Below, in pieces: positions 1 through 64,000 of a stretch of 64,000 bases of DNA; within the stretch, counting starts at the first letter, position 1; each line of letters starts with the position of its first letter. The notes under the pieces are model-generated. The model searched no databases and was not told the origin of the DNA. It saw only the letters and a list, made by a program, of their open reading frames with translations. The position numbers and the translations under genes are program-made. Source of the stretch: Acidimicrobiaceae bacterium (GTDB taxonomy: Bacteria > Actinomycetota > Acidimicrobiia > Acidimicrobiales > RAAP-2); assembly GCA_003164095.1 (NCBI GenBank), contig PLRX01000141.1, forward strand, positions 1 to 64,000, given 5' to 3'.

Positions 1-1
1 G

Positions 2-75
2 TGGGGCTAACAAGAATCGAACTTGTGACCTCAGCATTATCAGTGCTGCGCTCTAACCAACTGAGCTATAGCCCC
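2..75 (-). tRNA. ileT: tRNA-Ile (GAT anticodon)
   Basis: The reverse complement folds as a 74-nt cloverleaf. It has a 7-bp acceptor stem (GGGGCTA with TAGCCCC), a GCTC/GAGC D stem, an anticodon stem CAGCA/TGCTG around loop CTGATAA, and a T arm ACAAG-TTCGATT-CTTGT. The anticodon GAT reads isoleucine AUC codons. The discriminator base is A; the window ends one base later, so encoding of CCA cannot be judged. It lies 89 bp downstream of gyrA on the same strand, the usual actinobacterial gyrB-gyrA-tRNA-Ile order. Confidence 0.96.
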
Positions 76-164
76 GCAAACCGGACTCTGACGCTACACC
101 ACTGTCCGGGGGTCCTCGGCGCCGACGACCGCCCGGCCCGGCCGATCGGACCTCCGCTCCAGGA

Positions 165-2654
165 TCAGGCGTCGTCGCCCGATTCGCCGGCCACCGGGGC
201 CACCGCGGCGACCGCATCGCCCTCCCCCAGGTTCATGACCCGAACGCCCGTGGCGTCGCGGCCCTGGCTGGCGATCTCCCGTACCGCCGTCCGGATGACC
301 ACGCCGGATGTCGAGATCAGGAGCAGCTCGTCATCGAGGCCGGCCATGAAGGCGGCCACGACGCGGCCGCGCTTGGCCGTCAGCTTGATGCCCCGGACTC
401 CCTGGCCACCGCGTGCCTGACTGTTGAACTTGTCGACCTTGGTCCGCTTGCCGTAGCCCGCGTCCGTGACGATCAGGATGTCGGCCTCGTCGCGGGCGAT
501 GTCGCACGACACCACCTCGTCCTCCGGCTTGAGGCGCACACCCCGCACTCCGGCGGCATCGCGGCCCATGGCCCGCACGTCCTGCTCGGAAAACCGGATC
601 GTCATGCCCGACGACGTCACGATGAACACGTCGTCGTCGCCGTGCGTCTCGACCACCCGGACCAGCTCGTCGCCGTCGCGGAGGTTGATGGCGATGAAGC
701 CCTCGCGCCGCGACTTGTCGTACTCACTGAACGCCGTCTTCTTGATCTGCCCGTGCTTGGTGGCGAACACCAGGAAGTTGTCGGCCGGGAAGTCGCGGGT
801 GCCGATGATCGCCTGAATGCTCTCGCTCGGCGCCAGCGGCAGGAGGTTGACGATCGCCGTCCCGCGGGCCGCCCGCTCCTTGACCGGGATCTCGAGGGCG
901 CGGAGCCGGAACACCCGGCCGCGGTTGGAGAACAGCAGCAGGTGGGCGTGGGACGACGTGTGCACCACATCGTCGATCAGGTCCTCCTCCTTGAGCTTGG
1001 CCCCCTGCACCCCGCGACCGCCACGGGCTTGGGTCCTGAAGGCGTCGGCGGACACGGCCTTGATGTAGCCGGCCCGGCTCATGGTGACGACGATCTCCTC
1101 GTCCTCCACCAGGTCCTCGACATTCATGTCGCCCGGGTCGTGGGTGATGATCGTCCGACGCTCGTTGGCGAACTTCTGGCGGATCTCCCCCAACTCCCCC
1201 GCGATGACCCCGCGCAGCTTGGCGTCGTCGTTCAGGATGGACTCGAGCTCCGCGATCTCCTCGAGCAGCTTGGCCAGCTCCTCCTCGAGATTGGTCCGGC
1301 CCAGCCGGGTCAGGCGGGCCAGGGTCATGTCCAGGATGTGGTTGGCCTGCTCCTCGGAGAAGTCGAATGGGGCGGCGCGCAGTGCTTCGAGCGCCGCGGG
1401 CCGATCATCGGAGCCACGGATGGTGGCGATGACCTGGTCCAGCATGTCGATGGCCTTGAGGAGGCCTTCGACCACGTGGGCGCGGGCGCGGGCCTTGGCC
1501 AGCAGGAACTCGGACCGACGGGTGACGACTTCCACCTGGTGGGCCACGTAGTGGGTCAGCATCTGCGCCACGTTCAGCGTGCGCGGCACACCGTCGACCA
1601 GTGCCACGGCGTTGACGCTGAAGGTGGTCTGCATCGGTGTCTGCTTGAACAGGTTGTTCAGGACGACGTTGGCGTTGGCGTCGCGCTTCAGGCGGATGAC
1701 GAGGCGGGTCTTGCCACCTGACGAGTCGTCCTGGGCCTCGGCGATACCGTCGAGGTCGCCGGCACGCACGAGGTCCTCGATCTTCTTGGAGACCGAGGCG
1801 ATCGACGTCTGGTACGGCATCTCGGTGATGACGATGCGGGTGGCCCCGTCCCGTCCCTCCTCGATCTCGGCGACGGCGCGGAGTTTGATGGAGCCGCGAC
1901 CGGTGCGGAGCGCGTCCAGGATGCCCTGACGGCCGAGGATGAGGGCGCCGGTCGGGAAGTCCGGGCCCTTGATGAACTCCATGAGATCGTCCGGCGTGGC
2001 GTCGGGGTGTTCGAGCAGGTGGGTCGTGGCGTCGATGACCTCGCCCAGGTTGTGGGGCGGGATGTTGGTCGCCATGCCCACCGCGATGCCCTGCGAACCG
2101 TTGACCAGCATGTTCGGGAACCGGGCCGGGAGGACGGTCGGCTCCTCGGAGGTGGCGTCGTAGTTGGCGGTGAAGTCCACCGTCTCCTGGTCGATGCCGT
2201 TCATGAGCTCGAGCGCGAGGGCGCCGAGACGGCACTCCGTGTAGCGCATGGCTGCCGGACCCTCGTCCGGGCCGGTGCCGCCGAAATTCCCGTGGCCGTC
2301 GATGAGCGGGTGCCGCATCGAGAAGTCCTGGACCATGCGGGCCAGGGCCTCGTAGATGGCCGAGTCGCCGTGGGGGTGGTACGAGCCCATGACGTCGCCG
2401 ACGACCTTCGCGCACTTGGTGTGCGGTCGGTCGGGCAGCAGCCGCTGGTCGTACATGGAGTACAGGATCCGCCGGTGGACCGGCTTCAGGCCGTCCCGCA
2501 CGTCGGGCAGGGCGCGGGACACGATGACCGACATCGAGTACTCGAGGAAGGAGCGCTCCATCTCCTCCTGGATCTCGATGGGCTCGATGAACCCGGTCAC
2601 TACGTCGTCGGTGGTGTCGGAGCCCCCTCGGCCCTCGTTGTCACGTCCTGGCAT
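165..2654 (-). CDS. gyrA: DNA gyrase subunit A
   Basis: Subunit A of DNA gyrase (829 aa) breaks and rejoins DNA during ATP-driven negative supercoiling with GyrB. The catalytic tyrosine is Y138 in AAMRYTE. The quinolone-determining region reads [12 protein letters not shown], with S98 at the E. coli S83 position and E102 at D87; by family knowledge this is the usual quinolone-susceptible pattern. The C-terminal domain has a GyrA-box-like QARGGRG and a second related QARGGQG copy near the C-terminus, consistent with the DNA-wrapping beta-pinwheel. The ATG at 2654 follows an AGGGA-rich stretch, 66 bp after the gyrB stop. Length is normal and no intein is seen. Confidence 0.97.
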
Positions 2655-2720
2655 CCACTGTCCCTGTCTGCGTCGCTGTCGTCTGCACCGTCTCGGTCAC
2701 CTGCTCCACGCCTACCCTCC

Positions 2721-6252
<3,532 letters not shown>

Positions 6253-6276
6253 GGGGCTACCGGCGCCCGATCGGGA

Positions 6277-7410
6277 TCAGGACACGCGGACGGGCATCAG
6301 GAGGTACCGGAAGTCGGTCTCCTCCGCGGCCCGTACGGTGGCCGGCTTGGTTGCGTCCACTGTCTCGAGGAGCACTTCGTCACCCGCCACGGCCTCCACC
6401 CCGTCGATGAGGTACGTCGGATTGAACGCGATGGTCAGGTCTTCACCCTCGAAGTCGGCGTCCACGGTCTCGCTGGCGTCACCGACCTCCTGCGACACGA
6501 CGGTCAAATCGACCCCGCCGTGTCGCATCGACAGCCGGACCGGCGTCGTGTTGTCACGCACGAGGAGACGCACGCGGCGCAGGGCGTCGAGTAGCGAGTC
6601 CTTGCCGACGTGCAGCCGGTTCGGGTACTCCGCCGGGATCAACTGGCGGTAGTCCGGGTAGGTGCCGTCGAGCAGGCGCGTGCTGACCTTGACGTCGCCC
6701 GCGGTGAACGTGACATCGTGCTCGCCGATCGACAGGCCGACGACGGAGCCCTCGCCGTCGGCACCCTCGGACTTCGCCGCGGACCCCAGTGCCGACAGGC
6801 GCTGGAGTTCAGCCAGGGCTCGGGCCGGCACGAGGATCTGTGAGGTCCCCGAGAAGGCATCACTCCCGGCGATGTCGCGCAAGGCCAGTCGGTACGAGTC
6901 GGTGGCCACGAGGCGGACCCCGTTCCCCTCGGGGGCGATCAGCACACCGGTCAGCAGTGGCCGGGCATCGTCCCCGGACGCAGCGCGGACGACCTGGTGC
7001 AGAGCGCTCGCCAAACCCGTGGTCGGCAGGAACGTAGCAGGGTCGGGCGGTTCCGGCAGGGTCGGGAAGTCGTTAACGGGGAAGGTGCGCAGGCTGAACC
7101 GGGAGCGTGCGGCACCGATCTCGACCTTCTCGCCCTCGGCCTCGATGGTGACCGCTCCCGGCTCCAGCGACCGGACGATGTCCGCGAGCAGTTTTGCCGG
7201 CGCGACGCACACGCCGTCGGTGATCCCGATGGCCTCGGTCGACACGTGCACGGTGAGATCGAGGTCGGTGCCGACGACCGAGAGGTGGTTCCCCACCGAC
7301 TCGATGCGCAGACCGCTCAGGACCACCTGGGACGACGAACGCGTCCCGACAGCCCGGCCGGCTGTCGCAAGCACCTCCACCAACGAGTCACGCTCGCATC
7401 GAAACTTCAC
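6277..7410 (-). CDS. dnaN: DNA polymerase III beta sliding clamp
   Basis: The beta clamp (377 aa) forms a dimeric ring that tethers DNA polymerase III to DNA. It begins MKFRCERDSLVEVLATAGRAV and ends RYLLMPVRVS, the typical ends of the three-domain clamp; the last strand contributes to the hydrophobic groove used by partner proteins. The GTG start at 7410 has AAAGGA 7 nt upstream. It lies downstream of dnaA across the putative oriC and leads into recF on the same strand. Confidence 0.97.
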   Translation of the reverse strand: MKFRCERDSLVEVLATAGRAVGTRSSSQVVLSGLRIESVGNHLSVVGTDLDLTVHVSTEAIGITDGVCVAPAKLLADIVRSLEPGAVTIEAEGEKVEIGAARSRFSLRTFPVNDFPTLPEPPDPATFLPTTGLASALHQVVRAASGDDARPLLTGVLIAPEGNGVRLVATDSYRLALRDIAGSDAFSGTSQILVPARALAELQRLSALGSAAKSEGADGEGSVVGLSIGEHDVTFTAGDVKVSTRLLDGTYPDYRQLIPAEYPNRLHVGKDSLLDALRRVRLLVRDNTTPVRLSMRHGGVDLTVVSQEVGDASETVDADFEGEDLTIAFNPTYLIDGVEAVAGDEVLLETVDATKPATVRAAEETDFRYLLMPVRVS

Positions 7411-7683
7411 GAGGAAGTCCTTTCTCGCATTGCTTCTTAGTTAGTTAATTGAAATTTCTAGTGATGGTAGTAAGGGCTGTGGATTGTGGACATACCGCAA
7501 TCCTCCCTGGTCGGAGTGCATGTGGATTTCCACCTCGCGTCCCCCGAACCGACCTCGGAGCTCCCGTCGGATGTCCGTGAGGTGTCGTGTTATGGACAAG
7601 TTCACGGGAGTTCACAGAATTACCCCAGTTGCACCCAGTGATATCCACAGGATGGGCACAAGCTCTGGACGAGTGAAGTGCGA
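7411..7683. other. oriC: Putative oriC (dnaA-dnaN intergenic region)
   Basis: A 273-bp gap between the two leftward genes dnaA and dnaN, the standard actinobacterial origin location. Bases 7430-7475 are strikingly AT-rich for this genome and could be the unwinding element. DnaA-box-like 9-mers, compared with TTGTCCACA/TTATCCACA, are 7485-7493 (ATGTCCACA on the minus strand, one mismatch), 7591-7599 (TTGTCCATA on the minus strand, one mismatch), 7641-7649 (ATATCCACA, one mismatch), and weaker ones at 7478-7486 and 7521-7529. The dnaN promoter must also lie here. The assignment rests on position plus boxes; strand asymmetry was not calculated. Confidence 0.72.
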
Positions 7684-9066
7684 TCATGAACCGCTCTTGA
7701 TGCGGACGATGAGGTCGGTCACCTGGTTGTAGATCTGCTGCCGTTCCTTCATCAACCCGGCGATCTTCTCGACTGCGTGCATGACCGTCGAGTGGTCACG
7801 CCCTCCGAACTCCCTGCCGATGGCCGGGTAGCTGAAGTCGGTCAGCTCGCGGAAGACGTACATACTGACCTGGCGGGCGGTCACGAGGGGACGACGCCGG
7901 TTGGGCCCGCACAGCTCCTCGACGGAGAACCCGAACGTCTCCGAGGTCGCGTCGAGGATCACCTGGGGTGTGATGCGGCGGGGCTGGTCGGCCGACACGA
8001 TGTCGGACAGGACCACCTCGGCCAACTCCCGGCTCATGGGCTGGTGATTGAGGCTCGCGAACGCGGTGACCCGGATGAGTGCACCTTCCAGTTCGCGGAT
8101 GTTCTCCTTGACGTGGGTGGCGATGAACTCGAGTACGTCGTCGGGGACCGCCACACGCTCATGCTCGGCCTTGGTCTGGAGGATGGCCAGTCTCGTCTCG
8201 AGTTCCGGTGGTTGGACCTCGGTGATGAGCCCGGAGAGGAAGCGGCTCCGGAGCCGGTCCTCCAGGGTGGCGATCGATTTGGGCGGGCGGTCGGAGGTCA
8301 GCACAATCTGCTTCGACGCCCCATAGAGGGAGTTGAAGGTGTGGAAGAACTCCTCCTGCAGCGACTCCTTCCGCTCCATGAACTGCACGTCGTCGATCAG
8401 GAGGACATCACACTCCCGGTACCGCCGTTTGAAGGCCGTGGTCGAGCTGTGACGGATGGCGTCCACGAACTCGTTCATGTAGGTCTCGGTGGTGACGTAG
8501 CGGACGTTCCGACCACTGAAGTTCTCCAGGACGTAATTCCCGATGGCGTGCAGCAGGTGGGTCTTGCCGAGCCCGGCGTCGCCGTAGATGAACAGGGGGT
8601 TGTAGGACCGTGCCGGCGATTCGGCCACGGACTGGGCAGCGGCATGTGCGAATCGATTGGAGGAGGCGATGACGAAGGTCTCGAACGTGTAGCGGGGGTC
8701 GAGCAGCTGCGACGCTGCGGGGTCGCTGACCCCGGTCACCCTCGCAGGAGCGGCCGGCGCGGGGCGGTCGTCATCGACCTGAGCGAGGGAGGCGGCCACG
8801 GCGTCGTGTTGCTCGGAGGGCGCGACGACTTCGAGGTGCACGATGAGGTCTCGCCCGAGCGTGCCGGTGACCGTGTCCTGGATCAGGCCGAGGAAGCGTG
8901 ACTCGACCCGGTCACGGATCAACTTATTGGGGACGCCGAGGACGATCTCGTCGTCAGCGATGGACACAGGGGTGATCCCGGACAGGTAGGCCTGCCAGAT
9001 GGCATCCGACACCTGCTCGCGAAGGGCGTCTGCGCACGATGTCCACAAGTCTTCGGTGTCGTTCAC
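7684..9066 (-). CDS. dnaA: Chromosomal replication initiator DnaA
   Basis: DnaA (460 aa from this start), the AAA+ initiator that binds DnaA boxes and opens oriC. Domain I is at about residues 1-85, followed by a short linker, then the AAA+ domain with Walker [10 protein letters not shown] at 162-170 and Walker [10 protein letters not shown] near 225. The C-terminal DNA-binding signature is [16 protein letters not shown]. The frame is open to a GTG at 9114, but I prefer the GTG at 9066: GGAGG lies 5 nt upstream, and the choice leaves the DnaA-box cluster at 9095-9126 outside the gene as a promoter/autoregulatory site. It diverges from rpmH. Confidence 0.96.
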
Positions 9067-9417
9067 ATGGGCCTCCGCCCTTTGACTGCGCAATTGGTCC
9101 ACAAAGATATCCACAGCTGTGGACGAGCACCACCCGGCTGTGCCGGTCCCCGAGCACGACGGGAAGCGGTCACTGCCTATTCACTCGGATCTGTTGTTCG
9201 TACTCCGGCCGGGGCAGGATCCCGGCCGACGCGTCCGGTAGCGTTCCCCGGGGTCGGAACGGTACACCGTGCCCGCCGATGGTGCCTCCGGGCTCCGACT
9301 AGAGACCCGGGCGCGTTTCGGCCTAGCATGTACGTCGAATGCCCAGTCCCGAGTGACGGGGCCCCCTGCCGAACGGGACACAAGTCCGCGGTCCAGGGCG
9401 AGGAAGGAAGTGGATGG
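9067..9417. promoter_or_regulatory. dnaA/rpmH divergent promoter region with DnaA boxes
   Basis: A 351-bp gene-free stretch between the divergent dnaA and rpmH genes. Three DnaA-box-like 9-mers cluster at 9095-9103 (TGGTCCACA), 9107-9115 (ATATCCACA) and 9118-9126 (TCGTCCACA on the minus strand), each one mismatch from actinobacterial consensus forms. A further box-like ATGTCCACA lies inside dnaA at 9039-9047. This layout suggests DnaA autoregulation, or an additional origin-proximal DnaA-binding site. The remainder (9130-9417) should hold the rpmH promoter; I could not fix a convincing -35/-10 pair. Confidence 0.6.
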
Positions 9418-9552
9418 ATGAAACGGACGTACCAACCCAACGTGCGCAAGCGCGCCAAGACACACGGTTTCCGCAAGCGGATGTCGACCAAGGCCGGCCG
9501 GGCGGTCATCAGTGCCCGCCGGGCGAAGGGACGCCAGCGCCTCTCGGTGTGA
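9418..9552 (+). CDS. rpmH: 50S ribosomal protein L34
   Basis: Ribosomal protein bL34, 44 aa and very basic, with the family signature [22 protein letters not shown] and C-terminal KGRQRLSV. It is a structural protein of the large subunit. The ATG at 9418 follows a purine-rich AGGAAGGAAG stretch. Its stop codon overlaps the preferred GTG start of rnpA (GTGA). It diverges from dnaA, the near-universal arrangement at bacterial origins. Confidence 0.97.
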
Positions 9553-9923
9553 CCTCCGACCGGCCCGGTCGGCCCGGCATCGGCACGGTAGGGTCCCGCC
9601 GGACCTTTGCTGAACTTCGGCGTAGCTCTTCACGAGGCCGGAGCGGACCACTGTCGGTGTCCTTCGTGGCCCACTCGGACTGGGATCGGACGCAGGTCGC
9701 CTATGCGGTCAACCGCAAGGTGGGGAATGCCGTGCAGCGCAACCGTCTCCGCCGGCGGTTGCGGGCCATCGTTGCCGAGCGGTCGGTGGACCTGCCGGTG
9801 GGCGCGTATGTGGTGCGGAGCACCATCGGCGGGCCCGCCCTCGAATTCGACGAACTGAAGGTGGCCATGAGCCAAGCACTGGACCAGGCGACGAGCCGGT
9901 CCCCCGAACGGACGGGCCGATGA
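9549..9923 (+). CDS. rnpA: Ribonuclease P protein component
   Basis: RnpA (124 aa), the protein cofactor that helps the RNase P RNA bind and cleave the 5' leaders of pre-tRNAs. The basic signature helix is seen as [15 protein letters not shown] (the RNR motif), followed by a strand like [14 protein letters not shown]. The GTG at 9549 overlaps the rpmH stop as GTGA and gives a normal family length; no better in-frame start is visible upstream of the conserved [17 protein letters not shown]. It ends in an ATGA overlap with yidD. Confidence 0.9.
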
Positions 9924-10246
9924 GCCAGGTCGATGTCAGCACTGCCAAGAACTCCCTGGTGGACGACCAGTTCGAGCACGACCGCGGAACGGGGGCCGTT
10001 GCGGCTGATCCGGTGTCCCGGGTGTCCGTTCGTGCACTCCACTCCCTCATCCGTGCCTACCAATTGATCCGCTCCGGCAGGCCGACCGGGTGTCGCTACC
10101 TGCCCAGCTGCTCCGAGTACGCCGTCGAGGCCATCGACCGGCACGGGCCCACCCGGGGCACGTGGCTGGCCGTCCGACGCATCTCCCGCTGCGGCCCGTG
10201 GGGCGGCCACGGCATCGACCCTGTGCCTGAACGGAGCACCCCATGA
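9920..10246 (+). CDS. yidD: Membrane protein insertion efficiency factor YidD
   Basis: YidD (108 aa), a small membrane-associated protein that helps YidC/Sec insert inner-membrane proteins. The conserved core [19 protein letters not shown] and the cysteine/proline signature [14 protein letters not shown] are present. About 35 residues of non-conserved N-terminus precede the core amphipathic helix, so the true start could be further downstream. It overlaps rnpA and yidC by ATGA at both ends, consistent with translational coupling through the rpmH-rnpA-yidD-yidC unit. Confidence 0.93.
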
Positions 10247-11376
10247 GTTCACTGACCCATGCGATCGGTGGGATCTTCCAGCCGATCCTCAAGTTCATCG
10301 CCGAGATCCTGGCCTTCTTCTTCGCCCTGATCCCGAGCTATCCGGTGGCAGTGGCCCTCCTGACCATCGTCGTCATGGCCGCCCTGACCCCTCTGACGGT
10401 CAAGAGCACCAAGAACATGGCTGCGATGCAGGCACTCGGGCCTGAAATGAAGAAGTTGCAGCAGAAGTACAAGGGCCCCGAGAACAGGGCGCTGCTCAAC
10501 GAAGAAATGATGAAGCTCTACAAAGAGCACAATGTCAACCCGGCCTCCGGGTGTCTCCCGATGCTATTGCAGATGCCGTTCTTCTTCATGCTCTACAGCG
10601 TCATCCGCGGCATCACCAATACCGTCAGCAAGGGCGTCGCCCTGCCGTACACGTACCAGAACGGGGTGTTCGTCCCGAATGTCAGCAGTAAGTGCGCATC
10701 GAAAGTGTGCGCCGACCCGCGCTACATCTCCCAGACCACCAAGATGTACCACGACATCGTGGCGGCCCACGGCCAGCTGATCTCGGGCGGGCTCGATTTC
10801 GCCGCCAAGCTGCTGAGCCACCACTCCTCCCCGTTGGACTATGTGCCGTACGCCGTGCTGGTGGCTGGCGCCGTGGGTCTGCAATACCTGCAGATGTCCC
10901 GGCTCAACGCCCGAAATCCTCAGGCAAATCAGGCAAATCCGCAGGCAGCAATGCTGCAGAAATACATGCCTCTCATATTCGGCTTCATTTACCTAAATGT
11001 GGCCGCAATTCTCAATGTCTATTTTATCGTCTCGAGTGCCATCCGCATCGGCACCCAAGAGGTGCTGTTCCGCAAGGGCATCGTCGCCGGACCGAATTCG
11101 CCTGCGCCGACCGGCAGCGGCAAGCCCCGATCGATCGCTGCCGCCAAGGACAGCGGTGTGGAATCGACGGAGAAGGCACTTCCCAAGCCGAAGAGTGGTG
11201 GGCAGGGTGGGAAGGCCGGCTCATCCAAGGGCTCCGGGGGAAAGACGACCAACAACGGCTCGACTCCGTCGACCAACGGCAACAGTGCAGGTTCTGACAA
11301 CGGCTCCGACGCGGGGGAGACAGCCAAGAAGCAGCACCCCCGGTCCAAGGCCAAAAAAGAGAGAAAGGCGCGCTGA
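10243..11376 (+). CDS. yidC: Membrane protein insertase YidC
   Basis: YidC/Oxa1-type insertase (377 aa), which inserts and folds membrane proteins with or without SecYEG. Hydrophobic segments are visible near residues 20-45, 105-120, 200-215 and 245-270, around the conserved cytoplasmic loop ([20 protein letters not shown]). There is no large periplasmic P1 domain, so it is of the Gram-positive/actinobacterial type. The last 80 residues or so form a Gly/Ser/Lys-rich basic tail ending in KAKKERKAR, probably for ribosome contact (inference). DNA at about 10910-11040, encoding the last transmembrane region, is clearly richer in A/T than its surroundings. Confidence 0.95.
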
Positions 11377-11379
11377 CAC

Positions 11380-12339
11380 GTGGAGTGGGTGGAAGCAAGC
11401 GGAAAGTCCCTCGCTGAGGCGAAGGAGTCGGTCCTCGACATGCTCGGGGTAGCCGAGGACGACGCGGAGTTCGTCGTACTCAGCGAGCCCAAGGCAGGAC
11501 TGTTCGGGCGTCTGCGGGGCGAGGCACGGGTGCAGGCCAGGGTCCGGCCGGTGGCTCCGCCGCCGAAGAGGACCCGCCGCCAGCGGCCGGATCGTAAGCG
11601 CGAGGGCAGTGGTCGATCCCGATCGAACGACTCGGGCGCCAAGGGTGGCAACGAGCGGGGACGCGACGACGGGGCCCAGAGTGCCGACCGGGACGACACG
11701 CCCAAGGAGGCGTCGTCCGGAGGCGGCTCGACCGCCAGCTCCAACGGGACGGGCGGAGGCAACCGACGCAACAGGTCCAGGGGCGGCAAGTCGTCCGGGG
11801 ACAACCAGTCGAAGCAACAGAGAGAGCAAGGATCTGGGCGAGCGTCCGGGGATCGTGAGGACACTATGGAAGAGTCGTTGACACTGGAGCAGCAGGGCGA
11901 GGCGGCACAGCAGTTCCTGTCCGGACTCATCCGGGAGTTCGGGCTCGATGCCACGGTCTCCTTCGCCGAGGTGGATGAGGACACCGTGCAGGTGGCCGCC
12001 GACGGTGATGATCTTGGGCTGCTGGTTGGGCCGAGGGGTGCCACGCTGGCTGCCGTGCAGGATCTCACCCGCACGTTCGTCCAGCGCCAGTCCGAGAATC
12101 GGACGGACCGGATCCTGGTCGATGTCGGTGGCTACCGCGTGAAGCGCAACGCTGCTCTCAAGCGGTTTGCCGAGGGGATCGTCGAGCAGGTCAAGAGCTC
12201 CGGGGACGAGCAGGCTCTTGAACCGATGTCGCCGCCCGATCGCAAGGTCATCCACGACACGGTGAATGAGATCGACGGTGTGGAGACGAGGTCGGACGGC
12301 GTCGAGCCGAACCGGTACGTGGTGATCGCCCCGGCCTGA
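11380..12339 (+). CDS. jag: Jag/KhpB family RNA-binding protein
   Basis: Jag (KhpB/EloR-like) protein, 319 aa, with an N-terminal Jag_N domain (about 1-52), a long low-complexity Arg/Gly/Ser/Asp-rich linker (about 55-165), a KH-like domain and a C-terminal R3H domain. The R3H signature is seen as RKVIHDTVNEIDGVETRSDG followed by EPNRYVVI. Family members bind RNA and influence cell elongation and division, and the gene usually follows yidC as here. The GTG at 11380 lies 3 bp after the yidC stop. The linker is longer than in many homologues. A strong hairpin follows the gene. Confidence 0.9.
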   Translation: MEWVEASGKSLAEAKESVLDMLGVAEDDAEFVVLSEPKAGLFGRLRGEARVQARVRPVAPPPKRTRRQRPDRKREGSGRSRSNDSGAKGGNERGRDDGAQSADRDDTPKEASSGGGSTASSNGTGGGNRRNRSRGGKSSGDNQSKQQREQGSGRASGDREDTMEESLTLEQQGEAAQQFLSGLIREFGLDATVSFAEVDEDTVQVAADGDDLGLLVGPRGATLAAVQDLTRTFVQRQSENRTDRILVDVGGYRVKRNAALKRFAEGIVEQVKSSGDEQALEPMSPPDRKVIHDTVNEIDGVETRSDGVEPNRYVVIAPA

Positions 12340-12372
12340 TCCGGTCGACATGAGGACGATGTGGTTTTCCGA

Positions 12373-12400
12373 CGTGGCACCGGGTCATCCCGGTGCCACG
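12373..12400 (+). terminator. Hairpin terminator after jag
   Basis: Perfect 12-bp inverted repeat (12373-12384 with 12389-12400) around a TCAT loop, 33 bp after the jag stop codon. No T-run follows, as is common in high-GC actinobacteria. It probably ends the rpmH-to-jag transcript, separating it from rsmG. Confidence 0.7.
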
Positions 12401-12482
12401 GTCGCGTCCAGTCGCGGGCACGCCATGTGGACGGTGGATGGGCCCAGCGGAGGCGTTGTGGGATCGGAGGTGAGACGCGACG

Positions 12483-13163
12483 ATGGATGACGGACCTGGT
12501 GAGAGCGATTGGCTGGAGAAACTGCGGCGCCGGGTGGATCCAGGGCTTGTTCCGGCTCTCGAGCGTTCGTTCGAGCTCGGGTTCCTCGGAAGTATGCCTA
12601 TAGGTGACCAGATCGAACACGCCCTTGGGTTCGTCGCCATACTCGAGACCGAGCTCGGCGGACCGCCCGACAGCGTCATAGACCTCGGGACAGGCGGGGG
12701 AGTTCCAGGTCTGGTTCTGGTGGCGTGTTGGCCGACCTCCCATGTAGTCCTGATGGACGCCAGTGAGCGGCGGACTGAGTTCCTGGAAGGTGTCCTCGAC
12801 GATTGGCCCCGGGAACACCGGGCCGAGGTCGTCCGGGGCCGCGCCGAGGAACTGGGCCGGGAAACGGAACTGCGGGAGGCGTTTATGGCCGTCACATCGC
12901 GTTCGTTCGGATTGCCGGCCGCCACAGCTGAATGTGGATCATCCTTCCTTGCCGTGGCTGGTCTGATGGTCGTGTCGGAGCCCCCGGAGACCTCTCGTGC
13001 CGCACGCTGGCCGGCGGACGGCCTGACCGCGCTGGGGCTTGTCCCGGTGGATGCCGTACGGCCCGGCGAGCGCTTCGGCTACCAGGTGCTCCGTAAAGTC
13101 GGGTCTCTCGATGATCGGTTTCCGCGCCGGGTCGGCGTTCCGGTGAAGCGCCCCCTCTTCTGA
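12483..13163 (+). CDS. rsmG: 16S rRNA (guanine527-N7)-methyltransferase RsmG
   Basis: RsmG (GidB), a SAM-dependent methyltransferase (226 aa) that modifies G527 of 16S rRNA in the 530 loop; loss of it gives low-level streptomycin resistance in several bacteria. The SAM-binding loop is VIDLGTGGGVPGLVL (about 64-78), followed by VVLMDASERRTEFL, and the later motif AVTSRSFGLPAAT is present. The ATG at 12483 has GGAGG about 12 nt upstream. Position between jag and parA matches the actinobacterial origin order. Confidence 0.93.
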   Translation: MDDGPGESDWLEKLRRRVDPGLVPALERSFELGFLGSMPIGDQIEHALGFVAILETELGGPPDSVIDLGTGGGVPGLVLVACWPTSHVVLMDASERRTEFLEGVLDDWPREHRAEVVRGRAEELGRETELREAFMAVTSRSFGLPAATAECGSSFLAVAGLMVVSEPPETSRAARWPADGLTALGLVPVDAVRPGERFGYQVLRKVGSLDDRFPRRVGVPVKRPLF

Positions 13164-13204
13164 GCGCCCCTTTCTTGGGGAGGTACAGGGTATGCGACCC
13201 CTAA

Positions 13205-13220
13205 TGTTTCACGTGGAACA
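13205..13220. promoter_or_regulatory. parS: parS centromere site 1
   Basis: The 16-mer TGTTTCACGTGGAACA; its reverse complement is TGTTCCACGTGAAACA, identical to the canonical bacterial parS. It is the nucleation site for ParB clamp loading. It lies 41 bp downstream of the rsmG stop. Confidence 0.95.
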
Positions 13221-14650
13221 TGAGGACCTCATGACCAGGAGTATCCGGGTCATCGTGCGCCTCCGGACTCCCCCACCAAACCTGGGCCTTAGCAGGCGCT
13301 CGTCTCTGAACTGCCGGCGTGCCAGGAACAGACCGGGCCTTCGGCGGCCAGGGCGGGTTGATGTCAGCCAGTCGACACTGCACGCCGACCATCGGCACCC
13401 CTCCCTGCTGGGGATGCCGACGCGGAGTCATGGCCCACCGGTTACGGCACCGCCTTCGTGCCCACTCCCCCACTGGTGAGCACCAGCGCCTCGAGATGTC
13501 CGCACGATGACCACCCGGCGCTGCCCCCTGGGTGGTGGCTGGCCGCCGGATCATTCGGTCGAGTACGACCGTCGGCTTCCGACGGGTCTGCCGCTTCGAA
13601 CCGGCAAGCCAACCGTCCGTCCGGATCGGGGCCGTCGGCACCTCGACGGGAAGTAGATCGACAGGTGGTGGATCTCTGGTGACGGCAGCTCGGAATCCGC
13701 CCCTGGCTCACTGGGCCGGACCCGTAAGGAGATCCTGGACACGATCGGCATGGATGTGAAGTGGAAGCTAGAGCCAACCGGGGTGGCGGTTCCTTCCGCC
13801 TTCGACCCCGGAGGGCGAGCTCGCCTTGTTCGGACTCCTCGCTCCTGGAGATTCATCGGCACCCGCATCCGCATGGATTCGAGACCGCTCCGGTGGGACA
13901 CTCCGGATCGATCGTTCAGTCCGATCGTCTGACATGACCTCGGGAGACCATCGCTCGCCGGCCGAGATCCATTCGCACGCGGCACGATCCGGAGCCAGCC
14001 GTTGTGAAGGACCATCTGCCGGATGAGTCTGTCCAGTCGGTGTCCGGAGGTGGGGGAGTGGTAGGCCGCACCCTAAGGAGGCGTCGGCTCATGATCGAAC
14101 CGTTCATTGGGTCGAACAGGTGGCGTCTCCGACCAGGGTCGCACGGAGGCTCGCTCGGCGGCCCGGCGCCCCGGAAGGCCGACGTTCCGGCCGGCCCGGC
14201 TCAATTCGCGGGCTGCGTGCGTCGCGCCGGGCTGCTGGCGCTCCTCGGAGCGGGTCGCGCTTCGTTGTCAACGATCCTCTGCTCACTTCGGGGAGGACCG
14301 GACCTGCGCCACTCTGGAAGGGGCGAGGACCTGGCCCACGGGAGCTCAGAGCCCTCGATCTGCATGTCGTGCGTCTCTGGCATACGGCGGAACTTCGGCG
14401 CGACCCGGCGGCTGACTACAAGGGCGCACCAGCAGCCGAAGTGGGAGTCGGAGCAACCACATCCCTGTCGGGATCACATCAGCCGCCCCCGTTCCCTGGG
14501 CGCTGTCGGATCTCAGGTGGGGATCGCCCCGGAGCCCGTGTGGCCGAAGTCCCCTCCTGACGGGGTTGGTCGAGACGGGAGAGTCACGGGGTTCGGAGGC
14601 TGTGGGTGCCGGTGAGCTTCCGGTCGAACGTCTGTGCCGTCAAACTCTCA

Positions 14651-14666
14651 TGTTTCACGTGAAACA
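14651..14666. promoter_or_regulatory. parS: parS centromere site 2
   Basis: Perfectly palindromic 16-mer TGTTTCACGTGAAACA, matching the parS consensus. It lies 77 bp upstream of the preferred parA start, so ParB bound here could also affect parA transcription. The two parS sites are about 1.45 kb apart. Confidence 0.96.
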
Positions 14667-14743
14667 TTGGCAGAATGCTTGACCTGGCGATCGGGGCAGG
14701 CGAGTATGAAGCCCTTGCACCCTGCCTACTCGAGGAGACGATA

Positions 14744-16072
14744 ATGCGCGGCCGACGTCGTGGTCGGAACAGGCCATCCCCTCCGAGTCCCCCCTCATCT
14801 GGTGCCACCCAGGCCGCAGATTCAGGAGGTCAAGGGGCTATCCAAGTCCTCGACTCGTCGCAGACGGTAGACCCTGCTGAGGACGGCCTCCCTGACGTCT
14901 CGGACGACAGCACGGCCAGCGGAGAAGCGAACGTCGCGTCGGTCGGAGAAGCCTCGTCATCCTCTGACGGGGGAGGTGGGGCCGCCGCAGAGCCACAACC
15001 TGCGGCGGAGGGCGCCTCAACCACGGGCGGATCATCACCTGCTCCGGCGTCCGATCTGGTCGAGGAGACTGGGACGAATGCACCAACGGTGGCCGATGAA
15101 GCCGGGCCGCCGCCGGTCAGGACTCCGATGCAAGACGCCCCGGACGAGCCGACCCAGGACTCGTCGATCGAGTCGGTGTCAGACGCGTCGGCGGACGCCC
15201 CAGTTTCGGCTTCGACCGAGGAGACTACGGTGTCTGATGCACCCGCAACGGATGACAATGTCGTGGCACCCACCGGTCGGCAGCCCCAGGCCGCCTCCGG
15301 CAACCCCCTCCCGAGAGTGATGGCCGTGGCGAACCAGAAGGGCGGGGTCGGCAAGACCACGACCTCGGTCAATCTGGGTGCCGCTCTGGCCGAGCTCGGA
15401 TTCCGGGTCCTGGTGATCGACCTCGATCCCCAGGGGAATGCCACCACAGGCCTGGGTATCGATGCCCGGAACTTCGAGCTGTCCATGTACGACGTCCTCA
15501 TGCGGGACTCGTCGCTGGAGGACTGCGTCGAGCCGACGAGTATGAAGAACTTGTTTGTGGCCCCGGCGACCATCGCCCTGGCAGGTGCCGAAATCGAGCT
15601 CGTGCCGGCATTCAGCCGGGAGCTGAAGCTCAAGCGTGCCATCGAGACCGTCATCGACGACTTCGATTTCGTCCTTATCGACTGCCCCCCGTCTCTCGGC
15701 CTCATCACGGTGAATGCCCTGGCCGCCGCGGACGAGGTCCTGGTTCCCATCCAGTGTGAGTACTACGCGCTCGAAGGTCTCAGTCAACTGATGCGCAACG
15801 TCCATCTGGTGGCGTCCAATCTCAACCCGAGGCTGGACATCTCGACGATCGTGCTCACGATGTACGACGCCCGGACGAAGCTTTCCGACCAAGTGGCGAC
15901 AGAGGTTCGTGACCACTTCGGGAACAAGGTCTGTCGGATCGTGATCCCCCGGACTGTGCGTCTCTCGGAGGCGCCGTCATTCGGCCAGCCGATCACAGCG
16001 TTCGACCCCGCATCCCGCGGGGCCATTGCCTACAGGGAACTAGCCAAGGAGGTCAGCGGTGGCACGTCGTAG
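14744..16072 (+). CDS. parA: Chromosome partitioning ATPase ParA
   Basis: ParA (Soj-like) ATPase, 442 aa, which binds DNA non-specifically in its ATP form and moves ParB-parS complexes. The deviant Walker A KGGVGKTT lies at residues 199-206, followed by VLVIDLDPQGNATTGLG and VLIDCPPSLGLITVNAL. The core is normal, but about 190 residues precede it: a basic start (MRGRRRGRNR) and a long acidic Ser/Ala/Pro/Asp-rich disordered stretch. The ATG at 14744 has GAGGAGA 5 nt upstream, which supports the extension. An internal ATG near 15320 would give a standard-length protein and cannot be excluded. The end overlaps parB by 14 nt. Confidence 0.94.
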   Translation: MRGRRRGRNRPSPPSPPSSGATQAADSGGQGAIQVLDSSQTVDPAEDGLPDVSDDSTASGEANVASVGEASSSSDGGGGAAAEPQPAAEGASTTGGSSPAPASDLVEETGTNAPTVADEAGPPPVRTPMQDAPDEPTQDSSIESVSDASADAPVSASTEETTVSDAPATDDNVVAPTGRQPQAASGNPLPRVMAVANQKGGVGKTTTSVNLGAALAELGFRVLVIDLDPQGNATTGLGIDARNFELSMYDVLMRDSSLEDCVEPTSMKNLFVAPATIALAGAEIELVPAFSRELKLKRAIETVIDDFDFVLIDCPPSLGLITVNALAAADEVLVPIQCEYYALEGLSQLMRNVHLVASNLNPRLDISTIVLTMYDARTKLSDQVATEVRDHFGNKVCRIVIPRTVRLSEAPSFGQPITAFDPASRGAIAYRELAKEVSGGTS

Positions 16073-17057
16073 CGGTCTGGGGAAGGGCCTGAGCGCCCTC
16101 ATCCCCACCGAAGTCACGGGCGATCGCACCTCTGCGCTCCGTGAGGTCCCCATCGGCAACATCAAGCCGAACCCCCGCCAACCGCGCGTGAACTTCGATG
16201 AGGAGACGATGGCGTCGCTCGCCGCGTCGATCAAGGAGCTCGGAGTGCTCCAACCGGTACTGGTCCGTCGCATCGGTGGTGAGGCCTCGGACGAGTTCGA
16301 ACTCATTGCCGGCGAACGTCGGTGGCGTGCCTCGCGTCGCGCCGGACTGCACACCATTCCGGTGCTCATCCAGACGTCGAACGACACCCACAGTCTCGAG
16401 CAGGCACTGGTCGAGAATCTTCATCGCCAGGACCTCAACGTCCTCGAAGAGGCTGCGGCCTACCAACAGCTCATCGAGGAGTTCGGATTCACCCACGATC
16501 AGGTTGCCACCCGGGTCGGTAAGAGCCGTACGGCGGTGACCAACATCCTCCGACTACTGCAACTGCCGTCCGGCGTGCAGCGACTCCTAGCTGAGGGGCA
16601 GATCAGTCCCGGCCATGCGCGGGCCCTGCTGGGTACCCCCGACCGGGGTTACCAGGAAGTGCTGGCCCGCCAGTCGGTCTCCGACGGTCTCACGGTCCGG
16701 GCCATCGAAGAGTTGGTCAGGGTCCACAATGACGAGGCCAACGGCGTGGTCCGTGACATCGGGACGATCGGCGGCGGCACTCAGGGCCCTGTCGGCGTCG
16801 GCGGGCAGGGCGGACCCGCCCCGGTGCCGTCCGTGCGCGGGATCGAGTCCTCATCGGGGGGAGGGGCCGGCCCTCGCCAGCTGCCCCCACCAGGAATCCT
16901 CGAGCTCGAGGAGCTCCTGTCCAGCCACCTCAACACCCGGGTGAAGGTTGACATGACAGCAAAGCGCGGCAAGGTGGTCGTGGAGTTCGCCACGCTGGAG
17001 GACCTGGAGCGGATCTACAAGCTCATGGTGGGCGGTGTGGAGACATCTGCAGTGTGA
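16059..17057 (+). CDS. parB: Chromosome partitioning protein ParB
   Basis: ParB (332 aa), a CTP-dependent DNA clamp that loads at parS and recruits ParA and SMC. It starts with the typical basic ARRSGLGKGLSALIP segment, then the CTPase box GERRWRASRRAGL, the ENLHRQDLNVLEEA region and an HTH (VATRVGKSRTAVTNILRLLQLP). A Gly/Pro-rich linker leads to the C-terminal dimerisation domain. The GTG at 16059 overlaps the parA end and follows AAGGAGG, so the pair is translationally coupled. Two parS sites lie upstream of parA. Confidence 0.96.
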   Translation: MARRSGLGKGLSALIPTEVTGDRTSALREVPIGNIKPNPRQPRVNFDEETMASLAASIKELGVLQPVLVRRIGGEASDEFELIAGERRWRASRRAGLHTIPVLIQTSNDTHSLEQALVENLHRQDLNVLEEAAAYQQLIEEFGFTHDQVATRVGKSRTAVTNILRLLQLPSGVQRLLAEGQISPGHARALLGTPDRGYQEVLARQSVSDGLTVRAIEELVRVHNDEANGVVRDIGTIGGGTQGPVGVGGQGGPAPVPSVRGIESSSGGGAGPRQLPPPGILELEELLSSHLNTRVKVDMTAKRGKVVVEFATLEDLERIYKLMVGGVETSAV

Positions 17058-17161
17058 GTGATGTCACATAGCGTGAGGTTAACTGACATAACCAGTAAAT
17101 CCCCAGCGAAAACGGTTACTCTAAGTGGGTAAGACAGACCTGAACCGCAAGTAGAGCTTCT

Positions 17162-17188
17162 TCCACAACCTGTGCATGAGGTTGTGGA
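17162..17188. terminator. Inverted repeat between parB and cwlM
   Basis: Perfect 10-bp inverted repeat (TCCACAACCT with AGGTTGTGGA) around a 7-nt loop, between the convergent parB and CwlM-like genes. It may act as a bidirectional terminator. The right arm also contains TGTGGATTA, one mismatch from a DnaA box, so protein binding is an alternative. Confidence 0.5.
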
Positions 17189-17285
17189 TTACCCTCCGAA
17201 CACCGAGGTCAGGTAGAGGTGGAGCGCTGTGCGGCCGTCTGAGGCCCGCAAACTGTGCTTCCGGCACCCCCGACCGGGTAATTGT

Positions 17286-18272
17286 TCAATCCCAGGCAGT
17301 ATCTACCCACTCGGCGAGCGAGTCGACGATGGCCCGGGCGATGACCGGGGCCCGCTCGACCATCACCGATGCGGGACTGATCTCGCAGATGACCGCCGGC
17401 ATCCTTGTCTCCCGGAGGAGTGACAGCGACATCCCACGGCTCCCGCAGTCCGGGAGCCCGAGCGTCGTGGCCAGGGCCACGTGGAGAAGTTCCGCGAGGC
17501 GGCGACCGCCGGGGGAGGCATAGCGGTAGCCGGAGTAGTACGAGGCAGAGCACCCCGGCTCGGAGCCCAGCCGGATCCCGATGAAGACCTCAGCTTCGGC
17601 AGCGTTGGCCTCGGAGGCCTGGATCGATCCCTCCGGGTGGTGGTGCGTCGTCACCAGTGCCCCCTGGTTGACGAAGAGGCGCCGGACAGCGCCGACGGTG
17701 GAGCCCAGGCCGCCCTCTTCACCCAAGGACACCCGGCGGCCGGCCAGGGTGCGTGGAGCTTGACGGAGCCGTTCGCGATCACGTACCGCCGACACCAGTT
17801 CCGAGCCGCCGTGAAGCGATCCGAATCGCAGGAGCTCCGCGACGGTGGCTGCACCGGCGATCCCGTCCACGGGAAGTCCGGCGTTCCGTTGGAATTCGCC
17901 CAAGGCCGCCGAGGTGAGGTCGCCGAAGATCCCATCGACCCGACCGGTGTCGAACCCCAGGGCGCTCAGACGCTGCTGGAGCTCAGCGACATCGTCACCC
18001 CGGAGCATGGGGGACCTGCGATAGAGGAAGCGGTCGCCGAGGCGCCGCCCGGCTTCCACCAGGGCCGACCACGTCTGGCGTCCACAGACGCCGTCCACCC
18101 GCAGACCCCGGCGGTACTGGAATGCCTCGACGGCCGCTCGGGTGCCTTCACGGAAGTCGCCCTCGGGGTCGACCCCGGGGGAGAAGTCCAGTTCAGCGAG
18201 GCGTCGTTGGACGTCGGTGACCGCATCACCCTCGTCGCCGAGCTCGAGATGGATCTCGCGATCGGGGCTCAC
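17286..18272 (-). CDS. cwlM: CwlM-like peptidoglycan-binding pseudo-amidase
   Basis: 328-aa protein with two tandem PG_binding_1 repeats (about 10-75 and 88-150) and a C-terminal Amidase_3-like domain (about 178-325). It sits where cwlM (Rv3915) lies in mycobacteria, next to trx genes and parB. Mycobacterial CwlM is an essential regulator that stimulates MurA rather than a simple wall hydrolase. Here the zinc-ligand motifs of active amidases are not recognisable: the DPGHGG loop is replaced by SLGEEGG and the SIHAN strand by GIRLGSE; only the late glutamate in VICEIS fits. I infer a non-catalytic role. The start is 64 bp after trxA, probably in the same transcript. No signal peptide is seen, which fits a cytoplasmic regulator. 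Confidence 0.82.
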   Translation of the reverse strand: MSPDREIHLELGDEGDAVTDVQRRLAELDFSPGVDPEGDFREGTRAAVEAFQYRRGLRVDGVCGRQTWSALVEAGRRLGDRFLYRRSPMLRGDDVAELQQRLSALGFDTGRVDGIFGDLTSAALGEFQRNAGLPVDGIAGAATVAELLRFGSLHGGSELVSAVRDRERLRQAPRTLAGRRVSLGEEGGLGSTVGAVRRLFVNQGALVTTHHHPEGSIQASEANAAEAEVFIGIRLGSEPGCSASYYSGYRYASPGGRRLAELLHVALATTLGLPDCGSRGMSLSLLRETRMPAVICEISPASVMVERAPVIARAIVDSLAEWVDTAWD

Positions 18273-18336
18273 CGTCGGGTCCTGCGGTGTGCAGCGGGCG
18301 ATCGTGGCGGCGACCCGCCGGGGGCCACCTGGATGC

Positions 18337-18663
18337 TCAAAGGTGGGCCGACAGCTCCTGCAGCAGCTGGCCCTTGCCCTTGGCGCCGACGATACGCATG
18401 GCCGGCTCGCCGTCCTTGAAGAGGATGAGCGTGGGGATGCTCATGACATCGAAGCGCCGGGTGACGTCGAGGTTGTCGTCGATGTTGAGCTTGACCACCT
18501 CCACCTTGCCGGCCTGCTCCTCGGCGATCTCCTCGAGTACAGGGGCGATCATCTTGCACGGGCCACACCACTCCGCCCAGAAGTCCACCAGTACGGGAAC
18601 ATCCGAGGCCTTGACATGCTCGTCAAAACTAGCGTCAGTCAGGTTGGTGATCTTCTCGCTCAT
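18337..18663 (-). CDS. trxA: Thioredoxin
   Basis: Thioredoxin (108 aa), a cytoplasmic disulfide reductase with the WCGPC active site at residues 32-36 and the conserved cis-proline in SIPTLILF. It receives electrons from the thioredoxin reductase encoded 124 bp upstream on the same strand. In mycobacteria the corresponding pair is trxC-trxB2, again beside cwlM. Length and motifs are fully standard. Confidence 0.96.
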   Translation of the reverse strand: MSEKITNLTDASFDEHVKASDVPVLVDFWAEWCGPCKMIAPVLEEIAEEQAGKVEVVKLNIDDNLDVTRRFDVMSIPTLILFKDGEPAMRIVGAKGKGQLLQELSAHL

Positions 18664-18787
18664 GGTGCTCGTTCCTCCTGGCCCGTCCGGGCCGTGCCAT
18701 GTGTCTGTCGGGACACGCTAGGTCAACCGCCGGGTCGCCGTTCCCATTCCCACACCCGGCACGACCGACGGTGCCGGCCCGCACGAG

Positions 18788-19759
18788 TCAGTGCCCGGAG
18801 GCTGCCTGGTCCTCGAGCCAGCGCTCGGCGTCGATGGCCGCCGCACACCCGGACCCGGCCGCGGTGATGGCCTGTCGGTACCGGTGGTCCTGGACGTCGC
18901 CGCTGGCGAAGACGCCCTCGACGTTGGTGTAGGTGGTGGATCCCACGGTCCGCAGGTAGCCGCTGTCCTCCATGTCCAGCTGGCCCTTGAACAGGTCGGT
19001 GTTCGGCTGGTGGCCGATGGCGACGAACAGCCCCGTCACGCCGAGCTCGAACTCGTCGCCCGTCTCGAGGTTGCGCAGGCGGATACCCGACACCTTGGTG
19101 TCGCCGTGGACGTCGATCACCTGGCTGTGCCAGACGAACTCGACCTTCGGGTTGTCGTGGGCACGCTGCTGCATGACCTTCGACGCACGCAGCTCGCCCC
19201 TGCGGTGGATGAGGAAGACCTTGTCCGCGAACCGGGTGAGGAACAGGGCCTCTTCGATCGCCGAGTCACCTCCGCCCACGACAGCGATCTCGTGACCCCG
19301 GAAGAAGAAGCCGTCGCAGGTGGCGCAGGTGGAGACCCCGTAGCCGAGCAGACGCTCTTCGTTGGGGAGACCGAGCATCAGCGACTTCGCGCCGGTGGCG
19401 ACGATCAGCGCCCGTGCCGCGTAGGTGGGCTCCGCGGCGTCCGGGTCGCCGACCCACAGTCCGAACGGACGGGCCGAGAGGTCGACCCGGGACACCTTGG
19501 CCGTCACGTAGTCCGTCCCGAAGCGGGCGGCCTGTTCGCGGAGGGCACCCATCAGCTCGGGCCCCATGATCCCCTGCACGAACCCCGGGAAGTTCTCCAC
19601 CTCCGTGGTGAGCATGAGCTGGCCGCCCGGCTGGTCGCTAGTGGAGGACGGCTCGCCCTCGATCACCAGGGGGTTCAGCTGGGCCCGGGCCGCATAGATG
19701 GCGGCGGTCAGGCCGGCCGGGCCCGATCCGATGATGACGACCTGACGGTCCTCGGTCAT
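18788..19759 (-). CDS. trxB: Thioredoxin-disulfide reductase
   Basis: Flavoprotein thioredoxin reductase (323 aa) that uses NADPH to reduce thioredoxin. The FAD loop GSGPAG is at 11-16, the redox-active CATC at 145-148, the NADPH-binding VVGGGDSAIEEA near 160, and the C-terminal FAD motif VEGVFASGDVQDHRYRQA. The open frame extends upstream, but the ATG at 19759 begins the family-typical MTEDRQVVIIGSGPAG and overlaps the preceding gene's stop as ATGA. It probably shares a transcript with trxA and cwlM. Confidence 0.96.
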   Translation of the reverse strand: MTEDRQVVIIGSGPAGLTAAIYAARAQLNPLVIEGEPSSTSDQPGGQLMLTTEVENFPGFVQGIMGPELMGALREQAARFGTDYVTAKVSRVDLSARPFGLWVGDPDAAEPTYAARALIVATGAKSLMLGLPNEERLLGYGVSTCATCDGFFFRGHEIAVVGGGDSAIEEALFLTRFADKVFLIHRRGELRASKVMQQRAHDNPKVEFVWHSQVIDVHGDTKVSGIRLRNLETGDEFELGVTGLFVAIGHQPNTDLFKGQLDMEDSGYLRTVGSTTYTNVEGVFASGDVQDHRYRQAITAAGSGCAAAIDAERWLEDQAASGH

Positions 19760-20115
19760 GCTGCGCCAGCCTCGGGGGTGGCGGACCTGTCGATCCGCTG
19801 CGACCAGGCAACGAAGCCCACGATGACGAACAGCCCGCCCACGATCAGGTCCGACACCCACACCCGGTTGCCGGGGATGTAGACCGTCAGAACCCTGATG
19901 AGGGTGATCGCGAGCAGCGACACGGTGACCACGGTCGCGGTGAAGACGATGATCCCGAAGACGATGCCCCGGGTGGCCAGGGTGAGCGGCCGGACGGCCT
20001 TGGCCTGGATGAAGTCGACGACGGCGTCGACGGCGTCGGCTCCCTTGGCGGGCAGGTCGTCGAGTGCGGACATCCCCGGCAGCGATGACGCGTGCGATTC
20101 AGGCTTCGGATCCAT
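19756..20115 (-). CDS. Small two-helix membrane protein, unknown
   Basis: Unrecognised 119-aa protein. An N-terminal soluble stretch of about 45 residues (with an amphipathic DAVDAVVDFIQAKAV helix) precedes two predicted transmembrane segments at about 47-73 and 86-104, and a short polar tail. Its stop overlaps the trxB start by 4 nt, so it is probably translated with trxB. It takes the place between murJ/degV and trxB that sigM and its regulator occupy in mycobacteria, but I see no sigma-factor or anti-sigma signature. Confidence 0.7.
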   Translation of the reverse strand: MDPKPESHASSLPGMSALDDLPAKGADAVDAVVDFIQAKAVRPLTLATRGIVFGIIVFTATVVTVSLLAITLIRVLTVYIPGNRVWVSDLIVGGLFVIVGFVAWSQRIDRSATPEAGAA

Positions 20116-20169
20116 GGCCCGAGGATACCTCGGGGGACTGCGTTGTCCCCCGGACCGTGGCTCCTGCCG

Positions 20170-21012
20170 CTACGAGCTGGTGATCAAGCAGAGGCCGATG
20201 GTGCCCGGTCCGGTGTGGGTACCGATCACCGAACCGAGCTGGCCGACGATGAGCGGGTGCTCACTCGGGACGTCGTCGATCAGTGCGAGGAAGGTGTCGA
20301 TGTCGGTGGCCGCGCCGTGGGCGACGGCCACTCGGCTCAGAGGTGGCGAGTTTCGCATCTTGTCCGCCAGGTACTGGAACGAACGTGCCCGGGTGCGCTG
20401 CTTCGACTCCTCCTCGACCACGCCGTCGACCAGCACCACGACCGGCTTGATGGAGAGCATTGAGCCGAGCAGTGCCCGTGCGCCCCCGATGCGCCCGCCC
20501 TTCGTCAGATGTTCGAGGTTGTCGACGAGCCCGTAGACCGTGCAGTGGGAGACCAGCTCGGTGGCCCGAGACTCGAGGGCGTCGAGGTCGGCCCCGGCCG
20601 AGGCGAGTTCGGCCGCGTCGAGCACCATCAAGCCGAGGCCCATCGTCACCGACCGGCTGTCGACCACCCGGACCTCGATGCGCTCGGCCACCGCCTTGGC
20701 GGCGGCAACCGCCGACTGGTAGGTGGCGGACAGTGCGCCCGACAGGTCGATGCAGAACACTCCGTCGTAGCCGTCGTCGGCCGCGGCCAGGAACACCTCC
20801 TGGAAAGCGCCCGGCGACGGGGCCGCCGTCTCGGGCAGCACGTCGCTGGCCTTGCAGCGTGACCAGAACTCCTCGGTGGTGAGGTCGCGCCCGTCGACGA
20901 ACTCCTCGGCACCGAAGCGGATAGACAGCGGGACGATGGTGACGCCACGCTCGGCGGCCACCTCGGCCGACAGGTCGCACGCGCTATCGGTTACCACCCG
21001 GATACGGGCCAT
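20170..21012 (-). CDS. DegV family fatty-acid-binding protein
   Basis: DegV-family protein (280 aa); members bind a fatty acid, and FakB subunits deliver it to a FakA kinase for phosphorylation. The family start RIRVVTDSACDLSAEVAAERG and ligand-loop elements (AAPSPGAFQEVF, then SGALSATYQSA) are clear, as is the lid-like KGGRIGGARALLGSMLSIKP. No fakA is present in this window. The frame is open far upstream inside murJ, but the ATG at 21012 has GAGGAGG 6 nt upstream and begins at the conserved first strand. It overlaps the murJ end by 29 nt. Confidence 0.9.
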   Translation of the reverse strand: MARIRVVTDSACDLSAEVAAERGVTIVPLSIRFGAEEFVDGRDLTTEEFWSRCKASDVLPETAAPSPGAFQEVFLAAADDGYDGVFCIDLSGALSATYQSAVAAAKAVAERIEVRVVDSRSVTMGLGLMVLDAAELASAGADLDALESRATELVSHCTVYGLVDNLEHLTKGGRIGGARALLGSMLSIKPVVVLVDGVVEEESKQRTRARSFQYLADKMRNSPPLSRVAVAHGAATDIDTFLALIDDVPSEHPLIVGQLGSVIGTHTGPGTIGLCLITSS

Positions 21013-23047
21013 GGGGATCCTCCTCGTCGTCCGGGGGCAACTCGCCCTCCACTTCCTCCACCGGGACACCGTCGGCGGCCCGGCCACCCCCCGGACCCCC
21101 CCCGGGCGCCACTCCCGGCCCGTCGGGCACCGGGCGCAGGTGGCGCACCGGGGCGTCCCCGGACCCGTCGTCGAGTCTGTCACGGAACGGGATCGGTGAT
21201 GGCTGACCCGCCGTGTCCACGTGTCGGTCGTCGACGCCGCCGTCGGGAGCACCGACCGATGGCGCCCCGGTGGGCGGCTCGACCAGGCGGATGGAGGTCT
21301 GGGCCACCCGCCGGCGCGGATCCTCGGGGTTGACGGCCGCCGCAGTTGGACCGGGCACGGTGGGCGGTCCAGGTGGCACGGGACGCTCGGCCCGGGAGGA
21401 CGCACGGAGCGCTTCCGCTCGACGGGCGTCGCGGGAGGCGAGCACCACGGTCGTACCGACGAAGGCGAGGGCGCCGACGACGACGGCCGCGGTCACTCGG
21501 GCCAGCAGGGCGAGTCCGGAGGTCGCGCCAGACACGTTGATGGTCAGCACGGTGGCGACGGCCATCACCGCGGTGGAGACGAGGACCCGCGTGACCGGGG
21601 TGGCCAGCTCGTGGCCACCCAGTCCTTCGTCCTTGCGGGACACCACCGAGAGGGCGATGACGGCGGCCACCGTGTAGGCGATCGATACCGAGAGGGCGAG
21701 GCCCCGCACGCCGAGCGGTCCCACCAGTGCCACACCCACCACGATGTTGATGGCGTTCTCGACGAGGTAGATGCGGAACGCCGTACGGGTGTCCTGCATG
21801 GCCTGGAGCACGCGGACCATGTAGAGGAACGTGCAGAAGCCGGGCAGCCCGAGTGCGAACATGGCCAGAGCCCCCGCCGTCTGTGATGCTTCGGCCGAGG
21901 TCTCGGCTCCATGGTTGAGGACGAGGTCGATCAGTGGGTGGGCCAGGATGATCATGCCGACGGCCGAAGGAATGACCACGGCGAGGATGCTGCGCAGACC
22001 GAAGGCCATGCGGTGCCGGAACGCCACGATGTCGCCCTTGGCCCATCGGGCGGACAGCGACGGGGTCACCGCGCTCATGACCGACACCGCGATCACGCCG
22101 TAGGGGAGCTGGAAGAACGTGTAGGCGTACGTGTACGCCGACACCGCACCCGGGACCTTGGCCCCGTCGGCCAGGGCGAGGACCACCACCAACGCGACCT
22201 GGTTGGACAGGACGATTCCGAACGTCCACCCGGCGAGGCGGCTGATCCGGTGCATGGCCTCGTGGCCGGGCTGCCACCGGAAGCGGATGTGCAGGTCCGA
22301 CCGGAGGAGCGAGGGCACCAACAAGGCGGCCTGGACGACGACCCCCACGGTGGTGCCGACGCCCAGCAGGACCAGCGCGGTGTGGTGGGCCTGGATGGTG
22401 GCGAGGTTCGGCGTGGGCACCAGCTCGTGGAACCACATCAGCATGCCGATGACGACCAGGTTGTTGGCGATCGGCACGAACATCGGTGTGGCAAACTTGC
22501 CCTGGGTGTTGAGCAGGGCGGTGAAAAGGGCGATCAGTCCGTAGCAGGCGAGCTGCGGGACGAACCACCGCAGGAGGAAGACGGCCACGACCTGCTGGTT
22601 GTGCACGTCGGCGTTGTGGTTGGTGGCCGTGTAGAGGTCGATGATCTCCGGGGCCAGGACGAAGAACGCCACGGTCGCCGCGACGAGGATGGCGACGGTG
22701 ACGGTGACCACGGCGGAGATGGCCTCCCAGGCGTCCTTGGCCAGCCGGGTGGTGAGTTCTGCCACGAAGACGGGGACGAAGGTGGCGGCCAGGACGCCGC
22801 CGATGACGATGTCGGTGATGATGTTCGGCGTGGTGTTGGCCAGGTTGTAGGCGTCGGCGAAGCCGCCGCCGCTCAGTGCAGCGGTGAGTGCGACGACCCG
22901 GCCCACCCCGGTGACCCTCGACAGGAGGGTGCCGACCGCCATGCCGGCGGTCGCCCTTCCGAGCCGACGCGTGGCACCGCGGGGCGCCGTCGGTGCGCCC
23001 TCGAGTTCGGCCGCACCCTCCTCGACCGTGGAGTCCTCGTCGGTCAC
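20984..23047 (-). CDS. murJ: Lipid II flippase MurJ
   Basis: MurJ/MviN-type lipid II flippase (687 aa), a MOP-superfamily membrane protein that moves the peptidoglycan precursor across the membrane. The first half shows the signature TLLSRVTGVGRVVAL, LANTTPNIITDIVIGG and VFVPVFVAEL-like elements, with about 14 hydrophobic segments up to residue 545. The last 140 residues or so are a Pro/Gly/Asp-rich hydrophilic tail; mycobacterial MurJ also has a cytoplasmic C-terminal region, but there it is a pseudokinase, and no kinase fold is apparent here. The start overlaps the stop of the DUF6049 gene by 4 nt. Confidence 0.93.
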   Translation of the reverse strand: MTDEDSTVEEGAAELEGAPTAPRGATRRLGRATAGMAVGTLLSRVTGVGRVVALTAALSGGGFADAYNLANTTPNIITDIVIGGVLAATFVPVFVAELTTRLAKDAWEAISAVVTVTVAILVAATVAFFVLAPEIIDLYTATNHNADVHNQQVVAVFLLRWFVPQLACYGLIALFTALLNTQGKFATPMFVPIANNLVVIGMLMWFHELVPTPNLATIQAHHTALVLLGVGTTVGVVVQAALLVPSLLRSDLHIRFRWQPGHEAMHRISRLAGWTFGIVLSNQVALVVVLALADGAKVPGAVSAYTYAYTFFQLPYGVIAVSVMSAVTPSLSARWAKGDIVAFRHRMAFGLRSILAVVIPSAVGMIILAHPLIDLVLNHGAETSAEASQTAGALAMFALGLPGFCTFLYMVRVLQAMQDTRTAFRIYLVENAINIVVGVALVGPLGVRGLALSVSIAYTVAAVIALSVVSRKDEGLGGHELATPVTRVLVSTAVMAVATVLTINVSGATSGLALLARVTAAVVVGALAFVGTTVVLASRDARRAEALRASSRAERPVPPGPPTVPGPTAAAVNPEDPRRRVAQTSIRLVEPPTGAPSVGAPDGGVDDRHVDTAGQPSPIPFRDRLDDGSGDAPVRHLRPVPDGPGVAPGGGPGGGRAADGVPVEEVEGELPPDDEEDPHGPYPGGNR

Positions 23048-25296
23048 GGTGTCGCCGGGGGGGTGTCGGAGGTACCCGCTCCCACCGGGCTCGGCGCATC
23101 GTCGTGGCCATCGCCCCCGTCAGGGTCACCCTCCTCCTCCTCCGCACGCCGCGCCGCCCTCCGCCTGAGGGACGTCCGCACCCACCAGACGGCCAGGACG
23201 GCCACGGCTCCCGCCGTAAGCACCACACCCACCACCGACGATGACGTGGACCGCACCGACAGCTCGCCGGCGGCGAGTCGGAGTGTCCCGTCGGGAGCGC
23301 GGAGGGTCACGTCGAGGCGGAACAGGCCCGAGGCACGCGACTGGACGTTCACGTAGTACACGTTCGAGTGGGGACGGATGGTCTTTGGCGCCGACCACAC
23401 CGTCTGCCCGTTGGGGAAGAGGAGCTTGTCGCTGCTGAGCACCAGGTCGGCGGCCATCGGATAGGACGCGTTCGATACGACGGTGATCGGGATGCGGCCG
23501 CTCCTGGCCGTCAGTGTGACCGACTGGTCACCCTCGACGGCCACCTGACCGAGCTGCGCGTCGACCGCGGCCCCGGCATTGGCGAGCACGGCCGACTGCT
23601 GGGCGGAGCGCAGGGTCTCGGCCTCCCCGCCGAGTACGACATCCCCCAGTTGCTGGGCGAGCGTGCGTTGCCCGACAGCGGCTGCCGAGAAGCCGTCGAC
23701 CCTCGCCCGCTGTGCCCGGATGGCGGCCACGGGAGGCGTCGACGTGCCCGTGGGGACGAGCCGACATCCCGATCGGCAGGTGCCGGGGGACGGGAAGAGG
23801 GCGAACAACTTTGCCGTCGTCACGGCCTGGACGACCGGGTTGCCGTCGAGGGAGGCGAGCAGGGCGCTGACGAACGTCGGGTCGTCGCGCCAGGACGTCG
23901 GCGCCACGGCCATGACCGCACGGACGCTGATGTCATTGGGGCGTTCGTAGTAGAGCTGGGCGAGCTCGGCGGCGAGCTGATGGGCGGCCAGGACCGGGTC
24001 GCCGGGGTCGGACGTGAACCGGGCGGCGAGGTCGTCATCGGAGGCCATGGCCATCACCTGCGGTCCCCGGGCGCCGGTCAGGACGAACGGCGCGGTCGTG
24101 GATCCGTCTGACGGGGTGGAGCTGAGCTGTGACGAGGGCAGCACGATCTCGTGGTACCCGAGGGCGGACAGGGCCCCGACGGTCGATGCATCCACGCCGT
24201 CCCCGGTGATCCAGACGCCGAGCCCGTTCGTGGCCGTGGGGGCCGCCCGCCCGGTGGCCGTGGCCACCACCTCGGTGCCGCGAGCGACTTGGAGCGTCAG
24301 CTCCGTTCCCAGTCCGGCGTCGACGAGGCCGGCGGCGTCCACCGGGGTGAACGGGGCATCGGTCAGCTGGTGTTCGGCGGGCGTGGCGGCCAGTTGGCCC
24401 AATTGGGTGATCGTGGCCTGGTGGGCGGGCGTGTCGAGCAGCCCCACCGTCTGGCCGCTGACCTGGAGCGTGACCGGGACCGACGAGTGCTGCTGGCCGG
24501 CGATGGCATCCACCGTGCCGGTGACGGCGCCGACGGCGGCGTCCGACGGGGTGGCCAGGGCCGACGACGGGCGGGCCAGGAGGGCGGCGGCCGACGGGGA
24601 GTGCGACGCTCCGAGCGTCAGCTGGACGGGCAGCACGACGGCCACCCGCAAGGGCTGGGACGCCGTCGATGCCGCCGTGGTGACGAGGTGGGTGACGAAC
24701 GACCCGACCACCGCCGAACCGGAGGTGTCGACGAGCTCGACCCTTACCGGGAACACCCCGGCCGGGAACGACTGGCACTGCTCGCCTGCGGCGAGCAGGT
24801 GGATGGTGAAGGCGTCCTGTGCGTTGGCGGCGGACGACGCACCATCCCCCACGATCACCGGCATCGCCAGGTCGACGCCGCCTCCCGTCAGCACCGGAAG
24901 CGATCTGAGCGGGATCGCCGACGACGTCGACGAGATCGGGTTCCCGAGCCCGCTGCCCGTCAACGACTGGTCGAACCCGGAGATGGTGGACAGGCACGGG
25001 TAGACGGAGATCTGCAGACCGAGGGAGGACGTCGGCACGGTGGAGGATGCCCGCAGGTGGAGGTCGAAGACCTGTCCCGGGACCACCCAGCCGGTCTGGG
25101 ACAGGAGTGACAGCGGCGCGGTGGCGTCGACGGCGCCGACGGTCTGTGTCCCGTTCGACGCCGTCGCCGCGGCCGACGGCGCCGAGGTGGTCACCACGGC
25201 GACGACGACCAGTACGGCGAGGAGGAGGGCGGCCGGGAGGCGGCGCCCGCCGGGGTCACCGCCCGGTGGGCAGGGTCTGGCTCGTTGCCGGTCCAC
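23044..25296 (-). CDS. DUF6049-like exported, membrane-anchored protein
   Basis: 750-aa protein with an N-terminal signal-like segment (LPAALLLAVLVVVAVV, ending near a signal-peptidase-type AAA) and a single C-terminal transmembrane helix (VVGVVLTAGAVAVLAVWWV) followed by an Arg-rich and acidic cytoplasmic tail. The large extracytoplasmic region is Ala/Thr/Ser-rich with Ig-like strands near the end. Position directly upstream of murJ matches Rv3909 of mycobacteria, a conserved protein of unknown function; a wall-related role is inferred from context only. The GTG at 25296 is divergent from pcnA with only 41 bp between them. Confidence 0.75.
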   Translation of the reverse strand: MDRQRARPCPPGGDPGGRRLPAALLLAVLVVVAVVTTSAPSAAATASNGTQTVGAVDATAPLSLLSQTGWVVPGQVFDLHLRASSTVPTSSLGLQISVYPCLSTISGFDQSLTGSGLGNPISSTSSAIPLRSLPVLTGGGVDLAMPVIVGDGASSAANAQDAFTIHLLAAGEQCQSFPAGVFPVRVELVDTSGSAVVGSFVTHLVTTAASTASQPLRVAVVLPVQLTLGASHSPSAAALLARPSSALATPSDAAVGAVTGTVDAIAGQQHSSVPVTLQVSGQTVGLLDTPAHQATITQLGQLAATPAEHQLTDAPFTPVDAAGLVDAGLGTELTLQVARGTEVVATATGRAAPTATNGLGVWITGDGVDASTVGALSALGYHEIVLPSSQLSSTPSDGSTTAPFVLTGARGPQVMAMASDDDLAARFTSDPGDPVLAAHQLAAELAQLYYERPNDISVRAVMAVAPTSWRDDPTFVSALLASLDGNPVVQAVTTAKLFALFPSPGTCRSGCRLVPTGTSTPPVAAIRAQRARVDGFSAAAVGQRTLAQQLGDVVLGGEAETLRSAQQSAVLANAGAAVDAQLGQVAVEGDQSVTLTARSGRIPITVVSNASYPMAADLVLSSDKLLFPNGQTVWSAPKTIRPHSNVYYVNVQSRASGLFRLDVTLRAPDGTLRLAAGELSVRSTSSSVVGVVLTAGAVAVLAVWWVRTSLRRRAARRAEEEEGDPDGGDGHDDAPSPVGAGTSDTPPATP

Positions 25297-25337
25297 GTCG
25301 AACCGCAGCCTACGTCAGTCGCACTACCCTCGGCTGC

Positions 25338-26735
25338 GTGTTCCCCGAGCGACTCCGGCCCCTGGTCGACGCCACCGCCGACCTGTCGGACCGCTTCCGG
25401 GCCGCAGGTCACACCCTCTACCTGGTGGGGGGATCGGTCCGCGACGCCATCGTTGCCTCCGACGGGGCGCCGTCCGGCGACACCCCCACTGACTTGGACT
25501 TCACGACCGACGCGCGTCCCGATGACATCGAGGCGCTGGTGCGGGGCTGGGCCGATGCCGTGTGGACCCAGGGCAAGCGCTTCGGCACCATCGCCTGCCT
25601 GCGGGCCGGACAGAAGTACGAGATCACGACCCACCGGGCCGAGGCGTACCGTCCGGACTCCCGCAAGCCGGAGGTCGCCTTCGGCGACAGTATCGAGGAC
25701 GATCTGTCGCGGCGTGACTTCACGGTCAACGCCATGGCCCTGCGCCTGCCCGACCTCGAGCTGATCGACCCCTTCGGCGGCCTGGTCGACCTGGCTGAGC
25801 GTCGCCTGCGGACCCCGCTCGACCCGGACGTCTCGTTCGCCGACGACCCCCTGCGCATGCTGCGGGCGGCGCGCTTCATCGCCCGACTGGACCTCGAGCC
25901 GACCCCCGACCTGGTGGCCGCCGTCACCGCCGGCCACGAACGTCTCCCGATCGTGTCCGCCGAGCGTATCCGTGACGAGCTCGACAAGATCATGGTCGTG
26001 CCGGTGCCGTCCGTGGCGCTGTGGTTCATCGTGCGCACCGGCCTGGCCGAGGAGTTCCTGCCGGAGCTCCCCGGGCTCGCACTCGAACAGGACCCCGTCC
26101 ATCGTCACAAGGACGTGCTGGCCCACACCCTGGCCGTGGTGGACAAGACCTCACCCGACCGCCTGCTGCGGCTCGCCGCCCTCTTCCACGACGTGGGCAA
26201 GCCGCGCACGCGGGCGTTCGTCGACGGCGGGGTGACGTTCCACCACCACGAGGTCGTTGGGGCGCGCATGACGCGCAAGCGGATGCAGGCACTGCGATAC
26301 CCGAACGACGAGGTCGACCTCGTGACCGAGCTGGTCAACCTCCACCTGCGGTTCCACACCTACCGACTCGGCTGGACCGACCGCGCCGTGCGCCGCTACG
26401 TGCGCGATGCCGGGCCGCTGCTCGACCAGCTCAACGAGCTGACGCGCTGCGACTGCACCACCCGCAACGCGGCGAAGGCGCGTGCGCTGGACCGCCGGAT
26501 GGACGAACTCGAGGCACGCATCGCCACGTTGAGGGAGCAGGAGGAGCTCGACGCCATCCGTCCCGATCTCGACGGCGCCCAGGTCATGTCCCACCTCGGC
26601 ATCCCTCCGGGGCGCGAGGTGGGGGAGGCGCTGGCCTTCCTGCTCGAGCTCCGGATGGACGAGGGCCCCCTCGGTGAGGAGGAGGCCCTGCGTCGACTCG
26701 ATGGATGGTGGGCCGGGCGGGTGTCGCCTGGCTGA
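25338..26735 (+). CDS. pcnA: CCA tRNA nucleotidyltransferase / poly(A) polymerase family
   Basis: 465-aa class II nucleotidyltransferase that adds or repairs the CCA end of tRNAs (PcnA/Cca family). The catalytic head shows LVGGSVRDAI then PTDLDFTTDARPD with the paired aspartates. It is followed by RRDFTVNAMALRL, LRAARFIARL and an HD domain (HKDVLAHTL, then LAALFHDVGKP and FHHHEVVGA). I use the GTG at 25338, which begins just before the first conserved helix; the frame upstream runs antisense through DUF6049 DNA. Divergent from the DUF6049 gene, as in mycobacteria (Rv3907c). Confidence 0.93.
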   Translation: MFPERLRPLVDATADLSDRFRAAGHTLYLVGGSVRDAIVASDGAPSGDTPTDLDFTTDARPDDIEALVRGWADAVWTQGKRFGTIACLRAGQKYEITTHRAEAYRPDSRKPEVAFGDSIEDDLSRRDFTVNAMALRLPDLELIDPFGGLVDLAERRLRTPLDPDVSFADDPLRMLRAARFIARLDLEPTPDLVAAVTAGHERLPIVSAERIRDELDKIMVVPVPSVALWFIVRTGLAEEFLPELPGLALEQDPVHRHKDVLAHTLAVVDKTSPDRLLRLAALFHDVGKPRTRAFVDGGVTFHHHEVVGARMTRKRMQALRYPNDEVDLVTELVNLHLRFHTYRLGWTDRAVRRYVRDAGPLLDQLNELTRCDCTTRNAAKARALDRRMDELEARIATLREQEELDAIRPDLDGAQVMSHLGIPPGREVGEALAFLLELRMDEGPLGEEEALRRLDGWWAGRVSPG

Positions 26736-26777
26736 TGACCCCGCGGCGTCCTGCCGACGGGCCACTCCGGGTGTGGC

Positions 26778-27875
26778 TCAGTCCTCGGGCCAGACCGGTC
26801 CGGTCTCGCCGTCGGCGAACGCCTCGACCATCTCGTGGCACACGTCGTCGGTGTACTGCACGGGAGGCGACTTCATGAAGTAGGACGACGGGCCGAGGAG
26901 GGGGCCGCCGATGCCCCGGTCGAGTGCGAGCTTTGCGCAGCGGACGGCATCGATGATGACGCCGCCGGAGTTCGGGGAGTCCCACACCTCGAGCTTGAGT
27001 TCGAGGTTCAGCGGGACGTCGCCGAAGTTGCGTCCCTCCATGCGGATGTAACACCACTTGCGGTCCTTGAGCCACGGCACGTGGTCCGACGGACCGATGT
27101 GGACGTCGTCGGCACCGAGTGTCGAGTGCTGGATCTGGCTGGTCACGGCCTGGGTCTTCGAGATCTTCTTCGACTCGAGACGGTCGCGGTCGAGCATGTT
27201 CTTGAAGTCCATGTTCCCGCCGACATTGAGCTGGTAGGTGTGGTCGAGCGCCAGCCCGCGGTCCTCGAAGAGGCGGGTCAGGACCCGGTGGACGATGGTC
27301 GCCCCCACCTGGGACTTGATGTCGTCGCCGACGATGGGGACACCGGCATCGCGGAACTTCCGTGCCCATTCGGGGTCGGAGGCGATGAACACGGGGATCG
27401 CGTTGACGAATGCCACGCCGGCGTCGATGGCACACTGGGCGTAGAAGCGCTGGGCATCCTCGGAGCCAACCGGCAGGTAGGAGACGAACACCTCGGCGCC
27501 CGAGTCACGCAGGACCTGGACTACGTCGACCGGTGCTGCCGGCGACTCCTCGATCATCTCGCGGTAGTACTTGTTGAGGCCGTCGAGGGTCGGGCCCCGC
27601 TGGACCTCGATGCCGACGTCGGGCACCTCTGCGAACCGGATGGTGTTGTTCTGGCTGCAGAAGATGGCCTTGGCCAGGTCCTGCCCCACCTTGGCCGCGT
27701 CGACGTCGAACGCGGCGACGAACTCGAGGTCGCTCACGTGGTACCCGCCCAGCTCCACGTGCATGAGGCCGGGCACCACCTCACCAGGCACGGCATCTTT
27801 GTAGTACTCGACGCCCTGGATCAGCGAACTGGCGCAGTTGCCCACGCCGGCGATCGCCACTCGGATCTTGTTCAT
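26778..27875 (-). CDS. ino1: Inositol-3-phosphate synthase
   Basis: Myo-inositol-1(3)-phosphate synthase (365 aa), which converts glucose 6-phosphate to inositol phosphate with bound NAD. In actinobacteria this feeds phosphatidylinositol and, in some, mycothiol. The nucleotide-binding start is [18 protein letters not shown]; the catalytic-core elements [15 protein letters not shown] and [12 protein letters not shown] are present. Length matches the short actinobacterial form. The ATG at 27875 follows an AAGGGA stretch. It lies downstream of a padR gene exactly as Rv0046c does with Rv0047c, and is convergent with pcnA. Confidence 0.94.
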
Positions 27876-27907
27876 CGTGTGATTCCCTTCATGTGTGTGG
27901 TCGCGCC

Positions 27908-27938
27908 CCGGGGGGTCGCATTGGCAGGAGCCCCCCGG
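27908..27938 (-). terminator. GC-rich hairpin between padR and ino1
   Basis: An 8-bp inverted repeat (CCGGGGGG with CCCCCCGG) around a 15-nt loop in the 76-bp gap between padR and ino1. It may partly separate the two transcripts or be an attenuator. No T-run is present, and such GC repeats can arise by chance here. Confidence 0.3.
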
Positions 27939-27951
27939 AGGGTGCTGGTTC

Positions 27952-28665
27952 TCATGACGCCCCTGAGGGGGACGTCGAGGTCATGGCGCCGCCGGAGCGG
28001 GGATCGCCAAGATCGGTGCTGTCGGTGGTCTCGAGGTCGCCGCTGGCTTCGGCCGGGCGCATGGGGGCCTGCCGCAGGCGCTCGGACTCGATCAGCCGGT
28101 CCAGCCAGGCGATGTCGTGCTCGGTGGCCTCGGTGCTGTGTTCGACCAGCGACCGGGTGTAGACGTCCAGCCGTTCACCCGAGGCCCGGGCCAGGTCGGT
28201 GGCGAGGCGCCGCGTGAGCTGGGCGCGACGGCGTTCCAGCAGGGCGAGCCGGGCCGACGGGGCCAGGTGGCTGGCGAAGGCCAGGCGAAGGCCGAAACTG
28301 CGGGCGTCGTCGGTACCGGCCGGCTCGTCCCCCTCGAGCAGCTGCTCGAAGAGGGTCCGGCCCTCGTCGGTGATCCGGTAGACCTTGCGCGACCGCTTGG
28401 TCCCGAGGGTGCTGCCCGCCCGCCGGGCCCGCAACCCGGCCCGTTCGCCACCGAGCGACCCGGTTGCCGGGATGGGTGCCGACACGGCCCCGCCCGACCC
28501 CGCGACGGTCACGGCTCCGGACCGCTCCAGGCGGGAAAGGGCCGGATAGAGGGATCCGAAGGAGATGTTGGCGAACAGCCCCAACTCGTCGCGGAGGCGA
28601 CGACGGATTTCATAGCCGTGCATCTCCTGCTCGAGGAGCAGGCCGAGGATCGCCAGATCGAGCAC
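27952..28665 (-). CDS. PadR family transcriptional regulator
   Basis: Winged-helix PadR-type regulator (237 aa) with the family start [23 protein letters not shown] and [17 protein letters not shown]. An unusual Gly/Ala/Arg-rich insertion of about 35 residues (57-92) splits the wing before [21 protein letters not shown]. The C-terminal half is helical, as in dimerising PadR proteins. It precedes ino1 on the same strand (the Rv0047c-Rv0046c pair in M. tuberculosis). A dyad at 28721-28741, 56 bp upstream, is a candidate operator. The GTG start fits the conserved first helix. Confidence 0.88.
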
Positions 28666-28720
28666 GTCAGGCGCTGTTCCGGCCTGCGCTGCGGGTGTTC
28701 ACCAACTGCATACCTCCAAC

Positions 28721-28741
28721 GATACATCATTTCGATGTATC
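28721..28741. promoter_or_regulatory. Dyad upstream of padR (candidate operator)
   Basis: Perfect 8-bp inverted repeat GATACATC / GATGTATC with a 5-nt spacer, in a locally AT-rich stretch (28710-28760) between padR and the divergent DUF5318 gene. ACAT/ATGT half-sites are typical of PadR targets, so autorepression or control of both divergent genes is plausible. Confidence 0.5.
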
Positions 28742-28893
28742 AGGTTGATATATCGGATGTTCCTTCCGGTGGCCTCCCATCGGGTGGTCGGGAGGTGCGG
28801 TGTCGTCCACGTGGTCAACCGGGGCGGCCGGGCCGATCCGGACGGGCCGGGCCTTCCGGTCCTCCGGCGGGGTCGAGGCGGTACCCTGGCCGC

Positions 28894-29337
28894 ATGGGCT
28901 TCCGACCTGGAGCGCTCGACGGACTGCAGACCTCTCCCACCGGGGGCCAGGTCGACTACCTCCTCGCGCGGAACTCGGTCATTCGTGAATTCCGCAAGGG
29001 CCGGCTGTCGCGCCTCGATGTCTGCGACGCCCATCCCGAGCTGATCCGGGCGGCCTCCAATCTCGGGCGGCCGATCGGTGAGCAGTGCCCGATCTGCGAG
29101 GACGGTGACCTCGTCGAGGTGACCTTCGTCTTCGGCGCAAAGCTCCCGTCCGGTGGGCGGTGTGTGGCCACCCAGACCGAGCTCACCAGGTACTGGCGCC
29201 GCAAGGAGCCGGTGGTCTGTTACGTGGTCGAGGTCTGCTGCGGCTGCCGGTGGAACCATCTCCAGCGCATGTACCCGGCCGGCGCCGGTACCGACGTGGG
29301 TGCACGCAAGCCGCTGCGCAGCCGCTCCAAGGGCTGA
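28894..29337 (+). CDS. DUF5318 family protein
   Basis: 147-aa conserved actinobacterial protein (Rv0049-like, DUF5318) of unknown function. It has a zinc-ribbon-like arrangement: CPIC at about 62-65 and CCGC near 119-122, with a basic C-terminus. The ATG at 28894 begins MGFRPGALDGLQTSP; the longer frame upstream is antisense to padR and is rejected. It diverges from padR and lies in the same neighbourhood as in mycobacteria (between padR-ino1 and rpsF). Confidence 0.78.
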   Translation: MGFRPGALDGLQTSPTGGQVDYLLARNSVIREFRKGRLSRLDVCDAHPELIRAASNLGRPIGEQCPICEDGDLVEVTFVFGAKLPSGGRCVATQTELTRYWRRKEPVVCYVVEVCCGCRWNHLQRMYPAGAGTDVGARKPLRSRSKG

Positions 29338-29479
29338 GTCCGGCTCCCAGCGGGACGCCGTGTCCTGCCCCGCGGCCCCGCAGTACCATGGTGGTGCAGT
29401 CATCCGTACTCCGCGGGCACCGTCCCGCCGATGCCGCCGGCAGCCCCTGTGCGCTGGACGGCAGAAGAGGAGGAAGTCC

Positions 29480-30295
29480 ATGCCTGATACCCGGTCCGCG
29501 CCCGTGACCGTCCCGAGGGTACGCGCCACCAAGGTCCGTGAGGGCCACGAGCCGCTGGTGATGGTGACCGCCTACGACGCCCCCGGCGCCCGCATCGTGG
29601 ACGCCGGGGGCGTCGACATGATCCTGGTCGGTGACTCGGTTGCCAACGTGGTGCTCGGCTACGAGGACACACTGCAGGTGACCGTCGCCGACATGGCCCA
29701 CCACGTAGCAGCCGTGGCCCGGGCCGAGCCGGCGGCGCTCGTCGTGGGCGACCTCCCCTGGATGAGCTACCACGTCGACGTCGCCGACACCGTCCGCAAC
29801 GCGGCCGTCCTGATCCGCGCCGGTGCCCAGTGCGTCAAGCTGGAGGGGGGCGCCATCCGGGCGCCGATGGTGCGGGCACTGGTCGATGCCGAGATCCCGG
29901 TCATGGGCCACATCGGACTCACTCCGCAGTCGGTCAACGCCTTCGGCGGTTTCAAGGTGCAGGCTCGTGACGACGAGGCTGCGCAGCTGTTGATCGAGGG
30001 GGCCGAGGCCCTCGTCGGCGCAGGCGTCTTCGCCGTGGTGGTGGAGGGCGTGCCGGAGAAGGTCGGCGCCGCCGTCACCGACGCCCTCGACGTCCCCACC
30101 ATCGGGATCGGGGCCGGTCCTGCGTGCGACGGCCAGGTACTGGTGCTCCACGACCTGCTCGGCCTGACGGCCCGCACGGCCAAATTCGTACGTCGCTACG
30201 CCAACCTCGCCGACGACGCCACTGCGGCGGTGGCGAGGTTCGCAGCGGACGTCCGCTCGGGCTCCTTCCCGTCCGACGCGGAGGTCTACCACTGA
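29480..30295 (+). CDS. panB: 3-methyl-2-oxobutanoate hydroxymethyltransferase
   Basis: PanB (271 aa) transfers a hydroxymethyl group from methylene-tetrahydrofolate to alpha-ketoisovalerate, the first step of pantothenate (coenzyme A) synthesis. Family signatures include MVTAYDAPGARIVDAGGVD, ILVGDSVANVVLGYEDT with the metal-binding aspartate, KLEGG, VMGHIGLTPQS and GIGAGPACDGQVLVLHDLLG. The ATG at 29480 has AGAGGAGGAA upstream. No panC or panD is nearby. It lies where ponA1 lies in mycobacteria, an insertion or replacement in an otherwise conserved block. Confidence 0.94.
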   Translation: MPDTRSAPVTVPRVRATKVREGHEPLVMVTAYDAPGARIVDAGGVDMILVGDSVANVVLGYEDTLQVTVADMAHHVAAVARAEPAALVVGDLPWMSYHVDVADTVRNAAVLIRAGAQCVKLEGGAIRAPMVRALVDAEIPVMGHIGLTPQSVNAFGGFKVQARDDEAAQLLIEGAEALVGAGVFAVVVEGVPEKVGAAVTDALDVPTIGIGAGPACDGQVLVLHDLLGLTARTAKFVRRYANLADDATAAVARFAADVRSGSFPSDAEVYH

Positions 30296-30369
30296 GCATC
30301 GGCTAGAGTGCTCTGGCTGTTCCGGCCGCCACGCAGCATCACAGGTGGTCGTTGTCATAGTCCGACCTG

Positions 30370-30404
30370 CCCCACGCCGTGGGGCTCGGGTGCCGAGCAC
30401 CCGA
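30370..30404 (+). promoter_or_regulatory. Two-hairpin leader before rpsF
   Basis: Tandem hairpins just upstream of the rpsF ribosome-binding site: CCCCAC/GTGGGG with loop GCC (30370-30384), then TCGGGTGC/GCACCCGA with loop CGA (30386-30404), 6 nt before GGGAGG. Many bacteria carry an rpsF leader RNA that binds the S6:S18 complex through an exposed CCG. These hairpins could be such a leader, but the match was judged by eye only. Confidence 0.4.
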
Positions 30405-30426
30405 TCCAGAGGGAGGTGAGCCGTAG

Positions 30427-30768
30427 ATGCGGCCCTACGAAACCATGGTCATTTTCGACACCGGAGCCGACGAGGCTGCGGTCAACGGGGTCCTCGACCG
30501 GGCCCTGACCGCGCTGAAGGCCAAGGGGGGCAACCCCGGGCGCGTCGAGCGGTGGGGGCGACGGACCTTCGCCTACGAGGTGCAGCACAAGCGTGAGGGC
30601 TACTACGTCCTCATCGAGTTGAACGCCGAGCCCCCGGCCGTCGCCGACATGGAGCGGGTGTTCGTGCTGGCCGACGAGGTCCTGCGACACAAGGTCATCC
30701 GGCTGCCCGAGAAGGTCGCCGGGCGCCGCGCCGCCGCCGCAGCCGCGGCCGCCAACGGGGAGGGTTGA
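30427..30768 (+). CDS. rpsF: 30S ribosomal protein S6
   Basis: Ribosomal protein bS6 (113 aa), partner of S18 on the small-subunit platform. It shows MRPYETMVIFD at the start and RRTFAYEVQHKREGYYVLIEL in the centre, with KVIRLPE near the end; a short poly-alanine tail follows. The start has GGGAGG about 10 nt upstream. The stop lies 2 bp before the ssb ATG, so rpsF-ssb-rpsR-rplI is one unit. Confidence 0.95.
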   Translation: MRPYETMVIFDTGADEAAVNGVLDRALTALKAKGGNPGRVERWGRRTFAYEVQHKREGYYVLIELNAEPPAVADMERVFVLADEVLRHKVIRLPEKVAGRRAAAAAAAANGEG

Positions 30769-30770
30769 GC

Positions 30771-31247
30771 ATGGCCGGCAACGCAGTCACCCTCGTTGGC
30801 AACATCACCCGCGACCCCGAGCTCCGGTTCACCAACACCGGGCAGGCGACCGCCAGCTTCGGCCTGGCCGTGAACCGCCGCTGGCAGAACCGCCAGACCC
30901 AGGAGTGGGAGGAGGCGACCTCCTTCTTCGACGTGGTGTGCTGGCGCGAAATGGCCGAGAACGCGGCGGAGTCGCTCGCCCGTGGCTCGCGGGTCATCGT
31001 GACCGGCCGCCTCGAGCAGCGCAGTTGGGAGACCCCCGACGGCGACAAGCGCTCGAAGGTGGAGGTCGTGGCCGACGAGATCGGCCCGAGCATCCGCTGG
31101 GCGACCGCGCAGGTCACGAAGAACGAGCGCCGAGCGCCGGGTGACGGTCCATCCGGAGGCGGAGGCGGAGGCGGACGAGGCGGACAGTCGAGCGGGGGCG
31201 GCGCACCGGCCGACTCCGGGTACGGATATAGCGAGGAGCCCTTCTGA
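30771..31247 (+). CDS. ssb: Single-stranded DNA-binding protein
   Basis: SSB (158 aa), which coats single-stranded DNA and recruits replication and repair proteins. The OB-fold starts [20 protein letters not shown] and continues [31 protein letters not shown] Gly-rich linker leads to the C-terminal tip YSEEPF, equivalent to the DDDIPF partner-binding tip. A TTG at 30765 overlaps the rpsF stop, but the ATG at 30771 sits 6 nt after GGGAGGG and is preferred. The stop overlaps the rpsR start. Confidence 0.94.
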
Positions 31248-31759
31248 TGGCCAGGAACAACGATCGTGGAGGTAGCACCGCGCGCCGCGCCCCCAAGGAC
31301 AACGGACGGCGCGTCAAGAAGAAGCCGTGTGCCCTGTGCAAGGACCGGGTGGAGTGGGTCGACTACAAGGATGTCGCCATGCTCCGCAAGTACATGAGCG
31401 ACCGGGGCAAGATCCGCGCCCGTCGGGTGTCGGGTAACTGCACCCAGCACCAGCGCGACGTGGCCATCGCCATCAAGACGGCCCGTGAGCTCGTCCTGCT
31501 TCCCTACACCCAGCGCACCACCACGGAACGCCCCGGCGGTCGTGGCGGCCGCGGCGGTCGCGACGGCGGGTTCGGTGGCGGTCGTCGTGGACGCGACGAG
31601 GAGCGCACGCTCGGTGAGGAGGGCGCATCGACCGCCATCCCCGACGGCACCCCGCCGGCCGCGCCCCAGGGTGAGGTCGAGGTCGTCGAGGTCGAGGTCG
31701 TCGAACTCGACTCGGGCGAGGAGATCGTCATCGTGGAAGAGGCGGGTGAGGAGTCATGA
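31247..31759 (+). CDS. rpsR: 30S ribosomal protein S18 with long C-terminal extension
   Basis: Ribosomal protein bS18: residues 1-90 match the family ([19 protein letters not shown], then [20 protein letters not shown]) and contain the zinc-type cysteines C28, C31 and C65. The protein runs on to 170 aa, about twice the normal length. The extra 80 residues comprise an RGG-like Gly/Arg stretch (about 95-117), a linker, and a strongly acidic Val/Glu-rich tail rich in VEVVE. The reading frame is intact and its stop overlaps the rplI ATG by 4 nt, so the tail is encoded in the operon. Its function is unknown. Confidence 0.93.
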
Positions 31760-32202
31760 AGGTCCTGCTCCGCACGGACGTGGACGGTGTCGGCAAGCGT
31801 GGCGACATCATCGACGTCGCCGGCGGGTTCGCCCGCAACCACCTGCTCCCGGCCGGAAAGGCCATCCTGGCCTCCGACGGTGTCGAGTCGCAGGCGGCCG
31901 CCATGCGCCGGTCGCGCGACCTGAAGGACGCCCGGGACCGCGAGGGCTCCGAGACGGTGGCCAAGACCCTGGTCGGCAACACGATCACTATCCCGGCCCG
32001 CGCCGCCAACGACCGGCTGTTCGGCTCGGTCGGTGCGGCGGACATCGTGCGCCACGTCGAGGAGCAGACCGGAGCGGTCATCGACCGCCACGACCTGGTG
32101 CTGGACGAGCCCATCAAGACGGTCGGTGAGCACAACGTGCGCGTCGAGCTGATCGGTGGCGTGGTGTTCGAGCTCACGGTCGACGTGGTCGCCGAGGCCT
32201 GA
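31756..32202 (+). CDS. rplI: 50S ribosomal protein L9
   Basis: Ribosomal protein bL9 (148 aa), the elongated protein projecting from the L1 stalk base. The N-terminal domain [32 protein letters not shown] is diagnostic; the connecting helix ([18 protein letters not shown]) and C-terminal domain ([27 protein letters not shown]) follow. It ends the rpsF-ssb-rpsR-rplI unit and is followed by a strong hairpin. Confidence 0.96.
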
Positions 32203-32240
32203 TCCCGGCGGCCCGACCGGGTCGACACGGAGTGCTGCTG

Positions 32241-32267
32241 CGTGCCCCGGCCCTCAGCCGGGGCACG
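32241..32267 (+). terminator. Hairpin terminator after rplI
   Basis: Perfect 11-bp inverted repeat CGTGCCCCGGC / GCCGGGGCACG with a 5-nt loop, 38 bp after the rplI stop and followed by a short TT. It probably ends the ribosomal-protein transcript before dnaB. Confidence 0.72.
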
Positions 32268-32311
32268 TTGGCGTCCTGGGGTCACCCACCGTGTGACACC
32301 CTCCCGGCACA

Positions 32312-32370
32312 CTGTCCACATGCACGGCGACGTCCCCAGGGCGACAAGGGTTATCCACGGTCGGTCCACA
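32312..32370 (+). promoter_or_regulatory. DnaA-box-like cluster upstream of dnaB
   Basis: Three box-like 9-mers in the 240-bp rplI-dnaB gap: CTGTCCACA (32312-32320), TTATCCACG (32351-32359) and CGGTCCACA (32362-32370). The first two are each one mismatch from actinobacterial or E. coli DnaA-box forms. They lie 73-131 bp upstream of the dnaB start, where DnaA could modulate its transcription. Confidence 0.45.
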
Positions 32371-32442
32371 GTGTGGCGCGGTGGTTTCCGCAGGAAGATG
32401 GCCTTACGTTCCACAGGCCTGATCGGCGAGGGTTGATCCACC

Positions 32443-33831
32443 ATGGTTCAAGCCTTCGACGACACCCGAATCCCGCGCCTCCTGACCCCCCGAACGGGGG
32501 GCGCCGGCACCACCGGACGGGTCCCGCCCCACAACCTGGAGGCCGAGGAGTCCGTCCTCGGTGCCATGCTGCTGTCCCGCGACGCCATCGCGTCGGCCAT
32601 GGAGACCTGCAAGGCCGAGGACTTCTACAAGGCGTCCCACGGGTACATCTTCGAAGCGATCACCTCGCTCTACGGGCGGGGCGAGCCCGCCGACTATGTG
32701 ACGGTCATCGAGGAGCTACGTCGGCGCGAGCTGCTCGAGTCCATCGGCGACACCTCGGTCCTCGTCTCCCTCCTGACCAACACGCCGTCGGCCAGCAACG
32801 CCGAGTACTACGCCAAGATCGTGGAGGAGCTGGCGCTGCTGCGTCGGCTGGTGGCCGTGGCGGGTGAGATCAGCGAGCTCGGCTACTCGGTTCCCGAGGA
32901 CGTGAGCGATGTCCTGGACCGCGCCGAAAGCCTGGTCTTCGACGTGGCGCAGCGTCGGGTGGTCGACACGATGACGCCACTCGAGGAGCTGCTCGGTGCC
33001 ACCCTCGATCATCTCGAGCAGCTCTTCAGCCGGAGCGAGTCGGTGACCGGGCTGGCGACGGGGTACACCGACCTGGACGAGCAGCTCGCGGGACTGCAGC
33101 CCTCCAACCTCGTGGTCGTCGGGGCCCGCCCGGCCATGGGGAAGACAGCGTTCGCCCTGGGGATGGTGGCCAATGCGGGTGTGAAGCTGAAGAAGCCCGT
33201 CCTCCTCTTCTCCCTCGAGATGAGCCACATGGAGCTCACCCAGCGCCTCCTGTCGTCCGAGGCCCGCGTCGACGCCGGGCGCATGCGTACCGGCAAGCTG
33301 CGCGAAGCCGACTGGCCGAAGATCGGCAACGCCATCAGCCGGATGAGCGAGGCGCCGATCTACATCGACGACAACCCGAACCTCACCGTCATGGACATCC
33401 GCGCCCGCGCCCGCCGCCTGAAGAGCCGGGAGGGCCTGAGCCTGGTGGTGATCGACTACCTCCAGCTCATGACGGGTCGGCACGGCTCCGAAAACCGCCA
33501 GGTCGAGGTGTCCGAGATCAGTCGCGGCCTGAAGATCCTGGCCCGCGAGCTCGAGGTGCCGGTCGTGGCGTTGTCACAGCTTTCGCGTTCCCTCGAGAGC
33601 CGGCCCGACAAGCGGCCGATGTTGGCCGACCTGCGGGAGTCGGGCTCGATCGAGCAGGACGCCGACGTCGTGCTCTTCCTCTATCGCGACGAGGTCTACA
33701 ACCCCGATGCCACCGAGACGCAGGGCACGGCCGAGGTGATCGTCGCCAAGCACCGCAACGGGCCGACGGGCACGACGCGCCTGGCTTTCATCGGGCACCA
33801 CGCACGGTTCGACAACATGGCGAGGGTGTAG
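32443..33831 (+). CDS. dnaB: Replicative DNA helicase DnaB
   Basis: Replicative helicase (462 aa), the hexameric ring that unwinds DNA at the fork. The N-terminal domain begins PPHNLEAEESVLGAMLL. The RecA-like motor has Walker A GARPAMGKTAFA near 226, LLFSLEMSHMELTQRLLSSEA, Walker B LVVIDYLQLM and the C-terminal QDADVVLFLYRDE. There is no intein, unlike dnaB in some mycobacteria. Its place after rplI is as in mycobacteria. It may receive help from the DUF721/DciA-like protein encoded near gyrB (inference). Confidence 0.96.
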   Translation: MVQAFDDTRIPRLLTPRTGGAGTTGRVPPHNLEAEESVLGAMLLSRDAIASAMETCKAEDFYKASHGYIFEAITSLYGRGEPADYVTVIEELRRRELLESIGDTSVLVSLLTNTPSASNAEYYAKIVEELALLRRLVAVAGEISELGYSVPEDVSDVLDRAESLVFDVAQRRVVDTMTPLEELLGATLDHLEQLFSRSESVTGLATGYTDLDEQLAGLQPSNLVVVGARPAMGKTAFALGMVANAGVKLKKPVLLFSLEMSHMELTQRLLSSEARVDAGRMRTGKLREADWPKIGNAISRMSEAPIYIDDNPNLTVMDIRARARRLKSREGLSLVVIDYLQLMTGRHGSENRQVEVSEISRGLKILARELEVPVVALSQLSRSLESRPDKRPMLADLRESGSIEQDADVVLFLYRDEVYNPDATETQGTAEVIVAKHRNGPTGTTRLAFIGHHARFDNMARV

Positions 33832-33978
33832 TCAGGGTCTGCATCGAGCCGGGTGCGGAGGTCGAGGGCGTCCGCCACGACGGCTGAGTAGCCTGAGGGC
33901 TAGCTGGCCTGGGTGGTCGGCGCGTCGTCGATAACCATGCGCCCGGCAGGCACGGTGCGCCGGACGGAGGTGTCCCAC

Positions 33979-34455
33979 ATGAGTGCCGGATCCGACCGCG
34001 TCGAAGTGGAGACCTCCGTCGTCGCCCCGGTCGACCGGTTGTGGGCCCTGGTGACCGACGTCGACCTACCGGCCCGGTTCTCCCGTGAGTTCCAGGCAGG
34101 AGAGTGGCTGGACGACCCGGGTGAGGGCGCCCGGTTCCGCGGCCACAACAAGATCGGCGACGTCGAGTGGTCGACGACGTGCACGGTGGTCGACTTCCGC
34201 CCGGGACGGGCGTTCACCTGGGCCGTGGAGTCGGTGGACGAACCGGTGGCCGTGTGGGGCTACACCCTCGACGACCGTGGTGACCGGGTGCTGCTCAGGA
34301 TGCACGCCACGATGGGACCCGCCCCGAGCCCGCCACGAGCCGCCGCCGCTGCCGACCCGGAGCACGCCGAGGAGATCATCGCCCGTCGGCTCCGCCACTG
34401 GACGAAGAACATGACGGCCACCGTCGAGGGGATCAAGGGGCTCGCCCAGGCGTGA
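33979..34455 (+). CDS. SRPBCC (START-like) domain protein
   Basis: 158-aa single-domain protein of the SRPBCC/polyketide-cyclase-like fold, which forms a hydrophobic pocket for lipids, polyketides or other ligands. The family start VEVETSVVAPVDRLWALVTDVDLPARFSREF is clear, with alternating strands and a long C-terminal helix. The ATG at 33979 is preceded by GGAGG; a GTG at 33913 is less likely. It is 147 bp after dnaB. Substrate and role cannot be inferred. Confidence 0.82.
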   Translation: MSAGSDRVEVETSVVAPVDRLWALVTDVDLPARFSREFQAGEWLDDPGEGARFRGHNKIGDVEWSTTCTVVDFRPGRAFTWAVESVDEPVAVWGYTLDDRGDRVLLRMHATMGPAPSPPRAAAAADPEHAEEIIARRLRHWTKNMTATVEGIKGLAQA

Positions 34456-34507
34456 CCGGCACCGCGATCGCCGAGCACCCGCGGCTCGACCTCCGTAGGC
34501 TCGGACC

Positions 34508-34789
34508 ATGGACGCCAACGGGGGACCCGGTTCCTGGCTGCCCGTCATCGACCACGGTCGGTGCGAGGCCAAACGCGACTGCATACGCGTCTGCCCCGTC
34601 GACGTCTTCGACGTGCGGCAGATCGACGAGGCCGACTTCGCGGCTCTCGGGGCACTCGGGAAATTGCGGAGCCGTGCCCACCGCCGTGTGACCTCCTACG
34701 CCGGCCGGGCCGCGGACTGCACCGGGTGCGGCGCGTGCGTGACGGCGTGTCCGGAGACCGCGATCGAGTTGGTGCCTCGAACCCTCTGA
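34508..34789 (+). CDS. Ferredoxin, two [4Fe-4S] motifs
   Basis: 93-aa ferredoxin-like electron carrier. The second cluster motif is standard (CTGCGACVTACP). The first is the variant RCEAKRDCIRVCPVDVF, with a C-x5-C-x3-CP pattern; a proline follows the last cysteine of each motif. Such ferredoxins serve redox enzymes, and the downstream FAD oxidoreductases could be partners (inference). It lies 52 bp after the SRPBCC gene. Confidence 0.88.
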   Translation: MDANGGPGSWLPVIDHGRCEAKRDCIRVCPVDVFDVRQIDEADFAALGALGKLRSRAHRRVTSYAGRAADCTGCGACVTACPETAIELVPRTL

Positions 34790-34851
34790 CCGTCGGGAGC
34801 CGGCCAGGTGTCCGCGAGGCTCGATTCGGTGGGGGGAGCATTCATAAGCAC

Positions 34852-34915
34852 GTTCCAGCCACCGGAACATGGGACGCCGGCCCGACCGTCGAACACTCCA
34901 TGCCGAGTCGAACAC
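34852..34915. promoter_or_regulatory. Repeats upstream of the glpK-like gene
   Basis: The 209-bp gap before the FGGY kinase contains an inverted repeat GTTCC-N7-GGAAC (34852-34868) and a direct repeat of GTCGAACAC (34888-34896 and 34907-34915, 19 nt apart). These are candidate operator half-sites for a regulator of the glp-like cassette, which has no adjacent regulator gene. Confidence 0.35.
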
Positions 34916-34998
34916 CGAGATCGGCCGTGCGCCGGTCCGGGTGGCTAGCGTTGCGGCGTGATGGTCGACATGGGTGGGGCGCACCGGGACTGCGCCGG

Positions 34999-36432
34999 GT
35001 GAACATCCTGGCCATCGACCAGGGGACCTCGGCCACCAAGGCCCTCGTGGTGGGCGAGGACGGCGCCGTGCTCAGCATCGCCGAGTGTCCTGTCCATCCC
35101 TCGGCCCCGGGCGACGGTGCCGTCGAGCAGGACCCTGCCGAGCTGCTCGCCTCGGTGATCGCCGCCGGTCGGGCCGCAATCTCCCAGGCGGGTGTCGTGG
35201 TCCACGGGATCGGGCTGGCCAACCAGGGCGAGACGGTGCTGGCGTGGGACCCGGACACGGGGCGACCACTGACGACCGCCATCTCCTGGCAGGACCGTCG
35301 TGCCGTCTCGGTGACGGATGGGATGGCTGACCAGGGTGACCGCCTGAGGGAGATCACCGGACTGCCCCTCGACCCGTACTTTTCGGCGCCCAAGCTGGCG
35401 TGGCTGCGTCGGCACCGGACGACCGACGGGGTGGTGACGACATCGGACACGTGGATGCTCCACGCCCTCACCGGAGCGTTCGTCACCGACGTGACCACGG
35501 CGTCGCGGTCGTTGGTCCTCGACCTCGACAGCCGCTCCTGGTCGGGTGAGGCGACGGACCTGTTCGGGTTGGCTGCCTCTGACCTGCCCGAGGTGATCGG
35601 GTGCGCCACGCCGGTCGGCACCACGGCGGCCTTCGGGCCGTCGCTCCCGGTGACGGGACTCGCCGTGGACCAGCAGGCGGCGCTCGTCGGCGAGGGATGC
35701 CTGACCCCCGGCCAGGCCAAGTGCACGTACGGCACGGGTGCGTTCCTTCTGGTCACGACCGGTGGTATCGCTCGACGCTCGGGCAACGGGCTGTCGGCCT
35801 CGGTTGCCTGGGAGGTGCCGGGCTCGGTCTCCTACTGCCTGGACGGTCAGAGCTACACGGCGGGGGCCGCGGTGTCGTGGCTGGTGGCCATGGGCCTGTT
35901 GCGCGACCTCGCCGACCTCGACGACGTGGCGACGTCCGTGCCCGATGCCGCCGGGGTGACCGTGGTGCCGGCCCTCGCCGGGCTGGGCGCCCCGTACTGG
36001 CGGCCGTCGGCGACCGGCACCCTCGAGGGCCTCGGACTCCACACCTCGCCCGCCCACGTGGTGCGGGCGACCCTCGAGGGGCTCGCCGCCCAGGTGGCCG
36101 TGCTCGCCGATGCCGCCGCGGACGACCTGGGCGGCCCCGTGCTCGAACTCCGGGTCGACGGCGGACTCACGCAGTCGGCGTTCCTGATGCAGTACCAGGC
36201 GGACCTGCTCCAGGTCCCGGTCGAGGTGTTCGCGTCACCCCATGCCACCGCCCTCGGGGTGGCGGTGCTGGCCCGGATGGGCCTGGACGGAGAGGTGGCC
36301 GCTCTCGAGGTTCCCCAGCCCACCGCGGCCGCGCGCTACGAGCCCCGCATGGGCGCCGACGAGGCCGCCGGACGACTCGACCGGTTCCGTGCGGCCGCGG
36401 ACCGCGCGATTGCCGCCTCGGGAGCGGGCTGA
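34999..36432 (+). CDS. FGGY-family carbohydrate kinase, glycerol-kinase-like
   Basis: 477-aa FGGY kinase that most resembles glycerol kinase, which phosphorylates glycerol to sn-glycerol 3-phosphate. It shows the N-terminal phosphate loop NILAIDQGTSATKALV, DRRA after TAISWQ, KCTYGTGAFLL, and the C-terminal ELRVDGGLTQSAFLMQYQADLL. The only good in-frame start is GTG at 34999, directly before the first strand. Linkage to GlpA/GlpB-like genes supports a polyol or glycerol role, but the sugar specificity is not certain. Confidence 0.85.
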   Translation: MNILAIDQGTSATKALVVGEDGAVLSIAECPVHPSAPGDGAVEQDPAELLASVIAAGRAAISQAGVVVHGIGLANQGETVLAWDPDTGRPLTTAISWQDRRAVSVTDGMADQGDRLREITGLPLDPYFSAPKLAWLRRHRTTDGVVTTSDTWMLHALTGAFVTDVTTASRSLVLDLDSRSWSGEATDLFGLAASDLPEVIGCATPVGTTAAFGPSLPVTGLAVDQQAALVGEGCLTPGQAKCTYGTGAFLLVTTGGIARRSGNGLSASVAWEVPGSVSYCLDGQSYTAGAAVSWLVAMGLLRDLADLDDVATSVPDAAGVTVVPALAGLGAPYWRPSATGTLEGLGLHTSPAHVVRATLEGLAAQVAVLADAAADDLGGPVLELRVDGGLTQSAFLMQYQADLLQVPVEVFASPHATALGVAVLARMGLDGEVAALEVPQPTAAARYEPRMGADEAAGRLDRFRAAADRAIAASGAG

Positions 36433-36435
36433 CCG

Positions 36436-37857
36436 TTGACGCGGACGGTCGTGGTCGAGGTGGATGTCGCCGTGGTCGGCGCCGGCGTGGTCGGCTGTGC
36501 CGTCGCCCGGCACCTTGCGATCGACGGTGCGTCCGTGGCGTTGCTCGACCGGGCGGCGGACGTCGGCGACGGGACCTCGAAGGCCAACACCGGTGTCCTC
36601 CACACGGGTTTCGACACGGAGCCCGGATCGCTCGAGTCGCGGCTGGTGGCTCGCGGCCACGGGCTCCTGACCGACTACGCGGCGGCCGCCGGGATCGCCG
36701 TCGAGCGGACGGGCGCCCTGCTGGTGGCCTGGGACGACGAGCAGGAGGCCGCGCTACCCGCTCTGCTGGCCAAGGCCGACGCGAACGGCTACGCCAGTGC
36801 CCGACTGCTGGACGCCGCCGAAGTCCGATCGTGCGAGCCCCACCTCGGACCGGGTGCCCGGTCCGGCCTGTCGGTGCCCGACGAGTGGGTCATCGACCCG
36901 TGGTCGGTCACCCTGGCCTTCGCCACCGAGGCCGTCGGTGCCGGGGCCCGCCTGTTGCTCGCGACGCCCGTCGAGAAGATCGTGTCCGGCGACGGAGGCC
37001 ACGAGCTCGAGCTGCCCGACTGTGTGGTCCGGGCGCAGTGGCTCGTGAACGCAGCCGGTCTGGGAGCCGATCGCATCGATGCCCTGCTCGGGCACCACGA
37101 CTTCACCGTGACACCCCGGCGCGGGCAGCTCCTCGTCTTCGACAAGCTGGCCCGCCGCCTGCTTTGCCGGATCCTCCTGCCGGTCCCCACCGCCCGGACC
37201 AAGGGGGTGCTCGTGTCCCCCACGACCTGGGGCAACGTCCTCCTGGGCCCGACGGCGGAGGACCTCGAGGACCGCACCGACACGGCGTCGACGACCGGGG
37301 GTATCGAAGGTCTGCTGCGGGCGGGTCGGCGCGTACTGCCCGCCCTCGTCGACGAGGAGGTGACCGCCGTCTACGCCGGACTGCGTTCAGCCACCGAACA
37401 CCGCGACTATCAGGTCCGGCTCGATGCCGGACAGCGTTATGTGTCGGTCGGCGGCATCCGCTCGACGGGCCTGACCTCGTCACTGGCGGTGGCGGAACAC
37501 GTCGCCGGCCTGCTGGACGGTGCCGGAGCCGGCTGGAGCGGTCCGGCGGTGTCGTCGGCGCCACCGGTCATGCCTCCGCTGGGCGAATCCCAGGTGCGTC
37601 CGCTCCAGGATCCCGACCGCATCGCCTCGGACCCGGCGTACGGCACGCCGCTCTGCCACTGCGAGCAGGTCAGTCGGGGGGAGGTGCGCGATGCGTGCCA
37701 CGGGGCGCTGGCGGCCGCCGACCTGGGTGGGGTCCGGCGGCGGACCCGGGCCATGAACGGGCGCTGCCAGGGCTTCTACTGCGGGGCCGAGGTCGTGGCC
37801 CTGGTCGCCGACGAGACGGGTAGTGACCCCGGTTCGTTGACACGGGTGCCGCGGTGA
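36436..37857 (+). CDS. GlpA-like FAD-dependent dehydrogenase with [2Fe-2S] domain
   Basis: 473-aa flavoprotein related to the GlpA subunit of anaerobic glycerol-3-phosphate dehydrogenase. The FAD fold begins VDVAVVGAGVVGCAVARHL; DGTSKANTGVLHTGFD is a typical DAO-family segment. The C-terminus is a BFD-like [2Fe-2S] domain with CHC at about 418-420 and CQGFYC near 449-454. It starts 3 bp after the kinase stop; the TTG at 36436 is assumed, with GTGs at 36451 and 36460 as alternatives. Its end overlaps the next gene by 4 nt. Confidence 0.84.
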   Translation: MTRTVVVEVDVAVVGAGVVGCAVARHLAIDGASVALLDRAADVGDGTSKANTGVLHTGFDTEPGSLESRLVARGHGLLTDYAAAAGIAVERTGALLVAWDDEQEAALPALLAKADANGYASARLLDAAEVRSCEPHLGPGARSGLSVPDEWVIDPWSVTLAFATEAVGAGARLLLATPVEKIVSGDGGHELELPDCVVRAQWLVNAAGLGADRIDALLGHHDFTVTPRRGQLLVFDKLARRLLCRILLPVPTARTKGVLVSPTTWGNVLLGPTAEDLEDRTDTASTTGGIEGLLRAGRRVLPALVDEEVTAVYAGLRSATEHRDYQVRLDAGQRYVSVGGIRSTGLTSSLAVAEHVAGLLDGAGAGWSGPAVSSAPPVMPPLGESQVRPLQDPDRIASDPAYGTPLCHCEQVSRGEVRDACHGALAAADLGGVRRRTRAMNGRCQGFYCGAEVVALVADETGSDPGSLTRVPR

Positions 37858-39083
37858 GCGATCCCGCCGTCCTGGTGGTCGGGTCCGGACCGGCGGGCCT
37901 GACCGCCGCTCGTGAACTGGCTGTCGCCGGGGTGCGGCCGGTCCTGGTCGTCGACCGCGAGGTCGAGGCCGGCGGGGTGCCCCGGCACTGCGACCACACG
38001 GGGTTCGGGCTCCAGGACCTGCGACGATCGCTGTCCGGGCCGGCCTATGCCCGCCACCTGGTGCGGCGGGCCGTCGGGGACGGCGTGGCGATCCGCCTGT
38101 CCACGACGGTCACCTGCGTGGGCGATGACGGTGCAGCCACCCTGGTCGGTCCGGGAGGGATCGAGGTGGTCCATCCGCGGGCCGTGCTGCTGGCCACCGG
38201 TGCCCGGGAGCGGCCCAGGTCCGCCCGTCTCGTGCCCGGCGACCGGCCGGCCGGAGTGTTCACCACGGGACAGCTCCAGCAGTGGGTGCTCCTGCGGCAG
38301 CTTCCCGTCGGCCGGCGGGCCGTGGTCGTCGGTGCCGAGCACGTCGCCTACTCGGCTGTGCTCACCCTCCGTCACGCCGGAGTCGCCACGGTGGCCATGG
38401 TCACGGAGCTGCCCCGACACCAGACGGTCGGAGCCTTCGCCCTGGCCACCCGGGTGGGGTTGCGGGTGCCACTGCGGACGTCGTCACGTGTGGCCGGGCT
38501 CCACGGGCACGGGAGGCTCGAGGCGGTCGACGTGGAGGATCTGCTGACCGGAGCGGTCGAGCGGGTGGCGGCCGACACTGTCGTATTCACGGGGGACTGG
38601 ATCCCGGACCACGAACTGGCTCGACGCTGCGGACTCACCGTCGAGCGGGCCACTCTCGGGCCCCGCACCGACCGCTGGGGGCGGACCTCCCGGCCCGGGC
38701 TGCTGGCCGTGGGCAATCTGGTCCACCCGGGGGAGACCGCCGGGCGTGCCGCGCTCGGTGGCCGCGACGCCGGCCGGTGGCTCGGAGCCGACCTGTCGTC
38801 CGGTGCGACGCAGGTGGCGGCACGCGGCCTGCCGGTCACGGTGGCTCGACCGTTGGCATCGGTCGTGCCGTCGGTCGCCGATCCGGGCGATCCGCCCCGG
38901 CGGCTCCTGCTGCGTACCGCCGAATTCACCGGCCGCCGATTGGTGGTGGCCCGTCAGGGAGGCCGCGAGCTCGGTCGGCACGGACTGCGTCACTCGGTGC
39001 CGAACCGGTCGCTCGGCGTACCCGGCGCGATCCTGCGCGGCGCCGACCCGGACGGCGGGACCGTCGAACTCTCGCTCGCGTGA
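37854..39083 (+). CDS. NAD(P)/FAD-dependent oxidoreductase (GlpB/HcnB-like)
   Basis: 409-aa flavoprotein with an N-terminal FAD-binding motif (VLVVGSGPAGLTAARELAVAG), a middle VLLATGAR element and a second nucleotide-binding region (GRRAVVVGAEHVAYSAV). Proteins of this type partner GlpA- or HcnC-like subunits. The last 80 residues or so may form an accessory domain. The GTG at 37854 overlaps the preceding stop as GTGA, so kinase, dehydrogenase and this subunit form one coupled cassette. The electron acceptor is unknown. Confidence 0.82.
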   Translation: MSDPAVLVVGSGPAGLTAARELAVAGVRPVLVVDREVEAGGVPRHCDHTGFGLQDLRRSLSGPAYARHLVRRAVGDGVAIRLSTTVTCVGDDGAATLVGPGGIEVVHPRAVLLATGARERPRSARLVPGDRPAGVFTTGQLQQWVLLRQLPVGRRAVVVGAEHVAYSAVLTLRHAGVATVAMVTELPRHQTVGAFALATRVGLRVPLRTSSRVAGLHGHGRLEAVDVEDLLTGAVERVAADTVVFTGDWIPDHELARRCGLTVERATLGPRTDRWGRTSRPGLLAVGNLVHPGETAGRAALGGRDAGRWLGADLSSGATQVAARGLPVTVARPLASVVPSVADPGDPPRRLLLRTAEFTGRRLVVARQGGRELGRHGLRHSVPNRSLGVPGAILRGADPDGGTVELSLA

Positions 39084-39155
39084 GCACCGTGTCGCCCCTG
39101 CCACGCCCACCACGGGCGCGGTACGGTGGGAGCACCTGACTCCCGGAGGGGGCAC

Positions 39156-40781
39156 ATGGCCGGATTGAACTTCGCCGACATCTTCGAGACCGTCGTCGAC
39201 ACCACGCCCGACGCGCCCGCCCTGGTGGTCCGAGCCACGGCGGGCGACGAGGTCCGGCTCACCTTCGCGGAGCTCGATGCCCGGGCCAACCGACTGGCCC
39301 ATGTCTTCACGGCGGCAGGTGTCGGCCCGGGCGACCACATTGGCTGCCACCTCTACGACGGCAACCAGTACGTCGAGGCGAACCTGGCCGCCTTCAAGAT
39401 CCGAGCGGTGCCCGTCAACGTGAACTTCCGGTACGTCGACGAGGAGCTCGAGTACCTCTTCGACAACGCCGACCTGCGTCTGCTTGTCACCGAGCCCGAC
39501 CTCGAGGCCCGGGCGGAACGGGCTGCCAAGTGCCTGACCTGGGACTGCCCGGTCGTGGTGGCCGACGACCGGTACGAGGCACTGCTGGCCGCCCAGCCCG
39601 ACACCCGGCCCGAGACACCAGGGCGCGGTCCCGACGACCTCTACGGGCTGTGGACGGGAGGCACCACCGGGATGCCCAAGGGCGTCATGTGGCGGCACGA
39701 GGACATCTACCTGTCGGTGGTCGGCGGCGGCGGGAACCCGGCCCTGGGCATCGCTCCGGTGGCGACACTGGAGGACGTGGCCGCACGGGCGGCTGCGGAC
39801 TACCCGATCCCCGGAGCGCTCACGCTGTGCCCGCTGATGCACGGTGGTGGGTGGTGGATCGCCTTCTCGGCCCTGCTGTCCGGCACCTACAACGTGCTCA
39901 TCCGTGACCTGGGCTTCGACCCGGAGTTCGCCCTGCGGGTCATGGCCGAGGAGGAGGTCCGGGTGGTGATGACCATCGGCGATGCCTACGCCCGCCCGAT
40001 CATCGACCACCTCGAGGCCGACGGTGTCGCTGTGCACGACCTGTCCAAACTGCTCGTCTACGGCTCCGGCGGCGCCATCCTGTCGCCGTCCATGAAGGAG
40101 TCGCTGAACCGCCTCCTCCCCCACGTGATCGTGATGGACGGGTTCGGCGCCTCAGAGACGGGTGGCCAGGGCAGCCTCGTCGGCCAGAACGAGGACGGGG
40201 CCCCGGTGTTCCAGATGGGCACGGGCAACGTGGTCATCGCGGAGGACGGCACGCTCTGCAGCGCGGGCGACGGCCGGATGGGGATGCTGGCTACCTCGGG
40301 GCACATCCCGCTCGGCTACTACAAGGACGAGGCAAAGACGGCGGCGACCTTCCCGGTGGTCGACGGTGTGCGGTACGCCATCCCCGGCGACATGGCCAAG
40401 ATGCTGTCCGATGGGACCATCGCGGTGTACGGACGCGGCTCGGTGTCGATCAACTCGGGCGGCGAGAAGATCTTCCCCGAAGAGGTCGAGAAGGCGCTCA
40501 AGAGCCATCCTGCGGTGTTCGACGCCATCGTGGTGGGGACGCCGAGCGACCGCTGGGGCTCCCAGGTGACCGCCGTCGTGCAACTGCGGACCGGTCTCGA
40601 AGTGAACCCGGGTCTCGACGAGCTGCGCGAGCACTGCCGTGCCCACCTCGCTGGCTACAAGCTCCCCCGTGAGGCGGTGTTCGTGGACTCCGTGCGGCGG
40701 TCGCCGTCGGGCAAGCCCGACTACCGCTGGGCGCGCGACGTCGCCGTGGCCGCGTTGGAGGGCTCGCTCACCACGGGATAG
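39156..40781 (+). CDS. Acyl-CoA synthetase (AMP-forming)
   Basis: 541-aa adenylate-forming enzyme that activates a carboxylic acid with ATP and joins it to CoA. Core motifs are GLWTGGTTGMPKGVMWRH (P-loop), GFGASETGGQGS, YGRGSVSINSGGEKIFPEEVE and the catalytic lysine motif RSPSGKPDYRW near the end. The ATG at 39156 follows GGAGGGGG. FadD-type proteins of this length often act on fatty, steroid-ring or aromatic acids; the substrate cannot be read here. It lies 72 bp after the oxidoreductase. Confidence 0.9.
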   Translation: MAGLNFADIFETVVDTTPDAPALVVRATAGDEVRLTFAELDARANRLAHVFTAAGVGPGDHIGCHLYDGNQYVEANLAAFKIRAVPVNVNFRYVDEELEYLFDNADLRLLVTEPDLEARAERAAKCLTWDCPVVVADDRYEALLAAQPDTRPETPGRGPDDLYGLWTGGTTGMPKGVMWRHEDIYLSVVGGGGNPALGIAPVATLEDVAARAAADYPIPGALTLCPLMHGGGWWIAFSALLSGTYNVLIRDLGFDPEFALRVMAEEEVRVVMTIGDAYARPIIDHLEADGVAVHDLSKLLVYGSGGAILSPSMKESLNRLLPHVIVMDGFGASETGGQGSLVGQNEDGAPVFQMGTGNVVIAEDGTLCSAGDGRMGMLATSGHIPLGYYKDEAKTAATFPVVDGVRYAIPGDMAKMLSDGTIAVYGRGSVSINSGGEKIFPEEVEKALKSHPAVFDAIVVGTPSDRWGSQVTAVVQLRTGLEVNPGLDELREHCRAHLAGYKLPREAVFVDSVRRSPSGKPDYRWARDVAVAALEGSLTTG

Positions 40782-40825
40782 TCGGGGGCGCGCCGACCTG
40801 GGTCGGCATCCGCGAGGATGGGGGC

Positions 40826-41296
40826 ATGGACGGCTACGAGCTCCCCCGGGTGCCTGCCTCGGCGGGCGCCCTGTTGCGTGACGATGCCGGCCGCATCCTG
40901 ATCCTCAAGCCGACCTACAAGTCGGGGTGGACGGTTCCCGGAGGGCAGATCGAGGAGGACGGCGAGTCACCGTGGGAGGGATGCCGGCGCGAGGTGGCCG
41001 AGGAGACGGGGCTGGAGGTTGCCGTCGGCCGGTTGGCCTGCGTCGACTTCCTCCACCCGAAGCCTGGCCGGCCGGGCGGCATCCGGTTCCTGTTCGACTG
41101 CGGCGTCGTGGACGCCGGCCACCGCGACGGGCTGGTCCTGCAGGAGGACGAGATCAGCGAGGCCCGGTGGGCAGCGACCGACGATGCCGTTGCGCTGCTC
41201 AGCGGACCCGTCGGTCGCCGCGTGGCCCGTGCCCTGGCCGCGGCGGGTACCGTGTACCTCGAGGACGGCAGGCCGGTGCCCGGGGTCAGCACCTGA
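40826..41296 (+). CDS. Nudix hydrolase
   Basis: 156-aa Nudix-fold protein, presumably hydrolysing a nucleoside diphosphate linked to another moiety. The Nudix helix is seen as GGQIEEDGESPW followed by RREVAEETGLEV (residues 39-65); all catalytic glutamates are present, though there is one extra residue between the first glycine and glutamate of the classical pattern. A C-terminal loop follows. Downstream of the acyl-CoA ligase by 44 bp and convergent with the LysR gene. Confidence 0.87.
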   Translation: MDGYELPRVPASAGALLRDDAGRILILKPTYKSGWTVPGGQIEEDGESPWEGCRREVAEETGLEVAVGRLACVDFLHPKPGRPGGIRFLFDCGVVDAGHRDGLVLQEDEISEARWAATDDAVALLSGPVGRRVARALAAAGTVYLEDGRPVPGVST

Positions 41297-41305
41297 CCGG
41301 AGCCG

Positions 41306-42196
41306 TCAGGACCCACCCGGGACGTCGAGCCGTCCGACCAGGTCGGCCACCTGCGGCCGTACCACGTCGGCCTCCCGGGTCACGGCGAACCACGGTTCGG
41401 GTGCGACCAGGTCGGTGACAGGACACACCTCGACCAGCGCTCCGGAGGCCAGGCCATCCGCGCAGGCGTAGTCAGGCAGCAGGCTGGTGCCGAGCCCGCG
41501 TGCCACGGCGGCGGCCACGGCGCGCAGGTCGGGAGCCGACAGGCGCAGCGTGGCGCCGAACGGTCGCCCGAGCGAGGACTGCCAGAACCGGCGCGTGCGA
41601 GGCAACTCGGCGCTGTAGGCCACCCAGTCGGTCCCGGCCAGCGTGCGGGCGAGCCCGTCGAGGTCCCCGGCGGCTACTGGCCCGAGTCGGCCCGGGGCCG
41701 ATACGAGGACGAACCGGGTGACGCCGAGGGCCGTGGCTACGAGGGTGCGGCGCGTGGGCTCGGTCGTGGTGACGGCCACATCGAGCTCACCGTGGTGGAC
41801 CAGTGCCAGCAACTCGGCGTCTGCACCGAACCGGACGGCGAGGTCCGGCCCGTCAGGGGCCAGCCGGGGGACGACGCCGTAGGCCACGTACTCGGGGGAG
41901 GAGCCCAGTCGCAGTGCGGGAGCGGCGGCGCGCGGCATGCCGCCGTCCAGGCCCGTCAGTACGGGTTCGAGGCGGTCCAGCGCGTCCGCCACCGACGCGA
42001 AGAGCTCGCGGCCGGACCTCGTCGGGTCCACGCCGTGGGGTGTGCGCTCGAAGAGTCGGGTGTCGAGCGAGCGCTCCAGCGACCGGAGCTGCTGGCTGGC
42101 CGCAGGTTGCGACAGGTTGCGGAGCGCGGCACCGTCGGTGACCGAGCCGGTCCGGTAGATGGCGACGAAGGTCCGTAACCACTCTGCCGTTGCCAT
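41306..42196 (-). CDS. LysR family transcriptional regulator
   Basis: 296-aa LysR-type regulator with an N-terminal winged HTH (WLRTFVAIYRTGSVTDGAALRNLSQPAASQQLRSLERSL) and a C-terminal inducer-binding domain. It is divergent from a methyltransferase gene across 70 bp containing an ATGTC-N8-GACAT dyad (42215-42232), the classical arrangement in which a LysR protein controls itself and its neighbour. The ligand is unknown. Confidence 0.9.
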   Translation of the reverse strand: MATAEWLRTFVAIYRTGSVTDGAALRNLSQPAASQQLRSLERSLDTRLFERTPHGVDPTRSGRELFASVADALDRLEPVLTGLDGGMPRAAAPALRLGSSPEYVAYGVVPRLAPDGPDLAVRFGADAELLALVHHGELDVAVTTTEPTRRTLVATALGVTRFVLVSAPGRLGPVAAGDLDGLARTLAGTDWVAYSAELPRTRRFWQSSLGRPFGATLRLSAPDLRAVAAAVARGLGTSLLPDYACADGLASGALVEVCPVTDLVAPEPWFAVTREADVVRPQVADLVGRLDVPGGS

Positions 42197-42207
42197 AGGT
42201 AGAGCTT

Positions 42208-42232
42208 ATGTCAGATGTCACGAATCAGACAT
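42208..42232. promoter_or_regulatory. LysR-type dyad in divergent promoter
   Basis: Half-sites ATGTC at 42208-42212 and 42215-42219 face GACAT at 42228-42232. The pair ATGTC-N8-GACAT contains a T-N11-A-like core typical of LysR sites. It lies 12 bp upstream of lysR and 34 bp upstream of the methyltransferase gene. Confidence 0.5.
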
Positions 42233-42266
42233 TGTCAATGGTGGATCTTTGTCGCATGCTGGGGAG

Positions 42267-43076
42267 ATGCCCGACACGACCTACACCCACGGACACGACG
42301 ACGGTGTGCTGCGCTCCCACCGCTGGCGCACGGCGGCCAACTCAGCCGCCTACCTACTGCCCCGCCTCGCCCCGGGGCTGGACCTGCTCGATGTCGGCTG
42401 CGGCCCGGGCACCCTGACGTGCGACCTGGCCCGGGCGGTGGCACCCGGACGGGTGGTCGGCATCGATGCCGCGTCCGACGTCGTGGCGGCCGCCCGCTCC
42501 GAGGCTGCCGCGACCTGCTCCGTCCCGGTGTCGTTCGAGGTGGCGGACCTCTTCGCGCTGCCGTTCGCCGACGACTCGTTCGACGTGGTCCATGCCCATC
42601 AGGTACTCCAGCACGTGGCCGACCCGGTGGGGGCCCTGGTCGAGATGCGCCGGGTGTGCCGGCCGGGAGGGGTAGTAGCCGCTCGGGACGCCGACTATCC
42701 CACCTTCACCTTCGCTCCTGTCGAACCGGACATCGACCGGGCGACCGCCGCCTACGGCGAGCTCACCCGGTGCAACCGCGCCCGGTGGGACGCCGGGCGG
42801 CTGCTGTTGGGACTGGCCCACGCAGCGGGTTTCGACGAGGTCGAGCCATCGGCGTCGACGTGGTGCTTCGCCACGCCGGACGAGCGGGCGTGGTGGGGTG
42901 GCCTCTGGGCCGACCGGTTCGGTGCCCCGGGGTCGTTCCTGGGCGGGCAGCTGCTCGCCCACGGCATCGTCGAGCGGGCCGACCTCGACGCCTTCGCCGC
43001 CGGCTGGCGCCGGTGGGCGGCGTCACCGGACGGCTGGTTCGCCGTGCTCCATGGTGAGATCCTGGCCACCGCCTGA
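42267..43076 (+). CDS. Class I SAM-dependent methyltransferase
   Basis: 269-aa methyltransferase of the UbiE/Methyltransf_11 type. The SAM-binding motif is LLDVGCGPGTLTCDLA (about 35-50), followed by VVGIDAAS and ADLFALPFADDSFDVVHAHQVLQHVADP. The ATG at 42267 begins MPDTTYTHGHDD; upstream frame belongs to the lysR promoter region. Substrate unknown. Probably regulated by the divergent LysR protein. Confidence 0.88.
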   Translation: MPDTTYTHGHDDGVLRSHRWRTAANSAAYLLPRLAPGLDLLDVGCGPGTLTCDLARAVAPGRVVGIDAASDVVAAARSEAAATCSVPVSFEVADLFALPFADDSFDVVHAHQVLQHVADPVGALVEMRRVCRPGGVVAARDADYPTFTFAPVEPDIDRATAAYGELTRCNRARWDAGRLLLGLAHAAGFDEVEPSASTWCFATPDERAWWGGLWADRFGAPGSFLGGQLLAHGIVERADLDAFAAGWRRWAASPDGWFAVLHGEILATA

Positions 43077-43095
43077 CGGCCCGCCGCCCGCCGGT

Positions 43096-43968
43096 TCAGG
43101 TGTGCCCGGTGACTGCGGTAGCGAACCGTTCCGGCGCCTCCACCATCGGGTAGTGCCCGACGCCGTCGAGCCGCACGACGCGGGCGTCGGGACAGGCGGC
43201 CGCAAGTCGGTCGACCATGGCCGGCACCGCGATCGGGTCGTCCATCCCCCAGACGACGGTCAGCGGGGACGGATGGTCCAGTAGCGGAGGGGTGAAGCGG
43301 CCCTCCTCGCGACGCCGTTCGTCGATGTAGCGGGCATGGCGGGCGAGCAGGCGCTCACCTTCCCGGTCGGCGATGAGCTCCCAGGCGGCGTCGACCTCGG
43401 CGGCGTCCACCTCGTGTGACGGACTGAAGGTGCCCGCCAGCCCGGCGAGCACCGCGTCGCGTGTCAGCACGCCGGGGGCGAGTCGCTCGTCGGGCAGGGC
43501 CTCGAGCAGCTGCTGGCCGGGACTGAGCTGCACCAGGTCCATGAACAGCGTGCCGTTGGCGAGTACCCGATCGGTCACCTCGACGGGCCATCCGCCCTCG
43601 AGCTGGCGGGCGAGCAGTTCGCCACCGACGGTGTCACCGATGTCATGGGTGAGGAGCCCCAGCCGGTCGATGCCGAGGTCGGCCACCAGGCGTGCAGCCG
43701 TGTCGGCGTGGCCGACGAGGGAGTAGGGGCGGTCCGGTTTGGCCGACAGCCCGTAGCCGGGGTAGTCGAAGAGGACCACGCGTCGGTCCGCGGCCAGGGC
43801 GTCCACCACCCGGTGGAAGTCGAACGACGAGGTCGGGAACCCGTGCAGGACCAGCAGTGGTGCCGCCCGGGGTACGCCGGCCGGGGGAACGTCGACGACG
43901 AAGACGCGTTCGCTATCCACGGTGCGGAGCCCACCCCGCGTTCTCCAGGCGTCGACCAGGTCGCTCAC
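43096..43968 (-). CDS. Alpha/beta hydrolase, Asp nucleophile type
   Basis: 290-aa alpha/beta-hydrolase. The oxyanion motif is LHGFPTSSFDF (42-52) and the nucleophile elbow is THDIGDTVGG with D109, which places it in the epoxide hydrolase/haloalkane dehalogenase-like branch (also resembling the MEST group) rather than serine esterases. The catalytic histidine is in GVGHYPMVEAPE. Its start overlaps the upstream dienelactone-hydrolase-like gene as ATGA, so the two are cotranslated. Confidence 0.85.
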   Translation of the reverse strand: MSDLVDAWRTRGGLRTVDSERVFVVDVPPAGVPRAAPLLVLHGFPTSSFDFHRVVDALAADRRVVLFDYPGYGLSAKPDRPYSLVGHADTAARLVADLGIDRLGLLTHDIGDTVGGELLARQLEGGWPVEVTDRVLANGTLFMDLVQLSPGQQLLEALPDERLAPGVLTRDAVLAGLAGTFSPSHEVDAAEVDAAWELIADREGERLLARHARYIDERRREEGRFTPPLLDHPSPLTVVWGMDDPIAVPAMVDRLAAACPDARVVRLDGVGHYPMVEAPERFATAVTGHT

Positions 43969-44753
43969 ACGAGCAGTCGGGTCCGGAAGAGGTCGAGGAC
44001 CTGGTCGAGCGCCTCTCGTGTCGGCGTGCCCGGACGGTCGTCGAGGTCCTCGGTCAGCACCGAATGGGCACGCTTCTTGTGTCCGTGAGGGTTGCCCGCC
44101 GAGGAGTCGAGCTCCACACCCACGAAGCCGTCCCCGAGCAGGTCCCGCAGGGCGGCGAACCGCTCGGGCGGAGCCGACGTGTCACCGGAGAAGCGGAGGC
44201 CGAGGACGCAGACCCCGGCTGCCACCCGCTCCTTCACCCGCTCGGCGTCTGCGTCGCTGATCCCGAGCGAAACCCGGCGGGTCTTGGACAACGGGAGGGG
44301 GAGGGACGGCTGGCTGAGCACAGGGGCCAGGACGACGTCGTCGACCATCATGGCGAGGGCGAAGCCACCGGTCAGGCACATGCCGACGGCGCCGACGCCG
44401 GGGCCACCGCAGCGCTCGTGCTCGGCGCGGGCGAGCGCCCGGAGCCAGACGGTGACGGGACTGGTGCGATTCAACGCGAATGTCGCAAACTCCTTGGATA
44501 CGCAGGCCTGGAGCAGACCCTTTGCCGCATAGAGGAGCGTTGGGTCCCGACCGTCGTCACCGAAGAGGTGGGGCATCACTGCGGTGCACCCGATGCCGGC
44601 CACCATCCGGGCGAAGCGGGCGACGTTGGGGGTGATACCGGGCAATTCACTGATCACGATCACCGCCGGGCCGGAGCCCGACCGGTAGACGGTGCGCGAT
44701 GCTCCCTCGAGGGTGAAGGTCGAGCGTTCGAAGTCCTCCAGGGAATCGGGCAT
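43965..44753 (-). CDS. Dienelactone hydrolase family protein
   Basis: 262-aa dienelactone-hydrolase-like protein. The nucleophile motif is GMCLTGG with C126, matching the cysteine used by true dienelactone hydrolases, and a histidine (AHSVLTEDL) lies near the end. Canonical enzymes act in chlorocatechol breakdown, but many family members have other roles. It is 41 bp after the EEP gene and overlaps the next hydrolase by 4 nt. Confidence 0.82.
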   Translation of the reverse strand: MPDSLEDFERSTFTLEGASRTVYRSGSGPAVIVISELPGITPNVARFARMVAGIGCTAVMPHLFGDDGRDPTLLYAAKGLLQACVSKEFATFALNRTSPVTVWLRALARAEHERCGGPGVGAVGMCLTGGFALAMMVDDVVLAPVLSQPSLPLPLSKTRRVSLGISDADAERVKERVAAGVCVLGLRFSGDTSAPPERFAALRDLLGDGFVGVELDSSAGNPHGHKKRAHSVLTEDLDDRPGTPTREALDQVLDLFRTRLLV

Positions 44754-44794
44754 GCCGAGACGCTACCGCCGGTCGCCCGCCGCCGCCCGGGACG

Positions 44795-45628
44795 TCATGC
44801 GATCGCCAGGGTGACGACCACGGGCCGGTGGTCCGACCCCGTGGCGGGGGCAACGCGGGCGTCCACCACCCGCACGGCAGGGGTGATGAGCACGTGGTCG
44901 AGCTGACTGTGCGGCCGGTGCGCGGGCCACGTCCTACCGATGACGGCGCGCCGCCATCCGCTGAAGAACGACGAGGCCGGCGGTCCCCACATGTTCATGT
45001 CGCCGGCCAGTAGGGCCGGACGGTCGAGGGGAGGGAGCAGGCGTGCCAGGCGCCGGTACTGCGCGGGGGAGAGGTGGGTGATGTGGGACATGTGGGTCCC
45101 GTGGATGACGATCTCGCGACCGCCCAGATCGGTGGTGCACCGGATCACGGCGCGCCGGGCGGGGTCGCGCCGCAACTTCCCCAGCGAAAGCACCTGTGGG
45201 TCGTGGCACGGGACCCGGGCCAGAACGGCCACACCCCATCGGCCGGTCCGGGCCGGCCGGTCCCGCGAGCCGGCCGGCACTTTGAACCTCTCGTCGTCCA
45301 GGCGCAACGTCTTGCGGATCTGTCCGAGAACCGGGGCCCAACGGGGGCTGGTGGTGTCGATCGGCGCGTACAGCCGGGCGTGGGCCAGCGGGGCCTCGGC
45401 CACGATGTCGTACCCCAGGTGGGAGGCGATCAGGGCCGCCGTCCCCGGAGTGTCGTCGTCAGGGGTCCATGCCTCCTGCAGGATGAGGACGTCGGCGTCG
45501 AGCGCTCTGCACTCCTCGACGAGGTCGAAGGGCCGGCCCCAGCCGTCGACACCCATGTGGACATTGAAGCTTGCCACCCGCAGGGTCTCGCGGGCGGCCG
45601 GTGCCGTACTCGGGCCCGGGTCGCTCAC
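44795..45628 (-). CDS. Endonuclease/exonuclease/phosphatase family protein
   Basis: 277-aa EEP-fold protein with the metal and catalytic motifs ASFNVHMGVDG, ILQEAWTP, GTHMSH, AGDMNMWG and the C-terminal GSDHRPVVV. Such enzymes cleave phosphodiester or phosphomonoester bonds in nucleic acids, lipids or inositol phosphates; the substrate is not evident. The GTG at 45628 lies 4 bp after the CoA-transferase stop and begins near the fold; the open frame further upstream is inside that gene. Confidence 0.83.
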   Translation of the reverse strand: MSDPGPSTAPAARETLRVASFNVHMGVDGWGRPFDLVEECRALDADVLILQEAWTPDDDTPGTAALIASHLGYDIVAEAPLAHARLYAPIDTTSPRWAPVLGQIRKTLRLDDERFKVPAGSRDRPARTGRWGVAVLARVPCHDPQVLSLGKLRRDPARRAVIRCTTDLGGREIVIHGTHMSHITHLSPAQYRRLARLLPPLDRPALLAGDMNMWGPPASSFFSGWRRAVIGRTWPAHRPHSQLDHVLITPAVRVVDARVAPATGSDHRPVVVTLAIA

Positions 45629-45632
45629 GTGG

Positions 45633-46934
45633 TCAGTGCCGACCGAGGACGCCGGCCGCTGCCCGCAGCTCGTCCCGGAAATCGGGGTGGGCGATCTCGG
45701 CCAGAGCGAACGCCCGCTCGCGCACCGTCCGGCCCGAGAGGTCAGCCGACCCGTGCTCGGTGATGACCACACCGGTGTGGTGCCGGGGGGTCGAGACCAC
45801 CGAGCCCTCGGGCAGCACGGGCACGATGCGTGAACGGGTGACCCCGTTCGACACCGCCGTGGAGCGCACGCAGATCAGCGAGTGGTCGTCGAGACGCATT
45901 TCCGCGCCGGCCACGAAGTCCTCGTGCCCGCCCACCCCGGAGATCTGGCGACCCTCGATATTGTCGGCCACCACCTGACCGTAGAGGTCGACGCTGAGTG
46001 CCCCGTTGATGGACACGAAGGCGTGATTCTGGGCGATGACCGTCGGGTCGTTGACGACCTGGACCGGCACGAAGGCCACGTCCTCGTTCCCGTCGAGCCA
46101 GGCGTAGAGCTCAGACGAGCCGAGGGCGAAGGTCGTGATCGACACCCCGTTGAACAGGCGCTTGGCATCATTCGTGACCTTGCCGGACTGGTGGAGGCGC
46201 ATGAGCCCGTCGGTGAACATCTCCGAGTGGATGCCGTAGCCGCCGCCCGGGCCCTCGGCGAGCTTGGTGGCCACCATGTTGGGCACGGCGCCGATACCGA
46301 TCTGGAGGGTGGCCCCGTCGGTCACGTAGGAGCGGGCCTGCTCGGCGATGGCCTCGTCGATGGCGTCCGGCTCCGGTTGGGGCAGGGTGAACGGGGCGCC
46401 GTCCGCCTCGACCAGGACGTCGACCAACTCGACGGGGATGGTGTTGGTGTAGTCGGGCCCGAGCGACCGCGTCCGTGGGAGGTGGGGATTGACCTCGACC
46501 ACCAGGAGGCGGTCGGGGTCGCGCCCCGCCAGCAGCAGCTCGTCGTAGGTGGCGCCGATGTGGAGCGAGAGGTTGACGGTGCCGTCCTGGGGAGGTGCCG
46601 CGAGCACGGTCATCACCCGCGGGTCGTAGCGGCGCAGGATGGGGGCGAACTGGCGGAATCCGCCGGGCACCAGCTCGATGTTCGCCCCCGCGGCCACGAG
46701 CATGCGTTCGGCCGGGCCGTAGAAGCCGCAGCGGTAGGAGACGTTCGGATGGGTGAGCACCTCGTAGTACCCGAGAAGGAGGGCACCCCCGAATGTGAGG
46801 TCGACCCAGTCGTCCCGCCGGCCGAGTGCCGTCAGGAACGCGTCGGGGTTTGCCGGGCCGAGGCCGAAGCCCACCGCGTCCGTCGTGCGGATGAGGGAGG
46901 CGGCGTCGTCGGGCGAGTAGGTCTGGGATGCCAT
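45633..46934 (-). CDS. Acetyl-CoA hydrolase/4-hydroxybutyrate CoA-transferase family
   Basis: 433-aa CoA-transferase of the Cat1/AbfT family, which moves CoA between acetyl-CoA (or similar) and a carboxylate through a glutamyl-CoA intermediate. The likely catalytic glutamate is in GIHSEMFTDGLM. The C-terminal half has ISGVGGHEDFVAGA and TEHGSADLSGRTVRERA typical of the family. It leads a leftward group with the EEP protein and two hydrolases and diverges from the LLM gene. Confidence 0.88.
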   Translation of the reverse strand: MASQTYSPDDAASLIRTTDAVGFGLGPANPDAFLTALGRRDDWVDLTFGGALLLGYYEVLTHPNVSYRCGFYGPAERMLVAAGANIELVPGGFRQFAPILRRYDPRVMTVLAAPPQDGTVNLSLHIGATYDELLLAGRDPDRLLVVEVNPHLPRTRSLGPDYTNTIPVELVDVLVEADGAPFTLPQPEPDAIDEAIAEQARSYVTDGATLQIGIGAVPNMVATKLAEGPGGGYGIHSEMFTDGLMRLHQSGKVTNDAKRLFNGVSITTFALGSSELYAWLDGNEDVAFVPVQVVNDPTVIAQNHAFVSINGALSVDLYGQVVADNIEGRQISGVGGHEDFVAGAEMRLDDHSLICVRSTAVSNGVTRSRIVPVLPEGSVVSTPRHHTGVVITEHGSADLSGRTVRERAFALAEIAHPDFRDELRAAAGVLGRH

Positions 46935-47052
46935 CGCGCCAGTGTTGCACCGGCACCCCTCCCCGTTGAGGGTCCTAGGTCCCTACCTGGCCGGCCGGTC
47001 GTCTCGACGTGCCCACTCGGCGGCGAGAGACGTGGGATGCCAGCATGGGCCC

Positions 47053-48159
47053 ATGCGTTTCGACACCCAGCTCGCCGGCCTCGAGGATGCTCCGGAGCAT
47101 GCACGCCGGCTGGAGGCGCTCGGGGTCGACGGGGCCTTCACCTTCGAGGGGCCCCACGACGTCTTCACCCCGCTGATTCTGGCCGCCGGTGCGTCCAGCA
47201 CGCTGGAGCTGGCGACGAACGTCGCCATCGCCTTCCCGCGCAACCCCGTCCAGCTCGCCCACCAGGCCTGGGACCTGCAACTGTTGTCGAAGGGCAGGTT
47301 CACGCTCGGGCTCGGCAGCCAGATCCGGACGCAGGTGGAGAAGCGCTACGGCGCCGAATTCGACCGACCGATCGCCAGGATGCGCGAACTGGTCGGGGCA
47401 CTGCGGGCCGTCTTCGCCACCTGGGAGACGGGCGAGCGCCTCGACTTCCGGGGCGAGTTCAGCTCCCACACGCTGATGCCCCCCATGTTCAACCCGGGGC
47501 CCCACCCCTACGGGCTCCCGCCCATCGCACTCGGCGGCCTCGGGCCCCAGATGGTGTCGTTGGCCGCCGAGGTGGCGGACGGCCTGCTCGTCATGCCCTT
47601 CAACACGGCGACCCATCTGCGCACCAGGACCTTGCCGGCCGTGGCCGAGGGGCTGGCGCGCGGTGGCCGGGACCGCGCCGACCTCACGGTGACCGGCGAG
47701 GTGATCGTGTGCTGCGGTCGGGACGAGGCGGAGCTCGAGACGGCCCGGCTGGCCGGGCGCTGGCTGCTCTCGTTCTACGCCTCGACGCCGGCCTACCGGC
47801 CGGTGCTCGAGGCCGAGGGCTGGGAGGACCTGCAGCCCGAACTCAACGCGCTGACCAAGTCGGGCCGGTGGCACGAGATGCCCGAGCGGATCGACGACTC
47901 CATGCTCGCCACCCTTGCCGCCGTCGGCTCGCCTCGCAAGGTGGCCACCGAGATCGTCGACCGATTCGGTGGCCTCGTCGACCGCGTCGGGTTCTACACG
48001 CCCTACCTGGTGGCTGACGGGACCCTCGGCGAGCTCGTGGAAGAGCTCCACCGTGCCGACCCCGACCGAACCGACCCCGACCGAACCGCCCCCGACCGAA
48101 CCGCCCCCGACCGAACCGCCCCCGACCGAACCGATCAAGTGAGCGAGGAACGATCATGA
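47053..48159 (+). CDS. LLM-class (F420-type) oxidoreductase with repeat tail
   Basis: 368-aa luciferase-like monooxygenase-fold protein resembling the actinobacterial TIGR03617 group, whose members are thought to use coenzyme F420. It starts MRFDTQLAGLEDAPEHARRLE with VDGAFTFEGPHDVF, then GLGSQIRTQVEKRYG and PPIALGGLGPQM. Residues from about 335 form a tail of five pentapeptide repeats (D/APDRT) encoded by a perfect 15-nt tandem repeat. The ATG at 47053 fits the domain start. It overlaps the next hydrolase gene as ATGA. Confidence 0.86.
   Translation: MRFDTQLAGLEDAPEHARRLEALGVDGAFTFEGPHDVFTPLILAAGASSTLELATNVAIAFPRNPVQLAHQAWDLQLLSKGRFTLGLGSQIRTQVEKRYGAEFDRPIARMRELVGALRAVFATWETGERLDFRGEFSSHTLMPPMFNPGPHPYGLPPIALGGLGPQMVSLAAEVADGLLVMPFNTATHLRTRTLPAVAEGLARGGRDRADLTVTGEVIVCCGRDEAELETARLAGRWLLSFYASTPAYRPVLEAEGWEDLQPELNALTKSGRWHEMPERIDDSMLATLAAVGSPRKVATEIVDRFGGLVDRVGFYTPYLVADGTLGELVEELHRADPDRTDPDRTAPDRTAPDRTAPDRTDQVSEERS
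48060..48134 (+). repeat. Five 15-nt tandem repeats in the LLM gene
   Basis: Five consecutive copies of CCCCGACCGAACCGM, where the last base is A in copies 1 and 5 and C in copies 2-4; otherwise they are identical. Being a multiple of three, copy-number change would keep the frame. Confidence 0.95.
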
Positions 48160-49073
48160 CCGAGCCTGCACCCACCTACGACGAGTTCTCGCTCTTCCAC
48201 GAGAACGCGGAGGAGGCAGGCCTCCCGTTCGACGGGCCACCGGTGGTGCGACGCGAGTCCGTCGAGGTGGCACCCGGGCGACGGGTCAGTGCCCTGGTCT
48301 GGGGGGAGGGCCCCCCGGAGCTCGTGCTCGTCCACGGTGGCGGGCAGAACGCCCACACGTGGGACACGGTGGCCCTGGCGCTCGACCGCCCGCTCCTGGC
48401 CGTCGACCTGCCAGGCCACGGACACTCCGACTGGCCCCAGGACTCGGCGTGGCTGGACACCTCCTCCATGGCCGACGACGTGGCCCAGGTCGTGGGGCGC
48501 TTCGCTCCCGACGCCCGGGCCGTGGTCGGGATGTCGCTCGGCGGGGCCACCTCGATCGCCCTGGCCACGCGGCACCCGCACCTGGTGCACCGGCTCCTGC
48601 TGGTCGACATCACCCCGGGTGTCGATGGCGACAAGACATCGGACATCGCGGCCTTCCTGTCCGGTCCGGAGACGTTCGCCACCTTCGACGAGATCCTCGA
48701 CCGGACGGTCCAGTTCAATCCGACGCGCTCGGTGTCGTCGTTGCGACGCGGGGTCCTCCACAACTCCGTCCAGCTGCCCGACGGCACCTGGGCCTGGCGC
48801 CACCAGGTGGGACGACCGGCCGCCGACACCGGTCTCCACGTCGAGCGGGCGGACTTCCAGGCGCTGTGGGACGCCCTCGGGGCCATCGCGGTGCCGGTGC
48901 TCCTCGTCCGGGGCAGCCGATCCCCGGTGGTGGACGACGACGACGTGGCCGAGTTCCACCGCCGACGTCCCCGGGATGCAGTCATCGTGGTCGAGGACGC
49001 CGGACACAGCATCCAGGGTGACAAGCCGGTGGAGCTGGCCTCGATCATCACGGAGTTCGTGGCGTCCGACTGA
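48156..49073 (+). CDS. Alpha/beta hydrolase, Ser nucleophile type
   Basis: 305-aa alpha/beta-hydrolase with oxyanion region LVHGGGQNAHTWD, nucleophile elbow GMSLGG (S127) and catalytic histidine in EDAGHSIQGDKP. This is the general esterase/lyase-like branch; the substrate is unknown. Its start overlaps the LLM gene stop by 4 nt, suggesting the two proteins act together. Confidence 0.86.
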   Translation: MTEPAPTYDEFSLFHENAEEAGLPFDGPPVVRRESVEVAPGRRVSALVWGEGPPELVLVHGGGQNAHTWDTVALALDRPLLAVDLPGHGHSDWPQDSAWLDTSSMADDVAQVVGRFAPDARAVVGMSLGGATSIALATRHPHLVHRLLLVDITPGVDGDKTSDIAAFLSGPETFATFDEILDRTVQFNPTRSVSSLRRGVLHNSVQLPDGTWAWRHQVGRPAADTGLHVERADFQALWDALGAIAVPVLLVRGSRSPVVDDDDVAEFHRRRPRDAVIVVEDAGHSIQGDKPVELASIITEFVASD

Positions 49074-49095
49074 ATTCATTGTCAGTGCCCCGGGT

Positions 49096-49139
49096 GTTCG
49101 TGTCACGTTCATCGGGAGTTCACCGCACGTTCAGATGGC
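49096..49139 (+). promoter_or_regulatory. PHO-box-like direct repeats upstream of pstS
   Basis: Four contiguous 11-nt units each beginning GTTC (GTTCGTGTCAC, GTTCATCGGGA, GTTCACCGCAC, GTTCAGATGGC) starting at 49096, 49107, 49118 and 49129. Streptomyces PhoP binds tandem 11-nt repeats of the GTTCACC type, so this is a strong candidate phosphate-control site, 89 bp before the pstS start. Confidence 0.8.
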
Positions 49140-49227
49140 CTGGGTACCGTCGGTCGTGAGGACGGACGCGACCCGGCGGCCGTGTACCCGGTCCTCACCG
49201 CTCACGAACACGGAGGACACGAACCTG

Positions 49228-50415
49228 ATGAGAACCCGGAACGCCACGTCAGCCCGGAACGGTCGACGCACGGCTTCGCTCGCTGCGATCGGCCTGGCCG
49301 CCGCCGCGCTGCTGACAGCGTGCAGCTCGTCGTCGTCGAGCTCGAGCACGACGACGACCACGGCGCCGGGCGGCACGCTCGCCGGCAACAACGCAGCCTT
49401 TCTCGCAGCCGACCTGAAGGCACCGGGGGGCTCGCTCAACGCGTCCGGTTCGACGTTCGTCCAGCCGTTCTTCAGTGCGGCGTTCTACAAGTACACCGGC
49501 CTCAACCAGGCTCTGCAGGTCAACTACCAGGGCGTCGGCTCGGGTGCGGGCATCACGGCCTTCCAGTCGGGCACGGTGGCGTTTGCCGCCTCGGACGTGC
49601 CGATGGGTGCCTCGGACCTGGCCAAGATGCCCGCCGACTCCGGACCGGTCGTCCAGATCCCGGACATCCTCGGCGGTGTCGCCGTCGCCTACAACGTTCC
49701 CGGCGTCTCGACCCGGATCAAACTCGACGGCCCGACCCTGGCCGGCATCTTCGACGGCTCCATCACCACGTGGAACGCCTCGCAGATCACCGCCCTCAAC
49801 CCGGGGGTCACCCTGCCGGCCCACGCCATCACCCCTGAGGTGCGGGCCGACAGCTCGGGCACGACCTATATCTTCACGGACTACCTGACGTCGGCCAACC
49901 CCACGGCGTGGACCCTCGGCGCCTCGAAGACCATCGCCTGGCCCTCGACGGCCGAGCAGACCCCGAAGAACTCGGGTGTGGCCTCGTCGATCCTGTCGAC
50001 CCCCTACTCGATCGGCTACGTCGAGCTGTCGTACGCGATCCAGAACAAGATGAACTACGCGGCCGTCAAGAACTCCGCCGGGGTCTACGCCGTGCCGAGC
50101 CCGACCACGGTGGCGGCCGATGCCGACCAGAAGACGAGTGTGACATCGACCGACTTCTCGATCGTCAACCAGGCCGGTGCCACCAGCTATCCGATCGCCG
50201 GCTACAGCTGGTCCATCCTGCTGCAGAAGCAGACGAGCGCCACCACCGGCGCCCAGGTCGTCAAGGTCCTCGACTGGACGACCCACACCGGCGGCGGGCA
50301 GGACCTCGCAGCCGGGCTGCACTACGTGGCGCTGCCCCCGGCGGTGCAGAACCAGAACCGGACGCAGCTGCTTACCGTGACCGGCCCGGACGGCAAGGCA
50401 CTGTTGTCCAAGTGA
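49228..50415 (+). CDS. pstS: Phosphate ABC transporter substrate-binding lipoprotein PstS
   Basis: PstS (395 aa), the high-affinity phosphate-binding lipoprotein. It has a signal peptide ending in a lipobox LLTAC, then a Ser/Thr-rich linker and the PBP fold starting LNASGSTFVQPFFSAAF. Phosphate-contact elements such as GSGAGITAFQSGTVAFAASD and ADSSGTTYIFTDYL are visible. The ATG at 49228 lies downstream of the PHO-box-like repeats. It begins the pstSCAB operon; no phoU follows. Confidence 0.93.
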   Translation: MRTRNATSARNGRRTASLAAIGLAAAALLTACSSSSSSSSTTTTTAPGGTLAGNNAAFLAADLKAPGGSLNASGSTFVQPFFSAAFYKYTGLNQALQVNYQGVGSGAGITAFQSGTVAFAASDVPMGASDLAKMPADSGPVVQIPDILGGVAVAYNVPGVSTRIKLDGPTLAGIFDGSITTWNASQITALNPGVTLPAHAITPEVRADSSGTTYIFTDYLTSANPTAWTLGASKTIAWPSTAEQTPKNSGVASSILSTPYSIGYVELSYAIQNKMNYAAVKNSAGVYAVPSPTTVAADADQKTSVTSTDFSIVNQAGATSYPIAGYSWSILLQKQTSATTGAQVVKVLDWTTHTGGGQDLAAGLHYVALPPAVQNQNRTQLLTVTGPDGKALLSK

Positions 50416-50463
50416 TCGTCCTGCCGGTGCCCGAACGCCGTCGGGTGGCCTGAAACCGCCCGG

Positions 50464-51435
50464 ATGACCACCGTCGAAGCCCTGCCGTCCGCGCCCTCGG
50501 GGCGCGGACGGCAGCGCGCACTTCCGGACAAGTGGTACCGCGGGATGCTGGGCGTCGTGGCGCTCCTCTTCGGCGCGCTGGCGATCTGGTTCCTCGTCGC
50601 AATCATCATCCAGGCCAGACCGGCCTTCTCCACGCTCGGGTTCTCCTGGATCGTCGGCAAGGTCTGGAACCCCACCCACAATCAGTTCGGACTGCTCCCG
50701 TTCATCCTCGGAACGATCGAGTCGACGGCGATCGCCGTCGTACTGGCCGTACCGATCGGGCTGGGTACGGCCATCGCCCTGGCCTTCCTGGTGCCGTCCA
50801 GGGTGCGGCCGGCGTTGTCGACCACCGTGGAGTTGCTCGCCGCGGTGCCGAGCGTCGTTTACGGACTGTGGGGACTCATCGTCCTGGCACCTCTGTTCCG
50901 CGAGCACGTCGAGCCGTTCCTCACGTCGGTGCTCGGCTGGACCGGGCTGTTCAACGGACCCGACCGGGGCGTCGGCCTGCTGTTGGCCGGGGTGATCCTG
51001 GCCATCATGATCCTGCCCACGATGGTGGCCATCTCCCGCGACGTGCTGATCGTGGTGCCGACGGAGCAGGTCGAGGGTGCCATGGCCTTGGGCGCCACCC
51101 GATCGCAGGTCCTTCGTAAAGTCGTCGTACCCGGCGCCCGCACCGGAATCCTGGGGGCATTCACCCTGGCCACCGGCCGGGCCCTCGGTGAGACGGTGGC
51201 GGTGGCGATGGTGATCGGCAACGCACCGTTCATCGCCCATTCCCTCAAGTCGTCGGCCGCGACCCTGCCGTCGCTCATCGTGAACAATTTCGGGGAGTCC
51301 ACGGGCACCGAGCTGAGTGCGCTGTTCGGTGCCGGCCTGGTCCTCCTCGTCATCGGCATCCTCGTCAACGCGCTGGCTCGCTGGTTGGTGTGGTCGACCG
51401 GTGCCGACGCTGCCGGGGCGGAGCTCGGCCGATGA
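50464..51435 (+). CDS. pstC: Phosphate ABC transporter permease PstC
   Basis: PstC (323 aa), one of two membrane subunits of the phosphate importer. About six hydrophobic segments are visible after a short cytoplasmic N-terminus, with the EAA-loop region EGAMALGATRSQVLRKVVVPGARTG typical of binding-protein-dependent permeases. It lies 48 bp after pstS and its stop overlaps the pstA start by 4 nt. Confidence 0.94.
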   Translation: MTTVEALPSAPSGRGRQRALPDKWYRGMLGVVALLFGALAIWFLVAIIIQARPAFSTLGFSWIVGKVWNPTHNQFGLLPFILGTIESTAIAVVLAVPIGLGTAIALAFLVPSRVRPALSTTVELLAAVPSVVYGLWGLIVLAPLFREHVEPFLTSVLGWTGLFNGPDRGVGLLLAGVILAIMILPTMVAISRDVLIVVPTEQVEGAMALGATRSQVLRKVVVPGARTGILGAFTLATGRALGETVAVAMVIGNAPFIAHSLKSSAATLPSLIVNNFGESTGTELSALFGAGLVLLVIGILVNALARWLVWSTGADAAGAELGR

Positions 51436-52343
51436 CCTCGCTCCTCGAAACACCCGCCGATCCGGCTGTCGAACGGCGACAAGCCGTCCAGGCTGCCGCC
51501 AACTCGAGTCTGGGACGGCGCAAGCTCGCCTCGAAGGTCACCCTCGGGGTCTGCTGGCTCTTCCTGTTCATCGCCGTGGTGCCGCTGGTGGCGGTCATCG
51601 CCTATGTGATCGCCAAGGGCCTGCCGGCATGGAATGCGGACTTCTTCACCCAATCGACCAAACCGGAGGGCTATTCCCCCAGTGGCGTGTGGAACGCCAT
51701 CGTGGGAACCGCGGTGATCACCCTCATCGCCACCGTGGTCGCGATACCGGTGGGCCTGCTGTGCGGGCTCTTCCTCGCCGAGTCGGAGGATCGGGCCGCC
51801 GCCGTGCTCCGCTTCACGGCCGACGTCATGACGGGCATACCGTCGATCATCGTCGGCATCTTCGGCTATATCGCCATCGTGCGGAACTTCGGTGGCTACA
51901 GCGGGTTCGCGGGCGCCTTCGCCATCGGGTTCATCATGCTGCCGGTCATCATCCGGGCCGGCGAGACGGCCTTCCGCGGCGTGCCCAACTCCCTCAACGA
52001 AGCGGCCCTCGCTCTTGGCGCCCGCCGGTCCACCGTGGCCCGGAAGGTCGTGGTGCCCACCGCACTGCCCGGGGTCATCACCGGGGTCCTGTTGGCCGTG
52101 GCGCGCGGCCTCGGCGAGACCGCGCCGCTCCTGCTCACGATCTTCGGCAACCAGTACCTGCAGTGGAACCCGTCCAAACCGATGGAGGCCCTGCCCATCC
52201 TGATCTACAACTACTCCAGCCAGCCCTATGCCGACCTGATCCAGGTGGCCTGGGGGGCGGCCCTCTTGCTGATGGCAGTGGTGCTCGTCCTCAGCATCGG
52301 CAGCCGACTCGTGGCGGCCTATCTTCGTAAGGAGCGCCGATGA
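51432..52343 (+). CDS. pstA: Phosphate ABC transporter permease PstA
   Basis: PstA (303 aa), the second membrane subunit. Six transmembrane segments, the [14 protein letters not shown] segment and the EAA loop [26 protein letters not shown] are present. The ATG at 51432 (ATGA overlap with pstC) is preferred over an upstream start inside pstC. Its stop overlaps the pstB ATG by 4 nt. Confidence 0.94.
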
Positions 52344-53197
52344 CCGACGCCAGTTCCCGGACCCCCCACGCCGAGGAGTCACTGACCGTGCAAGCCGAGC
52401 AGGCCATCATCGAACCGCCGACGGGTGAGGTCGTCATGACCTTGCGGGACGTGGCCGTCTCCTTCGCTGGCAAGACGGCGGTGCGCGACGTCTCCTTCGA
52501 CGTCGCCGCCGGCGAGGTGACCGCTCTCATCGGTCCGTCCGGCTCAGGCAAGACGACGCTGCTGCGCGCCCTCAACCGGATGCACGACACCGTGCGGTCG
52601 GCATCGGTCACCGGCTCGGTCCACCTCGGCGACCTGGACGTCTACGGGCCGGACACCGATGCCACCCTCCTGCGCAGCCGAGTCGGCATGGTGTTCCAGC
52701 GACCCAACCCGTTCCCCACGATGAGCATCTACGACAATGCCGTCTCGGGCCTCCGGTTCAACGGCGTGCGAAAGAAGTCGCTGCTCGACGAGGCGGCAGA
52801 GTCGTCACTCATCGCCGCCGCACTGTGGGACAGCGTCAAGGACCGCCTGAAGGCCCACGGCAGGACGCTGTCGGGTGGTGAACAGCAGCGGCTGTGCATT
52901 GCCCGGGCCCTGGCCGTCGAGCCGGAGGTGCTGCTGATGGACGAGCCCACCTCGGCACTCGACCCCATCGCCACCAAGCGGATCGAGGAGCTGGTCGGCG
53001 AGCTGAAGAACCGGGTGACCATCGTCATCGTCACCCACAACATGCAGCAGGCCATGCGGGTGTCCGACCGTTGCGCCTTCCTGCTGATGGGCGACGACAA
53101 GGCCGGCGAGCTGATCGAGTTCGGCCCGACATCCAAGCTGTTCAGCGAACCGACGGACCCGCGCACCCTTGACTACGTCAACGGCCGCTTCGGCTGA
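52340..53197 (+). CDS. pstB: Phosphate ABC transporter ATPase PstB
   Basis: PstB (285 aa), the ATP-binding subunit. Walker A GPSGSGKT is at 65-72, the Q-loop in [17 protein letters not shown], the signature [15 protein letters not shown], Walker [14 protein letters not shown] and the switch histidine in IVTHNM. The N-terminal 30 residues are an unconserved extension. It ends the operon and is convergent with a response-regulator gene 19 bp away. Confidence 0.94.
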
Positions 53198-53216
53198 GCG
53201 GGGTCCGAGGACGCCG

Positions 53217-54053
53217 TCAGACGGTGAGCTGACCGTCGGCCCCCCTGGGCAGGGGGGAAGGGGGATCTCCGTAGGAGCCGTCGGGATCGATACGGAAGCC
53301 GACGCCGCGTACCGTCACGATGAAGCGCGGCTCGGTCGGCTCGGGCTCGAGCTTGGACCGCAGCCGGTGGACGTGGGTGTCGAGCGTCCGGGTGTCGGTC
53401 AGGTAGGTGTCGGGCCAGAGCAGGTCGATGAGCTCGTCACGTGAGCGGACCCGCTGCGCGGGGTGGAGGAGGACGGCCAGCAGGTCGAACTCCTTGCGTG
53501 ACAGATGGACCGGCATGCCGTCCACGGTGACCTCGCGACGCACGTAGTCGACGTTCACCGAGCCGAACCGGGCAACGCGGTCGACCGGCTCGTCGCCCGC
53601 CGCTTCCGACGCGGAGGCGGGTGGCCGGGTCGGAGCGCCCGATGCCGCCAGGGGCAGCGGTCCAAGGGCGTGGGGGGAGACGCGGCGCAGGATGGCCTGC
53701 ATACGGGCGACGAGCTCGCGCAGGCGGAACGGCTTCGTGACGTAGCCGGAGGCGCCGAGCTCCAGGCCGAGCACGACGTCGAGCTCGCTGTCCACGGCAC
53801 TGACCATCAGGATCGGTACCGACGAGACGGCGCGCAGCTCGCGGCACACGTCGATCCCATGCATGCCGGGCAGCAGCATGTCGAGCAGGACGATGTCCGG
53901 TCGGCACTCCTCGAAGAGGCGGATGCCCTCGGGCCCGTCCTCGGCCAGCACCACCTCGAAGCCCTCGCGCCCGAGCCCGGAGGAGAGCGCCTGGCGGTAG
54001 GACTCCTCGTCCTCCACGACGAGGACCCTGACGGCTGCATGCTCGGACGGCAC
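53217..54053 (-). CDS. OmpR/PhoB-family response regulator (paralogue 1)
   Basis: 278-aa response regulator with a receiver domain (acidic pair E14/D15, phospho-acceptor D58, switch S85, K107) and a C-terminal winged HTH (SRKEFDLLAVLL, TLDTHVHRLRSKLE, VRGVGFRI). A Pro/Ala-rich linker joins them. No histidine kinase gene is in the window. Position beside pstSCAB makes phosphate control plausible (PhoB/PhoP role, inference). It is paralogous to the regulator at 55388-56134. Confidence 0.92.
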   Translation of the reverse strand: MPSEHAAVRVLVVEDEESYRQALSSGLGREGFEVVLAEDGPEGIRLFEECRPDIVLLDMLLPGMHGIDVCRELRAVSSVPILMVSAVDSELDVVLGLELGASGYVTKPFRLRELVARMQAILRRVSPHALGPLPLAASGAPTRPPASASEAAGDEPVDRVARFGSVNVDYVRREVTVDGMPVHLSRKEFDLLAVLLHPAQRVRSRDELIDLLWPDTYLTDTRTLDTHVHRLRSKLEPEPTEPRFIVTVRGVGFRIDPDGSYGDPPSPLPRGADGQLTV

Positions 54054-54162
54054 CGGCGCCTCCTTCCCCGGACACGGTACGGAGGCCAGGTGAACGCCGG
54101 ACGATCCGCGGGGAACCCCCCGGTGATCGTTCCGTGAACGTCTGGTGGCAATGAACCTCTGT

Positions 54163-54191
54163 CCTGGTCAGGGGCACTGCTCCTGACCAGG
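54163..54191 (-). terminator. Hairpin after the crcB pair
   Basis: Perfect 10-bp inverted repeat (CCTGGTCAGG with CCTGACCAGG) around a 9-nt loop, 7 bp beyond the stop of the second crcB gene. It probably terminates the crcB transcript before the response-regulator promoter. No T-run follows. Confidence 0.6.
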
Positions 54192-54197
54192 GACCAC

Positions 54198-54566
54198 TCA
54201 GACGGTGGTGCCGACGAGCAGTCCGAGTGCCGCCGCTCCGAGGCCCAGCAGGATGCTGGCACCGACGTTCGCCGCCGCACCACCGACCCGGCCGCGCTCG
54301 GCCTGGGTGACGGCGTCGAAGGTGAAGGTGGAGAACGTGGTGTAGGCACCGAGCAGGCCAGTCCCGACCACCGTCAACGCCGCGGACGAGATGCCGTCGC
54401 GGCCGGCCAGCCCGGTCAGCAACCCGAGTACGAAGCCGCCCGAGACGTTGATGACAAGGGTGCCCCAGGGGAACGCCGGTCCGAGCCACCGGCGCACGTG
54501 CAGCTCGACCTCGTAGCGGAGGAGCGCGCCGCAGGCGCCGGCCACGATCAGTCCGAGCAGGATCAC
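54198..54566 (-). CDS. crcB: Fluoride ion channel CrcB/FluC, subunit 2
   Basis: 122-aa four-helix membrane protein of the CrcB/FluC family, which exports toxic fluoride as an antiparallel dimer. The signature GACGALLRYEVELHVRR and the channel motif GAYTTFSTFTFDA are present. The GTG at 54566 overlaps the stop of the preceding crcB gene (GTGA); the larger frame upstream is a shadow. Two adjacent fluC genes in Gram-positives often form a heterodimer. Confidence 0.9.
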   Translation of the reverse strand: MILLGLIVAGACGALLRYEVELHVRRWLGPAFPWGTLVINVSGGFVLGLLTGLAGRDGISSAALTVVGTGLLGAYTTFSTFTFDAVTQAERGRVGGAAANVGASILLGLGAAALGLLVGTTV

Positions 54567-55132
54567 GACGGGTGCCCCGGTGTGGTGGCGCGGGGGCCGT
54601 CCTCGCCAGGGTCGTCGCCGGCCAGGAGATCGGGGTCGACCGGTCCGGGGGTCCCGGGGGCGGGCAGTACCCGACCTCGGGCCAGGGTGATCCCCGCCAG
54701 TGCGGCACCGAGTCCGGCCAGAAGGCTGGCCAGCAGGTAGGCCGCCGCGACGCCGGCGTGCCCGTGGCGGACCCGCTGGTCGATCTCGACGGCGAAGGTG
54801 GAGAACGTGGTGAACCCGCCGCAGAAGCCGACGGCAACCAGGGGACGGAGGAAGCGGTCGCCGGGCCAGCGCTCGGTCACCAGTGTGACCACGACACCCA
54901 GGAGGAACGAGCCAACGATGTTGACCGTCAGGGTGGCCCAGGGGATGCCGGAGGGGTCGGCCACGACGCCCCGCTCGACCCCGTAGCGGGCCAGGGTGCC
55001 GAGGGTGCCGCCCACGGCGATGGCGGCCAGGGGCCCGGGTCCGTGGTGGGGATGGAGCGGGGCACGGGTCGGTGAGCCCGAGGTGCCGTCGCCTGCAGTG
55101 GATTGTCCGTCCGTCCCGGTCGATTCGGGCAC
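54563..55132 (-). CDS. crcB: Fluoride ion channel CrcB/FluC, subunit 1
   Basis: 189-aa CrcB/FluC protein with the family motifs GGTLGTLARYGVERGV, INV-like TVNIVGSFLLG and GGFTTFSTFAVEI. It has extra hydrophilic sequence at both ends: about 33 residues before the first helix and a Pro/Asp-rich tail of about 35. It overlaps subunit 2 by 4 nt. I looked for a fluoride riboswitch in the upstream 250 bp and did not recognise one. Confidence 0.88.
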   Translation of the reverse strand: MPESTGTDGQSTAGDGTSGSPTRAPLHPHHGPGPLAAIAVGGTLGTLARYGVERGVVADPSGIPWATLTVNIVGSFLLGVVVTLVTERWPGDRFLRPLVAVGFCGGFTTFSTFAVEIDQRVRHGHAGVAAAYLLASLLAGLGAALAGITLARGRVLPAPGTPGPVDPDLLAGDDPGEDGPRATTPGHPS

Positions 55133-55237
55133 CGCTGCTCCTTCGGGGGTGGCGACGCGTGCCGGGTGGACGGCGGTGCGGGGTCACGATGTCGGGACCT
55201 GCCGCCGGCCGCCCGGTCACCGGCCCGAGGAGTCTAC

Positions 55238-55273
55238 GGCAGGCGGTGCGGGTCGCCCCGCACCGCCTGCCGG
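55238..55273 (-). terminator. Long hairpin after second response regulator
   Basis: Perfect 16-bp inverted repeat with a TCGC loop (55238-55253 with 55258-55273), 115 bp beyond the stop of the regulator gene at 55388 and 106 bp before the crcB start. It is the strongest stem in this gap and probably a terminator. Confidence 0.6.
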
Positions 55274-55387
55274 CAGAGGCCTGGGACATTCCGGGACGCC
55301 GGGTGCCTCAATTCGTAGGAGCCCGCCCGTGCGCCACACGGCGACCATTGGGGGAGGGTATGGGCGGCAGCGGCGCCGGGCGGACTC

Positions 55388-56134
55388 CTACGGCTTGAAG
55401 CGGTACCCCACCCCTCGGACGGTGATGAGGTGGACGGGCTCGGCCGGAGTGCGCTCGATCTTCTTGCGCAGTCGCTTGACGTGGGTATCGAGTGTCCTGC
55501 TGTCACCCTTCTTGCGGTCGCGCCAGATCCGGTCCATGCACTGCTTACGGGTGACGACGTGGCCGCCTTCAGACACGAGCAGGGTCAGGAGGTCGAACTC
55601 CTTGCGGGACAACTCGAGGTCCCGTCCGTGCATCGTCGCCTCGCGCCGCGACACGTCGACCATCACCGGACCGAACGTGTAGGCGCCCGGGGGTGCGGTG
55701 GGTGCGAGGCCCTGCGGTTGGCGGCCGACCCTGCGGAGCACCGCCCGGATGCGAGCCGTGAGCTCGCGGGGTCGCGGAGGCTTCGTGATGTGGTCGGCGG
55801 CGCCGGCTTCGAGGGCCAGGACGGCATCGAGCTCGTCGTCCTCCTCGGTGATCATGATGACGGGGAGCCACGGTGCCCCCGCGGTGATCCGGCGGAAGAC
55901 CGCGAAACCCTCCGAGTCGCCGATCTGCGTGTCGAGGATGACCAGTGACGGCGACCCGGTCGATGCCAGGGCAATGCCCTCGTCGGCGGTCGATGCGGTG
56001 ATGACGTCGAAGCCCTCGATGGACAGGGTGGCGGCGAGCGAGTCGCGCGTGAGGTGGTCGTCGTCGATGATCAGGATGACGGGCACCACGTCAGGCAGGG
56101 CCCGCTGTTCGACTTCGCGGAACGTCAAGGTCAC
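55388..56134 (-). CDS. OmpR-family response regulator (paralogue 2)
   Basis: 248-aa response regulator: receiver domain with acidic D24/D25/D26, phospho-acceptor D68, switch T96 and K118, then a winged-HTH output domain (SRKEFDLLTLLVSEGG, TLDTHVKRLRKKIE, VRGVGYRF). The output domain is very similar to that of the regulator at 53217-54053. No kinase is nearby. The GTG start at 56134 faces pgi across a 392-bp intergenic region. Signal and targets are unknown. Confidence 0.91.
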   Translation of the reverse strand: MTLTFREVEQRALPDVVPVILIIDDDHLTRDSLAATLSIEGFDVITASTADEGIALASTGSPSLVILDTQIGDSEGFAVFRRITAGAPWLPVIMITEEDDELDAVLALEAGAADHITKPPRPRELTARIRAVLRRVGRQPQGLAPTAPPGAYTFGPVMVDVSRREATMHGRDLELSRKEFDLLTLLVSEGGHVVTRKQCMDRIWRDRKKGDSRTLDTHVKRLRKKIERTPAEPVHLITVRGVGYRFKP

Positions 56135-56526
56135 GGATGTGCCCTGACGCTCCGGAACAGGGCGCAGACGGCACCGCTGCCGTCGCGGCGACGGGAGCGG
56201 GCGGACACGCCGCTACTGGACTGCCTGACCGGCGGGGCCGGTGCTGGCGGGGTTGCCGTGAGAGGCGGTGGGGTCCAGGCCCCGGGACGGCAGCCGGTGG
56301 GTCCCGTGGCGCGCCACACGGGGGTTCGGGCCCCGCGGGAGCGCTGACACTGGGCCTGGTGGTGCGCTGCCATCCCTGTGGACAGTACGGACGGTAGGTG
56401 AACAGCACGCGATCGCTCTGTTATCAGACGGTAATCATTGGCCAATTTTCTCCATGGGGCCGGAGGACGTGCCTACAGTCGGTTGGAGGGCCGACCGGCC
56501 CCGACGGACGACAGGAGCAGACGCTG
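56135..56526. promoter_or_regulatory. Divergent intergenic region before pgi
   Basis: 392-bp gap between the response regulator and pgi. Most is GC-rich with no supported gene; 56420-56460 is a distinct AT-rich patch (contains TTATCA and TAATCATTGGCCAATTTT) likely to be the pgi promoter. A CTGTCCACA-like 9-mer on the minus strand near 56373-56381 is isolated. Confidence 0.4.
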
Positions 56527-58179
56527 ATGGACGGGAACACCGCGGTCGACCTCCGTGACACCGAGGAGTGGCGTGCCCTGCGCGGGCACTACGACCGCAT
56601 CAGCGACGTGCACCTGCGGACGCTGTTCGCCGGGGACCCCACCCGGGGGACCTCGATGGTGGCCCGGGCCGGCGACCTCGTCCTCGACTACTCCAAGCAC
56701 CGGGTGGACCCCGTCGCCCTGGCCGCCCTGCTGGACGTGGCGCGCCGTGCCGGAGTGGCCGAGCGACGGGACGCCATGTTCCGCGGTGAGCGCATCAACG
56801 CGACCGAGGACCGCGCCGTGCTCCACGTGGCGCTGCGCATGCCCCGTGACGCGCAGCTGGTGGTCGACGGGCGCGACGTTGTGCACGACGTGTATGACGT
56901 GCTCGACGCAATGGGTGCGGTGGCCGAGCGCATCCGGTCCGGGACGTGGACGGGCCACACGGGCCAGCGGATCCGCTCCGTGGTGAACATCGGCATCGGC
57001 GGGTCGGACCTCGGACCGGCCATGGCCCACGAGGCGCTACGTGACTATGCGGACCCAGCGCTCGAGTGCCGCTTCGTCTCGAACGTCGACCCGGTCGACC
57101 TGTATGCGAAGACCCACGACCTCGACCCGGCGTCCACCCTGTTCGTGGTGTCCTCCAAGACCTTCACCACCCAGGAGACACTCACCAACGCCCGGGCCGC
57201 CCGTTCCTGGCTGCTAGAGGGTCTCGGCTGCGGCGCCGAGGCGGTGGCTCGGCACTTCGTGGCCGTGTCCACCAATCGGGCCGGTGTCGTCGACTTCGGG
57301 ATCGACCCCGACAACATGTTCGGCTTCTGGGACTGGGTCGGCGGCCGCTACTCGTACGACTCGGCCATCGGGTTCTCGCTCATGGTGGCCATCGGGCCCG
57401 CCGCGTTCGCCGACATGCTGGCCGGGTTCCACGCCGTCGACCGCCATTTCGTCGAGGCGCCCCTCGAGTCCAACCTGCCCGTCCTCCAGGGGATGCTGAA
57501 CGTCTGGTACTCCAACCTCTTCGGTGCGGAAACCCACGCCGTGCTGCCCTACAGCCAGCGGCTCGCCCGGTTCCCGGCCTACCTCCAGCAGCTGACCATG
57601 GAGTCCAACGGCAAGTCGGTGCGGCGCGACGGCTCGCCGGTCGAGGGCAGCACGGGCGAGATCTTCTGGGGCGAGCCGGGGACCAACGGCCAGCACGCCT
57701 TCTACCAGCTGATCCACCAGGGGACCCGGCTCATCCCGGCCGATTTCATCGGGTTCGCCACCTCGACCCATGAGGACGGCGACCGCCAGGACCTGCTGAT
57801 GGCCAACTGCTTCGCCCAGACCAGGGCCCTGGCATTCGGTCGGACTGCCGAGGAGGTGGCGGCCGAGGGGACCCCGGCCGCTGTCGTGCCCCACAAGGTG
57901 ATGCCCGGAAACCATCCGACGTCGACCATCCTGGCACCCGAACTCACCCCGTCGGTGCTGGGGCAGCTGGTCGCCCTGTACGAACACACCGTGTTCGTGG
58001 AGGGTGCGGTGTGGGGCATCGACTCGTTCGACCAGTGGGGGGTCGAGCTCGGCAAGGTCATGGCCGGCCAGCTCGGCCCCGTCCTCAGTGCCGCCGACGC
58101 ACCCGACCTGACCGATCTCGACGGATCGACCGCGCAGCTGATCCGTATCTACCGGGGCATGCGGGGCCGGCCCACCTGA
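56527..58179 (+). CDS. pgi: Glucose-6-phosphate isomerase
   Basis: PGI (550 aa) interconverts glucose 6-phosphate and fructose 6-phosphate. Signatures include [49 protein letters not shown] and MESNGKSV with the catalytic glutamate, then [18 protein letters not shown]. The ATG at 56527 begins the conserved N-terminal helix; the longer frame upstream includes the promoter patch. Its product also supplies the substrate of inositol-phosphate synthase. It ends in a long inverted repeat. Confidence 0.95.
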
Positions 58180-58215
58180 GTCGTCCCCCCCCCGGAACCG
58201 ACTCAGGTGGGCCGG
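58167..58215. terminator. Bidirectional hairpin between pgi and desaturase
   Basis: Perfect 17-bp inverted repeat (58167-58183 with 58199-58215) around a 15-nt loop containing nine consecutive C. The pgi stop codon (58177-58179) lies inside the left arm and the convergent desaturase stop begins 2 bp beyond the right arm, so it can terminate both transcripts. Confidence 0.75.
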
Positions 58216-58216
58216 G

Positions 58217-59164
58217 TCAGGCGGAGGCCAGGGCCGACCACAGCGCCCGGTAGCTGGGGTAGGTGATGCCGTCGGTCACGTACCCGGCCTGCTCCAGTTC
58301 GGCGTGGTAGCGGGGCAGGTTCCGCCAAGGCACGCCCATGTCGACGTGGTGGGCGAGGTGCCAGCCCGTGTTGTAGGGCACGAACCAGAATCGGGCGATC
58401 CAGCTCTGACGCACATTGTGGGTGGTGACCCGTCGGTCGGGGCTGGCCTCGAGGCCTCCGTGCTCGGCGATGGCCCGGAGACGGTTGATCACGCGCCACT
58501 GGGTCATCCACGGCAGCCACCACAACAGGGGGTAGATCCACCAGCGCCCCGTCGCCGCCCACATCGCCGCCCACAGGACCAGCTGGACGCCGATGATCGA
58601 CAGCGACGTGCGCCGGTACTCCGCGTACTTGAGGGACCGGAACAAGGGGGTGAAGTTCTTCCATCCGGAGATGCCCGCCGCGTCGCGCACCAGTCGTCTC
58701 GTCAGGGTCCTGTGGTCGCACGGGTACCCGCCGTAGAACGCCAGGTCGGGCTCGTTCGGCCCGAACTCCTCCTTGTGGTGGGCGAAGTGGCCGCGCCGGT
58801 AGAGGCCGATCGGCGTCCAGGTGGGGTAGGCCACCAGCCAGGTGCCGACCCAGTCGTTGACCCGCTTGTTCGTGAAGAGGAGCTTGTGCGCCGCCTCGTG
58901 CATGAGGATGGCGAACCGGGCGTACATGGGCCCCATGAGGAGGAACGCCACCAGATAGGCCCACCACCGGTCGATCCACACCGCCCCGCCGATGATGAGC
59001 ACCACCCACAGCCACACCGAGGCCACACTCACGGCATTGCGCGCGTCGTCGATGCGACGTAGCTCGGCGCGGAGTTCGGGGCGCGCCTTGCCGTTCTCGA
59101 AGAGCCGGTCGGTCGGGAGGACGTCGGGTCGGGCGGCCTTGTCGGCCACCATGGTGGGCGCCAT
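58217..59164 (-). CDS. Membrane fatty acid desaturase
   Basis: 315-aa integral membrane di-iron desaturase-type enzyme. The three histidine boxes are HEAAH, HFAHH and HLAHH, with hydrophobic segments between them. It introduces a double bond or hydroxylates a lipid; the exact substrate is unknown. The start faces a PaaX-like regulator gene across 47 bp, suggesting that regulator controls it. Confidence 0.9.
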   Translation of the reverse strand: MAPTMVADKAARPDVLPTDRLFENGKARPELRAELRRIDDARNAVSVASVWLWVVLIIGGAVWIDRWWAYLVAFLLMGPMYARFAILMHEAAHKLLFTNKRVNDWVGTWLVAYPTWTPIGLYRRGHFAHHKEEFGPNEPDLAFYGGYPCDHRTLTRRLVRDAAGISGWKNFTPLFRSLKYAEYRRTSLSIIGVQLVLWAAMWAATGRWWIYPLLWWLPWMTQWRVINRLRAIAEHGGLEASPDRRVTTHNVRQSWIARFWFVPYNTGWHLAHHVDMGVPWRNLPRYHAELEQAGYVTDGITYPSYRALWSALASA

Positions 59165-59172
59165 CCCGCTAC

Positions 59173-59208
59173 ATTACAGTTCCAGACCAACTGCAGCAAT
59201 CACGTAAT
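59173..59208. promoter_or_regulatory. Dyad in desaturase/paaX-like divergent promoter
   Basis: ATTAC (59173-59177) and GTAAT (59204-59208) form an inverted repeat around an AT-richer core in the 47-bp divergent gap, a candidate operator for the adjacent regulator. Confidence 0.35.
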
Positions 59209-59211
59209 ACT

Positions 59212-60006
59212 ATGACCGGCCCCCGGCGTCCCGCCCCATCGAGTCCCGCCCCGGAGGGGGTACCGCCGCTGACCGCCCGGTCGGTACTGGCCAGCGCCCT
59301 GCTGGGCGAGGACCCACCCGAACTCCCGGTGGCCCACCTTGTGCACCTGGCCGGCCTGTTCGGGATCAACCCGAACCGCTCCCGGGTGGCACTCAGCCGG
59401 ATGGTGGCCGCGGGGGAGGCGACGACCGACGGGGGCGGTCGCTACCGGTTGGCCGGACGCCTGCTCGACCGTCGGGACCGGCAGGCCGACAGCCTGCTCG
59501 GCCGCACCGGGGCGTGGGACGGAGGCTGGAGGCTGGTGGTGGTCACCACGTCCGGGAGCTCCCCCGACCAGCGTGCGGCACGCCGCCGGCGCCTGGTCCT
59601 GGCCCGTCTGGCCGAGCACCGCGAGGGGGTGTGGCTGCGGCCGGACAACCTCGCCCTGCGTCCCGACCCGCACGACGACCCCGACCTGGCGACGTGGACG
59701 GCGGTGCCCGACGGCGACCCGGTGCCCCTGGCTGCCGGGCTGTGGGACCTCGGTGCCTGGGCCGGCCGTGCCCGGGTGCTCGTCGCCGATCTCGGGGCGC
59801 AGCAGACCGCGGGACCCGACGACCTCGCTCCGGGGTTCGAGCTGTCCGCGGCCGTCCTCCGGCACCTGCAGGCCGACCCGCTCCTGCCGCCAGCGCTCCT
59901 GCCCGAGGACTGGCCGGGCCCGTTGCTCCGGTCGTCGTACGCGGCATGGGACGCGGCCTACCGGGAGGTGCTGCGGGCCTGGGGGCGGTCGGCGCGGACG
60001 ACGTAG
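59212..60006 (+). CDS. PaaX-like transcriptional regulator
   Basis: 264-aa protein resembling PaaX repressors: an N-terminal winged-helix region (SVLASALLGEDPPELPVAHLVHLAGLFGINPNRSRVALSRMVAAGE), then a mixed alpha/beta domain and a Trp-rich C-terminal region. PaaX controls phenylacetyl-CoA catabolism, but paralogues regulate other lipid or aromatic pathways; the gene neighbours here are a desaturase and an SDR. Family call is moderate. Confidence 0.65.
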   Translation: MTGPRRPAPSSPAPEGVPPLTARSVLASALLGEDPPELPVAHLVHLAGLFGINPNRSRVALSRMVAAGEATTDGGGRYRLAGRLLDRRDRQADSLLGRTGAWDGGWRLVVVTTSGSSPDQRAARRRRLVLARLAEHREGVWLRPDNLALRPDPHDDPDLATWTAVPDGDPVPLAAGLWDLGAWAGRARVLVADLGAQQTAGPDDLAPGFELSAAVLRHLQADPLLPPALLPEDWPGPLLRSSYAAWDAAYREVLRAWGRSARTT

Positions 60007-60073
60007 GCTTCCGGGCGAGGAACCGGTCCGTCGTCCGTTCGACGGCCCAGCGGGTCCGTACCGGGGAGGGACC

Positions 60074-60937
60074 ATGGCGCAACAACAGGGCCAGGAGCGG
60101 CAGGGGCAGTTCGCCGGACGGGTGGCCGTCATCACCGGCGGTGCCCGGGGCCAGGGCCGGAGCCACGCCGTGGAACTGGCCCGCCAGGGGGCGGACATCG
60201 CCGTGGTCGACCGGTGCGCCGACCTCGCCACCGTGACCTACCCGCTGGCCACCCCCGATGACCTCACCGAGACGGCCCGGCTGGTCGAGGCCGAAGGCGG
60301 GCGCTGCGTCACCGGGCAGGCCGACGTGCGCGACCTCGGGGCCATGATCGCCTTCGTCGACGGCGTGGTCGAGGAATTGGGCTCCGTCGACATCCTGGTG
60401 GCGAACGCGGGCGTGTCGACGATGTGCTCCATCTTCGACCTGGACGCCGACGGATGGTCCGAGACCCTGGACACGAACCTCACCGGCGTCTTCAATGCGC
60501 TGCGGGCGGCCGCTCCGCACATGCGTCGACAGCGATGGGGCCGGATGGTCACCGTCTCGTCGATGATGGGCCGATCGTCCAACCCGCTCATCAGCGCCTA
60601 CTGCGCGTCCAAGTGGGGGGTGATCGGTCTCACCAAGTCGGTCGCCCAGGAGATGGCCCACTCGAACGTGACGGTCAACGCCATCGCGCCGGGCAACATC
60701 TCGACCGACATGATCCACAACGACACGCTCTACCGCCTGATGCGGCCGGATCTCGAGCAGCCGGGCGCGGACGACGTGGCCGGTGTGATGGCGTCGTTGC
60801 ACGTGCAGCCGGTGCCGTGGCTCGAGGCCGAGGAGATCACTTCGGCGCTGGTCTTCCTGTGCTCGGAGGGCGCGCGGCACATCACGGGGTCGGTCATCGA
60901 CGTCGATGCCGGGGCATCGGCCCGCTTCACCGCCTGA
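60074..60937 (+). CDS. Mycofactocin-coupled SDR oxidoreductase
   Basis: 287-aa short-chain dehydrogenase of the mycofactocin-dependent subfamily, recognisable by TGGARGQGRSHA (21-32), the insertion after the second strand (CADLATVTYPLATPDDL) and YCASK with Y176/K180 and S162 as catalytic residues. NAD is held tightly in this group and reduced through mycofactocin rather than exchanged. No mycofactocin biosynthesis genes are in the window. The ATG at 60074 follows GGGGAGGG. Confidence 0.9.
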   Translation: MAQQQGQERQGQFAGRVAVITGGARGQGRSHAVELARQGADIAVVDRCADLATVTYPLATPDDLTETARLVEAEGGRCVTGQADVRDLGAMIAFVDGVVEELGSVDILVANAGVSTMCSIFDLDADGWSETLDTNLTGVFNALRAAAPHMRRQRWGRMVTVSSMMGRSSNPLISAYCASKWGVIGLTKSVAQEMAHSNVTVNAIAPGNISTDMIHNDTLYRLMRPDLEQPGADDVAGVMASLHVQPVPWLEAEEITSALVFLCSEGARHITGSVIDVDAGASARFTA

Positions 60938-60954
60938 GCCCGGGGCGGCCCGGC

Positions 60955-63213
60955 CTACTGCTGGGACATGGCGGCACGCTGCTCGGCGGCAGTCGTGTCG
61001 ACCGGCGGGGCCTTGCGCACCACGTCGACCGTCACCTTGTGCAACGTGCCTTCGAAGGGGAACTGGCCGCTGTAGCGCGGGCTGACCGGGCTGCCGTGGT
61101 CGTAGCCCACGCTCGGGCCGACACTCGAGATGATGTGCATGGCGAAGGGGACCTCGGCGCGCCCGCAGGCAACCCCGTCGATCAGCAGCCGGATGGTGCC
61201 ACCGACGCCGGTGCGGCGGAACTCGATCGTCACCACCGACGGGCCGTCGGGGACCTCGACGTCGGACACCACCACGGTGTGGTCGTTGAAGCTGTTGTAG
61301 TCGAGCACGAGGCGGTCGTCCTGGACGAAGAAGCTGATCCCCGAGTTCTCGGTGCCGGTGGCGAACAGCACTCCACCGTCGCCCCGGTGACGGTCGATGG
61401 TGGCCGACATGTCGAAGCCCCGGCCCCCGAGCGACGGCGACACCTGGGACGGCATGGGGGCCATCGGGGGGAAGTACTCGTAGTGCCGGCTCGTCGGGTG
61501 GGGCGAGTTGTCGCGAAACCGGGTGAAGAAGAGCTCGATGCTCCGGTCGTCGAGAGGGAGCACGCCCTGCTCCTCGGCCTCCACCCACCACAGGGCGATG
61601 AGCTCGGCCAGCCTGTCCGGGTGCTCGGCGGCCAGGTCGTGGCACTCCGAGCGGTCCTCGTCGAGGTGGTAGAGCTCCCAGACGTCGTCGTCGAACGGGA
61701 CGCCCTTGATGTGTCGGGTGACGGCCTTCCATCCGTCCGAGATGATCGCCCGATGACCGAACATCTCGTAGTACTGGGCACCCTTGCGGGTGGGCTCGTC
61801 CGGTGCGTCGAATGCATAGGCCATCGACGTGCCCGAGATCGGCAGCTGCTCGAGGCCGCGGTAGACGTCGGGCGCGGTGATCCCGAGGATCTCGTAGATG
61901 GTCGGGACGATGTCGTTGACGTGGTGGAACTGGTCCCGGATCCCACCGGCGTCGTTGATCCGCGACGGCCAGCGCACGATGAGGGGTACGTGGACGCCGC
62001 CCTCGTGGGTGTTCTGCTTGTACCACTTGAAGGGGGTGTTGCCGGCCTGGGCCCATCCCCACGGGTAGTTGGCATGGCTGTGCGGGCCGCCGATGTCGTC
62101 GATCCGCTGGACCGCCTCGTCCGGGGTCTCCAGGATCATGTTGAAGTACTTCATCTCGTGCATGACGCCGAATTCGCCACCCTCCTGGCTGGCGCCGTTG
62201 TCCGACAGCAGCAGGACGATGGTGTCGTCGAGCACGCCGAGGCTCTCCATGTCCTCCAGGAACCGGCCGATCTGGGCGTCGGTGTGCTCGAGGAACGCGG
62301 CGAACGCCTCCTGCAGGCGGGCGGCCAGGCGCCGCTGGTTCTCGGGCAGGGTGTCCCACGGTTCGACGCCGGGGTTGCGGGGGGCGAGCTCGGTCCCGGG
62401 GGGGAGCAGTCCCATGTCGAGCTGGCGGGCGAACCACCGCTCGCGGGCCACGTCCCAGCCCTCGTCGAACGCTCCCCGCCACTTCTCCAGGTACTCGGCG
62501 GGTGCCTGGTGGGGAGCGTGCATGGCACCGAAGGCCAGGTAGGTGAAGAAGGGGCGGTCGGGTCGGATGGAGACCGAGTCGTGGATGAACCGGATGGCGT
62601 TGTCCACCAGGTCCTCGCTCAGGTGGTAGCCCTCGTCGGGCGCCGCCGGTGGCTCGACATGGTGGTTGTCGTGGACCAGGTCGGGGGAGAACTGGTCGGT
62701 CTCCCCTTCGAGGAACCCGTAGAAGCGGTCGAAGCCACGCTGCAGCGGCCACTGGTCGAACGGGCCAGCGGCCGAGGCGTTCTCCATGGCGGTCAAGTGC
62801 CACTTGCCCACCGCGAAGGTGGCGTACCCCTCGTCGCGCAGCACCTCGGCCATGGTGGTGGCGTGGTGGGTGATCTGCCCCCGCATGTGGGGGTAGCCAC
62901 TGTCGAAATTGGAGATGGCCCGCATGCCCACCGTGTGATGGTTGCGGCCGGTCAACAGCGCCGCCCGGGTGGGCGAGCACAGCGGGGTGACGTGGAAGTT
63001 GGAGAAGCGGACACCCTCGGCCGCCAGGGCGTCGATGTTGGGAGTGGTGAGCTCCGAGCCGTAGCAGCCGAAGTGGGAGAACCCGGTGTCGTCGAGGAGG
63101 ATGACCACCACGTTTGGTGCATCGGGACCGGGGTGGGGCGGGACCGGCCACCAGGGCTCCGACTCGGCCTCGGTCCGGGCGATCACGCCTTCGAAGGGCT
63201 CGAATTGCTGCAT
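60955..63213 (-). CDS. Arylsulfatase
   Basis: Large sulfatase (752 aa) that hydrolyses sulfate esters. Metal ligands D41/D42 and the formylglycine motif C79-SPTR (in TPLCSPTRAALLTG) are intact. This is the cytoplasmic/long arylsulfatase-A-like type with an extra C-terminal beta domain. No signal peptide is obvious. I prefer the ATG at 63213 (GAGG upstream); a TTG at 63285 would add 24 residues. The modifying enzyme is not in the window. It is convergent with the SDR gene. Confidence 0.9.
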   Translation of the reverse strand: MQQFEPFEGVIARTEAESEPWWPVPPHPGPDAPNVVVILLDDTGFSHFGCYGSELTTPNIDALAAEGVRFSNFHVTPLCSPTRAALLTGRNHHTVGMRAISNFDSGYPHMRGQITHHATTMAEVLRDEGYATFAVGKWHLTAMENASAAGPFDQWPLQRGFDRFYGFLEGETDQFSPDLVHDNHHVEPPAAPDEGYHLSEDLVDNAIRFIHDSVSIRPDRPFFTYLAFGAMHAPHQAPAEYLEKWRGAFDEGWDVARERWFARQLDMGLLPPGTELAPRNPGVEPWDTLPENQRRLAARLQEAFAAFLEHTDAQIGRFLEDMESLGVLDDTIVLLLSDNGASQEGGEFGVMHEMKYFNMILETPDEAVQRIDDIGGPHSHANYPWGWAQAGNTPFKWYKQNTHEGGVHVPLIVRWPSRINDAGGIRDQFHHVNDIVPTIYEILGITAPDVYRGLEQLPISGTSMAYAFDAPDEPTRKGAQYYEMFGHRAIISDGWKAVTRHIKGVPFDDDVWELYHLDEDRSECHDLAAEHPDRLAELIALWWVEAEEQGVLPLDDRSIELFFTRFRDNSPHPTSRHYEYFPPMAPMPSQVSPSLGGRGFDMSATIDRHRGDGGVLFATGTENSGISFFVQDDRLVLDYNSFNDHTVVVSDVEVPDGPSVVTIEFRRTGVGGTIRLLIDGVACGRAEVPFAMHIISSVGPSVGYDHGSPVSPRYSGQFPFEGTLHKVTVDVVRKAPPVDTTAAEQRAAMSQQ

Positions 63214-63361
63214 GGGGACGTCCTCGGGTTGTGGAGGAGCGCCGGACTGCGAGGTGGGGGCGCTACACCGGGAATCTTCTGTCAACCCGTCTGACGATAG
63301 AGAGCCGGAGCGACCCTGTCCACCGGCGGCCGGTCGGGGGGCGGCCGACCGCCGGTGGCGG

Positions 63362-63901
63362 TCAGTGGTTGCCGGTGTGGCGGTGTTCGCCGACCTCGGA
63401 CAGCACCGCCAACGCCACCAGCGCGAGCGCCAGGGCGAGGGAGACGACGCCGAGGACGCCGGCCAGGACGTCGTTGTGGACGATCAGCAGCACGACGCAC
63501 AGCGCGGGCACCAGGACGGCGCAGGCCCGTGCGACCGTGCGGGCGAGTCCGGTGCCCGGGCCGGAAATCCGCCGGGTGAGGCCGAAGGTGGCCGGCACGA
63601 CGAGCAGTGCCAGGAGGACTGCCGTAGGGCGCACTGGCCCATTGGGGATCAGGTCGAGCCAGTGGTAGCCCTCGAAGATGGCGAGCGTGGCCATGAGCAC
63701 GAGGCCCGGCGCGGCAAGGACGGGCGTGCCGAACCCACTGTGGACGGCGCCCGCGGTCTGGGAGGCCGCCGGTGGGCGCTGGGTCGCGTCCATCGGCGCG
63801 ACCGGGCCGTCCACGAGGTGCCGTGCATCGCCGGCGCCAGCGGTCCGAGCACCGGGGAACGACCCGTCCGCCACATGACCAGTCTCTGGAGCAACCGCCA
63901 T
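63362..63901 (-). CDS. Membrane protein, unknown
   Basis: 179-aa protein with a disordered N-terminus and about four hydrophobic segments in the C-terminal two-thirds (near residues 62-82, 90-106, 118-142, 143-165), ending in a polar HRHTGNH tail. I do not recognise the family. The ATG at 63901 is preceded by a perfect AGGAGG; a longer frame to 63982 is possible. Oriented like the sulfatase and about 150 bp upstream of it. Confidence 0.6.
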   Translation of the reverse strand: MAVAPETGHVADGSFPGARTAGAGDARHLVDGPVAPMDATQRPPAASQTAGAVHSGFGTPVLAAPGLVLMATLAIFEGYHWLDLIPNGPVRPTAVLLALLVVPATFGLTRRISGPGTGLARTVARACAVLVPALCVVLLIVHNDVLAGVLGVVSLALALALVALAVLSEVGEHRHTGNH

Positions 63902-64000
63902 GTCCGCCTCCTGTCGGGCCCTCGCCGCCCGACTGATCAGGGTGCGGACACCCGGCTCCTCGCCGGATGCCCGCCGCCCCACTGTTCCCGGATCCGCCAG

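Follow-up and report, generated by a model that had tools for sequence, protein, structure and literature searches.

The window, i.e. the complete stretch of 64,000 nucleotides that was analysed (contig PLRX01000141.1 of assembly GCA_003164095.1, Acidimicrobiaceae bacterium), contains gyrA, gyrB, recF, dnaN and dnaA on the minus strand, followed by yidC, jag, rsmG, a gap, parA and parB on the plus strand. Gene names other than rsmG, jag, parA and parB were assigned by reading the translations. For rsmG (gidB; 12483-13163, plus strand) a match to Pfam PF02527 was obtained (E 2.3e-16). Among named genomes searched with RsmG, the single hit was in a distant relative, Candidatus Microthrix (L102, 39% identity). 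Its stop at 13163 and the parA ATG at 14744 are separated by 1,580 bp. The product of parA (14744-16072, plus strand) is a ParA-type ATPase (Pfam AAA_31, E 1.2e-66) with the deviant Walker A motif KGGVGKTT in the translation. In the product of parB (16059-17057, plus strand) the N-terminal CTPase-type, the HTH and the C-terminal dimerisation domain were all matched (ParB_N, HTH_ParB, ParB_C), and the CTP-type motif GERRWRA is visible in the translation. With the parS sites described below, the full set of a chromosomal ParABS system of the Soj/Spo0J type is present, and parS is restricted to the locus above chance. ParA begins with an N-terminal extension of about 190 aa (14744-15316, plus strand; strong period-3), which consists of a conserved basic MRGRRRGR and a long, acidic, S/T/P-rich linker of low complexity. 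In relatives the MRGRRR start is kept and the linker is variable. The extension was found in most members of the genus and in some neighbouring genera; it is shorter and different in G032 and G033. One in-frame TAA lies within the ParA frame of G022 (G022:C2:514920-515666, L147).

The sequence-only reading had described the interval between rsmG and parA as a 1.58-kb gap without a supportable gene, and all tests of coding potential agree with this. A codon model was trained on 331 kb of this genome, and it gave no open reading frame of the gap a score above zero; period-3 power was at the level of shuffled sequence. Open frames reach 203 aa, which is unremarkable at 67% G+C. No known protein or RNA family was detected either: six-frame translations gave no Pfam match at E<=1, and the Rfam search returned nothing even at E<=1. 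A scan of the gap for canonical promoters and terminators was likewise without match. In the 331 kb sampled, the longest run that lacks coding signal (2,730 bp, 12631-15360) contains the gap; as this run also takes in low-scoring portions of rsmG and parA, just its central ~1.58 kb is truly gene-free. A first gene-finder pass had overlooked rsmG and recF, and its list of gaps was replaced by a sliding six-frame score.

Both edges of the gap carry a parS site, 5.5-7 kb from the dnaA-dnaN gap and thus near the par genes and the origin. The rsmG-side site parS1, GTTTCACGTGGAAC (13206-13219), starts 42 bp past rsmG and has one mismatch to the consensus; the parA-side site parS2, GTTTCACGTGAAAC (14652-14665), lies 78 bp ahead of parA and is a perfect palindrome. 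Of the two consensus sites read at these edges, both are therefore present, but only parS2 is exact. The two sites are also the two copies of the longest repeat of the gap (21 nt, 90% alike). In all, 61 whole genomes were scanned for the parS pattern GTTYCACGTGRAAC. As the whole 3.72-Mb genome of the window holds just three consensus sites, two of them at the rsmG-parA gap, their pairing at this place is not due to chance. In 52 genomes (window and relatives) the locus is contained in a single contig. Of their 106 consensus sites, 102 were located inside the rsmG-parA interval; hence, judged by sequence, this interval is very probably the chromosomal parS locus. Members of the genus usually have exactly two sites.

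Some parS sites deviate in position or sequence. The third consensus site of the window genome (G000:C117:57847-57860, L123) is located away from the par locus, and a consensus site of G012 (G012:C8:6388-6401, L124) has the immediate flank TGTGACTTGTTTCACGTGGAACT in common with it. In both cases, nearby open reading frames look like a NUDIX-type regulator and rlmN (judged from the translation only). G016 (L061) and G035 (L077) have no GTTYCACGTGRAAC sites; each contains two GTTACACGTGRAAC sites, only in the rsmG-parA interval, which may represent a possible shift of the parS consensus. In G014 and G026, GTTTCACGTGGTAC or similar sequences were found as parS-like sites.

parS2 lies inside a conserved block (14647-14743) that is 75-87% identical across the genus. 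It is followed after 13-16 bp by a parA leader found genus-wide, which consists of TTGACC (TTGACG in one case), about 17 bp, GAGTATGA or a close variant, an SD-like element and the MRGRRR start. In the window, the putative parA promoter (14679-14709, plus strand) comprises TTGACC (14679-14684), 17 bp and GAGTATGA (14702-14709), and the SD-like GAGGAG ahead of the parA ATG is at 14732-14737. A canonical sigma-70 promoter scan did not call this promoter. TTGAC was found within 45 bp after the last parS in 25 of 40 genomes, compared to 5.8% of random stretches of the same intervals, and after the first parS in none of 29 expanded genomes. Genomes of the distant families often lack the promoter motif downstream of their last parS. 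Since the conserved TTGACC-GAGTATGA leader follows parS2 and not parS1, parS2 is assigned, on sequence grounds, to the parA promoter region. Autoregulation of parAB by ParB through parS2 would follow naturally; for mycobacteria, control of gidB and parA by ParB has been proposed, too (PMC2346475).

The distance between the two sites differs widely among relatives. Within the window's genus (nine contiguous genomes) the span from the first to the last parS is 163-1446 bp, an about 9-fold variation. It is 26-77 bp in 11 relatives that belong to several families and reaches 3.5 kb in others, so that the order as a whole ranges from 26 to 3538 bp. Sister species have similar spans (1446/1353 and 970/1038 bp). 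For three more genus members, whose contigs break in the gap, lower bounds of about 1.7, 2.6 and 2.0 kb were obtained if the pieces belong together. Assemblies often break within the rsmG-parA gap (G002, G004, G011, G017 and others), perhaps due to length or strain variability. The flanking parts are steadier: parS1 is less than 200 bp past the rsmG stop in 37 of the 40 genomes with at least two sites, and the adjoining jag-rsmG gap measures 51-245 bp in the genus. Length change thus falls mainly between the two parS sites, and the anatomy of the interval, as deduced from these positions, is modular. In a tree of RsmG and ParA compact and expanded forms are interspersed, and the window's clade is uniformly expanded. 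For a sample of the phylum (n=103) the median distance from the end of the GidB domain to the ParA core was 266 bp, with more than 1 kb in 3 of 103; in the window, the distance from the rsmG end to the ParA core alone is 2,157 bp. A recent insertion, which had been considered for the gap, is unlikely, as every genus member with an intact locus has a spacer, with a parS span of at least 163 bp.

Between the sites, the 1,432-bp gene-free spacer (13220-14651) shows no period-3, positive open reading frame, Pfam or Rfam match, or meaningful similarity to relatives, plasmids or phages. When the window was compared to its relatives by BLAST, only parS2 with the parA leader and the coding region matched. 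Sharing of k-mers between the genus spacers corresponded to the Markov expectation, i.e. to chance. Neither length nor sequence of the spacer was found to be conserved in the genus. Half-parS, DnaA and other short motifs also occurred at chance level in these spacers, without enrichment of half-parS. Alignments of sister-species spacers were not clearly above shuffles. Fourfold sites are near saturation; hence, a failed alignment shows only the absence of a strongly sequence-constrained element and cannot separate neutrality from selection on length only. The window's spacer has no match elsewhere in its own genome, nucleotide searches gave no plasmid or phage match, and searches for remnants of mobile elements in it were negative. 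Eight contiguous genomes of the genus had spacers of testable length, and in none of them did period-3 exceed that of shuffles. Coding remnants or signals were detected in spacers of some other genera and possibly in G004.

In the distant relative G040 a fragment of an IS110 transposase lies between the two parS sites. Furthermore, the intervals of G014, G016, G026 and G035 (L059, L061, L068, L077), four genomes with diverged parS, share a short coding-like block, LIGLLIGEGHFGGDGRQPQVTLRMH..., with the motif LIGLLIGEG, which is inverted in G026 compared to the other three. The block is reminiscent of a LAGLIDADG endonuclease but had no Pfam match, and an IS5-like identity of a fragment in G036 was not confirmed. 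The IS110 fragment and the shared block indicate that the place between the modules accepts additional DNA.

We consider it probable that the locus is an ordinary ParABS centromere and autoregulatory locus, in which the paired parS sites were pushed apart by dispensable DNA. Site positions, confinement of parS, modular anatomy and the lack of coding and of conservation were computed directly; from these we infer ParB binding, autoregulation, coating and dispensability of the spacer as follows. ParB, probably a CTP-dependent sliding clamp, would load at parS1 and parS2. As parS2 would sit within the parA promoter, bound ParB could repress parAB. The 1.43-kb spacer would be dispensable DNA, gathered where an insertion spares the rsmG end with parS1 as well as parS2 with the parA promoter; it would tolerate large shifts in length, and its sequence would drift freely. 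Because clamps would slide off both sites, the spacer is probably coated by ParB and transcriptionally quiet, as a consequence rather than as a demonstrated function. In the simplest reading extra DNA is tolerated at one place, between the modules, and the clade retains such DNA. Non-coding DNA in bacteria is usually lost through deletion. The persistent span of at least 163 bp and the similar lengths in sister species speak against mere filler, and selection on spacing could be involved. The missing mobile remnant in the window's spacer and the promoter motif often missing in distant families also count against the preferred explanation.

The source of the spacer may be a decayed gene or mobile element that was inserted between ancestrally adjacent parS sites. 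This origin, which is compatible with dispensable DNA between the sites, is a tentative but serious candidate: the compact pairs of 26-77 bp in 11 relatives of several families, the IS110 fragment of G040 and the LIGLLIGEG block in the intervals of G014, G016, G026 and G035 point to it, but the window's spacer has no protein similarity in any frame and no nucleotide match to plasmids, phages or its own genome. The proposal that the gap is the remains of a lost gene found no direct support in the window; the one transposase remnant belongs to a more distant relative. As source, a gene or mobile element that has decayed completely is possible. A non-coding RNA or small protein in the interval is very improbable, though a species-specific RNA is conceivable. 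The open frames of up to 203 aa could be taken in its favour but are unremarkable at this G+C content, and positive open reading frames, period-3 and Rfam matches at E<=1 are lacking. Fold z-scores are centred on 0 (mean 0.01 over 50 segments), and their minimum of -2.75 is reached in the segment with the parS2 palindrome. Besides parS2 and the parA leader no block is conserved in the genus, and the earlier suggestion of a non-coding RNA locus is unsupported. Even less credible is the interval as replication origin, although the dnaA-dnaN gap is 5.5-7 kb away. DnaA boxes with at most one mismatch are absent from the interval; such DnaA-box-like sites occur at 7485-7641 and 9039-9118. The dnaN-dnaA intergenic region (7411-7683), with three one-mismatch sites (7485, 7591, 7641), is the oriC candidate, by inference from these sites and the gene order.

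Alternatively, the spacer could be a selected zone for ParB loading and bridging, in which transcription-free DNA lets clamps accumulate, bridge and escape eviction by RNA polymerase, so that length and not sequence is selected. Consistent with this, every one of the nine contiguous genomes of the genus has a spacer, and so have neighbouring genera that carry exactly two sites; the location of the window's interval in the longest run sampled that lacks coding signal and the unexpanded jag-rsmG gap fit as well. Published ParB spread was asymmetric around parS and possibly affected by transcription (PMC5815017). However, the roughly 9-fold length range in the genus, and 26-3538 bp in the order, imply that no particular length is required, and spacers of some relatives contain coding remnants or signals. 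ParB elsewhere spreads over at least 10 kb across genes (PMC7083940; PMC5815017). In Corynebacterium glutamicum ParB reaches as far as 16 kb on both sides of one parS, peaking within 2 kb (PMC7083940), and for Caulobacter ParB in E. coli the spread around a single site is about 2 kb (PMC5815017). Given such spreading, the 1.43-kb spacer would be covered by ParB whether gene-free or not, so that a dedicated zone is possible but not needed. Such a selected zone is thus doubtful. A bipartite centromere of the clade, with two parS sites and a gene-free spacer kept by selection and filled or bridged by ParB, so that its existence and approximate length are functional, appears unlikely. Of the earlier idea of a centromere or ParB-spreading zone, the centromere is well supported, with nearly all consensus parS located there, but the dedicated zone is not borne out, the spacer being unconserved and of about 9-fold variable length.

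The contrast to mycobacteria drawn in the sequence-only reading could be confirmed, as gidB and parA overlap there and both parS are located elsewhere (PMC2346475). Mycobacterium bovis BCG and M. smegmatis have two parS at a distance of 0.77-0.86 kb; one of them lies in parA, the other in gidB or upstream of it (PMC2346475). The order jag-gidB-parA-parB near the origin, the number of two parS and their position at promoters are shared with the locus described here, but the mycobacterial sites are separated by coding DNA, whereas both sites are intergenic here and bracket a gene-free spacer (PMC2346475). C. glutamicum also has an actinobacterial ParB-parS centromere on the origin side with mostly intergenic sites; it differs by ten parS in 35 kb, 73 kb from oriC (PMC7083940). 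In Caulobacter crescentus few sites within 5 kb near the origin act as centromere, too, but there are at least five, located in essential or fitness-relevant genes, and no such gene-free spacer is described in the excerpts of that study (PMC5815017). In a limited literature search, covering parts of the sources, no other case was found in which consensus parS is confined to one intergenic gap and two sites flank a gene-free spacer that lacks conservation.

The ParABS system itself is ordinary. The two-site layout is real, since relatives share it with very different spacer lengths, and the spacer may be neutral filler. Essentially every consensus parS in this bacterial order is confined to one intergenic gap. 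The clade provides a natural series of two-parS centromeres with spacers from 26 bp to 3.5 kb in the same gene neighbourhood, which makes the role of the distance between ParB loading sites and of intervening transcription in segregation testable by comparison.
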